Assembly: GCA_021296215.1 (NCBI GenBank)
Contig: JAGWBA010000004.1
Coordinates: forward strand, 1-57,112
DNA length: 57,112 nucleotides
From: Flavobacteriales bacterium
GTDB lineage: Bacteria; Bacteroidota; Bacteroidia; Flavobacteriales; ECT2AJA-044
Direction: 5' to 3'
Shown here piece by piece: positions 1 to 57,112 of this stretch (the stretch's first letter is position 1; each line of letters starts with the position of its first letter). The translations under genes were made by a program, and so were the position numbers. A model generated the notes under the pieces. That model worked only from the letters and a program-made list of their open reading frames with translations, was not told the DNA's origin and ran no database searches.

Positions 1-62
1 ATCGCCGCCAAAGCAACACGCGCTTTGAAATCGGCACTGAATTTTCTGCGTTTTCCACTCAT
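1..62 (-). CDS. IS3-family transposase OrfA, N-terminal fragment
   Basis: The ATG at 60-62 opens a frame reading MSGKRRKFSADFKARVALAA before the window ends. The basic KRRKFSxDFKxRV start is characteristic of the helix-turn-helix OrfA protein of IS3/IS150-type elements, which binds the element's ends; OrfB is normally made in fusion with it by ribosomal frameshifting. Only 20 residues are present because the window stops here, so it is a partial gene and not evidence of a broken one. Confidence 0.7.
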   Translation of the reverse strand, partial: MSGKRRKFSADFKARVALAA

Positions 63-130
63 AACTTGGCCTAATGTAAGTACTTTTAAATTTAACCTAG
101 CAAGTGGTTTAAATGTCGGGGAGTGTTACA
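1..130 (-). mobile_element. IS3-type insertion sequence, left end (partial)
   Basis: The window begins inside an insertion sequence that reads leftward. It contains the start of an OrfA transposase gene (1-62) and a 68-base leader. Reading on the minus strand from 130, the sequence begins TGTAACACTCCCCGAC, which has the TG start typical of IS3-family termini, so 130 is my estimate of the element's outer end. The matching right terminus and any target duplication lie outside the window, so the boundary is inferred. Confidence 0.5.
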
Positions 131-226
131 CATCGCTTACCAAACCCCACATCAGCTCGTACACCAGCCATTAAAGTCTCGAATATCAACAACTCTAATG
201 ACCTCTTTCTAATCCTCAATAAATAT

Positions 227-252
227 AAAAGCCCCACCGAAGTGAGGCTTTG
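227..252 (-). terminator. Rho-independent terminator after citrate synthase
   Basis: On the minus strand a ten-pair stem (AAAGCCTCAC / GTGGGGCTTT, one G-T pair) closes a TTCG tetraloop and is followed by TTTTATATTTA. It lies about 30 bases past the gltA stop codon and fits the end of the carA-eno-gltA unit. Confidence 0.85.
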
Positions 253-281
253 TGCATCGGGCCGTAGGCCCATATAAATAA

Positions 282-1589
282 TTATTTGCCGAAGCGTTCG
301 ATGAGCAATTCTGTCGTTGTGGATCCCGGGCGTTCGATGGGCATTCCCATTGCGCGGTCCCAAATGAGGTTCGTGAGAACTCCGAGAGAACGCGATACGC
401 CGAAGAGCACGGTATAGAAATCGTACTGTGTGAGGCCGTAATGCATGAGCAATTGTCCGCTGTGTGCATCGACGTTCGGCCAAGGGTTTTTCACCTTTCC
501 GAGTGAGCTCAAGATATCGGGGACCACTTGGTAGATGCGGTCGACCACGAGGAAGAGTTCGTCGTGTGGCATGTATTCCTGAGCGAATTCGCGCTGAGCG
601 ATGTATCGTGGGTCGGTTTTACGAAGTACTGCGTGTCCGAATCCTGGGATTACTTTTCCGTCGTTCAGGGTTTTCTTCACGTAGTTTTCGATCTGCTCCT
701 TACTTGGGAGTCCGCCACCGAGTTCATCGCGCATAGCGAGGATCCAGCGGATCACCTCTTGATTTGCGAGTCCGTGAAGTGGTCCGGCCAATCCGTTCAT
801 TCCGGCCGCAAAGCTCAAGTAAGCATCGCTGAGAGCGCTTCCGACGAGGTGAGTGGTATGTGCTGATACGTTACCGCCTTCGTGATCGCTGTGGATGGTC
901 ATATAGAGGCGCATCAGCTCTTTGAACTCGTCGTTGTCGAATCCGAGCATGTGGGCGAAGTTACCGGCCCAATCAAGTTTTGAATCCGGCTCGATATGAT
1001 CGCCATTGTGGTACATGCGGCGGTAGATGTACGCAGCCAATCGAGGCAAGCGCGCGATCAGGTTCATCGCATCTTCATAAGTTGGATCCCAATAGTCCTT
1101 TTTATTGATCCCGTTGCGGTAGGCCTTGGCGAATTCGCTTTCGGTTCGCAGCGCCATGATTCCAGCAACGAATTGAGTCATTGGATGCGTGTGCATAGGC
1201 AGGGCATCAATGATCTTGAATACGTGTGGAGGCACGATACTGCGACGCGCCCAGTTATTACTTACGCGACGAACGATATCGTCGTCGGGCAGCTCACCTG
1301 TAAGCATGAGGAAGAAAACTCCTTCTGGAAGAGGCTGGCGCCCTTCGGGCGGATATGTAGGGAGTTTTTCTTTTAGTTCAGGGATGCTATAGCCGCGGAA
1401 GCGAATTCCTTCTTCGGGGTCGAGTTTGGAGGTTTCGCAAATGAGGGCGGGCATACCGCGCATACCGCTGTATAGTTGAGACACCTTGATCTCGCCCAAA
1501 ACTTCATCTCCGTGGTCTTTGAGGAAATCCCTCGCGGTGATGACGGCGGGCTCGATGATGCCCTCGAACTTTTCTTTTATTCTGTCCAT
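282..1589 (-). CDS. gltA: Citrate synthase, mitochondrial/eukaryotic type
   Basis: Condenses acetyl-CoA and oxaloacetate to citrate, the entry step of the TCA cycle. The 435-residue protein follows the vertebrate mitochondrial enzyme rather than the usual bacterial GltA: HSDHEGGNVSAHT near residue 233, MNGLAGPLHGLANQEV near 264, GHAVLRKTDPRY near 318 and NPWPNVDAHSG near 368. The catalytic residues are visible as His272, His319 and Asp374. It is the last gene of a carA-eno-gltA series, 16 bases after eno, and is followed by a strong terminator. The family is known in some Bacteroidota; it is expected to be a dimer not inhibited by NADH, which is inference. Confidence 0.95.
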   Translation of the reverse strand: MDRIKEKFEGIIEPAVITARDFLKDHGDEVLGEIKVSQLYSGMRGMPALICETSKLDPEEGIRFRGYSIPELKEKLPTYPPEGRQPLPEGVFFLMLTGELPDDDIVRRVSNNWARRSIVPPHVFKIIDALPMHTHPMTQFVAGIMALRTESEFAKAYRNGINKKDYWDPTYEDAMNLIARLPRLAAYIYRRMYHNGDHIEPDSKLDWAGNFAHMLGFDNDEFKELMRLYMTIHSDHEGGNVSAHTTHLVGSALSDAYLSFAAGMNGLAGPLHGLANQEVIRWILAMRDELGGGLPSKEQIENYVKKTLNDGKVIPGFGHAVLRKTDPRYIAQREFAQEYMPHDELFLVVDRIYQVVPDILSSLGKVKNPWPNVDAHSGQLLMHYGLTQYDFYTVLFGVSRSLGVLTNLIWDRAMGMPIERPGSTTTELLIERFGK

Positions 1590-1605
1590 AGGATATATGC
1601 TGATA

Positions 1606-4007
<2,402 letters not shown>

Positions 4008-4020
4008 AGGAGGGTTGGAT

Positions 4021-4056
4021 AAAAAAAAAGGATAAAGCCAAAGCTCTATCCTTTTT
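4021..4056 (-). terminator. Rho-independent terminator after rplQ
   Basis: On the minus strand AAAAAGGATA and TATCCTTTTT form a perfect ten-pair stem around a twelve-base loop, and the strand continues as an uninterrupted run of T. It closes the long ribosomal operon before carA. Any expression of carA from the ribosomal promoter would need read-through here. Confidence 0.85.
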
Positions 4057-4083
4057 CATTATGATTCAAGAAGATGATCACGA

Positions 4084-4686
4084 TTATTCACCGGCTTTAT
4101 CTTCCTTCTTTTCGTTTTCCTCGACTGATTCTTCGGCTTTCGTTTCAGTTTCAGCATCTGCTTCAGCTACTTCTTCAACTTCCGGAGTTACTTCTTCAGC
4201 CGCTTCAACTACCTCTGGAGCTTCAACCTTAGCTTCTGGAGCAGTAGCTTGGTTTTCGCTTGATGATTTCTTGGAACCACCTCGGCGAGAGCGCTTCTTT
4301 TTGGTCTCTTTCCCGTTGGTGTACAACTCGTTGTAGTCTACCAACTCAATCAAGCACATTTCGGCGTTATCTCCCAATCGATTACCCGTACGGATGATAC
4401 GAGTGTATCCTCCTGGACGGTTAGCAACTTTCACAGCAACATCGCGGAATAGCTCAGTTACTGCTTCCTTGTTCTTCAATTGAGCGAAGACCACACGACG
4501 TGAATGCGTCGTGTCGGTTTTCGATTTAGTGATGATCGGCTCAATGTATTTCTTAAGCGCCTTGGCCTTGGCCACGGTCGTATAGATTCTTTTGTGCTCG
4601 ATCAACGAAGATGCCATATTCACCAACATAGCTTTACGGTGTTCAGCCGTGCGGCTCAAGTGGTTGATCTTTTTTCCGTGTCTCAT
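4084..4686 (-). CDS. rplQ: 50S ribosomal protein L17 with long acidic C-terminal tail
   Basis: Component of the large subunit near the peptide exit tunnel. Residues 1-120 are the normal L17 fold ([21 protein letters not shown] to the YNELYTNG region). Then comes a KKKRSRRGG basic patch and about 65 residues almost entirely of Glu, Ala, Val, Thr and Ser, an extension that doubles the length relative to about 120 residues in E. coli. Similar tails occur in other Bacteroidota; their function is unknown to me. It is the last gene of the alpha operon segment, 28 bases after rpoA. Confidence 0.96.
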
Positions 4687-4714
4687 CCTTTCTTAATCTT
4701 TCAAGACCGACAAA

Positions 4715-5707
4715 TCAGTCCTTGTTCAATTTGTATTTCGCAACGTCCATTCCGAACTCCAATCCTTTAGATTGAACAAGTTCGTCCAATTCGGTCAAGC
4801 TCTTTTTACCGAAGTTTCGGAATTTCATCAAATCACTTTTAGTGTAGGTAACCAACTCTCCAAGTGTTTCCACTTCAGCCGCCTTCAAACAATTCAGCGC
4901 ACGAACTGAAAGGTCTAAGTCGACCAATTTCGTTTTCAGCAGCTGACGCATGTGCAACGACTCCTCGTCGTATTCTTCTGCACCGGTTGACTCTTCATCT
5001 TCGAAAGTGAATTTGTCATCAGAGAAGAGCATAAAGTGCTGGATCAAGATCTTGGCCGCGTCGGTCAAAGCCTCTTTAGGATGCAACGAGCCATCTGTTT
5101 CAATCTCGATAAGCAACTTTTCGAAGTCGGTCTTCTGCTCTACACGATAGTTCTCGATGCTGTAGCGCACATTCTTGATCGGAGTGTAGATGCTGTCCAT
5201 GAAGATCGTTCCTAAAGCCGCATTAGACTTCTTATTCTCTTCAGCAGGAACATAACCACGTCCTTTTTCAATGGTCAATTTCATATCGAGTTTTACGCTC
5301 TTGTTCATAGTACAAAGAACCAAGTCGGTATTCAAAACTTGAAAACCAGAGGTGAATTTCTGCAGGTCTCCAGCCGTGAGCGACTCTTGTCCTGAGATGC
5401 TTACGTGAACGGTTTCGTTCTCAACGCCATCGATTTGCTTTTTCAAGCGAACTTGCTTCAAGTTCAGGATGATCTCCGTTACGTCATCTACAACACCTTT
5501 AATCGTGGAGAACTCATGGTCGACACCTTCGATGCGCACGCTCGTAAAGGCATATCCCTCAAGACTGCTGAGCAATACTCTTCTAAGAGCATTACCGATG
5601 GTCAAACCATATCCTGGTTCGAGCGGACGAAATTCAAACTGTCCCTCCAAATCAGTAGAGGTGTTCATGATTACTTTATCTGGCTTCTGAAAGTTGAGGA
5701 TTGCCAT
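4715..5707 (-). CDS. rpoA: DNA-directed RNA polymerase subunit alpha
   Basis: Dimerises to scaffold assembly of RNA polymerase and contacts upstream promoter DNA and activators. The 330-residue protein has the N-terminal assembly domain ([26 protein letters not shown] near residue 27) and, after an acidic linker ([15 protein letters not shown]), the C-terminal DNA-binding domain ending in [16 protein letters not shown]. It sits between rpsD and rplQ as in the classical alpha operon. Confidence 0.98.
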
Positions 5708-5732
5708 ATTCTTGAGCGGATTAAGTCTGTTA

Positions 5733-6341
5733 TTACTTAGAGTACAATTCGACGATCAACTGTTCCTTGATGTTCTCCGGGATTTGTTGACGATCTGGAA
5801 TAGCAAGGAATTTTCCTTCCATGGTCTCCCCATTCCATTCGATCCATTCGTACTGACCAGCTCTGTTGTCGCGCAAAGAGTCCTCGATAACAACTAGTCC
5901 TTTACTCTTTTCACGAACTCCTACTACATCACCTGCACTCAGGGTCATTGAAGGAATGCTAGCGACCTCACCATTCACGAGAATGTGACGGTGCGATACC
6001 AACTGGCGTGCTTGACGACGTGAGTTCGCAATACCCATGCGGAAAACCACATTGTCTAAGCGAGCCTCACAAAGTTGGAGCAATACTTCACCAGTTACAC
6101 CCTTACTACTCGAGGCCTTCTTGAACATGTTCGAGAATTGACGCTCCAATAGACCGTAAGTGTACTTAGCTTTTTGCTTCTCCATTAACTGGATAGCATA
6201 TTCGCTCTTCTTTCCACGGCGCTTGTTAACACCGTGCTGTCCAGGAGGATAGTTTCTTTTCTCAAAAGAACGATCCGGTCCGAAAATAGCTTCTCCGAAG
6301 CGACGAGCGATTTTAGTTTTTGGTCCTCTATATCTTGCCAT
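5733..6341 (-). CDS. rpsD: 30S ribosomal protein S4
   Basis: Primary 16S rRNA-binding protein that nucleates 30S assembly; in E. coli it is also the alpha-operon translational repressor. The 202 residues include the S4 RNA-binding domain ([32 protein letters not shown]). The N-terminus ([20 protein letters not shown]) has none of the four zinc-binding cysteines found in the zinc form, so this is the cysteine-free version. It lies 24 bases downstream of rpsK. Confidence 0.97.
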
Positions 6342-6365
6342 TACTGATAACTTTCTACGATATGA

Positions 6366-6755
6366 TTATACACGACGACGCTTAGGTGGACGGCAGCCAT
6401 TGTGTGGCAAAGGCGTAACGTCGATGATCTCGGTAACGTCAATACCGGAATTGTGAAGGGCACGAATAGCGCTCTCTCGTCCATTACCAAGGCCCTTTAC
6501 GTACACTTTCACCTTTTTCACCCCGGCCTCGCTTGCGCGACCTGCGCAATCTTCTGCAGCAACCTGAGCTGCATACGGAGTATTCTTCTTAGAGCCTCGG
6601 AAGCTCATTTTCCCAGCAGACGACCAAGAAATTACTTGGCCAGTCTTATTAGTCAAAGAAATGATGATGTTATTGAAAGAAGCGCTAATATGCGCTTCTC
6701 CGATCGCATCGACCTTTACTTTGCTCTTTCTTACTTTTTTAGTCGTCTTCGCCAT
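6366..6755 (-). CDS. rpsK: 30S ribosomal protein S11
   Basis: Part of the 30S platform beside the mRNA exit channel. The 129-residue protein is full length, with [23 protein letters not shown] and the conserved end [20 protein letters not shown]-like tail (here [20 protein letters not shown]). It lies 12 bases after rpsM in the alpha operon order. Confidence 0.97.
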
Positions 6756-6767
6756 TAGACCTTATGT

Positions 6768-7145
6768 TTATTTAGTTGCTTTTTTCTTGTTAGCAACTGT
6801 TTTCCGTTTTCCTTTACGTGTTCGGGAGTTGTTTTTGGTACGCTGACCACGCAATGGCAATCCGGCTCGGTGACGGATTCCACGGTTGCATCCGATATCC
6901 ATAAGGCGCTTGATGTTCGTTTGAACTTCTGAACGAAGTTCTCCTTCTACCTTGTACTCCTCGGAGATGATGTTACGAATACGTGCCAACTCGTCATCAG
7001 ACCAGTCTTCAACTTTGGTATTGACGTCTACATCTGCTTTCGTCAAAATCTCTTCAGATCGACTCATTCCGATACCGAAAATGTAGGTCAAACCAATTAC
7101 TCCTCTCTTGTTTCTGGGCAAATCCACCCCTGCAATACGTGCCAT
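6768..7145 (-). CDS. rpsM: 30S ribosomal protein S13
   Basis: Located at the 30S head, where it makes bridges to the 50S subunit and contacts P-site tRNA. The 125 residues begin [20 protein letters not shown], contain [24 protein letters not shown] and end in a lysine-rich tail ([10 protein letters not shown]). It follows rpmJ by 25 bases. Confidence 0.97.
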
Positions 7146-7170
7146 AAGCTTGTCTTGTTACAAAATCAGA

Positions 7171-7287
7171 TTAACCCTGACGTTGCTTAAATTTTGGATT
7201 TTTCTTGTTGATGACGTACAAACGACCCTTGCGACGGACGATCTTGCAGTCAGCACTTCTCTTTTTCAATGACGCTCTTACTTTCAT
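7171..7287 (-). CDS. rpmJ: 50S ribosomal protein L36 (zinc-free form)
   Basis: A 38-residue gene between infA and rpsM: it starts [20 protein letters not shown] and ends [13 protein letters not shown]36 completes 50S assembly near the peptidyl-transferase region. The zinc form has three Cys and one His; here only the Cys at residue 14 remains, so a zinc ribbon cannot form. The position between infA and rpsM is the standard one. Confidence 0.95.
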
Positions 7288-7305
7288 GCCTTTGCGTTTT
7301 TTCTT

Positions 7306-7521
7306 TTAGTAGCGATACGTAATTCTGGCCTTAGACAAATCATACGGAGACATCTCGAGCTTTACCTTATCTCCCGGAAGCAATTTGATGTAGTGCATTC
7401 TCATCTTTCCTGAAATGTGAGCTGTTACTACATGCCCGTTTTCAAGCTCCACGCGAAACATCGCGTTGGATAATGCTTCTACAATTGTTCCGTCTTGTTC
7501 GATTGCCGCTTGTTTGGCCAT
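7306..7521 (-). CDS. infA: Translation initiation factor IF-1
   Basis: Binds the ribosomal A site during initiation and assists IF-2 and IF-3. The 71-residue S1-type OB fold is complete: [20 protein letters not shown], then [19 protein letters not shown] and [14 protein letters not shown] at the end. It directly follows secY; the adk and map genes often found between them in other bacteria are not present. Confidence 0.97.
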
Positions 7522-7537
7522 AAATCAGCGTTCAAAT

Positions 7538-8878
7538 TTATATTGATGCTCCTGTTGTTGTTCTTCCTTTCAATCTTCCCGTTTTCATCAAACCATCATA
7601 GTGACGGTTCAATAGATACGATTCAATTTGCTGAAGTGTATCGAGTACAACTCCTACCATGATCAGCAGGGATGTTCCTCCGTAGAATTGAGAAAACTGT
7701 TGATTAACTCCTGCCTTCATTGCGAATGCCGGTAAAATGGCGATCAACGCCAAGAAAATAGAACCGGGCAACGTAATTCTAGACATCACCGTATCCAAGA
7801 AATCAGCTGTAAGTTTTCCCGGTTTCACGCCTGGAATAAATCCACCATTTCTCTTCATATCATCTGCCATCTGGTTCGTATTAACGGTAATGGCAGTATA
7901 GAAATAAGTGAAGATGATGATCATCAAGGCAAAGATGAAGTTGTACCAAAAACCTTGAAAATTCGAGAACTCGTTAATGAACCAATTGCTCTCACCACCG
8001 GTAAAGCCTGCTAAGGTAATAGGCACGAACATGATGGCTTGGGCGAAAATGATCGGCATTACCCCTGCGGCATTCACCTTCAAGGGCAAATACTGACGAA
8101 CTCCACCACCGTATTGCTTGTTACCTACAACTTGTTTCGCGTACTGAACCGGAACCCTGCGTACACCTTGCACCAGAGCTACAGAGAACAGGATCACGAC
8201 CAATAAAATCACGATCTCGACAAGGAGAACGACCAATCCACCACCTGTACTTTCAAGGCGAGATACGAACTCTTGCACAAATGACTTTGGAAGGCTAGCA
8301 ATGATACCGATCATAATGATCAAGGAGATTCCGTTTCCGATTCCTCGGTCGGTGATCTTCTCTCCCAACCACATTGTAAAGATTGTTCCGGACACGAGGA
8401 GTACCATACTGCTGAACCAGAAAGTTCCAGGTCCCAACAAAAATGCCGTTTCAGGCAACTGCGATTGAAGGTTTGCAATGTACCCTGGGGCCTGTGCAGC
8501 GGTAATAAGTATGGTCAAGTATCGAGTGATCTGATTGACCTTCCGACGACCGCTCTCTCCTTCCTTTTGCAACTTCTGTAGATAAGGAACAGCCAATCCC
8601 ATCAACTGTATCACAATGGACGCAGAGATGTAGGGCATGATTCCCAACGCAAGGATCGAAGCCTGCGCGAATGCACCACCAGTAAACAGGTTCAAGAGAC
8701 CCAAAAGTCCCGATGACGCTTGTTCTTGTAAGGCCTCTAATTGCGCTGGATCGATACCCGGAAGAACTACGTACGATCCTAAACGATACACGAGCAGAAA
8801 ACCCAATGTAGTTAGGATACGATTCCGGAGTTCCTCGATCTTCCAGATATTGTTGATTGTTTCTATAAACTTCTTCAT
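7538..8878 (-). CDS. secY: Protein translocase subunit SecY
   Basis: Central channel of the SecYEG translocon in the inner membrane. The 446 residues give the ten membrane segments expected for the family. Recognisable landmarks are the first segment (RILTTLGFLLVYRLGSYV), the SIVIQLMG stretch, the cytoplasmic loop with GVRRVPVQYAKQ, and the segment with NTNQMADDMKRNGGFIPGVKPG before the last helices. It lies in the spc operon directly after rplO, as in most bacteria. Confidence 0.97.
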   Translation of the reverse strand: MKKFIETINNIWKIEELRNRILTTLGFLLVYRLGSYVVLPGIDPAQLEALQEQASSGLLGLLNLFTGGAFAQASILALGIMPYISASIVIQLMGLAVPYLQKLQKEGESGRRKVNQITRYLTILITAAQAPGYIANLQSQLPETAFLLGPGTFWFSSMVLLVSGTIFTMWLGEKITDRGIGNGISLIIMIGIIASLPKSFVQEFVSRLESTGGGLVVLLVEIVILLVVILFSVALVQGVRRVPVQYAKQVVGNKQYGGGVRQYLPLKVNAAGVMPIIFAQAIMFVPITLAGFTGGESNWFINEFSNFQGFWYNFIFALMIIIFTYFYTAITVNTNQMADDMKRNGGFIPGVKPGKLTADFLDTVMSRITLPGSIFLALIAILPAFAMKAGVNQQFSQFYGGTSLLIMVGVVLDTLQQIESYLLNRHYDGLMKTGRLKGRTTTGASI

Positions 8879-8887
8879 CCTATAGGT

Positions 8888-9337
8888 TTAGAGCAAGTTT
8901 ACAGATCCACCCTTTTCCTCGATCGCACTTTTGGCTGAGGCAGAGACTTTGTGTACGGTAATGTCCAATTTGGCTTCCAACTCACCACGACCTAAGATCT
9001 TGATCTTGTCGTTCTTGCTGGCAAATCCATTAGCGATGAAGGTGTCGATATTAATTTCTCCCTTCACTTTTTTGTCGTCAACCAAACGCTGGAGGGTATC
9101 CAGGTTAATGGCTACATACTCAACGCGATTAGGATTCTTGAAACCGAATTTTGGAACACGACGTTGAAGTGGCATTTGACCTCCTTCAAAACCGATCTTC
9201 TTCGAGTATCCAGAGCGAGATTTCGCTCCTTTGTGCCCACGCCCGGAAGTTCCGCCTTTCTTGCTTCCCTCTCCGCGGCCTACTCGGTTTCCCTTTTTGT
9301 TTGATCCTTTCGCAGGTTGCAGATTACTTAAATCCAT
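8888..9337 (-). CDS. rplO: 50S ribosomal protein L15
   Basis: Late-assembling 50S protein contacting 23S rRNA. I place the start at the ATG at 9337, giving MDLSNLQPAKGSNKKGNRVG and 149 residues, because the family begins at this point; an in-frame ATG nine bases upstream (9346) would add only MIE. The glycine/lysine-rich region GRGEGSKKGGTSGRGHKGAKSRS and the L15 core are intact. It is followed by secY after nine bases. Confidence 0.95.
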   Translation of the reverse strand: MDLSNLQPAKGSNKKGNRVGRGEGSKKGGTSGRGHKGAKSRSGYSKKIGFEGGQMPLQRRVPKFGFKNPNRVEYVAINLDTLQRLVDDKKVKGEINIDTFIANGFASKNDKIKILGRGELEAKLDITVHKVSASAKSAIEEKGGSVNLL

Positions 9338-9365
9338 TTCTATCAATTATTCAGGCAGAGCCTAA

Positions 9366-9542
9366 TTATTCAACAATTTCGATCAAGTGGCTCACCTTTG
9401 CGATCATTCCTCGAATTTGAGGAGTATCGTTGTGCTCAACGACTTGATTCATCTTTTTGAAGCCCAATGCGATCATTGTGTCCTTCTGACGCTTGGGACG
9501 GTTGATCACGCTTCGTACTTGTTTTACTTTAATTGTAGCCAT
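9366..9542 (-). CDS. rpmD: 50S ribosomal protein L30
   Basis: A 58-residue gene between rpsE and rplO: MATIKVKQVRSVINRPKRQK, then MIALGFKKMNQVVEHNDTP and IRGMIAKVSHLIEIVE. This is the short bacterial L30 with its ferredoxin-like fold that binds 23S rRNA. The start is the only ATG in frame and lies 14 bases from the rpsE stop. Confidence 0.94.
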   Translation of the reverse strand: MATIKVKQVRSVINRPKRQKDTMIALGFKKMNQVVEHNDTPQIRGMIAKVSHLIEIVE

Positions 9543-9556
9543 TTCGAAGATGGTAA

Positions 9557-10081
9557 TTATCCGTTAAATACTTTTTGAACAGAGATTCCACGTTGTGCTG
9601 CTACTGCACCTGCATCGCGCAAGTTCAAAAGTGCGTCCATGGTTGCCTTTACAGCGTTGTGTGGATTCGAAGATCCCTTCGACTTCGCCAATACATCATG
9701 AACTCCAACGGCCTCAAGAACAGCGCGCATTGCACCTCCAGCGATTACTCCAGTACCATGGGCAGCAGGGCGAATAAAAACGCGAGCGCCACCGAATTTC
9801 CCTTCCTGAGCGTGAGGAATGGTTCCTTTAACCAATGGAATGCGAACCAAGTTCTTCTTAGCATCCTCGATTCCTTTGGTGATCGCTTCTGATACTTCTT
9901 TCGATTTACCCAAACCGATTCCTACTACTCCGTTTTCATCACCAACTACCACGATGGCAGAGAATCCGAAGGTACGACCCCCTTTGGTCACTTTAGTTAC
10001 CCGTTGAATCCCAACCAAACGGTCTTTTAGTTCGATTCCGGTTGGCTTAACTCGTTGGACGTTTTTGTACTCTGTTAACAT
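9557..10081 (-). CDS. rpsE: 30S ribosomal protein S5
   Basis: Located at the mRNA entry site; it affects decoding accuracy and, with S4, helicase activity on mRNA. The 174 residues carry the N-terminal double-stranded RNA-binding fold ([21 protein letters not shown]) and the C-terminal domain with [22 protein letters not shown]. Spectinomycin-contact residues in the loop after VTKGG look wild type. Confidence 0.97.
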
Positions 10082-10088
10082 ATCTTCC

Positions 10089-10442
10089 TTAAAATTTTAG
10101 ACCTCCTTCGCGGGCGCCTTCTGCCAATTCTTTAACACGACCATGATACAGGTAACCATTGCGATCGAAGCTGCACTCCGAAATTCCTTTCTCGGCTGCT
10201 TTAAGCGCTACGGACTTACCTACTTCACGAGCTACTTCTTTCTTGGTTCCTTCGGATTTGATCTCCTTTTCCAAAGATGAAGCACTTACGATGGTCTCGC
10301 CAGTTAGATCATTGATCAATTGGGCGTAGATCTCTTTGTTGGAACGGAAAACTGACAGTCTAGGACGTTCGTTGTTTCCAGTAACTTTTTTACGGACACG
10401 CATTTTAATGCGTTGTCTTCTTTCGGATTTTGTCAATGCCAT
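10089..10442 (-). CDS. rplR: 50S ribosomal protein L18
   Basis: Binds 5S rRNA together with L5 and L25 in the central protuberance. The 117 residues begin [20 protein letters not shown] and end [26 protein letters not shown], the conserved L18 C-terminus. Seven bases separate it from rpsE. Confidence 0.96.
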
Positions 10443-10457
10443 AATTCTATCCTCCTA

Positions 10458-11006
10458 TTAACCTGCAGCCTTACCTGCTTTACGACGAATATATTCTCCA
10501 GTGAAGCGCACTCCTTTTCCTTTGTACGGTTCTGGCTTGCGGAATGAACGAATCTTTGCGGCCACCATTCCCAATAACTGGTTGTCATGAGAACTTAAAA
10601 GAACCGTAGGGTTTTGTCCCTTTTCAGACTTCGTTTCAACTTTTACCTCGCCTGGTATCTCAAAAATAATATTGTGACTGTACCCCAAAGAGAGATCCAA
10701 TTTTTGACCTTGATTACTGGCGCGGTATCCAACTCCAACGAGCTCCAGTGATTTAGTGAAACCATCGGTCACACCTTTTATCATGTTGCTGATCAAAGCG
10801 CGATTAGTACCGTGGAGTGCCTTAAGCTGCTTTGATTCATTCTCACGAACCAATTCCAAGGTACCTTCTTCAAGCGTTGCCGTAATTCCGGTAGAGAGTT
10901 CAAGGCTCATCTCACCTTTCGGGCCCTTCACACCAACCATTTGGCCATCAATCTTGACCTCAGCTCCTTGTGGAATCTCAATCGGGTTTTTACCAATACG
11001 TGACAT
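10458..11006 (-). CDS. rplF: 50S ribosomal protein L6
   Basis: Sits near the factor-binding site and sarcin-ricin loop. The 182-residue protein has both L6 repeats, starting MSRIGKNPIEIPQGAEVKID and ending with KPEPYKGKGVRFTGEYIRRKAGKAAG, the RNA-binding signature. Normal position between rpsH and rplR. Confidence 0.97.
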   Translation of the reverse strand: MSRIGKNPIEIPQGAEVKIDGQMVGVKGPKGEMSLELSTGITATLEEGTLELVRENESKQLKALHGTNRALISNMIKGVTDGFTKSLELVGVGYRASNQGQKLDLSLGYSHNIIFEIPGEVKVETKSEKGQNPTVLLSSHDNQLLGMVAAKIRSFRKPEPYKGKGVRFTGEYIRRKAGKAAG

Positions 11007-11026
11007 CCTCTAAGTCTTTTCTTTTA

Positions 11027-11425
11027 TTAATAAACGTAGCAGAGCACTTCTCCACCAACATTCTCTTGACGAGCCATTTTGTTCGTCATAACACCATTCG
11101 AAGTTGAGACGATAGCAATTCCCAAGCCATTCAATACGCGTGGCATTTTTTCAGCGTTGCTGTATTGACGAAGACCCGGACGGCTTACGCGCTCAAGTTT
11201 CTTGATAGCAGGCATCTTGGTTTTCGCATTGTATTTCAAAGCTATACGCAAAACACCTTGTTTGTTGTCTTCTTCTACTTTGTAGTCGCGGATATAACCT
11301 TGTTCTTTAAGAATCTTGGCGATTTCTACCTTGATCTTTGAAGATGGCACATCAACTACTTTGTGTCCAGCCAACATCGCATTTCGCATGCGAGTCAATA
11401 AATCTGCAATTGGATCTGTTGTCAT
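11027..11425 (-). CDS. rpsH: 30S ribosomal protein S8
   Basis: Early-assembling 16S rRNA-binding protein of the 30S platform and, in E. coli, the spc-operon translational repressor. The 132 residues start [20 protein letters not shown] and contain KPGLRxYS-like sequence ([20 protein letters not shown]) and the terminal GGEVLCYVY. Spacing to rpsN is 18 bases. Confidence 0.97.
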
Positions 11426-11443
11426 TTTTCTAAAGCTCTTTTA

Positions 11444-11713
11444 TTACCAGCTGGCTTTCTTTACTCCAGGAATTAACCCTTGATTCGCCATTTCGCGGAA
11501 AGTCACCCTTGAGATTCCGAATTGACGCATATATCCTTTAGGGCGCCATGTTAATTTGCAACGGTTATGAAGACGTACGGGAGATGCGTTCTTTGGCAAT
11601 TTCTGAAGTGCTTCGTAGTCACCTGCAGCCTTCAAAGCTGCACGCTTTTCCGCGTATTTGTCTACCAGTGCTTGACGTTTGCGCTCACGCGCTTTCATTG
11701 ATTCCTTGGCCAT
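11444..11713 (-). CDS. rpsN: 30S ribosomal protein S14, zinc-free long form
   Basis: Assembles late into the 30S head. At 89 residues with a single cysteine ([10 protein letters not shown]) it is the long cysteine-poor version; the 61-residue zinc form with two CXXC pairs is absent. The conserved end [11 protein letters not shown] is present. The gene lies three bases after rplE. Confidence 0.96.
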
Positions 11714-11716
11714 TGC

Positions 11717-12265
11717 TTACTTTTTAAAAGGAATTCCAAATTGTTTCAAAAGTGCCTTTGCCTCTGCATCTGTTTCGGCACTCGTTACAAATGTGATATC
11801 CATACCGCTGATACGGTTCACTTTATCAATATCGATCTCTGGGAAGATGATCTGCTCGGTGATTCCCAGGTTGTAATTTCCACGACCATCGAAACCCTCA
11901 TCTACCCCACGGAAGTCACGAATACGTGGCAATGCCGCTACGATAAGGCGCTCCAAGAATTCGTACATTCTCTCTCCACGTAGAGTAACTCGTGCACCGA
12001 TAGGCATGCCTTTTCTCAACTTGAAGTTACTGATGTCCTTCTTTGACTTAGTCGAAACGGCCTTCTGACCTGCGATCATGGTCATTTCTTCCAATGCCGA
12101 TTCGATCACTCGCTTATCAGCCACAGCTTCACCAACTCCTTGGCTCAGAACGATCTTCTTCAGTTTAGGTACGCGCATTACATTCGTGTAACCAAACTCT
12201 TCGGTCAAAGCAGGAACGATACGCTCCTTGTACTCGGTAGTTAATCTCGGTTTGTAGTCACTCAT
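11717..12265 (-). CDS. rplE: 50S ribosomal protein L5
   Basis: Binds 5S rRNA and contacts P-site tRNA and S13 in the 30S head. The 182-residue protein has [20 protein letters not shown] at the start, [19 protein letters not shown] and the [15 protein letters not shown] signature. The start ATG overlaps the stop of rplX by four bases. Confidence 0.97.
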
Positions 12266-12582
12266 TTCAATACCTCCCCGGATGTTTTAGAATACCTTTC
12301 AATTTTACCTTCATCATTCACGCGACGTCCGATTCGGGTTGGCTCTCCTGATTTAGGATCTAGAACCATCAAATTTGAAATGTGAATGGGTACCTCTTCT
12401 TCGGTGATACCACCTTGTGGATTCGCTGCACTCGGCTTAACGTGTTTTGTAACCACGTTCACACCTTCTACGATAGCTCGTGATTTAGCTGGGAATACCT
12501 CAAGTACTTTTCCCTGCTCGCCTTTGTACTCTCCAGCGATCACTTGTACACTATCTCCTTTTTTCAAATGAAGCTTGGTCAT
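12262..12582 (-). CDS. rplX: 50S ribosomal protein L24
   Basis: Assembly initiator of the 50S subunit at the polypeptide exit. The 106 residues include the KOW motif ([20 protein letters not shown]) and [25 protein letters not shown]. Coupled to rplE by a four-base overlap. Confidence 0.96.
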
Positions 12583-12593
12583 TTTTTCTCTTT

Positions 12594-12962
12594 TTATAGT
12601 ACCTCTGGAGCGAGTGATACGATTTTCATGTATTGCTTGTCTCGCAACTCACGAGCTACTGGTCCAAATACACGAGTACCGCGCATTTCACCTGCTGGGT
12701 TCAAAAGAACACAAGCGTTATCGTCAAAACGGATATAAGATCCATCTGGTCGACGTACTTCTTTTTTAGTGCGAACCACTACAGCACGAGAAACCTGACC
12801 TTTTTTCACACTTCCTGAAGGAAGCGCATCCTTGATCGTAACGACGACATTGTCACCGACCGATGCATAACGACGCTTCGTACCCCCCAGAACGCGGATC
12901 ACCAACACTTCCCGTGCTCCTGTGTTATCCGCAACTTTCAGACGTGACTCCTGCTGTAACAT
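12594..12962 (-). CDS. rplN: 50S ribosomal protein L14
   Basis: Forms part of an intersubunit bridge and is the RsfS binding site. The 122 residues begin [20 protein letters not shown] and contain [18 protein letters not shown] and [20 protein letters not shown]. Its first base is shared with the last base of rpsQ. Confidence 0.97.
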
Positions 12963-13225
12963 TACTTCGCTCTTTCAATAATTTCTAACAAGTGCCAATT
13001 CTTGTTCTTGCTCATTGGACGCGTTTCCATAATACGAACCGTATCGCCGATGTTGCAGTCGTTCTGCTCATCGTGAATCATGAACTTAGAAGTCTTCTTC
13101 ACGAATTTTCCGTACATCGGGTGCCTTACTTTGCGCTCGATCATAACCACAGCCGATTTATCCATCTTATTGCTGGTTACGATACCGATACGCTCTTTCC
13201 TTAAATTTCTTGCTGTTGTTTCCAT
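12962..13225 (-). CDS. rpsQ: 30S ribosomal protein S17
   Basis: 16S rRNA-binding protein of the 30S body with an OB fold. The 87 residues contain [38 protein letters not shown] and the conserved [14 protein letters not shown] near the end. It is ten bases downstream of rpmC. Confidence 0.96.
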
Positions 13226-13234
13226 AAAGCCAAA

Positions 13235-13438
13235 TTAATTGGAGGCTTGTTCTGCGTTTCTCTTGGTCAATTCAGTGTTCAAGCGAGCAATGGTCTTTCT
13301 CATTTGACGCAATTCCATAGGATTTTCCAATTGAGAAACTGCGTGACTCATCTTAAGCTCTGCCAAACGGTTATTCTCCTCGCCGATACGCTCGATCAAT
13401 TCGGCTGTCGACATTTCAATGATTACTGATTGTTTCAT
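13235..13438 (-). CDS. rpmC: 50S ribosomal protein L29
   Basis: Lies at the tunnel exit and helps dock trigger factor and SRP. The open frame extends further upstream, but the family start is MKQSVIIEMSTAELIERIGE at 13438, giving 67 residues; upstream residues would overlap rplP and do not resemble L29. The core LRQMRKTIARLNTELTKR is clear. Confidence 0.94.
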   Translation of the reverse strand: MKQSVIIEMSTAELIERIGEENNRLAELKMSHAVSQLENPMELRQMRKTIARLNTELTKRNAEQASN

Positions 13439-13448
13439 CTCGGCAATA

Positions 13449-13871
13449 TTATTGTCCAGTATAGTCTCGGCGTACAACAAACTTGGTCGTGATCGGCAGC
13501 TTCTGAGCGGCCAAACGGAGTGCCTCTTTCGCCACATCCATTGGAACTCCATCAAGCTCGAACAACATACGGCCCGGCTTTACAACCGCTGCCCAGTATT
13601 CTGGCGCTCCTTTACCCTTACCCATTCGAACCTCTGCTGGTTTCTTAGTGATCGGCTTATCGGGAAATACGCGAATCCAAAGCTGTCCTTCACGTTTCAT
13701 GTAACGTGTAGCTGCAATACGAGCAGCCTCGATCTGACGAGATGTCATCCACGTTTGTTCGAGTGCTTTGATACCAAAAGCTCCGAAGGCCAACTGGTTT
13801 CCGCGTTGAGCGTTCCCCTTCATGCGACCCTTCTGTACGCGACGAAATTTGGTTCTTTTCGGCTGTAACAT
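13449..13871 (-). CDS. rplP: 50S ribosomal protein L16
   Basis: Near the A site and needed for peptidyl-transferase organisation. The 140 residues begin [20 protein letters not shown] and include the signatures [20 protein letters not shown] and [20 protein letters not shown]. It lies ten bases from rpmC. Confidence 0.97.
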
Positions 13872-13896
13872 CTTAGTTGCCTTTTATCTTTTCTTC

Positions 13897-14625
13897 TTAC
13901 TTCTTTCTTCTTCTTCCTCCAGCTGGACGTCGGCCACCGCCGCCACCTTGAGCTGCTGCTTTACCAGCTTTCTGTCCAAGGACATTCGACAAGTCACGCT
14001 TACCGAATACCTCGCCTTTCATGATCCAAACTTTCACACCCAAACGTCCGTAAGTCGTGTGTGCTTCGATCAATGCATAGTCAATATCCGCACGGAATGT
14101 GTGCAATGGAGTACGACCATCCTTGAACATCTCAGTACGAGCCATCTCGGAACCATTCAATCGACCACTGATCTGGATTTTGATACCTTCTGCTCCCATT
14201 CGCATGGCAGCTGCAATAGCCATTTTAGTTGCACGACGGTAAGAGATACGTCCTTCGATTTGGCGGGCGATACTAGACGCTACCAAATGCGCGTCCAATT
14301 CGGGGCGCTTGATCTCGAAGATGTTAATTTGGACTTCCTTTCCGGTAAGTTTCTTCAACTCCTCTTTCAACTTATCAACCTCTTGACCGCCTTTTCCGAT
14401 AATGATTCCTGGACGAGCAGTTGTGATGGTCACTGTGACCAATTTCAACGTACGCTCGATGATGATTCGAGATACACTAGCTTTAGACAAGCGAGCATAC
14501 AGGTAGTTGCGAACTTTCTTGTCCTCGGCGAGTTTATCGCCGTAATCCTCTCCGCCGTACCAATTCGACTCCCATCCGCGAATGATACCAAGTCTATTAC
14601 CTATTGGATTCGTCTTCTGTCCCAT
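13897..14625 (-). CDS. rpsC: 30S ribosomal protein S3
   Basis: Forms part of the mRNA entry channel. The 242 residues include an N-terminal KH domain ([20 protein letters not shown]) and the C-terminal S3 domain with [14 protein letters not shown] and [10 protein letters not shown]. The tail is a low-complexity run of Gly, Arg and Lys ([16 protein letters not shown]) seen in many Bacteroidota. Confidence 0.97.
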
Positions 14626-14631
14626 CGTATC

Positions 14632-15039
14632 TTATTCTTCAGTGTTTTTGCGCGTATCCAAAACCATAGTAACGTGGTTAGAACGCTTACGAATTCTATG
14701 AGCTCGTCCTTGAGGAGCAGTTTGCAAACGCTTCAACATGCGGGCGCTATCTACATACACTTCCTTGATATACAAACCTGAGTCGACATCAAAGGCCGCA
14801 TCGAACTTCTGTTCCCAATTCGCGATCGCACTCTGCAAAAGCTTCTCCATACGTTGAGCAGCCTCCTTATTGGAGTACTTCAACATAAACAACGCTTTAT
14901 CTGCGTTCATTCCGCGAACCATATCAGCGACCAAGCGCATTTTGCGAGGCGAGGTCGGACAATTGCGTAGTTTTGCAAAGGCTACTTCTTTGTTTGCCTC
15001 TTTGCGCGCTTCCGCTACGTTGTGTTTTCTTGAACCCAT
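14632..15039 (-). CDS. rplV: 50S ribosomal protein L22
   Basis: Lines the peptide exit tunnel. The 135-residue protein carries an N-terminal extension ([20 protein letters not shown]) before the core start [20 protein letters not shown]; the hairpin that reaches into the tunnel lies in [19 protein letters not shown]. No deletion typical of macrolide resistance is visible. Confidence 0.96.
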
Positions 15040-15066
15040 TTCTAATTCTTTTCTCTAATTAGACAA

Positions 15067-15348
15067 TTATCGTTTGCCCTTGTCTTTCTTGTTACCTGCG
15101 TGTCCACGGAATGTGCTCGTCAATGCGAACTCACCCAATTTGTGACCAACCATGTTCTCCGTAACATATACTGGAACGAATTGACGTCCGTTGTGCACTG
15201 CAATCGTCATTCCGACGAAATCAGGAGTGATCATTGACGCACGAGACCAGGTCTTAATCACACCCTTTTTACCACTTTCTGCTTGTGCCAATACCTTGCG
15301 CTCAAGTTTGAAGTGTACGTATGGGCCTTTTTTTAATGATCTTGCCAT
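15067..15348 (-). CDS. rpsS: 30S ribosomal protein S19
   Basis: In the 30S head with S13, contacting the 50S subunit. The 93 residues begin [20 protein letters not shown] and include [22 protein letters not shown] and [16 protein letters not shown]. Three bases separate it from rplB. Confidence 0.97.
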
Positions 15349-15351
15349 GAC

Positions 15352-16176
15352 TTATTTCTTTCTACGTTCAATGATATAACGGTTGCTAGCTTTTTTCTTA
15401 GCACGGGTTTTGAATCCTTTAGCAGGAACACCGTTGCGCGAGCGTGGGTGACCTCCTGACTGACGGCCTTCGCCACCGCCCATTGGGTGATCGACCGGGT
15501 TCATAGCAACACCACGAGTACGTGGACGACGACCTAGCCAGCGCTTACGACCAGCCTTACCCAGACGCTCCAAAGCGTGATCACTGTTCGAAACGACTCC
15601 GATAGTCGCCAAACATGTAACGAGGATCATACGGGTTTCGCCAGAAGGCGTTTTCAATACCGCGTAACGCCCTTCACGAGCTGCCAACTGAGCATATGTA
15701 CCGGCACTACGCGCCATCATACCTCCCTGACCAGGACGCAACTCTATGTTGTGGATAATGGTACCCAATGGAATTTCACTCAAGTACAATGCATTACCTG
15801 CATTAACAGGTGCTCCCTTACCAGAGATGACCTCTTGACCAACATTCAAACCGTTAGGAGCTAGGATGTAACGCTTTCCTCCGTCAGCGTACTTAATCAA
15901 CGCGATACGCGCACTTCGGTTTGGATCATACTCAATAGAAGCGACGACTCCAGGAACGTCAAATTTATCGCGCTTGAAGTCGATAGCTCTGTACCGACGC
16001 TTGTGACCACCACCAACGTAGCGCATGGTCATTTTACCCGAATTGTTACGACCACCTGACTTAGACTTTCCCTTGGTCAGTCCTTTTTCAGGTTTATCCG
16101 TAGTTACGTTCTCGTAATTGTTCGCGAAACGAAAACGCTGCCCTGGAGTTGTCGGTCTTAATCTCTTTACAGCCAT
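15352..16176 (-). CDS. rplB: 50S ribosomal protein L2
   Basis: Highly conserved 50S protein needed for subunit joining and peptidyl transferase activity. The 274 residues are complete: [17 protein letters not shown], the RNA-binding core with [11 protein letters not shown]-like sequence ([18 protein letters not shown]), and the essential histidine in [14 protein letters not shown]. Confidence 0.98.
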
Positions 16177-16181
16177 CTCAA

Positions 16182-16472
16182 TTATATATTGCTATAGAAG
16201 TCGATCATTTCGCCTTCCGCGACGGACACGATCGCCTTCTTATATGAGTTAGTTTTACCCTCGATCATACCCCCTTTGGTATAACGAGACTTACTCTTTC
16301 CATTATAGTTCACCGTGCGCACCTCTGTAACTGACACGCCGTATTTGCTCTCAATAGCTTTCTTGATCTCGACCTTATTAGCACCTCGGGCAACCAAGAA
16401 ACCGTATTGATTCAGGTCCTCTGCCAGCCCCGTCATTTTTTCCGTAATAATCGGTTTGACCAATACACTCAT
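16182..16472 (-). CDS. rplW: 50S ribosomal protein L23
   Basis: Docking site for trigger factor and SRP at the tunnel exit. The 96-residue protein has [16 protein letters not shown] at the start and [20 protein letters not shown], the L23 core. It lies between rplD and rplB as in the classical S10 operon. Confidence 0.96.
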
Positions 16473-16477
16473 GATTT

Positions 16478-17107
16478 CTATTCGCTTAATAAGGTTTCAA
16501 TCTTTTCAATTGACCCTTCAGTCAAAATCAACTTATTTGCCTCTAAAGTTTTGTAAGTATTTAATTCTGAGGCAGTTACGATTTCAACACCCTGTAAATT
16601 TCGGGAGGACAAATGTACGTTTTTATTTGGCTCAGCCAGCACAACTAGTGATTTTTTCGAATCACCACTAACTGCTGAAAGGACTACTGCGAAATCTTTG
16701 GTCTTTGGAGAGTCAAAATTGAGATTCTCCAAAACAACGATATTCGAGTCTTTAGCCTTATAGCTCAAAGCCGAGACACGAGCCAAACGCTTCACTTTCT
16801 TGTTCAGTTTGAACCCGTAGTTTCGTGGCTGCGGTCCAAAAATTCGACCACCACCGCGGAAGATCGGAGACTTTATACTACCTGCACGGGCAGTACCTGT
16901 TCCTTTTTGCTTCTTAATCTTACGGGTACTTCCGGCGATCTCAGCGCGCTCTTTGGCTTTGTGAGTACCCTGACGCTGATTGGCCAAATACTGCTTAACA
17001 TCCAAATAGATCGCGTGGTCGTTCGGTTCTACTCCGAAGATGGAATCGTTCAGGGTGACTTTGCGCCCTGTGTCTTTTCCGTTTTTATCTAATACTGCTA
17101 AATTCAT
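16478..17107 (-). CDS. rplD: 50S ribosomal protein L4
   Basis: Its loop reaches into the exit tunnel; in E. coli it is the S10-operon repressor and attenuator. I use the ATG at 17107 ([17 protein letters not shown], 209 residues), which shares its A with the TGA stop of rplC; a GTG one codon upstream is possible but unnecessary. The tunnel loop includes [20 protein letters not shown] and [20 protein letters not shown]. Confidence 0.96.
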
Positions 17108-17727
17108 CACTTACGAATGATTAAGTAGGAGTTCTTTGGTCCGGCAACCGAACCTTTAACCACCAACAAATTCTTTTCAGGTACCACTCTTAAAACCTCG
17201 AGGTTCTCAATAGTTACCCGTTGGTTTCCTGTTTGACCCGCCATGCGCATTCCTTTGAATACACGTGCCGGATAAGAAGCTGCTCCGATCGAACCGGGAG
17301 CACGCTCGCGGTTATGTTGACCGTGAGTACGTTGACCAACTCCACCAAAACCGTGACGCTTTACTACCCCTTGGAAACCCTGACCTTTAGCGTTGCTCGT
17401 AACGTGCACGTACTCTCCTGGTTCAAACAAATCCACGGTAACAGTATCTCCCAAGGTCAAATCACGTCCGAAGTCCTTACGGAATTCTACGACTTTGCGC
17501 TTTGGAGTGGACTTAGCTTTCTTGAAGTGTCCGGTCAAAGCCTGACCAGTGCTCTTTTCACTGCGCTCGTCAAATCCGAGCTGAACGGTGCTGTAGCCTT
17601 CTTTTTCTATGGTCTTCACCTGAGTGACCACGCATGGCCCAGCCTCAATGACCGTACAAGCATGGTTCTTACCCTGCTCGTCAAAAATACTGGTCATTCC
17701 GACCTTTTTTCCGATAATTCCTGACAT
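17107..17727 (-). CDS. rplC: 50S ribosomal protein L3
   Basis: Organises the peptidyl-transferase centre. The 206 residues start [20 protein letters not shown] and contain the family signature [20 protein letters not shown] as well as [20 protein letters not shown], which includes the site methylated by PrmB in other bacteria. Confidence 0.97.
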
Positions 17728-17747
17728 CTGGAATCCCTTTTAAATTA

Positions 17748-18053
17748 TCACACTTTGATCTCCACCTCGACCCCACTCGGCAATTCGAGTTTCATCAAAG
17801 CGTCAATCGTTTTAGATGATGAACTATAGATGTCCAACAAGCGCTTGAAAGAACTCAATTGGAACTGCTCACGAGACTTCTTATTCACGTGAGGTGAACG
17901 AAGCACAGTGAAAATGCGCTTCTTGGTTGGCAGCGGGATGGGACCATTAACGATCGCACCCGTACTCTTCACCGTCTTTACGATCTTCTCGGCAGACATG
18001 TCTACCAAGTTGTGATCGTAGGATTTTAATTTGATTCTAATTTTCTGGCTCAT
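17748..18053 (-). CDS. rpsJ: 30S ribosomal protein S10
   Basis: Part of the 30S head and, as NusE, a transcription antitermination partner of NusB. The 101 residues contain [19 protein letters not shown], the conserved [20 protein letters not shown] and [16 protein letters not shown]. The gene opens the S10 part of the cluster, 12 bases after fusA. Confidence 0.97.
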
Positions 18054-18065
18054 CTTTCGACTATA

Positions 18066-20207
18066 TTAAGCAGTCTGTGCTTTACCTTTAACTTTTGCGA
18101 TCACTTCTTCGGCCACGTTGTTTGGTGCCGGAGCATAGTGACTAAACTCCATGGTTGAAGTTCCGCGACCCGAAGTGATAGTGCGCAAATCAGTTACGTA
18201 ACCGAACATTTCAGACAATGGCACATCGGCTTTGATCACCTGTGCACCCGCACGTGAATCCATTCCGGCTACCTGACCACGACGGCGGTTCAAATCACCC
18301 ACTACATCACCCATGTTCTCTTCAGGGGTAACGACTTCAACCTTCATGATAGGCTCGAGCAGTACAGGAGAAGCTTTTCTGGCAGCCTCGCGGAAGGCCA
18401 TCTTTGCGGCCAACTCGAACGACAACTGATCCGAATCCACAGGGTGGAACGATCCATCCTTCAAGGTTACTTTCATTGAGTCGATCTCGTACCCCGCCAA
18501 AGGACCGTTCTTCATCGAATCTTGGAAACCTTTCTGAACAGATGGGATGAATTCTTTAGGAATATTACCTCCTTTGATCTCATCCACAAACTCCAGTCCT
18601 TGCTCTTTCTCGTCCTCAACCGGTCCGAGTGAGATCACGATATCCGCAAATTTACCACGACCACCAGTTTGTTTCTTGTAAACCTCGCGGTGATCCACGG
18701 TTGTGGTGATGGTTTCTTTGTACTGTACTTGAGGAGCACCTTGGTTCAATTCAATTTTGAACTCGCGACGCATACGGTCTATAATAATGTCCAAGTGCAA
18801 CTCACCCATTCCACTGATCACGGTCTGACCCGAATCTTCGTCAGTTGCTACACGGAACGTTGGATCTTCTTCGGCCAATTTAGCCAAGGCCTGACCTATT
18901 TTATCTACGTCGGCTTGAGTCTTAGGCTCAACCGCCACTCCGATTACCGGCTCCGGGAAGGTCATTGACTCAAGTACGATAGGTTTTTTCTCGTCGCAAA
19001 GGGTATCTCCAGTACGGATATCTTTAAATCCTACACCGGCACCAATATCACCAGCTCCGATCAATTCGATTGGATTCTGCTTATTTGAGTGCATCTGGAA
19101 CAAACGAGAGATACGCTCTTTCTTGTTCGTGCGTGTGTTGTACACGTAAGATCCCGCTGGAAGCTCACCTGAATACACGCGGAAGAAGCATAGGCGACCA
19201 ACGAATGGGTCAGTCGCAATCTTAAATGCCAACGCTGAGAATGGATCCTCGGTCGTAGGACGACGCTTCTCCTCTTCATCAGTGTCAGGGTTAGTTCCTG
19301 TGATAGCCTCGATCTCAACCGGTGAAGGCAAGTAACGCATTACAGCATCCAATACGGTCTGAACTCCTTTATTTTTAAAGGCAGAACCACAAAGCATTGG
19401 AGTGATGGTCATGTCGATGGTCGCCTTGCGGATCGCTTCGATCATTTCCTCTTCGGTAATGCTCTCGGGATCGTCGAAGAACTTCTCCATCAACGCATCG
19501 TCGTATTCAGCTACCGCCTCTACGAGTTTCTCGCGCCACTCGGCTAAAGTTTCTTTCAAGTCTTCTGGAATGTCAACTACTTTGTAGGTGCTTCCGAAAT
19601 TCTCGTCGTCCCAAATAACAGCTTCGTTGCTGATCAAATCAACAACACCCCGGAAGTCAGCTTCTGTACCGATCGGCACCTGAAGTGGAACCGGATTTCC
19701 GTGCAAGTGCTCATTTACTTGAGAAATAACGCTAAAGAAATCTGCACCCGAACGGTCCATCTTGTTAACGAATCCGATACGAGGCACTTTGTACTTATCA
19801 GCCTGACGCCATACGGTCTCAGACTGTGGCTCAACTCCACCTACTGCGCAGAACAATGCTACGGCACCATCCAATACACGCAGTGAACGCTCTACCTCCA
19901 CGGTAAAGTCAACGTGTCCCGGGGTGTCGATGATGTTGATCTTGTATTGTTGTGTTTCAGGAACTGGTTGACCTTGCACAGTCGGGAAGTTCCAGAAACA
20001 AGTCGTAGCAGCTGAGGTAATGGTGATTCCACGCTCCTGCTCCTGCTCCATCCAGTCCATGGTCGCGGCTCCATCGTGTACCTCACCGATCTTGTGACTA
20101 ACACCGGTGTAGAACAGAATACGCTCGGTAGTAGTAGTCTTACCGGCGTCGATGTGAGCCATAATCCCAATGTTACGAACGAAACGGAGGTCTTGTTTTT
20201 TTGCCAT
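18066..20207 (-). CDS. fusA: Elongation factor G
   Basis: GTPase that drives translocation and, with RRF, ribosome recycling. The 713-residue protein has the G1 motif [19 protein letters not shown] (from residue 17), the G2 region [14 protein letters not shown], the G3 [16 protein letters not shown] and the G4 NKMD, followed by domains II-V ending with [20 protein letters not shown]. tuf, which follows fusA in many bacteria, is not here. Confidence 0.98.
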
Positions 20208-20233
20208 GACGAGTTAAAAGTGTCTGTGTATTA

Positions 20234-20701
20234 TTAGAATCGGAAATGAGAGAATGCCTTGTTGGCCTCGGCCATACGGTGCGTATCTTGACGCTTCTTA
20301 ACCGCAGCACCTTCTTCCTTGGCCGCAGCCAAGATCTCATTTGCCAAACGCTGAGCCATTGTTTTTTCGTTACGAGCACGGCTGTAGCTGATGAGCCATT
20401 TCATAGCCATGCTGATCTTACGATCGGGACGAATCTGCATCGGAATCTGAAAAGTAGCACCACCAACACGACGACTACGCACCTCAACGTGAGGCATTAC
20501 ATTCGTCAACGCTTCTTTCCAAGTCTCTAATCCACTGTTCTCAGACTTAGCATCTAATAAATCCATTGCTTCGTAGAAAATGTCGAAAGCGGTACTTTTT
20601 TTACCGTCCAACATCATGTTGTTCACGAAACGCGTTACCATCGGATCCTGGAACTTAGGATCTGGCAGCAGCTCTCTTTTTTTCGATTTTGTTTTTCTCA
20701 T
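20234..20701 (-). CDS. rpsG: 30S ribosomal protein S7
   Basis: Nucleates the 30S head and, in E. coli, represses the str operon. The 155 residues contain DPKFQDPMVTRFVNNMMLDG, VRSRRVGGATFQIPMQIRPD and the closing MAEANKAFSHFRF. It lies between rpsL and fusA in the str order. Confidence 0.97.
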   Translation of the reverse strand: MRKTKSKKRELLPDPKFQDPMVTRFVNNMMLDGKKSTAFDIFYEAMDLLDAKSENSGLETWKEALTNVMPHVEVRSRRVGGATFQIPMQIRPDRKISMAMKWLISYSRARNEKTMAQRLANEILAAAKEEGAAVKKRQDTHRMAEANKAFSHFRF

Positions 20702-20723
20702 CTCTATAGACTGTTATCGAAAA

Positions 20724-21098
20724 TTATTTCTTAGGACGCTTAGCACCATATTTTGATCTACGTTGCAAACGACCTTCAACACCAGCTGTATCCAAAGCCC
20801 CACGAACGATGTGGTAACGCACACCGGGCAAATCCTTCACACGACCTCCACGCACCAACACAATACTGTGCTCCTGCAGGTTGTGCCCTTCACCCCCGAT
20901 GTAGGCGTTGACCTCCTTACCATTCGTCAAACGAACACGCGCTACTTTACGCATCGCTGAGTTCGGTTTCTTGGGCGTCGTGGTGTACACACGAGTGCAT
21001 ACTCCTCGGCGTTGTGGACTAGCGTCCAAAGCGGCAGATTTACTTTTCTTTTCAATCTGTTTTCTGCCTTTTCTTACAAGCTGCTGTATCGTTGGCAT
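20724..21098 (-). CDS. rpsL: 30S ribosomal protein S12
   Basis: Decoding-centre protein that sets translational accuracy. The 124 residues are typical: [20 protein letters not shown] and [18 protein letters not shown]. Lys43 and the KDLPGVR loop carry the residues of streptomycin-sensitive strains. As first gene of the minus-strand ribosomal cluster it is preceded by a clear promoter about 60 bases upstream. Confidence 0.98.
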
Positions 21099-21156
21099 AT
21101 ACTTACAATTGTGTTCCGATCAGATAAAATACAATACCCCAGTTTTTTAGGGACTG

Positions 21157-21186
21157 CAAAGGTATGACAAAAAATCTAACTTGCAA
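21157..21186 (-). promoter_or_regulatory. rpsL: Bacteroidota-type promoter of the ribosomal cluster
   Basis: On the minus strand TTG (21186-21184) is followed after 19 bases by TACCTTTG (21164-21157), matching the TTG/TAnnTTTG consensus of the Bacteroidota primary sigma factor. The leader to the rpsL start is about 50 bases. It is the only good promoter I found for the whole rpsL-to-rplQ series. Confidence 0.8.
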
Positions 21187-21243
21187 TAGGTTAGAATGGG
21201 AAAATAACTGAGTGTTATGCGCGTATTTTCAAATGGAAAATTT

Positions 21244-21257
21244 GCGCCTAGCGGCGC
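21244..21257 (-). terminator. Possible terminator after the T9SS cargo gene
   Basis: GCGCC and GGCGC pair around a four-base loop, and on the minus strand the hairpin is followed by AAATTTTCC. The stem is short and the T run interrupted, so it is a weak candidate for ending transcription of the gene at 21287-23182 before the rpsL promoter. Confidence 0.35.
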
Positions 21258-21286
21258 GAAGTGCAACTTATTATATAAGGTGTAGT

Positions 21287-23182
21287 TTAGTCGTTGCGGA
21301 TCAACGTCAGGTGCCCGCTTTGCTCTATGGCTTTTCCATTGGATCCGACCGCCTTGACCGCGTAGTAGTAAACACCCTCGCTGGCCTTTGAACCGTTCAC
21401 GGTTCCATCCCATCCCGCTGTCTGATCTTCCCAGTTGGTCCATTCGTATACCGCGTTGCCCCAACGCGTGTAAATGACCCCCGTGAACTGATCGATGTTG
21501 GCCGTGCTGTCGTTTGAGGTTACGGCATTGTAATACGGAAAGTTTCCTCCAGGTGAAAATACGTTGGGCATCAACACCCTTGGGTCGCTCGTTACGTCGA
21601 TCACCAGAGTTGCCGTATCCGTACAACCGGAAAGTGAATCATAGCCGACCATCACAATAGTAAATAGGCCGTTCTCCTCAAAAGTATATGTGGTATCGGG
21701 ATCAAAGCCCGTATCACCGTTTCCAAAGTCCACGGTGTAGCCATCGGCGCCGGTAGTGAGGTCATTGAAGTTCACCGTCAAAGGAGCCAATCCGCTCATA
21801 GGTGTGGCCGTAAAGTCGGCATCGACCGGAAACTCATTTAATATGGTAAAGGTTGCCGTTGTATCACATCCAATACTATCCTGTACATATATGGTATAGT
21901 CTCCCGGCGTCAGGTTATCGCGGTCAAGCGATACCGTGCCATCGTCCCAACTGAAGGTCAAAGGTCCGTATCCGCCCGCGAGGGCGAGATCGATAATTCC
22001 ATTATTCTGATCGCAAAATGCATTTTGAACCTGTTCGTTGAGCACGATGGGCGGTGGCTGGTTGATGTAAACGGTGTCGATCACGGCACAGTCATTCACC
22101 TGGTCGTACATTTCGACGTAGTAAGCCCCCGCTTCGAGTCCGTTAAGCGTTGCCGCGGTGGTGATGTTGTTATCGACCTGCAGGGTATTCCCAAAGACAT
22201 CGAGCCAGGTGACATCCCACTGCCCTCCGTTATTAGGAAGGTTCACCGTTGCTATTCCATCATCGGCTGAATAGCAAGACTCGTCCTGTGTATTGAAGCT
22301 AGCACCGACGACTCCGATCTGCACGCGAACCGAGTCCTGAATACCACCGCATACCAAACCCAAGAAGTACGTGGTTGAAGACGTTGGGTTTACGGTAACG
22401 GTCAATCCCGTATCCAAGGCGTTCAAGTTCTCATCGTACCAAACGACATTCGCGGCACCGGTTCCATAAAAACGGCGGCCCTCGAATTGAACGGTGTATG
22501 GCGTGTTGTTGCGGCCAGCGACGGTGTAGGCCTGGGTTCCCGTTTCGTTGTGAAGCCCGTGAACGGAATTACCTCCGTTCCAGCTGGAGCAAAGGGGCAA
22601 GTTCTCGATGTGTGTTTCAATGAGGTTCGAGGTTTCGTAGATCACGATCTGACCTCTGTATATGATTTGTGAACACGAGAACATCGGGATATTATTATAG
22701 CTCGCTACGAACTTACGGTTCGGTGCCGTTCCGACCGTTCCATAAGTAATATTACCTCCCGTGGCCGGATTGATATCGACCCAAGGCCCCATGATCGCCG
22801 CAAGTGGCTCGTTCGGATTTGGGATGGCTTGGGTAGTCCAAGGCGAGAATCCGCCGCCATTCGTTAAATCGAAGGTGATATAGTTATTCGTTGAAACGAC
22901 TACCTGGCTGTAGGTTTGTCCGTAGAAGCAAAAATCGAATCCAATATTCACCACCCCCGAATGCTGATCATCCGGTCCATTATATACACCGCTTAATTGA
23001 GCTGTCTCCCAAAAGAAGGGAATAATGGAATCGGCATAAGATGTCGATCCACCCCCACCGAGATAGGTCGCTGTTAGAGGAAGCGGGCCTCCTTGACAGA
23101 GGAAGGTATCGGCCGGCGCAATGACCTGAGCTTGAAGAGCAGTTGTAAGTACAACCAAGGAGAGGATCAGACGTTTTTTCAT
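21287..23182 (-). CDS. Secreted T9SS cargo with SprB-type/PKD repeats and type B C-terminal domain
   Basis: The 631-residue protein begins with a signal peptide (MKKRLILSLVVLTTALQAQ). Residues about 45-270 form a beta-rich N-terminal part with cysteines (FDFCFYGQTY, MFSCSQIIY, LPLCSSW). Two repeats of the SprB kind follow (SCYSADDGIATVNL and AFCDQNNGIIDLAL, each near a TWLD/FSWDDG element), then a PKD-like domain (PMSGLAPLTVNFNDLTTGADG). The end is a gliding-motility-type CHU_C domain (VLMPNVFSPGGN, GVIYTRWGNAVYEW, GVYYYAVKAVGSNG), the type B signal for T9SS export and surface attachment. A surface adhesin-like role is inference. Three 30-bp tandem repeats lie just upstream. Confidence 0.85.
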   Translation of the reverse strand: MKKRLILSLVVLTTALQAQVIAPADTFLCQGGPLPLTATYLGGGGSTSYADSIIPFFWETAQLSGVYNGPDDQHSGVVNIGFDFCFYGQTYSQVVVSTNNYITFDLTNGGGFSPWTTQAIPNPNEPLAAIMGPWVDINPATGGNITYGTVGTAPNRKFVASYNNIPMFSCSQIIYRGQIVIYETSNLIETHIENLPLCSSWNGGNSVHGLHNETGTQAYTVAGRNNTPYTVQFEGRRFYGTGAANVVWYDENLNALDTGLTVTVNPTSSTTYFLGLVCGGIQDSVRVQIGVVGASFNTQDESCYSADDGIATVNLPNNGGQWDVTWLDVFGNTLQVDNNITTAATLNGLEAGAYYVEMYDQVNDCAVIDTVYINQPPPIVLNEQVQNAFCDQNNGIIDLALAGGYGPLTFSWDDGTVSLDRDNLTPGDYTIYVQDSIGCDTTATFTILNEFPVDADFTATPMSGLAPLTVNFNDLTTGADGYTVDFGNGDTGFDPDTTYTFEENGLFTIVMVGYDSLSGCTDTATLVIDVTSDPRVLMPNVFSPGGNFPYYNAVTSNDSTANIDQFTGVIYTRWGNAVYEWTNWEDQTAGWDGTVNGSKASEGVYYYAVKAVGSNGKAIEQSGHLTLIRND

Positions 23183-23200
23183 GACGAGGGGTTTGCAACG

Positions 23201-23290
23201 AAAGATAATGAATCCACTTTATTGAACTAGAAAGATAATGAATCCACTTTATTGAGCTAGAAAGATAATGAATCCACTTTATTGAGCTAA
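23201..23290. repeat. Three tandem copies of a 30-bp unit
   Basis: The unit runs at 23201-23230, 23231-23260 and 23261-23290; copies differ only at position 25 (A in copy 1, G in copies 2 and 3) and at the last base. Each unit holds AATGAATCCACTTTATTGA. On the minus strand each copy carries TTATCTTTC, one base away from the TAnnTTTG promoter element, and the array ends 18 bases upstream of the T9SS cargo gene start. Confidence 0.95.
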
Positions 23291-23339
23291 ACGTTAATAA
23301 ATGGCGACAGGTTGGCCTCGAGGCAGCTTCGTATTTATT

Positions 23340-23347
23340 TACTTTTG
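23340..23347 (+). promoter_or_regulatory. -7 promoter element of the helicase gene
   Basis: TACTTTTG matches TAnnTTTG and ends 17 bases before the helicase ATG. No TTG lies at the ideal distance upstream, so this rests on the -7 box and position only. Confidence 0.5.
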
Positions 23348-23364
23348 GCCCAGAAGCAGGATTT

Positions 23365-25719
23365 ATGAGTACGGATTACCTAGCACAATTGAACGAGCCG
23401 CAGCGATTAGCGGTTGAACATACAGAAGGGCCGCTGATGATCATCGCCGGTGCAGGATCGGGAAAGACCACAGTTTTGACATACCGGATCGCGCACCTCA
23501 TGGCCCTCGGAGTTGATCCATTCAACATATTGGCGCTGACATTTACGAACAAGGCCGCACGCGAAATGAAGGATCGTATTCAAAGGATCGTTGGCGGCAC
23601 CGAGGCGCGAAACCTTTGGATGGGCACCTTTCACTCGGTATTTGCTCGCATACTTCGCGTAGAGGCCGATAAGCTCGGATATCCGAGTAACTTCACCATT
23701 TACGACACAGAAGATTCGCGGAAGCTCATCGGAAACATCATCAAAGAGCAGAACCTCGACACCGATCTGTACAAGCCGAAACAGATTCAAGGGCGCATCA
23801 GCAGTTTCAAGAACTCCCTCATCACGCCGCAGGCGTATTGGGACATTCCGGAATTGCAAGAGCAGGACAGCGCCTCAAAGCGGCCCGAGACCGGGAAGAT
23901 CTACGAAATGTATGTCGATCGTTGTTTTAGGGCAGGGGCAATGGACTTCGACGATCTGTTGGTGAAGACCAATGAACTTTTGAACAAGTTCCCCGAGGTG
24001 TTGGCCAAGTATCAGCAGCGATTCAAGTACTTGCTGGTCGATGAGTACCAAGATACCAACCACGCTCAGTACCTGATCGTCAAAGCCTTGGCGAGCCGCT
24101 ACGAGAATATCTGCGTTGTGGGTGACGATGCTCAGTCCATCTATGCTTTTCGAGGAGCGAACATCAAGAACATCTTGAACTTCAATCGCGATTACCCCGA
24201 TGCCCCTGCGCTGAAGCTCGAACAGAATTATCGGAGTACCAAGATGATCGTTGGCGCAGCGAACTCGGTCATTAAACACAACCCGGACCAACTTCAAAAA
24301 GAGGTATGGACTTCGAATAAGGAAGGTAAAAAAATCCGAGTGTACCAAGCCATTTCCGATAATCAGGAAGGTCAATACGTCGCCGGGTCCATCTGGGAGC
24401 GGCAAGCTAGAGAAAACCGCAGTCTGGGCGATTTTGCCGTTCTGTACCGAACGAACGCCCAATCGAGGAGTATTGAAGATGCACTTCGGAAGCGGAATAT
24501 CCCTTATCGCATTTACGGTGGCGTATCCTTTTATCAACGGCGCGAAGTCAAAGACCTGCTCGCCTATTTGCGTCTGACCCTCAATCACAACGACGAAGAG
24601 GCTTTTCGCCGAGTGATCAATTACCCCAAACGCGGGATCGGCGATACTACGATGCAACGACTGACCGTTGCAGCCAATAATTTCAAGTGCTCTCTTTGGG
24701 ATCTATGCGAACGTATCGACGCCTACCCACAAGTAGGGTTGTCTTCGGGTGTGCAGCGAAAGCTGATCAACTTCGCTACCATGATCCAGAGTTTTCGCGC
24801 GATGACCGAATCCCACGATGCCTTTGCCCTTGCCCAACATATTGCACAGCAGGCGGGAATACTCAAGGAACCCAACGACGACCAAACCCCTGAAGGCATC
24901 AGCAGGGCCGAGAATATTCAGGAGCTTCTCAATAGTATCAAGGAGTTCATCGAAGAAGGCAAGGAGGGGCCCAACGAAACCCGACGCACTGATCTGCCTG
25001 CGTTTTTGGAGGAGGTTAGCCTCATCACCGACCAGGACAACGACGACCCGAACGACCACAACAAAGTGAGTCTGATGACCATCCACTTGGCGAAGGGACT
25101 CGAGTTTCCGCACGTTTTCATCGTAGGTCTCGAAGAAGATCTTTTTCCAAGTATGATGGCCGTAAACTCGCGCAGCGACCTCGAAGAAGAGCGCCGTCTC
25201 TTCTACGTAGCTCTGACACGAGCCGAAACAAGCGCAACCCTCACCTACTCCCTTCAACGCTATCGATGGGGTAAGGTGATCGATAACGAACCGAGTCGAT
25301 TCCTCGAAGAGATCGAAGACCATTTCCTCGACTGGCTCATTCCCACCGAACGTCGGAATCAGGCCGTACCCGAGAAATACCGAGTGGATTTTGGAGGAGG
25401 AAGAGAACGGCGGCCTGCGGCCGGAAATGGAAGTGCGCGGAAAAAACCGGCGACTGAACATCCCAAACCCTTGGGACTAAAATCGAACATGAAACCCATC
25501 GGACAAAGTGAACGCAGGTCCGCTCCGTCGACGGGCGGCGGTGATTTCGAATTCGGATTGCAACTCACTCAAGGTATGCGCATTGCTCACGAGCGTTTTG
25601 GTGCCGGGGAAGTGGTCCGGTTAGAAGGGAGTGGTCCAAACCAGAAAGCGGTAGTCCATTTCGACCGACACGGCGAAAAGAAGCTCCTGCTCAAGTTCGC
25701 TAAGCTAAAGGAACTATAA
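23365..25719 (+). CDS. pcrA: UvrD/PcrA-type superfamily 1 DNA helicase
   Basis: ATP-driven 3'-5' helicase for nucleotide excision and mismatch repair and for removing blocks from DNA. The 784 residues contain the Walker A motif GAGSGKT (29-35), LTFTNKAAREMKDRI (motif Ia), DEYQDTN (motif II), GDDAQSIYAFRGA (III), QNYRST (IV), and MTIHLAKGLEFPHVF and VALTRAE (V, VI). The C-terminal Tudor-like domain (GMRIAHERFGAGEVVRLEGS) that binds RNA polymerase in PcrA/UvrD is present. The name UvrD would be equally justified. Confidence 0.95.
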   Translation: MSTDYLAQLNEPQRLAVEHTEGPLMIIAGAGSGKTTVLTYRIAHLMALGVDPFNILALTFTNKAAREMKDRIQRIVGGTEARNLWMGTFHSVFARILRVEADKLGYPSNFTIYDTEDSRKLIGNIIKEQNLDTDLYKPKQIQGRISSFKNSLITPQAYWDIPELQEQDSASKRPETGKIYEMYVDRCFRAGAMDFDDLLVKTNELLNKFPEVLAKYQQRFKYLLVDEYQDTNHAQYLIVKALASRYENICVVGDDAQSIYAFRGANIKNILNFNRDYPDAPALKLEQNYRSTKMIVGAANSVIKHNPDQLQKEVWTSNKEGKKIRVYQAISDNQEGQYVAGSIWERQARENRSLGDFAVLYRTNAQSRSIEDALRKRNIPYRIYGGVSFYQRREVKDLLAYLRLTLNHNDEEAFRRVINYPKRGIGDTTMQRLTVAANNFKCSLWDLCERIDAYPQVGLSSGVQRKLINFATMIQSFRAMTESHDAFALAQHIAQQAGILKEPNDDQTPEGISRAENIQELLNSIKEFIEEGKEGPNETRRTDLPAFLEEVSLITDQDNDDPNDHNKVSLMTIHLAKGLEFPHVFIVGLEEDLFPSMMAVNSRSDLEEERRLFYVALTRAETSATLTYSLQRYRWGKVIDNEPSRFLEEIEDHFLDWLIPTERRNQAVPEKYRVDFGGGRERRPAAGNGSARKKPATEHPKPLGLKSNMKPIGQSERRSAPSTGGGDFEFGLQLTQGMRIAHERFGAGEVVRLEGSGPNQKAVVHFDRHGEKKLLLKFAKLKEL

Positions 25720-25724
25720 TTGGT

Positions 25725-25732
25725 TACCTTTG
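25725..25732 (+). promoter_or_regulatory. -7 promoter element before DUF4290 gene
   Basis: TACCTTTG is an exact TAnnTTTG match five bases past the helicase stop and 20 bases before the next ATG. It argues that the DUF4290-murA-thioredoxin series has its own promoter, and against translating the open frame from codons upstream of 25753. Confidence 0.6.
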
Positions 25733-25752
25733 CGAAACAAGTAGATATTACG

Positions 25753-26382
25753 ATGCAGTACAATACGGATAAGGAGATACTGAAGATACCTGAATATGGA
25801 CGGCATGTTCAGCAAATGGTGGATTACGCGGTAACGATCGAAGACAAAGAAAAGCGACAGAAGGTGGCGCAGGCGATCATAGACGTTATTGGAAATCTGA
25901 ACCCTCACCTCCGAGACGTACCTGATTTCAAACACAAACTGTGGGATCACTTATTCATTATGAGTGATTTTAAGCTAGATGTCGACTCTCCGTATCCAAA
26001 GCCAACGAGAGAATCGTTCGAGGAACGCCCTGATACCGTGGCCTATCCACAGGAGCGAATTCGCTATCGCTACTACGGCAAGTACATCATTAAAATGATT
26101 GAAGCCGCCAGCGAAATGAAGGATTTGGAGCATCGCCCTCAGATGGTGAAGCAGTTAGCGAATCATATGAAGAAGAGCTATCTGAACTGGAACAAGGATT
26201 CCGTTGAGGACAAAGTGATCCTGAATCACTTGAACGAATTCTCGAATGGTGAGCTCGAGTTGAACGAAGAGCAAGAGTTGGCCGAAACCAAAGATTTGGT
26301 AAGCTCAACAGGCAACATCAGCAAACCGCGTACTCAGCGTAAAAAAGGAGGAAAAAAACGAAACTACAAACACCGAAAATAA
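25753..26382 (+). CDS. DUF4290 family protein
   Basis: A 209-residue protein starting MQYNTDKEILKIPEYGRHVQ; the open frame extends upstream but runs through a promoter box, so I start at 25753. The sequence is mostly helical, with DFKLDVDSPYPKPTRESFEE and a YYGKYIIKMIEAASEM stretch, no signal peptide and no membrane segment. The tail is strongly basic (TQRKKGGKKRNYKHRK), which would suit nucleic-acid binding. I know this family as Bacteroidota-specific and without assigned function. murA follows after 12 bases, a neighbourhood that may be conserved. Confidence 0.8.
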   Translation: MQYNTDKEILKIPEYGRHVQQMVDYAVTIEDKEKRQKVAQAIIDVIGNLNPHLRDVPDFKHKLWDHLFIMSDFKLDVDSPYPKPTRESFEERPDTVAYPQERIRYRYYGKYIIKMIEAASEMKDLEHRPQMVKQLANHMKKSYLNWNKDSVEDKVILNHLNEFSNGELELNEEQELAETKDLVSSTGNISKPRTQRKKGGKKRNYKHRK

Positions 26383-26394
26383 GATTGCTCATCC

Positions 26395-27702
26395 ATGTCC
26401 ACCTTCATCATTAATGGCGGTAAACCGCTATCGGGGTCGATTACGCCTCAAGGAGCAAAGAACGAAGCACTTCAGGTCATTTGCGCCGTGTTGCTTACTC
26501 CCGAAAAGGTAATCATCAGAAACATCCCGAACATTCGGGATGTGAACAAACTCATCGAATTGTTGGTCGACTTAGGAGTCAAAGTCGAGAAACTGGGGCC
26601 TAACGACTATTCGTTCAAGGCCAACGAAGTCAACTTGGCTTATCTCGACTCCCATGCATTCAAACAAAAAGGAGCTGCTCTTCGCGGGTCCATCATGATC
26701 GTGGGTCCGTTGCTCACGCGTTTCGGAAAGGGTTATATCCCACGCCCTGGAGGCGACAAGATCGGACTTCGCAGACTTGATACGCATTTCATTGGATTTC
26801 AAAACTTGGGAGCCGAGTTCAATTACGACGACACCGCATCGTTTTATCAGGTTACTACTGATCGCTTGAAAGGCACTTATATGTTGCTCGACGAAGCTTC
26901 GGTGACCGGTACGGCGAATATCGTTATGGCCGCTACGATGGCCGATGGAGTAACCACGATCTACAATGCGGCTTGCGAACCTTACTTACAGCAGTTGTGT
27001 CGCATGCTGGTTTCAATGGGAGCACAGATCGAAGGTATTGGATCCAATTTACTGAAGATCACAGGCGTCGAAGATCTTAAAGGATGTGAACACCGTTGTT
27101 TACCCGACATGATCGAAATTGGATCATATATCGGAATGGCGGCCATGACCGAATCGGATCTGACGATCAAGAACGTGGCCTATGAATATCTCGGGGTTAT
27201 CCCCACGACGTTCCGTCGATTGGGGATCAATCTGGAACGCAAGGGCGACGACATCCACATCGCGCCGCAGGCGCATTACGAAATTGAATCGTTCATCGGC
27301 GGTTCTATCATGACGATCGCGGATGCACCGTGGCCGGGTCTTACTCCTGACCTATTGAGTGTGATCCTGGTAACAACTACTCAGGCACGTGGAAGTGTGT
27401 TGATCCATCAGAAGATGTTTGAGAGCCGCTTGTTCTTTGTCGATAAGCTGATCGATATGGGAGCGCAGATCATACTTTGCGATCCGCACCGGGCTACCGT
27501 GATCGGGCTCGATCGACAAACTCAACTCAAGGCGACCACCATGACCTCCCCCGATATTCGTGCGGGAATTTCCCTGTTGATCGCGGCCCTGAGTGCCGAT
27601 GGCAGAAGTACTATCCACAATATTGAGCAGATCGACCGCGGTTACGAGAACATTGATGAGCGTTTGAACGCTATTGGTGCAGATATTATACGAATCGACT
27701 AA
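26395..27702 (+). CDS. murA: UDP-N-acetylglucosamine 1-carboxyvinyltransferase, Asp active-site variant
   Basis: Transfers enolpyruvate from PEP to UDP-GlcNAc, the first committed step of peptidoglycan synthesis, in the cytosol. The 435 residues show the family's inside-out barrel with GGKPLSGSITPQGAKNEAL at the start and IIRNIPNIRDV. The loop that normally reads RPGGC carries RPGGDKIGLR, so the catalytic Cys (115 in E. coli) is Asp121 here. The same change in mycobacteria and chlamydiae keeps activity and gives resistance to fosfomycin, which alkylates the Cys; resistance here is inferred. Confidence 0.95.
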   Translation: MSTFIINGGKPLSGSITPQGAKNEALQVICAVLLTPEKVIIRNIPNIRDVNKLIELLVDLGVKVEKLGPNDYSFKANEVNLAYLDSHAFKQKGAALRGSIMIVGPLLTRFGKGYIPRPGGDKIGLRRLDTHFIGFQNLGAEFNYDDTASFYQVTTDRLKGTYMLLDEASVTGTANIVMAATMADGVTTIYNAACEPYLQQLCRMLVSMGAQIEGIGSNLLKITGVEDLKGCEHRCLPDMIEIGSYIGMAAMTESDLTIKNVAYEYLGVIPTTFRRLGINLERKGDDIHIAPQAHYEIESFIGGSIMTIADAPWPGLTPDLLSVILVTTTQARGSVLIHQKMFESRLFFVDKLIDMGAQIILCDPHRATVIGLDRQTQLKATTMTSPDIRAGISLLIAALSADGRSTIHNIEQIDRGYENIDERLNAIGADIIRID

Positions 27703-27716
27703 TTCTCTTTGCAATC

Positions 27717-28262
27717 ATGAAGACGTTATTGTTTTCAGCGCTGCTTATGGCAGGGCTTGTATTCGCTGTAAACCCGAACTGCAATGCGCAGGAAGTAGGA
27801 CTGAATATTGGAGACATCGCTCCTGAGATCGAATTGAAGAACCAAGACGGAAAAGTGGTTAAGCTCAGCGATCTCCGGGGTCAATATGTCTTGATCGATT
27901 TTTGGGCGAGTTGGTGTGGTCCTTGTCGTCGCGAGAATCCGAACGTCGTGGCTACTTACCAGAAATATCAGAACTACGTATTGAACGGATTTGAAGGTTT
28001 TACCGTATACAGCGTGTCGTTGGACGGTACTCCGCGTCAGAGTAATGCGAAGGAATCGTGGCTCAAAGCCATTCAGCAGGATCAATTGGCCTGGCGCTAT
28101 CATGTGAGTGAGCTTCAGGGGTGGCGTTCGGCCGTGGTATCGCTGTACCGCGTGAATAGTATACCGACCAACTATTTGATCGACGGTAACGGGGTAATCG
28201 TTGCCAAGAATCTCCGTGGAGCTGCGCTGATGAACAAGCTGGCACAGATCGCCGGAGAGTGA
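27717..28262 (+). CDS. TlpA-like periplasmic thioredoxin
   Basis: A 181-residue thiol-disulfide oxidoreductase with a signal peptide (MKTLLFSALLMAGLVFA...NCNAQ), a DIAPEIELKNQDGKVVKLSD start typical of the AhpC/TSA-TlpA fold, and the active site WCGPC (Cys67, Cys70). The cis-proline loop is NSIPTNYLIDGNG. It lies 14 bases after murA. Reduction of periplasmic disulfides or cytochrome c maturation is the usual role; the substrate is unknown. Confidence 0.88.
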   Translation: MKTLLFSALLMAGLVFAVNPNCNAQEVGLNIGDIAPEIELKNQDGKVVKLSDLRGQYVLIDFWASWCGPCRRENPNVVATYQKYQNYVLNGFEGFTVYSVSLDGTPRQSNAKESWLKAIQQDQLAWRYHVSELQGWRSAVVSLYRVNSIPTNYLIDGNGVIVAKNLRGAALMNKLAQIAGE

Positions 28263-28325
28263 CATTCTGACACAATTTCAAGACTGGTCTGCCTTTTGAT
28301 TGAAGCGGGGTAAATAGACAGACCG

Positions 28326-28889
28326 ATGGCGAAGAAAAAGAAACACGAAGAACCTGAGAATAACGAAGTACAAGCTCAAGTAGAAGAGCAAGAGGTTCAA
28401 GGGTCCGAGGAGGACACATCGGCCCGCGAGGGCCAGAACACCTCTGAGAACGAGGAAGATGAGCTTCAAAAAGCTAAGGATAAGTACCTGCGGTTATTCG
28501 CTGAATTCGAGAACTACAAGCGGCGTACAGCCCGTGAACGAATTGAACTGATCGGGCGTTCAACGGAAGAATTGATGACGGCCATACTGCCCGTTCTAGA
28601 CGATTTCGATCGCGCATTGAAGTCGATGCAAGACGCCAAAGAAGTGAGCGGTTTGGTTGAAGGTGTGGAGCTCATTCACAACAAATTAAAAAAGACTCTG
28701 GAGCAAAAAGGGCTGCAGGAAATGGATTCGACCGTTGGTCAGCCGTTGGACACGGATTACCATGAGGCCATTACTCAAATACCGGCACCTGAAGATGATC
28801 TCAAAGGGAAGGTAGTCGATGAAGTTGAGAAAGGCTACCTATTGAACGATCGCGTAATTCGCTACGCAAAGGTGGTCGTAGGACAATAA
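28326..28889 (+). CDS. grpE: Nucleotide exchange factor GrpE
   Basis: Releases ADP from DnaK in the Hsp70 cycle. The 187 residues have a long acidic, Glu/Gln-rich N-terminal region (2-50), the coiled-coil start DKYLRLFAEFENYKRRTARE, and the C-terminal beta domain with MDSTVGQPLDTDYHEAITQI and LNDRVIRYAKVVVGQ. dnaJ follows after six bases; dnaK is not in the window. Confidence 0.95.
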   Translation: MAKKKKHEEPENNEVQAQVEEQEVQGSEEDTSAREGQNTSENEEDELQKAKDKYLRLFAEFENYKRRTARERIELIGRSTEELMTAILPVLDDFDRALKSMQDAKEVSGLVEGVELIHNKLKKTLEQKGLQEMDSTVGQPLDTDYHEAITQIPAPEDDLKGKVVDEVEKGYLLNDRVIRYAKVVVGQ

Positions 28890-28895
28890 GATAAC

Positions 28896-30023
28896 ATGGC
28901 GGAGAAGAGAGATTATTACGACGTACTGGGAGTATCGCGGGATGCGGAGGCTACAGAGATCAAGAAGGCCTATCGCAAGCTCGCGCTTAAGTATCACCCG
29001 GATAAGAACCCCGACGACAAGGATGCGGAATCGCGCTTTAAGGAAGCTGCCGAGGCCTATGAGGTCTTGAGCAACAGTGAAAAACGCGCGAAATACGACC
29101 GTTTTGGCCACGCCGGTATGGGCGGAGGTGGCTTTGGTGGGGGCAGCATGAACATGGACGACATCTTCAGCCAGTTCGGAGATATCTTCGGCGGAGGTGG
29201 TTCGCCGTTCGACAGCTTCTTTGGTGGCGGTGGTGGCGGACGCGGTGGCGCACGTGCTCGCCGAGGAAGTAACTTGAGAATTCGCGTAAAAATGACCCTT
29301 GAAGAGGTTGCCAACGGAACCACCAAGAAAGTGAAGGTGGCGCGAATGAAGAATACGGGGAAGGTGAGTTACTCGACTTGCCCCACTTGTAATGGAATAG
29401 GCCGTGTGAATCGTGTTACAGAGACCATTTTGGGTCGTATGCAAACGGCCTCAACGTGTCCACAATGTGGTGGTGACGGAAAGATCGTGAGCAGCAAAGA
29501 GCCCGGTGTCAATGCCGATGGGTTGGAGTGCTTTGAGGAAGTGGTAGAGATCAAAGTTCTGGCCGGAGTAAGCGACGGAATGCAATTGAACGTTCGTGGA
29601 AAGGGTAACGCAGGACCCAAAGGGGGACCCGCCGGAGATTTGATCGTGGTAATCGAAGAAATTGCTCACGAGTCGCTACATCGCGAAGGAAGCAACCTTC
29701 ACTTCGACTTGTACATTAGCCTGTCGGATGCCGTATTGGGGACAAAAGTAGAAGTACCAACGGTTAGCGGTAAAGCTCGAATAAGTCTCCATGCAGGCGT
29801 CCAGAGCGGCAAGATCCTACGCCTCAAAGGTAAGGGTTTGCCTAGGGTTGAACACTACGGTAAAGGAGATCTGTTGGTTCATATTAACGTTTGGACCCCT
29901 CAGAGTCTCAGCAAAGAAGAACGAGAATTCTTTGAACGGTTCCGTGAAAGTGATCGCGGAAAGCCAAAGCCGAATCAAAACGACAAATCCTTCTTTGATC
30001 GAGTAAAGGAAATGTTCTCTTAA
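28896..30023 (+). CDS. dnaJ: Chaperone DnaJ with only two zinc-finger motifs
   Basis: Hsp40 co-chaperone that delivers substrates to DnaK and stimulates its ATPase. The 375 residues have the J domain with HPD at 34-36, a Gly/Phe-rich linker (about 73-118), a reduced zinc domain and the C-terminal substrate domain ending [13 protein letters not shown]. Only two CXXCXGXG motifs are present (162-169 CPTCNGIG, 188-195 CPQCGGDG) instead of four. The first and fourth motifs, which together bind one zinc in E. coli, are replaced by ordinary sequence, so one of the two zinc sites is missing. I recall this state from other flavobacteria, so the gene is intact. Confidence 0.95.
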
Positions 30024-30033
30024 TGGATATATT

Positions 30034-30060
30034 AGGGGGCACTTCGGTGACCCTTTTTTT
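30034..30060 (+). terminator. Rho-independent terminator after dnaJ
   Basis: The strand reads AGGGGGCAC, TTCG, GTGACCC, then seven T: a stem with one mismatch closing a TTCG tetraloop and a T tract. It separates grpE-dnaJ from the ABC transporter operon that starts 12 bases later. Confidence 0.85.
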
Positions 30061-30071
30061 ATTTTATAACT

Positions 30072-30974
30072 ATGAGTCTACTCTTAGCAGAGCAAATCGT
30101 AAAGGATTACTCAGGGCATCGCGCCCTCGACGACGTTTCCATAGAGGTTCCAAAGGAATCGATCTTTGGATTACTTGGGCCCAATGGAGCAGGTAAAACC
30201 AGTCTAATTCGAATCATCAATCAGATCACGGCTCCCGATTCGGGCCGAATCGTGCTCGATGGCACGCCCTTAAAGCCCGAACATATCGAGCAAATCGGTT
30301 ATTTACCCGAGGAGCGCGGCTTGTACAAGAAAATGAAGGTCGGTGAGCAGGCTCTGTACCTCGCTCGCCTAAAAGGAATGAGCACGTCCGATGCCAAAGC
30401 TAAACTGAAAGATTGGTTCAAGCGGATGGACATGATCGATTGGTGGGATAAAAAGGTAGAGGAACTGAGTAAAGGAATGGCTCAAAAAGTACAGTTCATC
30501 ACTACGGTACTTCACGAACCCAAACTCTTGATCTTCGACGAGCCGTTCAGCGGATTCGACCCCATCAATGCAAACCTGATCAAGGACGAAATTATGCGGT
30601 TGCGTGAGCGGGGTTCTACCGTTATATTCTCCACCCACCGGATGGAGAGCGTTGAAGAAATGTGCGATCATATCGCACTGATCAACAAGTCGAAAAAGAT
30701 ACTCGATGGAAAGCTCAGCAAGATCAAAGAAGACTATAAAAACGGGATCTTCAAGGTAGAGTTCCATCGCGGGACATTGCCCACTGAATTGTCTGCCGAC
30801 ATGGTAGTATTGGAGCAAGATTCGAGCAGCACTCGCATTCAACTTACCAATGGTGCGTCTTCGAACGATCTGCTGCAGAAGCTTTTACCAAGCATTCAGA
30901 TCGACCACTTCTCGGAGGTGGTTCCGACCGTTAATGACATCTTTATCAGAACCGTTCAAAATGCCGCGTCATGA
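30072..30974 (+). CDS. ABC transporter ATP-binding protein (NatA-like)
   Basis: ATPase of an ABC-2 type exporter, acting with the next gene. In 300 residues: Walker A GPNGAGKT (36-43), signature LSKGMAQK (a variant of LSGGQ), Walker B LLIFDEPFSGFDP and the switch histidine in STHRMESVEEMCD. Residues about 215-300 form the extra C-terminal domain (DUF4162-like) common to NatA-type proteins. The stop overlaps the permease start by four bases. The substrate is unknown; sodium export or envelope-lipid export have been assigned to relatives. Confidence 0.9.
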   Translation: MSLLLAEQIVKDYSGHRALDDVSIEVPKESIFGLLGPNGAGKTSLIRIINQITAPDSGRIVLDGTPLKPEHIEQIGYLPEERGLYKKMKVGEQALYLARLKGMSTSDAKAKLKDWFKRMDMIDWWDKKVEELSKGMAQKVQFITTVLHEPKLLIFDEPFSGFDPINANLIKDEIMRLRERGSTVIFSTHRMESVEEMCDHIALINKSKKILDGKLSKIKEDYKNGIFKVEFHRGTLPTELSADMVVLEQDSSSTRIQLTNGASSNDLLQKLLPSIQIDHFSEVVPTVNDIFIRTVQNAAS

Positions 30975-32299
30975 ATAGAACCGGATTGATCATTCAGCGC
31001 GAATACCTATCACGCGTTCGCAAAAAGTCTTTCGTCGTAATGACTTTGCTCGGCCCTATTCTCATGGCCTCTTTGTTCATCGTTCCTGTTCTGATCGCTG
31101 AAAGCGGTTCGCCGCAGCAGGAAATGTTGGTCTTGGACGAGACGGACTTGTTCACGGGTTATTTGGCTGATAATGACGAGGTACGATACACCTACCTAGA
31201 CGAAATGGACCTGGACCAGGCGAAAACACAGCTCAAGGAAAATGAAGCTTATGGCCTCCTTTATATTCCTTGCGGGCAGCATTGTGATCTCAACTACATC
31301 GAGAAGTCAATTCAGATCTACTCGGAAAAGACCATCGGTATCGATTTAAAGTACGGGATCAAGCGGCAACTAGAGCGTGAGATCGAAAACTTGAAATTGC
31401 GACGCGACAGCGTTGATTTGGCAAAGATCGAAGCGGCGAAAACCTCGATCACCATTAGCACTATCAGTTTAGAAGGTGAAAAAGAAGAAGAGAATTTCAG
31501 TGAGGCGACCACAGCGGTCGGCTTCATCATGGCGTTCTTGATCTATATGTTCATCTTCCTGTACGGAGCTCAGGTGATGCGCGGAGTGATCGAGGAGAAA
31601 TCGAGCCGAATCGTCGAAGTGATCATCAGCTCGGTACGCCCCTTTCAGCTCATGCTTGGAAAGATCGTCGGGGTAGCCATGGTCGGTTTGACTCAATTCT
31701 TGCTGTGGGTCATCCTCACCTTCGCGATCGTAACCGTGGCACAGCTGGCATTCTTTGGCGACACCTATAGCAGTACGGAGATCGCCAGTCAAATGAGCGG
31801 TTCCGAAGTGGAAGCCGCTATGCAAGCGGCACAAAACGAAGCCATTCCTAAGATCATGAAGGTGATCGACAGCATTAATTTTCCTTTGATCATCGGTTGT
31901 TTCATATTCTATTTCCTGGGTGGATACCTTCTGTACGGTGCGCTTTTTGCGGCCATTGGTTCAGCAGTGGATAACGAAAGTGACACACAGCAATTCATGC
32001 TACCTGTTACGATACCGCTCATACTTGCCATCATAGTAGCTCAAACGACCATCACAAACCCGGAAAGTCCGATCGCCTTTTGGTTCTCGATCATACCCTT
32101 CACCTCGCCCATCATTATGATGGTACGCGTAGCAATGGGAGTGCCGACGATGGATCTCGTCATTTCAATGATCTTGTTGGTACTCGGCTTCTTGGGTACG
32201 GTATGGGTAGCAGCCAAGATCTACAGAACGGGAATATTGATGTACGGTAAAAAAGTTTCGTACGGCGAAATACTGAAGTGGATTAAATTCAAAGGATGA
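30971..32299 (+). CDS. ABC-2 type transporter permease (NatB-like)
   Basis: Inner-membrane partner of the preceding ATPase. The 442 residues have one N-terminal membrane segment (FVVMTLLGPILMASLFIVPV), a large periplasmic domain of about 130 residues (SPQQEMLVLDETDLF to EEENFSEATT), then five further membrane segments, with the cytoplasmic coupling helix IEEKSSRIVEVIISSVRP. The architecture fits the NatB/ABC-2_3 group. Four-base ATGA overlaps on both sides imply coupled translation. Confidence 0.88.
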   Translation: MNRTGLIIQREYLSRVRKKSFVVMTLLGPILMASLFIVPVLIAESGSPQQEMLVLDETDLFTGYLADNDEVRYTYLDEMDLDQAKTQLKENEAYGLLYIPCGQHCDLNYIEKSIQIYSEKTIGIDLKYGIKRQLEREIENLKLRRDSVDLAKIEAAKTSITISTISLEGEKEEENFSEATTAVGFIMAFLIYMFIFLYGAQVMRGVIEEKSSRIVEVIISSVRPFQLMLGKIVGVAMVGLTQFLLWVILTFAIVTVAQLAFFGDTYSSTEIASQMSGSEVEAAMQAAQNEAIPKIMKVIDSINFPLIIGCFIFYFLGGYLLYGALFAAIGSAVDNESDTQQFMLPVTIPLILAIIVAQTTITNPESPIAFWFSIIPFTSPIIMMVRVAMGVPTMDLVISMILLVLGFLGTVWVAAKIYRTGILMYGKKVSYGEILKWIKFKG

Positions 32300-33180
32300 C
32301 CTTGAACGAGTTCTTTACGAAGGTCAAAGAGACGTTGGAATTCCCGCTGATCGAGACCAAGCATTTCGAACTCACTCTGTGGGGCATACTCGCTATAGTT
32401 CTCATTATCGTAGCCGCCAGGGCCATACTCTGGTTGATCAAGAAGTTTCTGAACCGCCGGCTTACGAACAATGCGATCGACAAAGGCAGTAAGTACGCCT
32501 ACTATCAGGTCGTCAAGTACATCGTTTATCTGGTAACCCTACTCTTGGTATTCGAGGCCAGTGGGGTTCAATTAACGGTGCTCCTCGCCTCCTCTACCGC
32601 TTTGCTCGTCGGTTTGGGGCTCGGACTTCAGGCCCTCTTCAAAGATCTGGTTTCGGGCTTCCTGATCCTCACCGAACGAACCGTAACGGCCGGTGATATC
32701 ATTGAGGTGGATGGGCTCGTCGGGCGTGTTCACGAAGTCGATAACCGCACAACGAAAGTGATCACTAGGGACGATACGGTAGTGATCGTACCGAACCACA
32801 AATTCGTCGATGAAAATGTAAAGAACTGGACACAGAATAGTCGTGTAGCGCGTTTTCGAGTGACCGTGGGCGTTTCTTATGGGTCCGATGTGAGCCTGGT
32901 TCGCAAGCTTTTGGTCGATTGTGCCAAGGAACACGGCGACGTCGTTCAAACCCCTGCCCCTTTCGTTTTCTTCAGCGACTTCGGCGATAGCGCGCTGATC
33001 TTCGACCTGCTCTTTTTTAGCGAGAATTTATACCGCATTGAAAAGATCAAAAGCGACTTGCGATTCATGATAGACCAGAAATTCCGCAAAAACGGAGTGC
33101 AAATTCCTTTTCCTCAGCGCGATGTTTGGTTTCGCAATGAGATTACGGCCTCTCGGCCGGATGAACCTCTCGACGAATGA
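32296..33180 (+). CDS. MscS-family mechanosensitive ion channel
   Basis: Membrane channel that opens under tension to release solutes during hypo-osmotic shock. In 294 residues there are three N-terminal membrane segments (ILAIVLIIVAARAILWLI, VVKYIVYLVTLLLVFEA, and the pore helix region LLVGLGLGLQALFKDLVSGF) and the MscS beta domain (GDIIEVDGLVGRVHEVDNRTT, VIVPNHKFVDENVKNWT) with a C-terminal alpha-beta domain. Cotranscription with an exporter is notable. Confidence 0.92.
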   Translation: MTLNEFFTKVKETLEFPLIETKHFELTLWGILAIVLIIVAARAILWLIKKFLNRRLTNNAIDKGSKYAYYQVVKYIVYLVTLLLVFEASGVQLTVLLASSTALLVGLGLGLQALFKDLVSGFLILTERTVTAGDIIEVDGLVGRVHEVDNRTTKVITRDDTVVIVPNHKFVDENVKNWTQNSRVARFRVTVGVSYGSDVSLVRKLLVDCAKEHGDVVQTPAPFVFFSDFGDSALIFDLLFFSENLYRIEKIKSDLRFMIDQKFRKNGVQIPFPQRDVWFRNEITASRPDEPLDE

Positions 33181-34106
33181 GTACCGCTATCATCGATTTG
33201 GGTACCAACACCTTCAATTTGTTGATCGGTACCGCATTCAATGGAACGGTTGTCACCGAGTTCAAGACCAAGATTCCGGTAAGATTAGGCAAGGGCGGAT
33301 TCGCCAAGAAACACTTGGAGCCCGATGCCATCGAGCGCGGTATGCTTGCGATAGAGACACATGTGAATACCGCTCAGGAATTTGGTGTAGAGGATATACT
33401 AGCGTTCGCTACGTCCGCCGTGCGCGACGCAGATAACGGACGAGCATTCGTTCAGCGAATCCAAGAAACGTACGGTGTAGAGGTTCAGGTAATCTCGGGC
33501 GACCTCGAAGCGGAACTCATTTGTGAAGGAGTCAGAGCCTCGGCTGATTTTGGAGATGAGCGACTGCTCGTTATGGACATCGGTGGTGGCAGCACAGAAT
33601 TCATTCTGGCTGCAGGCCAAAACATACTTTGGAAAAAGAGTTATCCCCTTGGAGTATCTCGATTATTGGAGCACATTGAGCCAGAGGATCCCATATCTGA
33701 GGGCGATCTCCATAGATTACACGGTATACTGGACGAAGAGTTGAGTGATCTTTTTGAAGCGGTTGCCATGTGCCCCACCCCTCATCTCATAGGTTCATCG
33801 GGAAGTTTTGACACCATGGCGGATTTGATCTTGGCGGGAATTTACGAGGAGGATATTACCGCTAAGGGAAATCGGTACGATTTTAGCTTGAATGACTTTG
33901 AAACGATCTACGGTCGCTTAAAGGTATCGAGGCAGGATGAACGATTGCAGATGCCGGGTATGATGGAAATGCGAGCCGAAATGATGGTATTGAGTAGTTC
34001 GATCATACGTTACGTAATTGACAGATTAAATATGAAGCAGGTAACGCTGAGCACCTATGCCTTGAAAGAGGGCGCGTTGGTGGAGCATTACCGCAAGAGA
34101 GAATAA
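33177..34106 (+). CDS. Ppx/GppA-family phosphatase
   Basis: Short member (309 residues) of the exopolyphosphatase / guanosine pentaphosphatase family, with the sugar-kinase/actin-like fold: phosphate loop IDLGTNTFNLLIG at residue 6, catalytic region AFATSAVRDADNG and second phosphate motif MDIGGGSTEFI. It lacks the C-terminal HD-type domain of the long E. coli proteins. It is coupled to mscS by a four-base overlap and directly abuts the regulator gene, which suggests a stringent-response or polyphosphate role in the same circuit, but the substrate cannot be told. Confidence 0.85.
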   Translation: MSTAIIDLGTNTFNLLIGTAFNGTVVTEFKTKIPVRLGKGGFAKKHLEPDAIERGMLAIETHVNTAQEFGVEDILAFATSAVRDADNGRAFVQRIQETYGVEVQVISGDLEAELICEGVRASADFGDERLLVMDIGGGSTEFILAAGQNILWKKSYPLGVSRLLEHIEPEDPISEGDLHRLHGILDEELSDLFEAVAMCPTPHLIGSSGSFDTMADLILAGIYEEDITAKGNRYDFSLNDFETIYGRLKVSRQDERLQMPGMMEMRAEMMVLSSSIIRYVIDRLNMKQVTLSTYALKEGALVEHYRKRE

Positions 34107-35270
34107 ATGGCAAGAATACTGATCATAGAAGATGAACAGAGCATACGCAACGTGCTCAAGAACATCCTGAAGGACGAGAATAAGGATTACCAGGTCGATG
34201 AGGCCGCCGACGGTAAAGAAGGTGTGGACATGCTCCGAAAGGAGTCTTACGACCTGATCATGAGCGATATCAAGATGCCCGGATTGGATGGCATCGAGGT
34301 TTTGGAACGCGCGCGGATCTTGAGTCCGGACAGTGCCGTAGTGATGATCTCGGGACACGGAGATATCGATACGGCCGTGGAGTGTATTAAAAAAGGGGCT
34401 TACGACTACATTTCGAAGCCTCCCGATCTGAACCGGTTGTTGAATACCGTGCGTTTGGCTTTGGATCGCACTTCTTTGGTGGAAGAAAACAAGCGCCTAA
34501 AGAAAAAGGTGAGCAAGCGCTACGAGATGATCGGAGACTCCGAGCCCATTCAGAAAATCAAGGAGATGATCGAAAAGGTAGCTCCGACCGATGCTCGGGT
34601 GATGATCACCGGCCCCAATGGAACGGGAAAAGAATTAGTGGTCCATCAAATTCACGAGAAGAGCGACCGCAGCAAGGGTCCGATGGTTGAGGTCAACTGC
34701 GCTGCTATTCCGGCCGAGCTGATCGAAAGTGAGCTCTTTGGACACGAGAAAGGGGCTTTTACTTCCGCTGTTAAGCAACGCAAGGGAAAGTTTGAGTTGG
34801 CCCAGGGCGGCACGCTTTTCATGGATGAGATCGGCGACATGAGTTTGAGTGCTCAAAGTAAGGTCTTGAGAGCTTTACAGGAAAGTAAGATCACCCGCGT
34901 TGGTGGAGACAAGGAGATCAAGGTCGATGTGCGCGTGATCGCGGCGACGAACAAAGATTTGACCGAAGAGATCAAAGAGGGGCGGTTTCGGGAGGACCTA
35001 TATCACCGATTGAGTGTGATCTTGATCAAGGTTCCGAGTTTGAATGACCGAGCCGATGACATTCCACTACTTGCCGACCATTTTCTGGAGCAAATCGCAA
35101 CTGAACAAGGTACCGCGAAGAAACGCTTCGCGCCGCAGGCGCTAGAGGTCTTGAAAAAGATCGACTGGACGGGAAATATCCGCGAGTTGCGCAATGTGGT
35201 GGAGCGCCTGACCATTCTTTGCGGTTCGGAAATCACCGAGCAGGATGTGAAGATTTACGCGAGCAAATAG
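34107..35270 (+). CDS. Sigma54-type response regulator without DNA-binding domain
   Basis: A 387-residue NtrC-type protein: receiver domain with phosphoacceptor Asp54 (IMSDIKMPG), then an AAA+ domain with Walker A GPNGTGKE (169-176), the sigma54-contact loop GAFTSA (216-221, normally GAFTGA), Walker B FMDEIG and the arginine-finger region [12 protein letters not shown]. It ends at QDVKIYASK, right after the AAA+ lid, so the Fis-type helix-turn-helix is absent. The ATG follows the Ppx stop with no gap. No histidine kinase is nearby. I recall homologues of the same length in flavobacteria, so it is not a truncation. Confidence 0.88.
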
Positions 35271-35274
35271 TTGC

Positions 35275-35282
35275 TATCTTTG
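35275..35282 (+). promoter_or_regulatory. thrS: -7 promoter element of thrS
   Basis: TATCTTTG is an exact TAnnTTTG match immediately after the regulator stop and 26 bases before the thrS ATG. It supports both a separate transcript for thrS-infC-rpmI-rplT and the downstream choice of the thrS start. Confidence 0.6.
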
Positions 35283-35308
35283 CACCCCAAAATCGAATAA
35301 AAGTTGAC

Positions 35309-37255
35309 ATGGTGAACATCACACTTCCTGATGGATCGGTCCGCAGTTTTGACGGACCAGTGAGTGCACACGACGTGGCGAAAGACATTAGTCACGGCTT
35401 GGCCCGTAATGTATTATCGGCTCAAGTAAATGGTGAAACGGTCGAAATTCACGACCCCATTACGGAGGACAGTACGTTGACGTTGTTTACCTGGGACGAT
35501 GCTCAGGGTAAGAAGGCCTTTTGGCATTCATCGGCCCACGTGTTGGCGCAGGCCTTGGAGAAGATGTATCCGGGCGTGAAATTGACTATAGGTCCGGCCA
35601 TAGACAACGGTTTTTACTACGACATAGACTTGGGGGATCAAGTGTTCTCTGAGAAGGACTTTCCGGCGATCGAGAAGAAGATGTTGGAATTGGCTCGTGA
35701 GAAGGCGGATTTCAAGATGCGGGCAGTATCAAAAGCAGATGCGCTTGATTTCTACAAGAAGCAAGGGAACGAGTTCAAGGTCGAGTTAATCGAAAACCTT
35801 GAGGACGGTACCATCACCTTTTGCGACCACAGCGATTTTACGGATCTGTGTCGCGGGGGGCATATCCCGAATACGGGATTGATCAAAGCAGTTAAAGTAT
35901 TGAATGGAGCCGGAGCCTACTGGCGCGGAGATGAGCACAAGCCACAGTTAACGCGTATTTACGGGGTGAGTTTCCCGAAGCAAAGTATGCTCGCCGAGCA
36001 TTTAGAGCTATTGGAAGAGGCGAAGAAGCGCGACCACCGAAAGCTCGGTAAGGAATTGGGCTTGTTTACCTTTAGTCAGAAAGTCGGACAAGGACTACCG
36101 CTTTGGTTGCCAAAGGGAGCCATGTTGCGCGAGCACCTGGAGCAGTTCTTGAAGAAGGCGCAGAAAGCAGCGGGTTACATGCCGGTGATCACGCCGCATA
36201 TCGGAAATAAGGAGCTCTACGTGACCAGCGGTCACTATGCAAAATACGGGAAGAATAGTTTTCAGCCGATCGAGACTCCTCAAGAGGGTGAGGTTTATTT
36301 ACTCAAGCCCATGAATTGCCCTCACCACTGTGAGATTTACAAATCAGAGCCGCGCAGTTACAAGGACCTTCCGATTCGCTACGCCGAGTTCGGAACAGTA
36401 TATCGCTACGAGCAAAGTGGCGAGTTGCACGGGTTAACGCGTGTTCGCGGGTTTACCCAAGACGACGCTCACTTGTTCTGCACTCCGGATCAGTTGAAAG
36501 ACGAATTCAAAAAAGTGATCGACTTGGTGCTTTACGTATTTACTGCGCTAGGTTTCGAGGACTTTACAACTCAAATCAGTCTGCGTGATCCGGAAACTCC
36601 GGAAAAATATATCGGTAAAACCGAAAACTGGGAAAAAGCAGAGCGCGCCATTATTGAAGCAACGGAAGAGAAAGGCTTAAAAACCGTAACCGAATTGGGC
36701 GAGGCTGCTTTTTACGGTCCAAAGCTCGACTTTATGGTAAAAGATGCCTTGGGTCGTTCATGGCAGCTAGGTACTATTCAGGTCGACTACAATTTACCTG
36801 AGCGCTTTGAGCTTGAGTATGTCGGTAGCGACAACCAACATCACCGACCCGTTATGATCCACAGGGCGCCATTTGGCTCTATGGAGCGTTTCGTGGCGGT
36901 TTTGACGGAGCACTGCGGCGGTAATTTCCCGTTGTGGCTGACTCCAGACCAGGTCATCATTCTCCCTATCAGCGAAAAGTATGTCGATTACGCATACAAA
37001 GTTGAGAATGAGCTAAAAAATTACGATATTCGCGCCCTCATTGACGAACGCAGTGAAAAAACGGGTCGGAAGATACGTGATGCGGAGGTCGGCAAGATCC
37101 CGTATATGATCGTAGTTGGTGAGAAAGAACAAGAGGCGGGTACCGTTTCCGTTCGAAAGCACGGTGAAGGAGACATGGAATCTATGGAGCTCGAGGCCTT
37201 TGCGAGGCACTTGACGGAAGAGGCAAACGCCATGATTAAAGATTTTATTAACTAA
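35309..37255 (+). CDS. thrS: Threonine--tRNA ligase
   Basis: Charges tRNA-Thr and edits mischarged Ser-tRNA-Thr. I start at the ATG at 35309 ([20 protein letters not shown], 648 residues), since the upstream frame lies in the preceding gene and promoter. Domains in order: TGS (1-62), editing domain with [16 protein letters not shown], class II catalytic core with the zinc ligand motif MNCPHHC (335-341), motif 2 [20 protein letters not shown], motif 3 [11 protein letters not shown], and the anticodon-binding domain ([16 protein letters not shown]). Confidence 0.96.
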
Positions 37256-37270
37256 AAGGAGTTAGTCATA
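37254..37270 (+). promoter_or_regulatory. infC: Strong Shine-Dalgarno with AUA start codon for infC
   Basis: AAAAGGAG at 37254-37261 overlaps the thrS stop codon and is followed, after a six-base spacer, by ATA at 37268-37270. This is the only clear Shine-Dalgarno of canonical strength and spacing that I noticed in the window, and it decides the start of infC. A strong SD with a non-AUG start is the arrangement known for IF-3 autoregulation in E. coli (AUU start there). Confidence 0.8.
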
Positions 37271-37828
37271 GCAATTCGTAGAAGAAGAGGGAGAGGGCCT
37301 CAACGTAGACGCGAAGAAGATCCACACAAAATCAACCGCAAAATCACCGCAACGGAAGTTCGTTTGGTAGGTGAAAATGTCGAACAAGGAGTCTACTCGA
37401 TCGATAAAGCATTACAGATGGCTGAGGATCAAGGGTTGGATTTGGTTGAAATCTCTGGAAAAGCTGATCCTCCGGTAGTTAAGATCATCGACTACAAGAA
37501 GTTTCTGTACGACCAAAAAAAGAAACAGAAGCAGATCAAGTCGAACGCGCAGAAGGTCGTGGTCAAAGAAATTCGGTTCGGACCGAATACCGACGAGCAC
37601 GATTATGAGTTCAAGCTCAAGCATGCGCGCAAGTTTTTGGAAGATGGTGCCAAGTTGAAGGCCTTCGTTTTCTTCAAGGGACGTACCATTCTTTTCAAGG
37701 ACAAAGGTGAAATCTTACTGTTGCGTTTGGCGCAGGAGCTAGAGGACATCGGCAAAGTGGAGCAGCTTCCTAAGTTGGAAGGTAAGCGTATGATCATGCT
37801 TATGGCTCCGAAGGCCAACAAGAAGTAA
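37268..37828 (+). CDS. infC: Translation initiation factor IF-3, AUA start
   Basis: Prevents premature subunit joining and checks the start codon and initiator tRNA. Reading from ATA at 37268 gives (M)[19 protein letters not shown], which matches the basic N-terminus of flavobacterial IF-3, for 186 residues. There is no ATG, GTG or TTG in this region; the first conventional candidates lie about 30 codons in and would remove the first part of the N-domain. The N-domain ([20 protein letters not shown]) and C-domain ([20 protein letters not shown]) are intact. thrS ends 12 bases upstream and rpmI follows. Confidence 0.93.
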
Positions 37829-37854
37829 TTAAGTAAGCTCAAAAACAGGAAGCA

Positions 37855-38052
37855 ATGCCTAAGATGAAGACCAAATCCAGCGCCAAGAAGCGATTCAAGC
37901 TGACGGGTACTGGTAAGATCAAGCGCAAGCACGCCTTTAAGAGTCACATTTTGACCAAAAAAGGTACCAAGCAAAAGCGCAACTTGACCAAGTCAGGGTT
38001 GGTACACAAGTCTGATGTGAACTCTGTGAAGGAACAATTGAACTTGAAGTAA
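37855..38052 (+). CDS. rpmI: 50S ribosomal protein L35
   Basis: Small basic 50S protein. The 65 residues start [20 protein letters not shown] and contain [22 protein letters not shown], the L35 signature. Part of the infC-rpmI-rplT set. Confidence 0.96.
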
Positions 38053-38135
38053 GCAACAATTAACGGAGTAATGAACCATGCTCTTAGTTCAAAAGACCAC
38101 TCAGGTGGCGCTAAGTGCAAAAAACAATTTGAGAA

Positions 38136-38483
38136 ATGCCAAGATCGGTAAATGCGGTAGCTGCCCGCGCGAGACGTAAGAAGGTCTTAAAGCAAGCTAA
38201 AGGATACTTCGGGCGCGGAAAGAACGTCCATACAGTAGCCAAAAACAAAGTCGAAAAAGGTATGCAGTACGCATACCGCGATCGCAAAACCAAGAAACGG
38301 AACTTCCGCGCTCTTTGGATTCAACGAATAAATGCCGGTATTCGCGAACACGGAATGAGCTACTCTGAGTTCATGGGTAAAGTCAATGAGAAGGGAATCG
38401 AATTGAACCGTAAGGTTTTGGCCGATTTGGCCATGAATCATCCCGAGGCTTTCAAAGCCATCGTTGACGAGGTGAAAAAATAA
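38136..38483 (+). CDS. rplT: 50S ribosomal protein L20
   Basis: Early 50S assembly protein; in E. coli it represses its own operon. The 115 residues begin [20 protein letters not shown] and contain [20 protein letters not shown] and the [20 protein letters not shown] signature. The 83-base gap after rpmI shows no leader structure that I can support. Confidence 0.97.
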
Positions 38484-38507
38484 AGATCAGTTACAATACT
38501 GTGATAC

Positions 38508-38536
38508 AAAGGTGATCCAATGGGGTCCCTTTTTTA
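38508..38536 (+). terminator. Rho-independent terminator after rplT
   Basis: AAAGG and GATCC (separated by one bulged T) pair with GGGTC and CCTTT around a short AATG loop, followed by a run of six T. It sits 25 bases after the rplT stop and ends the thrS-rplT transcript. Confidence 0.7.
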
Positions 38537-38542
38537 TTGCTA

Positions 38543-39061
38543 TTATTCAAAAAAGGCCCTTAAGATCGGCAGCAGACTCGCGTTCCCGTCAAAGCGGTAC
38601 ACCTCCTCTCCCCTTTCGTTAAACACTGCTGTGAAAGGTGCTCCTACAGCATTGAATCTCTTGTAAAAGTCTTCTTCGTTCGTTTGCCCCACGAGGTAGT
38701 TTGACTTATTGGTCAGTTGGTACTCCATCTCGAAGGACTTAATGGCCGGCCATTCTTCTGAACTGATAAGTACGATCGCAAACTCATCGAGCACTTTTTC
38801 TTCCCGGATCATCGCATTCATTTTATCACAACACATGTGACAATCGGAGTTGAATTTCACCACCAACAGCCCTTTCCAAACTCCAACAGGAAGGGCTTTG
38901 GGAAGTGTAACCGATCCTGTATCGCGTTCTATACTAAACGGCGCGAACTCATCGAACTGATTCTCGCTTTGGCCAGAACAGCCTATTTGAACCATGGCCA
39001 ATAAGCCATAAACAAGGAGTCCGATAAAAGACTTTAACATATAAACCTTTGTTTGCTTCAT
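38543..39061 (-). CDS. Thioredoxin-fold putative lipoprotein
   Basis: A 172-residue protein with an N-terminal hydrophobic signal (MLKSFIGLLVYGLLAMVQIG) ending before a Cys, so it may be a lipoprotein although the lipobox (VQIGC) is imperfect. The start could also be the second Met (39040). The thioredoxin-like part reads LLVVKFNSDCHMCCDKMNAM with a CHMCC cluster in place of CGPC, and FNAVGAPFTAVFNERGEEVY with the cis-proline. A periplasmic thiol or redox role is likely; the reaction is unknown. It is divergent from the XRE regulator at 39189. Confidence 0.65.
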   Translation of the reverse strand: MKQTKVYMLKSFIGLLVYGLLAMVQIGCSGQSENQFDEFAPFSIERDTGSVTLPKALPVGVWKGLLVVKFNSDCHMCCDKMNAMIREEKVLDEFAIVLISSEEWPAIKSFEMEYQLTNKSNYLVGQTNEEDFYKRFNAVGAPFTAVFNERGEEVYRFDGNASLLPILRAFFE

Positions 39062-39188
39062 AGCCGAAAAAAATGTGGTTCAGCATCGCGGGTCCTGGGC
39101 GCAATGTCCAAATGAAAAACCTCAACGTCTGCTGATTTCGGTTTCGAAAGTTAGTTTCGATTGAAAGAACTATCAAACCTAATTTGCT

Positions 39189-39566
39189 ATGGAGAGCATT
39201 TGTAAAAACCTACGCGTTATCAGGGAGATCAAAGGTTTGTCTCAGGAATATATGAGTCTAAAGCTACACATATCTCAATCGGCTTACGCCAAACTCGAAC
39301 GTGGCGAAACCAGAATGACCGTCCAACGACTGAAGGAGATTTGCTCCATTTTGGAGATCGATGTACCGCAGCTCTTCAGGGAGAGCCACTTACTTGAACG
39401 TCTTCAAGGTCGATCGGCTCCGAGTGTTTCCCCTGAGGTCAGACTCAAGGCCAACTACATGACCCATTTAGATTCGCTACAAGATGAATTATTGTTGCTC
39501 AAAGAAGAGCGAAAACGACTACTGAGAATTCTGGAGCAACTGAGCAGACCTCCGAAGTCGGCATAA
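39189..39566 (+). CDS. XRE-family helix-turn-helix regulator
   Basis: A 125-residue protein with an N-terminal HTH_3 domain (residues about 4-60: LRVIREIKGLSQEYMSLKLH, ISQSAYAKLERGETRMTVQR, LKEICSILEIDVPQLF) and a charged C-terminal helix (SLQDELLLLKEERKRLLRIL) that could form a coiled coil for dimerisation. No ligand domain is visible. Its target is unknown; the divergent thioredoxin-like gene and the downstream E1 gene are the nearest candidates. Confidence 0.85.
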   Translation: MESICKNLRVIREIKGLSQEYMSLKLHISQSAYAKLERGETRMTVQRLKEICSILEIDVPQLFRESHLLERLQGRSAPSVSPEVRLKANYMTHLDSLQDELLLLKEERKRLLRILEQLSRPPKSA

Positions 39567-39624
39567 CTGCGAACGCTCTGGACTGGGGACATGTTCCGAG
39601 GGCGGGCAAAAAGGTCATTTTTCG

Positions 39625-39632
39625 TACCTTTG
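39625..39632 (+). promoter_or_regulatory. -7 promoter element of the E1 gene
   Basis: TACCTTTG matches TAnnTTTG exactly, 22 bases before the ATG at 39655. No convincing -33 TTG is at the right distance. Confidence 0.55.
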
Positions 39633-39654
39633 ACCCTTACTAAAGTCTCTACGT

Positions 39655-42072
39655 ATGAGCAGCGATTCCAATTCAAAAACCGATCAGAATATTTCTTTCG
39701 ACGACTTTAAAGCAGAGGTGATCAAGGATTATCGAATCGGTGTGGAATCGAGAGAAGCAAGCTTGTTGGGTCGTCGCGAGGTTCTAACCGGGAAGGCCAA
39801 GTTCGGAATTTTCGGAGATGGTAAAGAAGTGGCCCAGTTGGCGATGGCGAAGGTCTTTCGCAATGGAGACTTTAGATCGGGTTACTATCGCGACCAAACC
39901 TTTATGATGGCCATCGACGCATTGTCTATCCAAGAGCACTTTGCCGCTCTCTACGCGCACCCGGACATCGACATCGAGCCTGCATCAGGTGGTCGCCAAA
40001 TGGGTGGGCATTTCGCCACGCAATCGCTTACCGAAGACGGCACATGGAAAGAGCTGACAGCGCAAAAGAACTCGAGTGCCGATATTTCCCCGACGGCCGG
40101 TCAAATGGCGAGGTTAGTTGGTTTAGCTCAGGCTTCCAAAGTATATCGCAATAATGAAGCTCTGTCCGACCGAACCCAATTCTCGAAGAAGGGAAATGAG
40201 ATCGCCTTTGGAACTATTGGTAATGCGTCGACTTCGGAAGGAGTATTTTTTGAAGCTATCAACGCTATTGGAGTACTTCAGGTACCCGTTGTCATGTCGG
40301 TCTGGGATGATGAATATGGAATTTCGGTACCGGCTAAGTACCAGACTACCAAAGAGAACATTTCTGAGATCTTAAAGGGCTTTCAGCTTGACGAAACAGG
40401 CTCGGGGTTCGAGATCCTAAAGGTTGAGGGTTGGAATTATCCCGCACTTGTTGAAACGTACCAAAAAGCTGAGCGCATTGCACGAGAAGAGCACGTACCC
40501 GTTTTAATCCACGTCGTTGAGGTTACTCAACCACAAGGGCACAGCACCTCGGGTAGTCACGAGCGTTATAAATCACCCGAGCGCTTACAGTGGGAAAAAG
40601 ACAACGATTGCTTACTGAAAATGAAGCAATGGATGCTCGAATCGGCCATTGCTACTGAGGAAGAGCTCGAAACCATTGAAAAAGAGAGTGTAAAGGCGGT
40701 AAGAGTCGCCAAGTCGGAAGCGTGGAAAGCCTTTTTGGCTCCGATCAAAGACGAATGCAGCAAGGCCATAGAATTAATACGCCAGTGTGCAAATGAGAGC
40801 GGTCAAAAGGCCTTCATCAACAAAATCGCAGACGATCTCGATGCCATGATGGATCCTATTCGTCGGGGCATTCATCACTCCATTCGGAGAACTCTCTGGC
40901 TTTCACGTGGCGAGCATACAGAGGCAAGAGCGACACTTCAACAATTCCTCGATGTGGAGCGCCAAAAGAACAGCGACCGATATAATAGCCATTTGTACAG
41001 TGAATCGGCTTTTTCTGCTCGAAAGGTTGAACCAGTAAACGCCGAATACGAAGGCAATAAGGAGGCGGTTGACGGGCGTATGGTGCTTCGAAACAATTTT
41101 GACAGGATTTTAAGCGAACGTCCGGATGTACTCATATTCGGTGAAGACAGCGGTAAGATCGGCGATGTAAACCAAGGGCTTGAAGGTTTGCAAGATAAGC
41201 ACGGCGAATCACGCGTTTTTGATACCGGTATTCGCGAAAGCACGATCGTTGGTCAGGGTATTGGTATGGCCATGAGAGGCTTGCGTCCGATAGCGGAAAT
41301 CCAGTATCTCGACTACTTGCTTTACGCGCTTCAGACCATGAGCGATGATCTGGCAACTCTGCAGTACCGTACCAAAGGCCGTCAGAAAGCCCCCTTGATC
41401 ATCCGCACACGCGGACACCGGCTAGAAGGAATATGGCACTCCGGTTCCCCCATGGGCATGATCGTTCATGCCTGTCGTGGAATCAACGTGTTGGTGCCTC
41501 GCGATATGACTCGAGCAGCCGGTTTCTACAACACCCTTCTCGATAGCGACGAGCCCGGGTTGATCGTAGAATGTTTGAATGGATATCGACTCAAGGAGAA
41601 TATGCCATCGAACCTAGCTGAGATTCGAACTCCGGTGGGCGTACCTGAGGTAATCGCCGAAGGCACCGACGTAACCTTGGTGACTTACGGTTCAAACTGT
41701 AGGATCGCGCTTGAGGCGGCAAAGTATATCGGGGAATTGGGCATTTCAATAGAGATCATCGACGTGCAATCGCTCGTTCCTTTCGACCTGGATCACATGA
41801 TCGTAGAACATTTGAAGAACACCAATAGAGTCGTTTTCCTCGACGAGGATGTTCCCGGAGGTGCTTCGGCCTATATGATGCAAAAAGTGCTTGAAGAGCA
41901 AGGAGGATACTATCACCTCGATAGTGAACCGGTTACCATTGCGAGTAAGGAACATCGTCCGGCCTACGGTAGCGACGGGGATTATTTCAGCAAGCCAAGC
42001 GTTGACGACGTGGTTGAAGCGGTTTATGGACTTATGCGTGAAGCTGACCCGGTAAAGTTCCCTGAGCTTTAA
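39655..42072 (+). CDS. Fused alpha/beta E1 subunit of a 2-oxoacid dehydrogenase complex
   Basis: Thiamine-diphosphate enzyme of 805 residues in which the alpha part (about 30-460) and the beta part (about 470-805) form one chain. The alpha part has GYYRDQTFMMAIDALSIQEH and a cofactor motif reading GNASTSEG (189-196) then WDDEYGIS, instead of the common GDGxxSEG...NN. The beta part has ILSERPDVLIFGEDSGKIGD, VFDTGIRESTIVGQGIGMAM and LVPFDLDHMIVEHLKNTNRV. It most resembles the branched-chain/pyruvate E1 group. E2 and E3 genes are not nearby, so the substrate is undetermined. It converges with the next gene, overlapping by four bases. Confidence 0.88.
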   Translation: MSSDSNSKTDQNISFDDFKAEVIKDYRIGVESREASLLGRREVLTGKAKFGIFGDGKEVAQLAMAKVFRNGDFRSGYYRDQTFMMAIDALSIQEHFAALYAHPDIDIEPASGGRQMGGHFATQSLTEDGTWKELTAQKNSSADISPTAGQMARLVGLAQASKVYRNNEALSDRTQFSKKGNEIAFGTIGNASTSEGVFFEAINAIGVLQVPVVMSVWDDEYGISVPAKYQTTKENISEILKGFQLDETGSGFEILKVEGWNYPALVETYQKAERIAREEHVPVLIHVVEVTQPQGHSTSGSHERYKSPERLQWEKDNDCLLKMKQWMLESAIATEEELETIEKESVKAVRVAKSEAWKAFLAPIKDECSKAIELIRQCANESGQKAFINKIADDLDAMMDPIRRGIHHSIRRTLWLSRGEHTEARATLQQFLDVERQKNSDRYNSHLYSESAFSARKVEPVNAEYEGNKEAVDGRMVLRNNFDRILSERPDVLIFGEDSGKIGDVNQGLEGLQDKHGESRVFDTGIRESTIVGQGIGMAMRGLRPIAEIQYLDYLLYALQTMSDDLATLQYRTKGRQKAPLIIRTRGHRLEGIWHSGSPMGMIVHACRGINVLVPRDMTRAAGFYNTLLDSDEPGLIVECLNGYRLKENMPSNLAEIRTPVGVPEVIAEGTDVTLVTYGSNCRIALEAAKYIGELGISIEIIDVQSLVPFDLDHMIVEHLKNTNRVVFLDEDVPGGASAYMMQKVLEEQGGYYHLDSEPVTIASKEHRPAYGSDGDYFSKPSVDDVVEAVYGLMREADPVKFPEL

Positions 42073-42665
42073 AACCAGCCGAATACGAATCCGAAGTTTC
42101 CGACGAAGCCACTGAGATCCTCTGAGTTGGCAAATTCGATATCGGAACCGCTGATCGATCTGTACCCGGCCATGAGCTGGACTCTAAAGACGCGTGTAAT
42201 GTTAACCTCTACCCCAGCCGATGGAATAAACACAAATATGGAAGAACTCAGGTATTCGCGGCCGTTATTGGCGTCGTCCGCAGACACCCCGCCCCAACCT
42301 AACTTGAGATCGAGTTGAGGGTGAATTACTTCTCCGGGTTTGATCTTGAACCCAGTCCACAATCCACCGTAGCCCATATCGAGCTCTATGACGCGCTCGC
42401 CGTCGTTCGTCAAATACGTGTAGTTCTTATTTACGTCGAGACCTTCGCCAAATCCACCGATCCAGAACTTCCGATCGATCAGCATGGCTCCCCCTCCACC
42501 GAAACTCGGTGACAACGACCCGTCGATGGCGTGTATACCGAGGTTGAATCCACCAAATCCGCTGATCTCGGCACTATTTAGGTAGCTGAGCAGGGTCTTC
42601 GTCTCTTGTGAAATGCCAGTCAGCGGCATCAGGGCAACTAGTAAACAACAAAGAACCTTTTTCAT
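42069..42665 (-). CDS. Putative outer-membrane beta-barrel protein
   Basis: A 198-residue protein with a signal peptide (MKKVLCCLLVALMPLTGISQ) and alternating hydrophobic/polar, glycine- and aromatic-rich strands (ISGFGGFNLGIHAIDGSLSP, RVIELDMGYGGLWTGFKI, VFRVQLMAGYRSISGSDIEF), ending in Phe (FGFVFGWF) as barrels inserted by BAM do. No enzymatic motif is visible. It is divergent from murQ. Confidence 0.6.
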   Translation of the reverse strand: MKKVLCCLLVALMPLTGISQETKTLLSYLNSAEISGFGGFNLGIHAIDGSLSPSFGGGGAMLIDRKFWIGGFGEGLDVNKNYTYLTNDGERVIELDMGYGGLWTGFKIKPGEVIHPQLDLKLGWGGVSADDANNGREYLSSSIFVFIPSAGVEVNITRVFRVQLMAGYRSISGSDIEFANSEDLSGFVGNFGFVFGWF

Positions 42666-42670
42666 GACTT

Positions 42671-42678
42671 TATTTTTG
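42671..42678 (+). promoter_or_regulatory. murQ: Possible -7 promoter element of murQ
   Basis: TATTTTTG fits TAnnTTTG in the gap between the two divergent genes and would give a leader of about 50 bases. A second match (TAAGTTTG, 42721-42728) lies too near the ATG unless the transcript is leaderless. Confidence 0.35.
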
Positions 42679-42733
42679 TGGAAGATACTTGCTTTTTGCA
42701 GAAACGGAAAAGTCGTTTATTAAGTTTGTTCTC

Positions 42734-43549
42734 ATGGAAAAAGAAACCGAGAAGAACAGTCGGTACGACGATCTAGAGCAAATGGATCTACGCACCTTGC
42801 TCGACAACATTAACCGGGAAGACAAAACCGTTCCGGAAGCCGTAGTGCGCTCCATGGATCAGATCGAGACACTGGCCGATGCGATCTTTCACAAAATGGA
42901 AGCGGGCGGTCGACTTTTCTACCTCGGAGCAGGTACGAGTGGCCGCCTGGGCATCGTGGACGCAAGCGAGTGCCCACCCACGTTCGGCGTCCCTCACGAC
43001 TGGGTCATCGGCCTCATCGCAGGTGGCGACACAGCCATTCGCAAAGCGGTTGAATTCGCCGAGGATGATCGCGAAGGCGGATGGCGAGACCTTCAAAAGC
43101 ACGGGATCACAAGCGCCGACATCGTAGTGGGCATCGCCGCCTCGGGAACCACACCATACGTGGTTGGGGCATTAGCATCGTGCCGCAAGGCACAAATCAC
43201 TACTGGTTGTATCACTTGTAATCGGAATACGCCCTTGCGGGCGGAATCAGACCATCCCGTTGAGGTCGTCGTTGGGCCGGAGTTCGTGACCGGGAGTACC
43301 CGCATGAAAGCAGGTACGGCGCAGAAGCTCGTTCTCAATATGTTGACCACGAGCACCATGATCCGACTTGGAAGGGTACAAGGAAATAGAATGGTGGATA
43401 TGCAATTGAGTAACGATAAACTGGTGGCCCGGGGGACGTATATGGTAATGCACGCCACTGGTTTGAACGAGGAATCAGCCCAGGCGTTACTTCTGCGAGA
43501 AGGCAGCGTTCGAAGCGCAATTAAATCATACCAAGATGGGACAACCTAA
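42734..43549 (+). CDS. murQ: N-acetylmuramic acid 6-phosphate etherase
   Basis: Cleaves the lactyl ether of MurNAc-6-phosphate to GlcNAc-6-phosphate and lactate during peptidoglycan recycling; cytosolic SIS-domain enzyme. The start at 42734 gives MEKETEKNSRYDDLEQMDLR and 271 residues. Signatures are YLGAGTSGRLGIVDASECPP and GPEFVTGSTRMKAGTAQKLV. No recycling partner (MurP, AnmK, NagZ) is adjacent. It overlaps the DUF6095 gene by 14 bases. Confidence 0.95.
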   Translation: MEKETEKNSRYDDLEQMDLRTLLDNINREDKTVPEAVVRSMDQIETLADAIFHKMEAGGRLFYLGAGTSGRLGIVDASECPPTFGVPHDWVIGLIAGGDTAIRKAVEFAEDDREGGWRDLQKHGITSADIVVGIAASGTTPYVVGALASCRKAQITTGCITCNRNTPLRAESDHPVEVVVGPEFVTGSTRMKAGTAQKLVLNMLTTSTMIRLGRVQGNRMVDMQLSNDKLVARGTYMVMHATGLNEESAQALLLREGSVRSAIKSYQDGTT

Positions 43550-43766
43550 GACCGACCGTGATAAACTAATGAAAGGCGTAAAGCTCGTCGCTTTCGCCTT
43601 TCCTTTCATTTTTGGGGCACCGATCGTGCTCACCCTGGCCTTTGATCCGGAACAGGGAACCTGGTGGCTCACCGTGCTGGCCGCGGTCATGATTCTCGCC
43701 GCTTTTTACTTGGGCGGACGAGGCCTCCTGACCATTATTTCGTCCTTTTTCGACCGGACTTCTTGA
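43536..43766 (+). CDS. DUF6095-like small membrane protein
   Basis: A 76-residue protein with two membrane segments (VKLVAFAFPFIFGAPIVLTLAF and WLTVLAAVMILAAFYLGGRGLL) and short polar ends. I recognise the pattern of DUF6095, a flavobacterial family of unknown function. Its 5' end overlaps murQ by 14 bases and its 3' end overlaps the opposing RHH gene by 32 bases. Confidence 0.7.
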   Translation: MGQPKTDRDKLMKGVKLVAFAFPFIFGAPIVLTLAFDPEQGTWWLTVLAAVMILAAFYLGGRGLLTIISSFFDRTS

Positions 43767-43890
43767 GGACCTCCGTTATAATGTATTCTAATTGACCATT
43801 CGTACTGCGAAACTCGTCAGCGGCCCATTTCTCGACCGCCTTCAAAGTTTCTTCATTCAATCGCAGTGCAAAGGCTTTCTTTTTAGACAT
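43735..43890 (-). CDS. Arc-like ribbon-helix-helix DNA-binding protein
   Basis: A 51-residue gene: MSKKKAFALRLNEETLKAVE, then KWAADEFRSTNGQLEYIITE and the basic end VLKKSGRKRTK. The short beta strand followed by two helices is the Arc/MetJ fold, which binds DNA as a dimer of strands. It starts four bases after the stop of the SPFH gene, an association I recall from other Bacteroidota. Its last 32 bases overlap the 3' end of the convergent DUF6095 gene. Regulation of the SPFH operon is inference. Confidence 0.8.
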   Translation of the reverse strand: MSKKKAFALRLNEETLKAVEKWAADEFRSTNGQLEYIITEVLKKSGRKRTK

Positions 43891-43893
43891 TCT

Positions 43894-44748
43894 CTAGTGA
43901 TTCAAAGTCCCGGCGTTTACGACCGGTGAAGCGTCTCGGTCTCCACAAAGGACCACCATCAGGTTCGAAACCATCGCGGCCTTCTTTTCTTCGTCGAGCT
44001 CGATGATCGATTTCTTCGACAATTGCTCGAGGGCTGTTTCGACCATGCCTACAGCGCCCTCAACGATTTTGAGTCGAGCGGCAACAACAGCAGAAGCCTG
44101 TTGGCGCTTGAGCATGGCTCCAGCGATCTCCTGGGCATACGCCAAGTAACCAATACGCGCCTCCATTACTTCGATCCCCGCAATGGCCAACCGCTCATCG
44201 AGCTCCTTCTCTAGGTTATCATTCACCTCTTCTTGCCCACTGCGCAGTGTGATCTCAGCCTCTTCGTCGTCGAAGTTGTCGTACGGATACTTGCCGGCGA
44301 GCTTACGAACCGCAGCATCGGTCTGTACCCGAACGAAGTTCTCATAATCATCGACCTCAAAAGCAGCGGCAAAAGTGTCTTTTACTTTCCAAACGAGGAT
44401 CACACTAATGATGATCGGGTTACCCATTTTGTCGTTCACCTTAACGCGTTCACTATCGAAGTTTCGCGCACGGAGCGATATACTTTGCTTGGAGTAAAAT
44501 GGATTCACCCAAAAGAATCCGTTGGCCTTTACGGTTCCTACATAATCTCCAAACAAGGTGAGCACTTTGGATCCATTGGGATTCAGAAAAAAGAATCCAG
44601 GTAAAAACAGGATCGTCGGAATGGCGAGCAGTAGAAAAACTGGATTTGCGGTAACCGCCGTCGATACAATGGTAGTTACCAATAAGACAAGCAAAATAAC
44701 TAGGCCTACATAGCCTGAAAGCGGTTTGATCGTTTTTTCGTTTGTCAT
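43894..44748 (-). CDS. SPFH/band 7 (stomatin-like) membrane protein
   Basis: A 284-residue inner-membrane protein with two adjacent hydrophobic segments near the N-terminus (GYVGLVILLVLLVTTIVST and PVFLLLAIPTILFLPGFFFL) and a band-7 domain (VKANGFFWVNPFYSKQSISL, DKMGNPIIISVILVWKV, FVRVQTDAAVRKLAGKYPYD). The C-terminal helix (LKRQQASAVVAARLKIVEGA) would mediate oligomerisation. SPFH proteins organise membrane microdomains and scaffold proteases; the partner here is unknown. It is the first gene of a two-gene unit with the RHH protein. Confidence 0.9.
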   Translation of the reverse strand: MTNEKTIKPLSGYVGLVILLVLLVTTIVSTAVTANPVFLLLAIPTILFLPGFFFLNPNGSKVLTLFGDYVGTVKANGFFWVNPFYSKQSISLRARNFDSERVKVNDKMGNPIIISVILVWKVKDTFAAAFEVDDYENFVRVQTDAAVRKLAGKYPYDNFDDEEAEITLRSGQEEVNDNLEKELDERLAIAGIEVMEARIGYLAYAQEIAGAMLKRQQASAVVAARLKIVEGAVGMVETALEQLSKKSIIELDEEKKAAMVSNLMVVLCGDRDASPVVNAGTLNH

Positions 44749-44844
44749 GTCAAGTGATATTATTTTGATATCAATTTAAATAATTATTTCGGATCGTACA
44801 AATCTTCTATGTCCCCCATCGATGAACAATCAATAATTTTTATA

Positions 44845-44880
44845 TGTATATACATTGAATATTAGATATATGTACATATA
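44845..44880. promoter_or_regulatory. Two palindromes over the yceI promoter (candidate operator)
   Basis: TGTATATACA (44845-44854) and TATATGTACATATA (44867-44880) are both perfect palindromes. Their centres are 24 bp apart. The first ends at the base before the -33 TTG, and the second covers the spacer and the first half of the -7 box, so a protein bound there would compete with RNA polymerase. Confidence 0.5.
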
Positions 44881-44884
44881 TTTG
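44855..44884 (+). promoter_or_regulatory. Bacteroidota-type promoter of yceI
   Basis: TTG at 44855-44857 is followed after exactly 19 bases by TATATTTG (44877-44884), a full match to the TTG-N19-TAnnTTTG layout. It lies 24 bases before the ATG at 44909. Confidence 0.75.
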
Positions 44885-44908
44885 CGCAAACTAAAAAAGA
44901 CTCAAACA

Positions 44909-45595
44909 ATGAAAAAGGTAGTTTTATTCGGAGCCGTAGCCCTTTTATTCGCCTCTTGTGGAGGAAACGTAGAGGGTGATCGCGCAGAGGCCAACGATGC
45001 TCAAGATGTACAAGAGGTATCGGAAGCCGTAGTATACAAAGCCAACACAAAGCAATCGACCATCGCTTGGGAAGGTGCCGATGTGGCCGGAAAGGTACAC
45101 GACGGAGCCATCAGCCTCAACGAAGGTATGTTGAAAGTGAAAGATGGCGCGTTGGTAGGTGGACAATTCGTCATAGATATGTCGTCGCTCGTTAATCACG
45201 ACGTAGAAAACGAAGAGTACAATGCGAAGCTCGTTGGGCACTTGAAATCGCCCGACTTCTTCTCTGTTGACTCCTTCCCTACTGCCTCTTTCGAAATAAC
45301 CTCAGTTGAAGACTATACCGGTACCGAAGGGTTTACTCACACCATCACCGGAAACTTGACCATGAAAGACATCACCAAAAGCATCAGCTTCCCGGCAAAT
45401 GTTTCCATGGACAACGGAACCATCTCAGCAACTACCGGCTCGTTCGTTATCGATCGCTCCGACTGGAACGTGCGATTCCGCTCAGTGACTTTCTTCGACG
45501 CAGCCGAATTGAAAGACAAAGCCATCAAGAACGATATCGGATTAAAGATCAAGTTGGCGGCTCAGGAAGCAAACAACACTACAGCAAGCTTGTAA
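44909..45595 (+). CDS. YceI-family lipoprotein
   Basis: A 228-residue protein. I start at 44909 (MKKVVLFGAVALLFASC), which gives a proper lipoprotein signal with Cys17; the open frame further upstream would overrun the promoter. After a Glu/Ala/Asp linker comes a lipocalin-like YceI domain (STIAWEGADVAGKVHDGAIS, FVIDMSSLVNHDVENEEYNA, LVGHLKSPDFFSVDSFPTAS) that in relatives binds polyisoprenoids. A role in envelope stress or isoprenoid carriage is inferred from the family. Confidence 0.9.
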   Translation: MKKVVLFGAVALLFASCGGNVEGDRAEANDAQDVQEVSEAVVYKANTKQSTIAWEGADVAGKVHDGAISLNEGMLKVKDGALVGGQFVIDMSSLVNHDVENEEYNAKLVGHLKSPDFFSVDSFPTASFEITSVEDYTGTEGFTHTITGNLTMKDITKSISFPANVSMDNGTISATTGSFVIDRSDWNVRFRSVTFFDAAELKDKAIKNDIGLKIKLAAQEANNTTASL

Positions 45596-45618
45596 TTGGC
45601 CCTCAAGTTTCTCAGAAG

Positions 45619-45651
45619 ACCGTCGGCCCTCACTTGGGTCGACGGTTTTTT
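45619..45651 (+). terminator. Rho-independent terminator after yceI
   Basis: ACCGTCG and CGACGGT pair, with an inner CCC/GGG, and are followed by a run of six T. On the opposite strand the T run is missing, so it serves the plus strand; it overlaps the last bases of the convergent epimerase gene. Confidence 0.85.
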
Positions 45652-46585
45652 ATAACAGGATATCGATCAATGCGACATCCAGGTCCGAATAGCGATAGGT
45701 GAATCCGGCCCTGATCATTTTCTCCGGACTACAGGCGGTAGACATCAGTACCAACCGGGACTGATCGCCCAGAACCGCCTTCAAAACAAAAGCGGGCACA
45801 TTGATGGGCCAGACCGGACGTTTCAGTGCGCGTGCGACCCCCCGAGTCATTTCTGCATTGGTCGCCCCTTTGATTCCGACCGCATTATACGCCCCTTTCA
45901 GTCCGGAGTTCAAGGCGTGCGAATACATCCGACACAAATCGTCCAAGTGAATCCATGGCATTACCTGTTTACCCGATCCAAGCGGAGCACCCAGAAACCA
46001 TTTTACGGTCCTCGCAATAACCGGCAACGCCCCGCCCGATTCAGCCAGCACGATCCCGGTCCGCAACAAAACTGCGCGCAATCCGAGGTCCTCAAACCTC
46101 TTCGCTTCGGCCTCCCACTCCTGGCAAACCTCCCCCAAGAAATCATGCGACGGCTCGTCGTCTTCACAATACACGTGCTCCAAACTCGAAGGGTAAAATC
46201 CAACGGCCGATGAGCTTATAAGGCTGCTTACCTGATGTTCTTGGAATGCCAAAGCCTCGTACAAAGTGCGCAGCGAATCGACCCGACTTGAACGAATGAG
46301 CTCGCGATGTTCCGCAGTCCAACGCTTTGCAATAGAAGCACCGGCCAAATTCACAATGTGGTCGACTCCCTCCAATGCATTGGGGTTTATACTGCCTGCG
46401 GCAGGATTCCACCCGTATACGGAAACCTCACCTTTAACGAGAGGTTGATCATCGGCCCGAGAGGGCCCAATACTCGTGCTTAAATGCCTCACGGTAAACC
46501 CTTGAGCAAGGAGCATTGCGGTCAAGCGCATGCCTACCAAGCCGTTGCCTCCTGTAATCAATATCGTACCTTTGCTATCCGACAT
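45650..46585 (-). CDS. TIGR01777-family NAD-dependent epimerase-like protein
   Basis: A 311-residue short-chain dehydrogenase-like protein with the Rossmann motif ITGGNGLVGMRL at residue 9, VDHIVNLAGASIAKRWT, SSSAVGFYP, and the C-terminal DUF1731 region (NVPAFVLKAVLGDQSRLVLM, AGFTYRYSDLDVAL). The family, sometimes mislabelled as a cell-division inhibitor, has no firmly known substrate. A promoter for the opposite gene lies inside its first codons. Confidence 0.88.
   Translation of the reverse strand: MSDSKGTILITGGNGLVGMRLTAMLLAQGFTVRHLSTSIGPSRADDQPLVKGEVSVYGWNPAAGSINPNALEGVDHIVNLAGASIAKRWTAEHRELIRSSRVDSLRTLYEALAFQEHQVSSLISSSAVGFYPSSLEHVYCEDDEPSHDFLGEVCQEWEAEAKRFEDLGLRAVLLRTGIVLAESGGALPVIARTVKWFLGAPLGSGKQVMPWIHLDDLCRMYSHALNSGLKGAYNAVGIKGATNAEMTRGVARALKRPVWPINVPAFVLKAVLGDQSRLVLMSTACSPEKMIRAGFTYRYSDLDVALIDILL
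46567..46574 (+). promoter_or_regulatory. -7 promoter element for the gene at 46648
   Basis: TACCTTTG on the plus strand lies within the opening codons of the minus-strand epimerase gene. Transcription from it would begin near 46581 and favours a start at 46588 or, more comfortably, 46648. Confidence 0.45.
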
Positions 46586-46647
46586 AGGTGAATTTAGGCA
46601 TTAAACGATTTTTTTACGTTAGGTGTTCTAAAACAAAGCGATTATCT

Positions 46648-47220
46648 GTGCACGAACTCGAGCCATTTTACAACTGGAGACATCTGTACATCGCCAGTCA
46701 GGACGAGCGATCGCCCTTTTACGGGCACCACAACTCGGAGGTGTATTTCACTAACCATATCTACGGGTATTACATTCACCCGCAGTGGGACCCCATCGGT
46801 TCAGAAACGCTGTACTTGAAGCAACTTTACACCGATTACGAAGTCGGGTTTACCATCATAGAGCTCATCGGCGAATGGAATGACTGCCTACACAACGACA
46901 TCATGTTCCTGAAACGCGATATTATCGATAAAATGATCGCTCAGGGAATCGATAAGTTCGTATTGATCGGCGAAAACGTGCTTAATTTTCACGCTTCGGA
47001 TGAGTTGTATTACGAAGAGTGGTTCGAGGATATAGAAGACGGCTGGGTAGCCCTGGTGAACTTCCGCGATTTCATTCAACGCGAAATGAACGAGGTCGGC
47101 ATCGACCAGTATTTTGCATCGGGTGGCAAGCTAGAAAATCTGGCGTGGCGCACGGCCGACCCCAATGTTCTGTACCACAATATAGAGCCCTTGGTCCTTC
47201 GCCGGCCGGATCCTGCTTAA
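46648..47220 (+). CDS. Conserved Bacteroidota protein of unknown function
   Basis: A 190-residue cytosolic protein that I recognise as a conserved Bacteroidota hypothetical. I choose the GTG at 46648 (VHELEPFYNWRHLYIASQDE) because conservation starts near ELEPFYNW; a GTG at 46588 would give 210 residues. Recurring features are SPFYGHHNSEVYFTNHIYGY, TIIELIGEWNDCLHNDIMFL, FVLIGENVLNFHASDELYYE and many aromatic and acidic residues. There is no signal peptide or known catalytic motif. It converges with the Nudix gene, overlapping by four bases. Confidence 0.8.
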   Translation: MHELEPFYNWRHLYIASQDERSPFYGHHNSEVYFTNHIYGYYIHPQWDPIGSETLYLKQLYTDYEVGFTIIELIGEWNDCLHNDIMFLKRDIIDKMIAQGIDKFVLIGENVLNFHASDELYYEEWFEDIEDGWVALVNFRDFIQREMNEVGIDQYFASGGKLENLAWRTADPNVLYHNIEPLVLRRPDPA

Positions 47221-47666
47221 AACCCGCTGCGCATGATCAGGTCGACCACGCGTCGGTCCGTTGTGAACCGTACACTCTCCATGGAGAGCTCCTCGAGTTT
47301 TACCCAATAAAATGTTTGAGAGCGACCGGGTTCATCGCTGTTCTCGAGCCCATCGAGCCGTTCAAGCGAACTGGTGTTCAAGGGTGTTACCTTGTAATAG
47401 ATGCTGATGACTTGATCGGTCTCTTTAAAGGCCGACTGCACAAAAAAATCGGTGGTATAAAAATGCTCGGCCGACGCCAATTCGAGCTCCAACTCTTCCA
47501 TCAACTCCCGTTTGATCGCATCCATAGGACCTTCGCCCCACTCGAGTCCACCACCGGGAAACTTGGTAAAGTGATGTCCTTGGTAGCGCTCTTCGGAAAT
47601 GAGCAATCCTTTTTCGGGATGCATAATAAGTCCGTAAACGCGAATGTTGAATCTTCTACTGTTCAT
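47217..47666 (-). CDS. Nudix hydrolase
   Basis: Hydrolyses a nucleoside diphosphate linked to another group. Start at 47666 gives MNSRRFNIRVYGLIMHPEKG and 149 residues; the longer frame upstream lies inside mnmD. The Nudix box GGGLEWGEGPMDAIKRELMEELELEL fits GX5EX7REUXEEXGU apart from the last Gly, and is followed by substrate-side sequence VQSAFKETDQVISIYYKV. Its start overlaps the mnmD stop by four bases. The exact substrate is unknown. Confidence 0.85.
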   Translation of the reverse strand: MNSRRFNIRVYGLIMHPEKGLLISEERYQGHHFTKFPGGGLEWGEGPMDAIKRELMEELELELASAEHFYTTDFFVQSAFKETDQVISIYYKVTPLNTSSLERLDGLENSDEPGRSQTFYWVKLEELSMESVRFTTDRRVVDLIMRSGF

Positions 47667-48337
47667 GATCCGGGTTTGGTTGCTCTGAGCATTTCTCTTT
47701 TTCCCGGAGGGCCTTGAAGCCTCTCCACTTCGAATCCGACCCGCTGCATGGTCCGTCGCACTTCGCCTTTGGCGCAATAGGTCACCAAAATACCGCCCGG
47801 CTTGCACGCGTCGAACACGGTTTCGAACACCTCATCGGTCCACATATTGGGCTGATGACGCGGCCCGAAGGCATCGAAATATACGACATCGAACCGGCTA
47901 ACCTCATTGAAATCCTGCACTTTTTGTGCTCTTTTGGTCATCTGAAATTCGGAACCTACTCGGAACGATTCGCCCCAGGGTCCGCGATGCAGCCTCGACC
48001 AAGAATCCAACGCACCGCTCCAATCGAGTTGATCCGGGTAATTGAGCCCACTCCACTCCTGCTCGCTCAAAGGGTATGCCTCTAACCCGGTATAATCGAT
48101 CGCCACCAGCTCCTTTTCGGCCCATTCGAGCGTAAGCAGGGCGTTAAGCCCCGTACCAAAACCGATTTCGAGAATACTAAGCGCCTCAACGGCGCGATGC
48201 ATATGTTCGAGACCCATTTCGACGAAAACGTGCCGCGATTCCTGTATAGCGCCATGAGTGCTGTGATAATGCTCGGCACCCTCATTGATCTCCAGCGTGT
48301 GGGAGCCGTCGGAGGTTTTTACGACCCGGCGTTTCAA
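47663..48337 (-). CDS. mnmD: tRNA 5-methylaminomethyl-2-thiouridine methyltransferase, MnmD-like
   Basis: SAM-dependent methyltransferase for the last step of mnm5s2U34 formation in tRNA wobble positions. The best start is TTG at 48337, giving (M)KRRVVKTSDGSHTLEINEGA and 224 residues; the frame extends upstream only into the overlapping lipoprotein gene. The SAM site is ILEIGFGTGLNALLTL, and the family motif VVYFDAFGPRHQPNMWTDEV is clear. The FAD-dependent MnmC2 half of the E. coli fusion is absent, as in MnmD. It sits between the lipoprotein gene and the Nudix gene with overlaps on both sides. Confidence 0.85.
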   Translation of the reverse strand: MKRRVVKTSDGSHTLEINEGAEHYHSTHGAIQESRHVFVEMGLEHMHRAVEALSILEIGFGTGLNALLTLEWAEKELVAIDYTGLEAYPLSEQEWSGLNYPDQLDWSGALDSWSRLHRGPWGESFRVGSEFQMTKRAQKVQDFNEVSRFDVVYFDAFGPRHQPNMWTDEVFETVFDACKPGGILVTYCAKGEVRRTMQRVGFEVERLQGPPGKREMLRATKPGS

Positions 48338-48795
48338 GACTCTTTGATGCGGAGTTTCACAATCTTGACCATGGGGCCCGGACAATAGACCTTGTGGCAG
48401 GCCAAACACGATGCCACCATATTGTTGTGGGCGGCAATGCGATCTCCTTCAGGCGCGCTTTCCAGTTGCTCCACTTGACTTAAGAACAACTCGCTCAACG
48501 CCCTGAACTCTTCGGTTCGAACCGTGGAGTCCGTTTCTTCCGCGGTGTGGATGTTCACGAACTGATCGGAGAAATCGGGCGCGGGTTTACCCTCTTCGAT
48601 GAGCTTTTTTGCCGCCATGGATTCATCGAACATTTGTCGCATGAGCAACGCCAGCTCGCTGTCTCCGTTCGGATTAACGATCTCCTTATTCGGCTCCTCG
48701 TTGACGGCCTTATCGACGGACTCCCCCTTCGGGCCGCAGGCCAAAAAAAAGGATGCCCCGAGGAGACATCCTATAAGTACCTTATATAAACGCAT
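48334..48795 (-). CDS. Lipoprotein with a single CXXCH haem motif
   Basis: A 153-residue exported protein: lipoprotein signal MRLYKVLIGCLLGASFFLAC with Cys20, an acidic linker, a helical middle (LMRQMFDESMAAKKLIEEG) and CLACH (130-134) close to the C-terminus, followed by KVYCPGPMVKIVKLRIKES. One CXXCH suggests covalent haem c, and the helical layout recalls cytochrome c' folds, where the haem motif is C-terminal. The axial ligand is not assigned. It is four bases downstream of the DUF4920 lipoprotein gene. Confidence 0.7.
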   Translation of the reverse strand: MRLYKVLIGCLLGASFFLACGPKGESVDKAVNEEPNKEIVNPNGDSELALLMRQMFDESMAAKKLIEEGKPAPDFSDQFVNIHTAEETDSTVRTEEFRALSELFLSQVEQLESAPEGDRIAAHNNMVASCLACHKVYCPGPMVKIVKLRIKES

Positions 48796-48799
48796 GGTT

Positions 48800-49309
48800 T
48801 TACTCGATAATGACCCCGGAGGCCATGAAACTCACGGACACCTCAGGCTCGGTGATCATGGCGATCTCCTCTTCGCCGGCGCCGGCATCAGATGCCTTGT
48901 GGCGCAGCCATTCGACCGATTGCTCCTCTACTTTGACCCAGCCTTCCATGGTGGCGGTACGGCCATCGGCGTCCATTGGAACAAAGAATCCGTAGTCCTT
49001 GAAGCGAACGAGCATTTCTTCGTCATTGCCCATATCCACGGCCATCCAGCAGCCTTTCTTTTGGCAAACTTCGTTGATGGTGCCTTGTACCTTTACCTGC
49101 AGGCTGTCCTGACCTTCGAGCATGGCCATCATTTCTTTTGCGTCTATAGCGCCTTCTGGGCCGATCTCCTCGCCAAAGATCCCGTAGGCCATTTCTTCCG
49201 TAGCCATTTCGTCAGCCGGGTTTTCCGTCTGCGCAGCCTCTTCGTTGGAGGCGTTGCCACAAGCGTAAAATGCCGCTGCGGCGATCATTGCGATAAACAC
49301 TTTCTTCAT
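48800..49309 (-). CDS. DUF4920 lipoprotein
   Basis: A 169-residue protein. Start at 49309 gives MKKVFIAMIAAAAFYACG with lipoprotein Cys17; an upstream Met would place the -7 box inside the gene. After a Glu/Ala-rich linker comes a domain with VQGTINEVCQKKGCWMAVDM and DYGFFVPMDADGRTATMEGW, which I recognise as DUF4920. The CxxKGCWM pair may bind a metal. The following gene is the haem-motif lipoprotein, so a shared periplasmic redox function is conceivable. Confidence 0.8.
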   Translation of the reverse strand: MKKVFIAMIAAAAFYACGNASNEEAAQTENPADEMATEEMAYGIFGEEIGPEGAIDAKEMMAMLEGQDSLQVKVQGTINEVCQKKGCWMAVDMGNDEEMLVRFKDYGFFVPMDADGRTATMEGWVKVEEQSVEWLRHKASDAGAGEEEIAMITEPEVSVSFMASGVIIE

Positions 49310-49334
49310 GGTGTCGTTTTTATACCGAAAGAAC

Positions 49335-49342
49335 CAAAGGTA
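49335..49342 (-). promoter_or_regulatory. -7 promoter element of the DUF4920 gene
   Basis: On the minus strand TACCTTTG lies 25 bases before the ATG at 49309. It is only 10 bases from the plus-strand element of ilvE, so the two divergent promoters overlap. Confidence 0.6.
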
Positions 49343-49352
49343 CAAAATTGCC

Positions 49353-49360
49353 TATCTTTG
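49353..49360 (+). promoter_or_regulatory. ilvE: -7 promoter element of ilvE
   Basis: TATCTTTG on the plus strand, 21 bases before the ilvE ATG. Its presence argues against using an upstream in-frame start for ilvE. Confidence 0.6.
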
Positions 49361-49381
49361 CCCTCCCAAAATTCACTCTAC

Positions 49382-50446
49382 ATGAAAGTTACTCCTATCA
49401 AACAATCGCGCCTCGATTCCGTCGATTTGAACAACTTGGTCTTTGGGACCGCGTTTACCGATCACATGGTAGCATGTCACTACCGAAACGGCGCGTGGGA
49501 GGAACCTGTGATCATGCCTTACGGACCATTTGAGATTATGCCGGGAGCTCCTGTGTTTCACTACGGACAAGCGATCTTCGAAGGAATGAAGGCCTACAAG
49601 GACGAGCATGGCGATTGCTTTTTGTTTCGCCCGTTGGAGAACTGGAAGCGCATGAACCAGAGCGCGGCTCGTTTGGCCATGCCGGAAATTCCGGAGCACG
49701 TTTTCATGGACGGGCTACACCGGCTGGTAAGCATGGATAGCGCTTGGATACAGTCGGGCATGGACAACTCGCTCTATCTACGCCCTTTTATGTTCGCCAA
49801 TGGCGAATTCATTTCGGCCAAAGAAGCGTCGGACTTTACTTTCATGATCGTTGCCTCTCCGGCGAGTGCCTATTACAAGGGCGATATAAAAGTGAAGGTC
49901 GAAGAAGAATACTCTCGCGCGGCCAAAGGCGGAACGGGTGCAGCCAAAGCGGCCGGAAACTACGCCGGTTCGTTTTATCCGACCAAGCTCGCCCAAGAGC
50001 AAGGGTTTACCCAGTTGCTTTGGACCGATGCCGCTACGCACAGCTTTTTAGAAGAATCGGGCACCATGAACATCATGATGCGCGTAGGTGACAAACTCAT
50101 TACTCCGAAACTTACCGGAACTATTTTGGAGGGAATTACACGTAATTCGGTGATCAAGATCGCCCGTGACCGCGATATCGAAGTGGACGTGCGCCCGATC
50201 AAAGTAAAGGAACTCATTGAGCGTCTCAAGGACGGTTCGTTGACCGAGTTATTCGGAGTTGGGACCGCGGTGACCGTGAGCCCCATCACCGAGGTGGCTT
50301 TCCGCGAGGAGCGCTTTTCTATTTCATATTCCGAGGAAAGTTGGGCTCCTCGACTCAAGAACCGGTTGCTCAAGTTACAGCACAACCTTAGCGAAGATCC
50401 TTACGGGTGGCGCGTTAAAGTGCAGCCTTCATATGAAAATGCCTGA
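49382..50446 (+). CDS. ilvE: Branched-chain amino acid aminotransferase
   Basis: Pyridoxal-phosphate enzyme exchanging amino groups between glutamate and leucine, isoleucine or valine. I start at 49382 (MKVTPIKQSRLDSVDLNNLV, 354 residues); the frame is open much further upstream but those codons lie in the opposite genes. Class IV fold with VFHYGQAIFEGMKAYK, the catalytic Lys189 in AAKAAGNYAG, and ITRNSVIKIARDRDIEVDVR. The length and GNYAGSFYPTKLAQEQGF pattern fit the larger mitochondrial-like group. Confidence 0.94.
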   Translation: MKVTPIKQSRLDSVDLNNLVFGTAFTDHMVACHYRNGAWEEPVIMPYGPFEIMPGAPVFHYGQAIFEGMKAYKDEHGDCFLFRPLENWKRMNQSAARLAMPEIPEHVFMDGLHRLVSMDSAWIQSGMDNSLYLRPFMFANGEFISAKEASDFTFMIVASPASAYYKGDIKVKVEEEYSRAAKGGTGAAKAAGNYAGSFYPTKLAQEQGFTQLLWTDAATHSFLEESGTMNIMMRVGDKLITPKLTGTILEGITRNSVIKIARDRDIEVDVRPIKVKELIERLKDGSLTELFGVGTAVTVSPITEVAFREERFSISYSEESWAPRLKNRLLKLQHNLSEDPYGWRVKVQPSYENA

Positions 50447-50855
50447 TATCGGCTTCGAAAAACGGCTCTCTGCAGACCTCAAACCCATTTTGTTCCCAAA
50501 ATCTACGGGCACTTTCTTGTGCGTGTAGGTAAGTTTGCTCGCTCGACACATCGTGCATTACGCGGTTCACTAGGGCTTTGCCTACTCCGCCGTTCCTGAA
50601 TTCGGGCAGGACGGCAAATCGCTCTAGCTTGTACCCCTGCGGGGTGATGCGATAGCGCGCGCAGCCGGCTGGCACTTCGCCGCGGCCATCGGATCTATCG
50701 ACATAGGCCAGGTAAAACCGAGCCTCGGAATTGCCCGCGTGCTCCAGCGGAAAAGGTACGCGTTGTTCTTTCAAAAATACCTTGTCGCGAATCTCGCGAC
50801 AGTAGCGGGTCATGTTTTGCTCACCCCACTTGAACGGAACCACCTTCACTTTCAT
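50415..50855 (-). CDS. GNAT-family N-acetyltransferase
   Basis: A 146-residue acetyltransferase of the ElaA/YjcF-like group: VFLKEQRVPFPLEHAGNSEA, the acetyl-CoA motif ERFAVLPEFRNGGVGKALVN (R-x-x-G-x-G) and HAQESARRFWEQNGFEV. The substrate is unknown. It overlaps the MazG-like gene by four bases upstream and the convergent ilvE by 32 bases downstream. Confidence 0.88.
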   Translation of the reverse strand: MKVKVVPFKWGEQNMTRYCREIRDKVFLKEQRVPFPLEHAGNSEARFYLAYVDRSDGRGEVPAGCARYRITPQGYKLERFAVLPEFRNGGVGKALVNRVMHDVSSEQTYLHAQESARRFWEQNGFEVCREPFFEADIRHFHMKAAL

Positions 50856-51238
50856 TGATTCAGGATCTTGGCGATATCGGGTTTAAAGTATAACTCGCTC
50901 TTGAGCACTTTTCCATCCTCTCGGTAAATGGGTTTACCGTCGGCGTCTAGCTTGCTCATATTACTCCGTTGGATCTCCTCGAAAACCTCTTCGATCTTGT
51001 ACTGCAGTCCGTGCTTGAGGATGGTACCGCATAATATGTACATCATATCGCCCAAAGCGTCCGCGATCTCGACCAAATCGCCCCGCTCGGCAGCCTCGAG
51101 GTACTCTTCGTTTTCTTCGCGCATGAGCTTGTAGCGCAGTAAATAGGTGTCCGACGACACTTCTCCGATGGGAGACTCTTCATTTCCAATACCGAATACA
51201 TCGTGGAACTTCGCCACGTGGTCGAGTTGTCTTTTCAT
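50852..51238 (-). CDS. MazG-like nucleotide pyrophosphohydrolase
   Basis: A 128-residue all-helical protein of the MazG/PRA-PH-like superfamily. The metal-binding motifs are REENEEYLEAAERGD and EIADALGDMMYILCGT (ExxE...ExxD). A central variable loop (IQRSNMSKLDADGKPIYRED) is typical of this subgroup. It probably hydrolyses an aberrant nucleoside triphosphate; the substrate is not deducible. Coupled to the GNAT gene by a four-base overlap. Confidence 0.85.
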   Translation of the reverse strand: MKRQLDHVAKFHDVFGIGNEESPIGEVSSDTYLLRYKLMREENEEYLEAAERGDLVEIADALGDMMYILCGTILKHGLQYKIEEVFEEIQRSNMSKLDADGKPIYREDGKVLKSELYFKPDIAKILNQ

Positions 51239-51272
51239 AACTTTTGTCAGTTTTAGGGAACTAAAATAGGAC

Positions 51273-51280
51273 TAAATTTG
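51273..51280 (+). promoter_or_regulatory. -7 promoter element before the gene at 51304
   Basis: TAAATTTG matches TAnnTTTG, 23 bases before the GTG start at 51304, in the gap between two divergent genes. Confidence 0.5.
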
Positions 51281-51303
51281 TCGGACGATAAAAGGTAAAA
51301 GCT

Positions 51304-51495
51304 GTGGACAACATCACCCCCGGGCATTGGACCTTCGCCCTGATCTTCGCGCTCACTTTTATCGGCTACTTGATTTGGGCCTATCGCAAAGATATTCGCC
51401 TGCACCGCATCTACTACAAAAGAAGCTACATCGTGCTCCTCACAATACTTATAGGAGCTGCTTTACTCTATTTATTCAAAGACAAATTCCATTAA
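51304..51495 (+). CDS. Small two-segment membrane protein
   Basis: A 63-residue protein starting at GTG (VDNITPGHWTFALIFALTFI) with two membrane helices (FALIFALTFIGYLIWAY and YIVLLTILIGAALLYLF) separated by a basic loop (RKDIRLHRIYYKRS). I recall similar small proteins in flavobacteria but no function. The next gene's ATG follows its stop directly. Confidence 0.75.
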   Translation: MDNITPGHWTFALIFALTFIGYLIWAYRKDIRLHRIYYKRSYIVLLTILIGAALLYLFKDKFH

Positions 51496-52772
51496 ATGTC
51501 TATACCAAACACCACCGCCGCCAAAGAAGCCGTAAAGGTCATTAAATCAGGTGACCGAGTTTTTATTCACTCCGTAGCTGCCGCCCCTCGGGCATTGATT
51601 CAAGCCATGACCAATCGCGCCGATGAGCTGCGCAACGTTGAGATCGTGCAACTTCATACCGAGGGTGATGCACCGTATTCTGCACCCGAAGTAAAGGATT
51701 CATTCCACGTAAACGCCCTATTCATTGGAGCTAATGTCCGCAAGGCCTTGGATATCGGTAACGCCTCATACACTCCGGTTTTCCTGAGCGAAGTTCCCAA
51801 TCTATTTCGCCGGGGTATTCTACCGATCAATGTAGCATTGATGACCGTTTCACCTCCTGATAGACACGGTTTCTGCTCCCCCGGTACCTCCGTAGACGCC
51901 TCGTTGGCGGCCATGGAAAAAGCCAAATACGTGGTCGCACAAATCAACCCGTTTATGCCGCGCACAGGCGGGGACGGAATTCGCCATATTTCGGAATTCG
52001 ATGCCGTGACGGAGCAAAGCGAAGAGCTTATCGCACACGATCCGGTAGCTCCCACCGATGTTGAAATGGAGATCGGAAGACATATTGCCGGACTTATTGA
52101 GGATGGCTCAACTCTTCAGACGGGTATCGGTGCCATTCCAAATGCCGCTCTGGCCCAACTCGGAAATCACAAGGACCTCGGAATCCACACGGAGATGTTC
52201 AGCGACGGAGTTATTCCGCTTGTAGAAAGTGGAGTCATCACAGGTCGCAACAAACGTTTCCGCAAGGGTAAGATCGTAAGCGGATTCGTCATGGGATCTA
52301 AGAGACTGTACGATTTTATCGATGACAACCCAATGGTTGAAATGCGCGATATCGCTTGGGTCAACGACGTGGCCGTGATTCGTCGAAACCCCAAAGCCGT
52401 TTCGATCAACAGTGCCATAGAGGTGGATCTTACGGGGCAGGTATGTGCTGATTCCATCGGCACTCGATTGTATTCAGGGGTTGGAGGCAAATGGACTTCA
52501 TTCGAGGCGCTAGCTTGAGTGAAGGTGGTAAGCCCATCATTGCGCTGCCGAGTACTACGCGAAGAGGAGATAGCCGCATCACCGGATTCTTGAAACAAGG
52601 AGCCGGGGTCGTCACTACTCGAGCCCATGTGCATTACGTGATCACCGAATACGGTGTGGCAGACTTATACGGCAAAACCATTAAGCAACGCACTAAAGCA
52701 CTGCGCGATATTGCTCACCCCGATCACCGCGAGGCTATGGATAAAGCGGCCTTTGAGATCTGTCACTGCTGA
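51496..52772 (+). pseudogene. Acetyl-CoA hydrolase/transferase, frameshifted near 52487
   Basis: Family enzymes transfer or hydrolyse CoA of acetate or 4-hydroxybutyrate and have about 425 residues. Frame one runs from 51496 to 52518 and follows the family (GDRVFIHSVAAAPRALIQAM, LQTGIGAIPNAALAQLGNHK, GQVCADSIGTRLYSGVGG) to about residue 330, then turns into a short unrelated end. The rest (MDFIRGASLSEGGKPIIALP to the TGA at 52770-52772) is in the +2 frame. Restoring one base in GGCAAATGG would give GGQMDFIRG, the family sequence. No slippery heptamer is visible, so it is a real single-base deletion or a sequencing error. Confidence 0.9.
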
Positions 52773-52945
52773 TGGAATTTAACCTGTTCAAGGTCCTATT
52801 GATTCTAGGTATAGACTTATTCGCCGCATACCTGATCGGGCGATATCAACAAGCACAAGGCTTGAGCTTTGGAAAAGCTTTTGCACAGGCCCTGATAGGC
52901 TTTATTGGCCTAAGTGCATTGATTTGGAAACTGGTTCTTTATTAA
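52772..52945 (+). CDS. Small membrane protein
   Basis: A 57-residue gene starting at the ATG that shares its A with the stop of the preceding frame: MEFNLFKVLLILGIDLFAAY, then KAFAQALIGFIGLSALIWKL and LVLY. Two hydrophobic helices are separated by LIGRYQQAQGLSFGK. I do not recognise the family. It converges with the PDZ gene, overlapping by four bases. Confidence 0.6.
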   Translation: MEFNLFKVLLILGIDLFAAYLIGRYQQAQGLSFGKAFAQALIGFIGLSALIWKLVLY

Positions 52946-54105
52946 TCGACGATCACCCGCTTGGTGATGCTCTTGTTGTTCTGTAGAACGATCAAGAAGT
53001 AAACGCCCTTCGCTCGGCCACTGATATCGAGTCGGCGTTCTATGCGTCCTTCAGCATTGGGGATCGACTCTACATACACCGTGCGCCCTTGGGCGTCCGC
53101 GATTCGCAAATCGGCATTGGCTCGCTGCTCAAGGTCGATGAAAAACGTGAACCGACCATCATTGGGGTTTGGGTAAAGATTCAAAGCTCGATAAGGCACC
53201 CCTTGGGGTGGCATGTCCATGCTATACTCTTCTTCCATCATATCGATCTCATCATCGTTCATATCGTACACGATGATGGAACTCACTTCATCTTCAAAGA
53301 GCTTGAGATAACCTTCTTCGGTTTGTATCTCACGCCCTTCGACCGGGGTCGGTATGCTTGGGCGTAAGAAGAAGGGTTCAGTGTTAGCGTTGACGTTGGC
53401 TAAAGGTAATTCTATTCCATTCTCGATGGGTTCTTCATCTCGAGTTACTGCAGTGCCGCAAGAAGTGTTTTCTGTGTCTTTTCTCAGGTAGGTCACACAC
53501 AATTCAGAGCCGGGTTCTAAATTATCCATTACAATTCCCAGGTCGTGCCAGTCGTACAGCGAGTAACCATTGATCGCGGTTATTACATCTCCATCTATTA
53601 GACCGATCGATTGAGCTGTGGTTCCATTTATGACGTCCACCAATGCACCCTGCTCAGGTGCCTTTTGTCCATTGTGCGTGGTCTGAACCCCCAAAAAAGC
53701 ACCACGATCGTAATCTTCACGGATCAACTCTGCCCTACTCGTTAGGGAGGTGCTTAAGCTCAAAGGCTCTCGTTGTCTGATGACCTGCAAAATCACTTTT
53801 TGACCAGGCGAAAGTTCATCTAATAAATCGTGCCAATTGGCGTCTTCGCTCACCCGAATGCTATTCATTTCGTAGATGTAATCCATGAATTTTAGTCCGG
53901 CCAGGTCTGCCGGTGATCCCGGAGTAACACCTTCTACCAGGATACCATAGGTATTGGCTTCGGGAATATTCATGAATTCCGCTTTTTCTCCGGAAACATG
54001 TTTATACCAAACACCCAGGTAGGCGGTGGTAGAGTCGTTATGTGTCGTGGCGGACACAGCGAAAAACAGGTTGATCGACAAGATTAGAATAGTAGCTCTT
54101 TTCAT
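52942..54105 (-). CDS. Double-PDZ T9SS-secreted protein
   Basis: A 387-residue exported protein. Start at 54105 gives the signal MKRATILILSINLFFAVSAT. PDZ domain 1 (about 28-112) has YLGVWYKH, GVTPGSPADLAGLKFMDYIY and LSPGQKVILQV; PDZ domain 2 (about 134-210) has FLGVQTTHNGQ, GTTAQSIGLIDGDVITAING and LEPGSELCVTYLR. An acidic, Met-rich linker (YDMNDDEIDMMEEEYSMDM) leads to a type A sorting domain (LNLYPNPNDGRFTFFIDL, KGVYFLIVLQNNKSITKRVI). No protease domain is present, unlike most PDZ exoproteins. A role as surface or secreted peptide-binding adaptor is inference. Confidence 0.85.
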   Translation of the reverse strand: MKRATILILSINLFFAVSATTHNDSTTAYLGVWYKHVSGEKAEFMNIPEANTYGILVEGVTPGSPADLAGLKFMDYIYEMNSIRVSEDANWHDLLDELSPGQKVILQVIRQREPLSLSTSLTSRAELIREDYDRGAFLGVQTTHNGQKAPEQGALVDVINGTTAQSIGLIDGDVITAINGYSLYDWHDLGIVMDNLEPGSELCVTYLRKDTENTSCGTAVTRDEEPIENGIELPLANVNANTEPFFLRPSIPTPVEGREIQTEEGYLKLFEDEVSSIIVYDMNDDEIDMMEEEYSMDMPPQGVPYRALNLYPNPNDGRFTFFIDLEQRANADLRIADAQGRTVYVESIPNAEGRIERRLDISGRAKGVYFLIVLQNNKSITKRVIVD

Positions 54106-54181
54106 GTTATGCGTATTGCTTAGTAATGGCCGTATAACGATCACCGCAAACTCAGGTTCCTGAAAAAGAGCACCTTAACAG

Positions 54182-54205
54182 GACATTAACTCAAGTGTTA
54201 ATGTC
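54182..54205. repeat. Perfect nine-base inverted repeat
   Basis: GACATTAAC and GTTAATGTC form a perfect inverted repeat around TCAAGT, 77 bases upstream of the PDZ gene start and 20 bases beyond the stop of the neighbouring minus-strand gene. No T run follows on the minus strand, so it looks more like an operator than a terminator; on the plus strand only TTTAAAT follows. Confidence 0.55.
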
Positions 54206-54224
54206 TTTAAATACGAGCCTATTC

Positions 54225-54590
54225 TTACTTAGTGACCTGTTTTATAATAGCCGCTGCTACCACCACTTCCAAAATAGAAAGAGGAATTGCGAACCAAAGA
54301 ATGCCAAATGGAAGAACGGCCATATTTCCCGTGACCAGCCACATCAAAAAAAGCCGAACCACCAGGCCAAAATACAAGTAGACCAATAAGAGAACCGCCG
54401 CAAGAGGTAAAAATTTCCAATGGCGAAGCACAGTGACCATACCCCCCCAAAGAGCGCCATTAATTGGCTCGGCCGGAAACACGAGTCCGAAACCTTCGTA
54501 GTGGCGGGTCCAATAATACTTGAGCAAGAATTCATTGCGCACGAACTCTGAAATGCCGATCCATACCGTACTGAGCAAGATCGGCAGCAT
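54225..54590 (-). CDS. Integral membrane protein of unknown function
   Basis: A 121-residue protein with about four hydrophobic segments: an N-terminal one (MLPILLSTVWIGISEF), GALWGGMVTVLRHWKF, LAAVLLLVYLYFGLVVRLFL and FGILWFAIPLSILEVVVAAA. The loop FLLKYYWTRHYEGFGLVFPA is polar and aromatic. I do not recognise a family. It lies 37 bases downstream of the outer-membrane gene on the same strand. Confidence 0.6.
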   Translation of the reverse strand: MLPILLSTVWIGISEFVRNEFLLKYYWTRHYEGFGLVFPAEPINGALWGGMVTVLRHWKFLPLAAVLLLVYLYFGLVVRLFLMWLVTGNMAVLPFGILWFAIPLSILEVVVAAAIIKQVTK

Positions 54591-54627
54591 GGCCTTTTTA
54601 AAGATTTTCTATTATCTCTTTAATTGA

Positions 54628-55746
54628 TCACCTTCCCCATGAAGAGCCAACAACCACGTAAATGGCCCGCTGCTCAGGCCCTCTGGCCACATCGATTCCC
54701 GCTTGTAGCCCAAATACGCGTGCGAGCAAGTAACGGAATCCTCCACCGGCGTTCCACGCGGTATAATTGGGTAAGGCCGACTCTTCCTCGTTCGAAGTCC
54801 AGCCATATCCGGCGAAGCCCAACAACGCCCACCTGCGCGTAATACGGTACTGTTGTTCCGTTTCAAGTACTCCGATTTTACTCCCTTGATACCTTTGGCT
54901 TGGGACACCGCGAAGTTCAATGAAAGGTAAAGCGTAAAATGGGGGGTGATCCAAGGCCTAATTGGCCTGTGTTCGAAAGCCCATAATCCATTTTGAACCA
55001 ATAGGTTGGTAGTAATGCAAATACCATTGTACCTGACCAAAATTCCTAGAGCTCCCCAGCCGCTCCGGTGCATAATTGATCGAAACACTCGAAATGTAAC
55101 CGCCCGTCGGTGAAAAAACGTCATCCCTGTGGTCGAATTGAACCTGAACCCCCAGTCTGCTTGTCGTGATTTCGCGGTCAACGGCCGGAACCAACCCATC
55201 CGGGTCGCGCTGAGAACTGACCGTGGTCTCTAGATATCGATAACTACCTCCGACAAACAGATCGGTCTGGCCAATACGCCAATTGGCCTCTTGATGTATA
55301 AAAGTGCTCTGCAAATTATATTCGATAGCGAAATCTCTATCGAGCAGGTCGGAAAAGCCGTAGTAGGTTAGGTTAATGGACCCAAACCCCGCAAATCCTC
55401 TATAGCGCAAACGGTCGTTATTCCAAAAGCCCATGTAGCCCCCTCCGGCATACCAAGACCCGTTTTCTGTTAATCCTCCCTCGAATAAAGCGACATCCGG
55501 CATCTTGAATTTTCGTTCCCCTTCGACCTGCTCTTTGGGAATGAAAACGGCATTCATTAAGGAACCTCCATACCCTACGGCAGGCTCGGTAATCGGACTA
55601 ATGATCGGTAAAAATCCGTGTAGGTCGAATAAGAAATGACTCACGTCAAAAGCTCCGTCAAGTGTATCTCGGAAAATTTTCTGGTCTTGAGCCTTGAGCG
55701 GCACAACGTTCCAAAGTAGTATGAACAATGCCGCGAACCGTCTCAT
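54628..55746 (-). pseudogene. BamA/D15-type outer-membrane surface antigen, interrupted by TAG
   Basis: The gene has a signal peptide (MRRFAALFILLWNVVPLKAQ) and a 372-residue beta-barrel of the bacterial surface antigen (D15) type: PAVGYGGSLMNAVFIPKEQV, GVQVQFDHRDDVFSPTGGYI, then FYALPFIELRGVPSQRYQGS and FGLQAGIDVARGPEQRAIYV. The frame is open except for one TAG at 54958-54960, right before the PPFY motif that starts the last third of the barrel. Alternatively two compensating single-base errors (a missing T in AATTAGG and an extra C in a run of six C) would read ANLGLGSPPFY. It lies 12 bases after the alpha/beta hydrolase gene. Confidence 0.85.
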
Positions 55747-55758
55747 TAAATTTGAGAA

Positions 55759-56718
55759 TTAATCAGAAAGGTATAAAAACCAATCGATCAATTCTCGCTC
55801 ATCAACAATGCTCCAACTATGCGGATGACGAGTACCGTCGGGATAATATCCCTTGTCCTGAGTCAGAATCAGCTCGGCTCGCTCATTGCCTAAATAGCGC
55901 AATTCACTCACGATCCCGGCCATATCTATGGCGTTCATGCCGTAATAATCCTTCCCGCGTGTTTCCATCCACCACAGCACATCGGGTTCCGTATACGCTC
56001 GCAGTGCAACATCGACATAACACTTCAAATGAGTCCCTCCATAGGCGGCGAAGCAATACGGTGAGTAGTCGATGTAATTTTGACGGTCCTCAATCGGATC
56101 GCCGAGGTACTTCTCCAAATGCGCCGAAACCCACTTGCCTTCCTTAGCGGCGACATCCCGGATCTTTCGGTCGCGTGCCGTGGTCGCCTCCCTGTAAAAA
56201 CGGACCATATCCAGCGGCGCGTCGCAAATGGCTACGGCCTGCGGCCGGATTTGCACCTCGCTCGTTTCGCGAGACGCATACTCCACGAGCTTCAACGCCC
56301 GGGTTCCCTCGAGTGACATTCCACAATACATGAGTTTATCGGTCGGAATAGAATAATCGCGGCATACCTTATCAATGTACCCCAGTATCTTAGTCATCGA
56401 CGAATCCTGGAAGAAGAACTCGAGTCGATTCTCAGTATTCGCGTACAACACCGCCAATTGATGTTCAGTGGCGTAATTCACGAAGAAATCTATTGGCTCG
56501 TTCTCGCCGCGCGGTCGAGTAAACACGATCATCCCAATTATGGGCTCTTCCCCCTCCGGTAACCAGAGCTGGTAGCCGGGCTCCACGGCCGTAATCTCAA
56601 TTTCGTCGGTCAGTATTATAACAGAATTTGAATCTATGGGCTCACGGAATTCTATTTTCGTTTGAGCCGACGATATTAGGGAGAGGACGGTTAAGAAGGC
56701 GATGAGGGGAAATCTCAT
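55759..56718 (-). CDS. Exported alpha/beta-hydrolase-like protein
   Basis: A 319-residue protein with signal peptide MRFPLIAFLTVLSLISSAQ; I choose the Met at 56718, since the upstream one (56751) gives a poor signal. The nucleophile elbow is CGMSLEGTRAL, and candidate acid/histidine residues are in VLWWMETRGKDYYGMNAIDM and TRHPHSWSIVDERELIDWFL, so the triad Ser/Asp/His is plausible. Conserved hypothetical proteins of this kind exist in Flavobacteriales. Substrate unknown. Confidence 0.75.
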   Translation of the reverse strand: MRFPLIAFLTVLSLISSAQTKIEFREPIDSNSVIILTDEIEITAVEPGYQLWLPEGEEPIIGMIVFTRPRGENEPIDFFVNYATEHQLAVLYANTENRLEFFFQDSSMTKILGYIDKVCRDYSIPTDKLMYCGMSLEGTRALKLVEYASRETSEVQIRPQAVAICDAPLDMVRFYREATTARDRKIRDVAAKEGKWVSAHLEKYLGDPIEDRQNYIDYSPYCFAAYGGTHLKCYVDVALRAYTEPDVLWWMETRGKDYYGMNAIDMAGIVSELRYLGNERAELILTQDKGYYPDGTRHPHSWSIVDERELIDWFLYLSD

Positions 56719-56720
56719 AA

Positions 56721-56745
56721 GAGTTCTTAGTGTTGAGTTCTTAGT
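56721..56745. repeat. Direct repeat GAGTTCTTAGT, two copies
   Basis: GAGTTCTTAGT occurs at 56721-56731 and 56735-56745, 14 bases apart, just upstream of the hydrolase start and near the insertion sequence boundary. Its significance is unknown; it could be an operator or a remnant of an insertion event. Confidence 0.4.
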
Positions 56746-56822
56746 TGGCAATGTAAGCTTATGGACCTACTCATCAAAGCGGACAGTCAGATTAGTGAAA
56801 GTTCACAAATGTTTATTTTGTT

Positions 56823-57039
56823 ATGCATATGGTACATCGAAGGAAATTTGACAAACAATTCAAACTTGAAGTTGTCCAAAGAAGTCTTGGAGGAATTACA
56901 GTGAAGGAGTTATCCGAAGAGCTTGGAATACACGTAGGTGTGATCAGCAGATGGCGAAAGGAATTTTTAGATTCGGGAGAGGATTTAAGTTTTCCTGGAC
57001 ATGGAGTTGAAGCGATGACGGAGGAGCAAAAGAAGATGG
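56823..57039 (+). pseudogene. IS3-family transposase OrfA, interrupted
   Basis: From the ATG at 56823 (or 56829) the frame reads MHMVHRRKFDKQFKLEVVQR, then ITVKELSEELGIHVGVISRW and EAMTEEQKK, a typical IS3 OrfA with a helix-turn-helix. After residue 72 the expected leucine-zipper part (IRELEKKLKDAE type) is absent and an unrelated sequence, still open to the window end, follows. A short insertion-like terminus sits exactly at this point, so I treat it as interrupted by a second element. Confidence 0.6.
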
Positions 57040-57112
57040 GAGTGTTCACTAAAGTGTGTCATTGGTTAAAAATCTATCTTCAAAATAGTCACATAAATCC
57101 CTGCGGACATTA
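57037..57112 (-). mobile_element. Candidate IS256-type element nested in the IS3 orfA (partial)
   Basis: The terminus-like sequence GGGAGTGTTCACTAAAGTG begins at 57038. On the minus strand a frame ends at TAG 57051-57049 and reads NVRRDLCDYFEDRFLTNDTL, similar in style to the YFEDR/FEGR end of IS256 (mutator) transposases. Only 20 residues are in the window, so the family call is tentative. Confidence 0.4.

Follow-up and report, generated by a model that had tools for sequence, protein, structure and literature searches.

Two palindromes in a flavobacterial yceI promoter are candidate operators of a self-regulating MarR-family repressor

The promoter of a yceI gene in a Flavobacteriales genome carries two palindromes that are very probably operators of a self-regulating, dimeric MarR-family repressor, which would occlude the promoter upon binding. 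Across Bacteroidota, judging from gene order and operator matches, this type of MarR protein appears to adjoin the gene for a YceI lipid-binding protein and to control it. Observed directly are the sites themselves and where they lie, along with their conservation and their association with marR and yceI genes. The window is the whole stretch of 57,112 nucleotides that was analysed, contig C4 of a 2.53-Mb genome (G000) that is 97% complete. The one further genome of the same genus in the comparison (G001) is referred to below as the congener.

Palindromes and promoter ahead of yceI

The yceI gene (44909-45595, + strand) encodes a protein of 228 aa with a YceI lipocalin-like domain (Pfam PF04264, E 4.8e-26) and an N-terminus that, judged by eye, is lipoprotein-like (FASC). 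The gene shares its intergenic region with a divergent SPFH/Band 7 gene (43894-44748, - strand; Pfam PF01145, E 3.4e-24), for which no evidence of control by the two sites was found. Near the start of this divergent gene there is another palindrome, TTGATATCAA (44765-44774), in a stretch that is almost fully conserved in the congener; it may belong to the promoter of the SPFH gene.

The sequence-only reading had placed two perfect palindromes, with centres 24 bp apart, on a -33/-7 promoter, and both the palindromes and the promoter are borne out. The promoter consists of a -33 element TTG (44855-44857, + strand), a spacer of 19 nt, and a -7 element TATATTTG (44877-44884, + strand) that fits TAnnTTTG, the -7 box of flavobacteria according to the available part of PMC9723704. 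The first palindrome, ATGTATATACAT (44844-44855, no strand assigned, centre 44849.5), is perfect and matches the operator sequence ATGTAnnTACAT exactly; it is referred to here as operator 1, and its final base doubles as the opening T of the -33 TTG. The start at 44845 given earlier delimits a 10-bp core, and the full palindrome begins at 44844. The second palindrome, in its visible form, is a perfect one of 16 bp, ATATATGTACATATAT (44866-44881, no strand assigned, centre 44873.5), made up of operator 2 and letters that it has in common with the -7 box. Operator 2 proper, ATATATGTACAT (44866-44877, no strand assigned), has one mismatch to ATGTAnnTACAT, located in its left half, and lies inside the promoter spacer, reaching the -7 box. 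The TGTA/TACA arms ascribed to both palindromes are common to them only in part, the second having TGTA and TACA overlapped as TGTACA.

Perfect palindromes of at least 12 bp occur 17 times in the window. When the 160-bp intergenic stretch (75% A+T) was subjected to 5000 dinucleotide shuffles, 1.24% of the shuffled sequences contained two or more palindromes of 12 bp or longer (P=0.012), and 2.0% contained one of 16 bp or longer. By local shuffles the pair alone is thus only weakly unusual, and it is conservation that makes it a real feature. These numbers leave some room for A/T-rich palindromes that arose by chance and serve no regulator, a reading that becomes highly improbable in view of the conservation in the congener and the repeated placement of the site before marR, yceI, and pirin genes.

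Conservation in the congener

The yceI ortholog of the congener is 74% identical, and its promoter aligns with few gaps. The aligned promoter contains two exact ATGTAnnTACAT sites, ATGTAATTACAT and ATGTATCTACAT, whose starts are 22 bp apart (positions 5593 and 5615 of locus L071, read on the opposite strand). ATGTAATTACAT aligns with operator 1, the central TA of which is AT in the congener with the symmetry kept, and ATGTATCTACAT aligns with operator 2. Because two exact sites stand 22 bp apart in the congener, the operator is taken to be ATGTAnnTACAT, with a dyad spacing of 22 bp in both species. The alignment thereby corrects the operator frame TATATGTACATATA proposed before; the spacing of 24 bp is true of the visible palindrome centres, but not of the operator dyads. 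The longer visible form of the second palindrome results from TACAT running into the -7 box, to which its outer letters are partly owed.

Because both species have TACA half-sites at a distance of 22 bp, the first candidate considered was a CarH/LitR operator, the binding site of a B12-MerR light sensor, in which TnTACA half-sites recur at 11-bp intervals over the -33 box. Operators of this type consist of three direct TnTACA repeats at 11-bp steps. The likeness lies in TACA half-sites near the -33 box at multiples of 11 bp, with a TATT-like middle repeat, and the genome does encode one CarH-like MerR protein. However, the repeats here are inverted, not direct; even with a loose middle repeat, the three-repeat pattern matches nowhere in the genome; and no ATGTAnnTACAT is found upstream of the CarH-like gene. 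The CarH-like protein also appears to be without the lower-ligand His when aligned to Thermus CarH, and the palindrome goes with marR, not merR; the proposed regulator is a MarR protein. With neither the repeat pattern nor a site at the regulator gene, the light-sensor operator was rejected as extremely improbable.

The CarH-like MerR/B12-binding protein (L040 826-1731, - strand, contig C52) keeps W-x9-EH and has SEFNE where Thermus CarH has ERHEI. It is possibly a B12-independent relative.

Genome-wide sites and the candidate regulator

Exact ATGTAnnTACAT occurs at four places in the genome and at seven in the congener, compared with two and two for a reversed control pattern, and 10 of the 11 exact sites lie just upstream of genes. 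In G000 these genes are yceI, a MarR-family gene (contig C21), and a pirin gene (C7); the one intragenic site (L063 420-431, C32), within a short-chain dehydrogenase frame, is probably due to chance. The congener has exact sites before yceI (two), a second yceI, marR, pirin, a DoxX-like gene, and a thioredoxin-family gene (families assigned by Pfam). The search of other promoters for like sites, which had been suggested as a check, therefore returns exact ATGTAnnTACAT before marR, pirin, and yceI in both genomes. The second yceI of G000 carries ACGTAGGTACAT, with one mismatch, at the place matching the exact site of its congener counterpart. As a result, the proposed targets (yceI, second yceI, and pirin) have the same operator in both species. 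The site before the regulator's own gene, also present in both, is the usual mark of autoregulation.

A nitroreductase gene adjoining pirin was left out of the regulon; it is convergent and without an exact site. A wider motif, AGATGTAnnTACATCT with at most two mismatches, is found 8 times in G000 and 10 times in the congener, below its reversed control (11 and 20), and thus added no members; among eight extra loci that were opened, most sites lay inside reading frames and no clear new target emerged. In seven other genomes of the order the ATGTAnnTACAT search gave, in counts alone, 3 to 14 places against 2 to 7 for the controls.

The candidate regulator is a MarR-family protein of 159 aa (C21, 12076-12552, - strand). 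It has a winged-helix domain with matches to PF12802 (E 1.1e-12) and PF01047 (E 1.3e-08), both past the cut-off, and its own promoter contains ATGTATGTACAT at -36. The protein differs from the named MarR repressors in that it reached no NCBIfam equivalog, the best being HpaR, for which the score of 41.7 bits falls short of the 121.2 required. Among solved structures the best family-profile match is PDB 3u2r, 'Regulatory protein MarR' (E 5.5e-28, residues 11-150), whose entry listing names no operator or ligand. A dimeric repressor on each site, as had been supposed from the palindromes, is the best-supported reading given the conservation in the congener, and the MarR protein of C21 is its likely regulator.

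Proposed mechanism and known systems

We infer MarR binding, repression, and a signal that relieves it in the following way. One MarR dimer would bind each site. Separated by 22 bp, or roughly two turns of the helix, the two dimers would sit on nearly the same face of the DNA and shield the -33/-7 region from RNA polymerase. Since operator 1 touches the -33 TTG and operator 2 extends to the -7 box, a dimer on either one would exclude polymerase, and repression is the simplest reading. When the signal is sensed, MarR binding would be lost and yceI would be turned on. The same MarR protein would repress its own gene, the second yceI, and the pirin gene, and in the congener the DoxX gene and the thioredoxin gene as well.

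Autoregulated repressors of the MarR family include E. coli MarR, SlyA, OhrR, and B. subtilis MhqR. The system described here is like them in its winged helix, its short palindromic operators over promoters, and the site before the regulator's own gene. We know of no MarR system, however, that has the arms ATGTA..TACAT and a yceI/pirin target set. MhqR-type quinone/electrophile regulons resemble it in targets alone (DoxX, thioredoxin, and pirin), and no literature linking these targets to MhqR-type quinone/electrophile induction was found. Likewise, no description of a MarR-YceI regulon or of YceI control in Bacteroidota was found in a literature search that covered subscription papers thinly, so that the absence is no proof. 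To our knowledge, transcription factors of Bacteroidota are poorly mapped outside a few models. The MarR-YceI regulon is apparently broad and undescribed, although the repressor type itself is known.

From the targets, a lipophilic or electrophilic signal may be guessed. A lipophilic stress signal is suggested by the targets together with the YceI lipocalins of Burkholderia cenocepacia (BcnA/YceI), which, according to the available part of PMC5350466, are induced by antibiotics, bind octaprenyl pyrophosphate, and capture hydrophobic antibiotics. BcnA/YceI is likewise a YceI protein, but adjoins a cytochrome b gene, and a MarR operator is not mentioned in that part of the article. Another Burkholderia case is the methylglyoxal-responsive regulator of B. 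xenovorans, for which a YceI gene is numbered adjacent in the available part of PMC4349456. With the reading put forward here, the YceI proteins of Bacteroidota gain a likely regulator, operator, and target set, and the question of the effector becomes testable in laboratory strains.

Helix types and operators among MarR relatives

MarR relatives were collected from 148 genomes of the order, with matches in 73 and the best 30 loci opened, and from a named genome collection, where the best 80 of 557 confirmed relatives were retained. Many of the 110 loci are closely related to one another, and in at least one case (L077/L112) a single genome seems to be represented twice. The recognition helix is of the type SNxSR in 83 loci, SDxSR in 15, and SNTTR in 10; two were not parsed, one of which was read as SD in later analyses. 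In MarR proteins, the start of helix 4 is expected to read bases.

The operator found in the 120 bp upstream of marR varies with the helix type. Of the 83 SNxSR loci, 51 have exact ATGTAnnTACAT, where shuffles predict 0.08, and 66 have ATGTAnnTACAT with at most one mismatch (expected 1.70). The other 17 have no such site in these 120 bp; a few of them have one further up or before yceI, the others none. At SDxSR loci ATGTAnnTACAT is absent (0/15), and ATGTTnnAACAT is found exactly in 4 of 15 and with at most one mismatch in 7 (expected 0.14). At SNTTR loci TTGTAnnTACAA is exact in 9 of 10 and within one mismatch in all 10 (expected 0.49). The split between helices and operators is not absolute, since exact ATGTTnnAACAT also occurs in 6 of the 83 SNxSR loci. 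The link was examined on a tree built from 109 proteins after masking of the helix letters, in which SNTTR forms one supported clade and SD represents two changes, a single origin being possible. Each contrast (SD and SNTTR) thus amounts to about one independent change or pair, which carries no significance, and the helix code is offered as a hypothesis. The three natural helix/operator pairs lend themselves to tests of DNA reading by MarR proteins.

Five of the six SNxSR loci with exact ATGTTnnAACAT (L106, L113, L121, L122, and L140) have ATGTTGCAACAT upstream of marR, followed 15 bp on by an ATGTA-type site. The MarR protein of such mixed-pair promoters may accept both arms in tandem. The sixth of these loci (L129) is without a neighbouring ATGTA-type site, and yet another SNxSR locus (L142) carries TTGTATATACAA. 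The layout of an operator with ATATTTG recurs in the marR promoters of G009, G042, G082, G033, G012, and G084. Paired sites in other marR promoters stand at a distance of 15 bp in G012, G084, and others, and of 30 bp in G003, G018, and others; the site spacing is therefore not fixed.

Three positions ahead of a DRR stretch, 95 of the 110 relatives have a Cys residue and 10 have Ser or Asn, while 5 were not parsed; a thiol sensor is thus possible, but not universal. The most far-reaching form of the proposal, which is tentative and may well not hold, would be a MarR-YceI regulon that extends through the whole phylum Bacteroidota and protects the envelope from lipophilic or electrophilic compounds, with a readable helix code (SNxSR for ATGTAnnTACAT, SDxSR for ATGTTnnAACAT, SNTTR for TTGTAnnTACAA) and sensing via the conserved wing-adjacent Cys.

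YceI neighbourhood and yceI promoters

Within the 80 marR loci of the named collection, 59 contain a yceI match, 53 have yceI directly downstream of marR on the same strand with its start less than 400 bp away, and 7 have a pirin match. An exact site of its own, within 350 bp and distinct from that of the marR promoter, precedes 9 of 66 yceI matches, and its type always fits the local helix. In three genomes of the order (G003, G018, and G038), yceI and marR are within about 1.3 kb of each other.

An order-level search for yceI itself gave matches in 29 of 40 genomes, and 30 loci were read. A related site is present at six of them (five exact, one with one mismatch) and absent from the other 24, several of which are distant paralogs; most yceI paralogs thus appear to be outside the regulon. 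The ATGTA type is found at yceI of G000, G001, and G021 and the ATGTT type at that of G032 and G008, with G005 one mismatch from either. The helices of G032 (SDSSR), G008 (SDASR), and G021 (SNASR) agree with the exact site types. The expected conservation in orthologous promoters thus extends to both sites in the congener and to some other families, but to only these 6 of 30 yceI loci.

Another dimeric regulator, LexA-like, FNR/DNR-like, or other, might use the sites instead, and some yceI paralogs do carry TTGAT-N4-ATCAA (L018), which we take to be an FNR/DNR-like motif, or near variants of it (L033). From these motifs yceI genes seem to be under different regulators; the sites in the window, however, differ from TTGAT-N4-ATCAA, and FNR/DNR was rejected as found at other yceI paralogs, not here. 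The SOS motifs of Bacteroidetes are CTAA-N5-TTAG and GGA-N5-TCC in the available part of PMC8565304, and by eye 44844-44881 fits neither, so that LexA was rejected for its different motif. Neither LexA nor FNR/DNR explains why the site precedes marR at 51 of 83 loci, which makes another regulator quite improbable compared with the MarR-family repressor.

Upstream of yceI paralogs, the FNR/DNR-like palindrome takes the form TTGATGTACATCAA in L018, with near variants in L019, L024, and L033, which suggests a second regulator for that YceI branch. A 30-bp perfect palindrome, TAAATATATTTTCCATGGAAAATATATTTA, is located at -77 to -48 upstream of the yceI gene of G029 (L013) and is unlike the other motifs.
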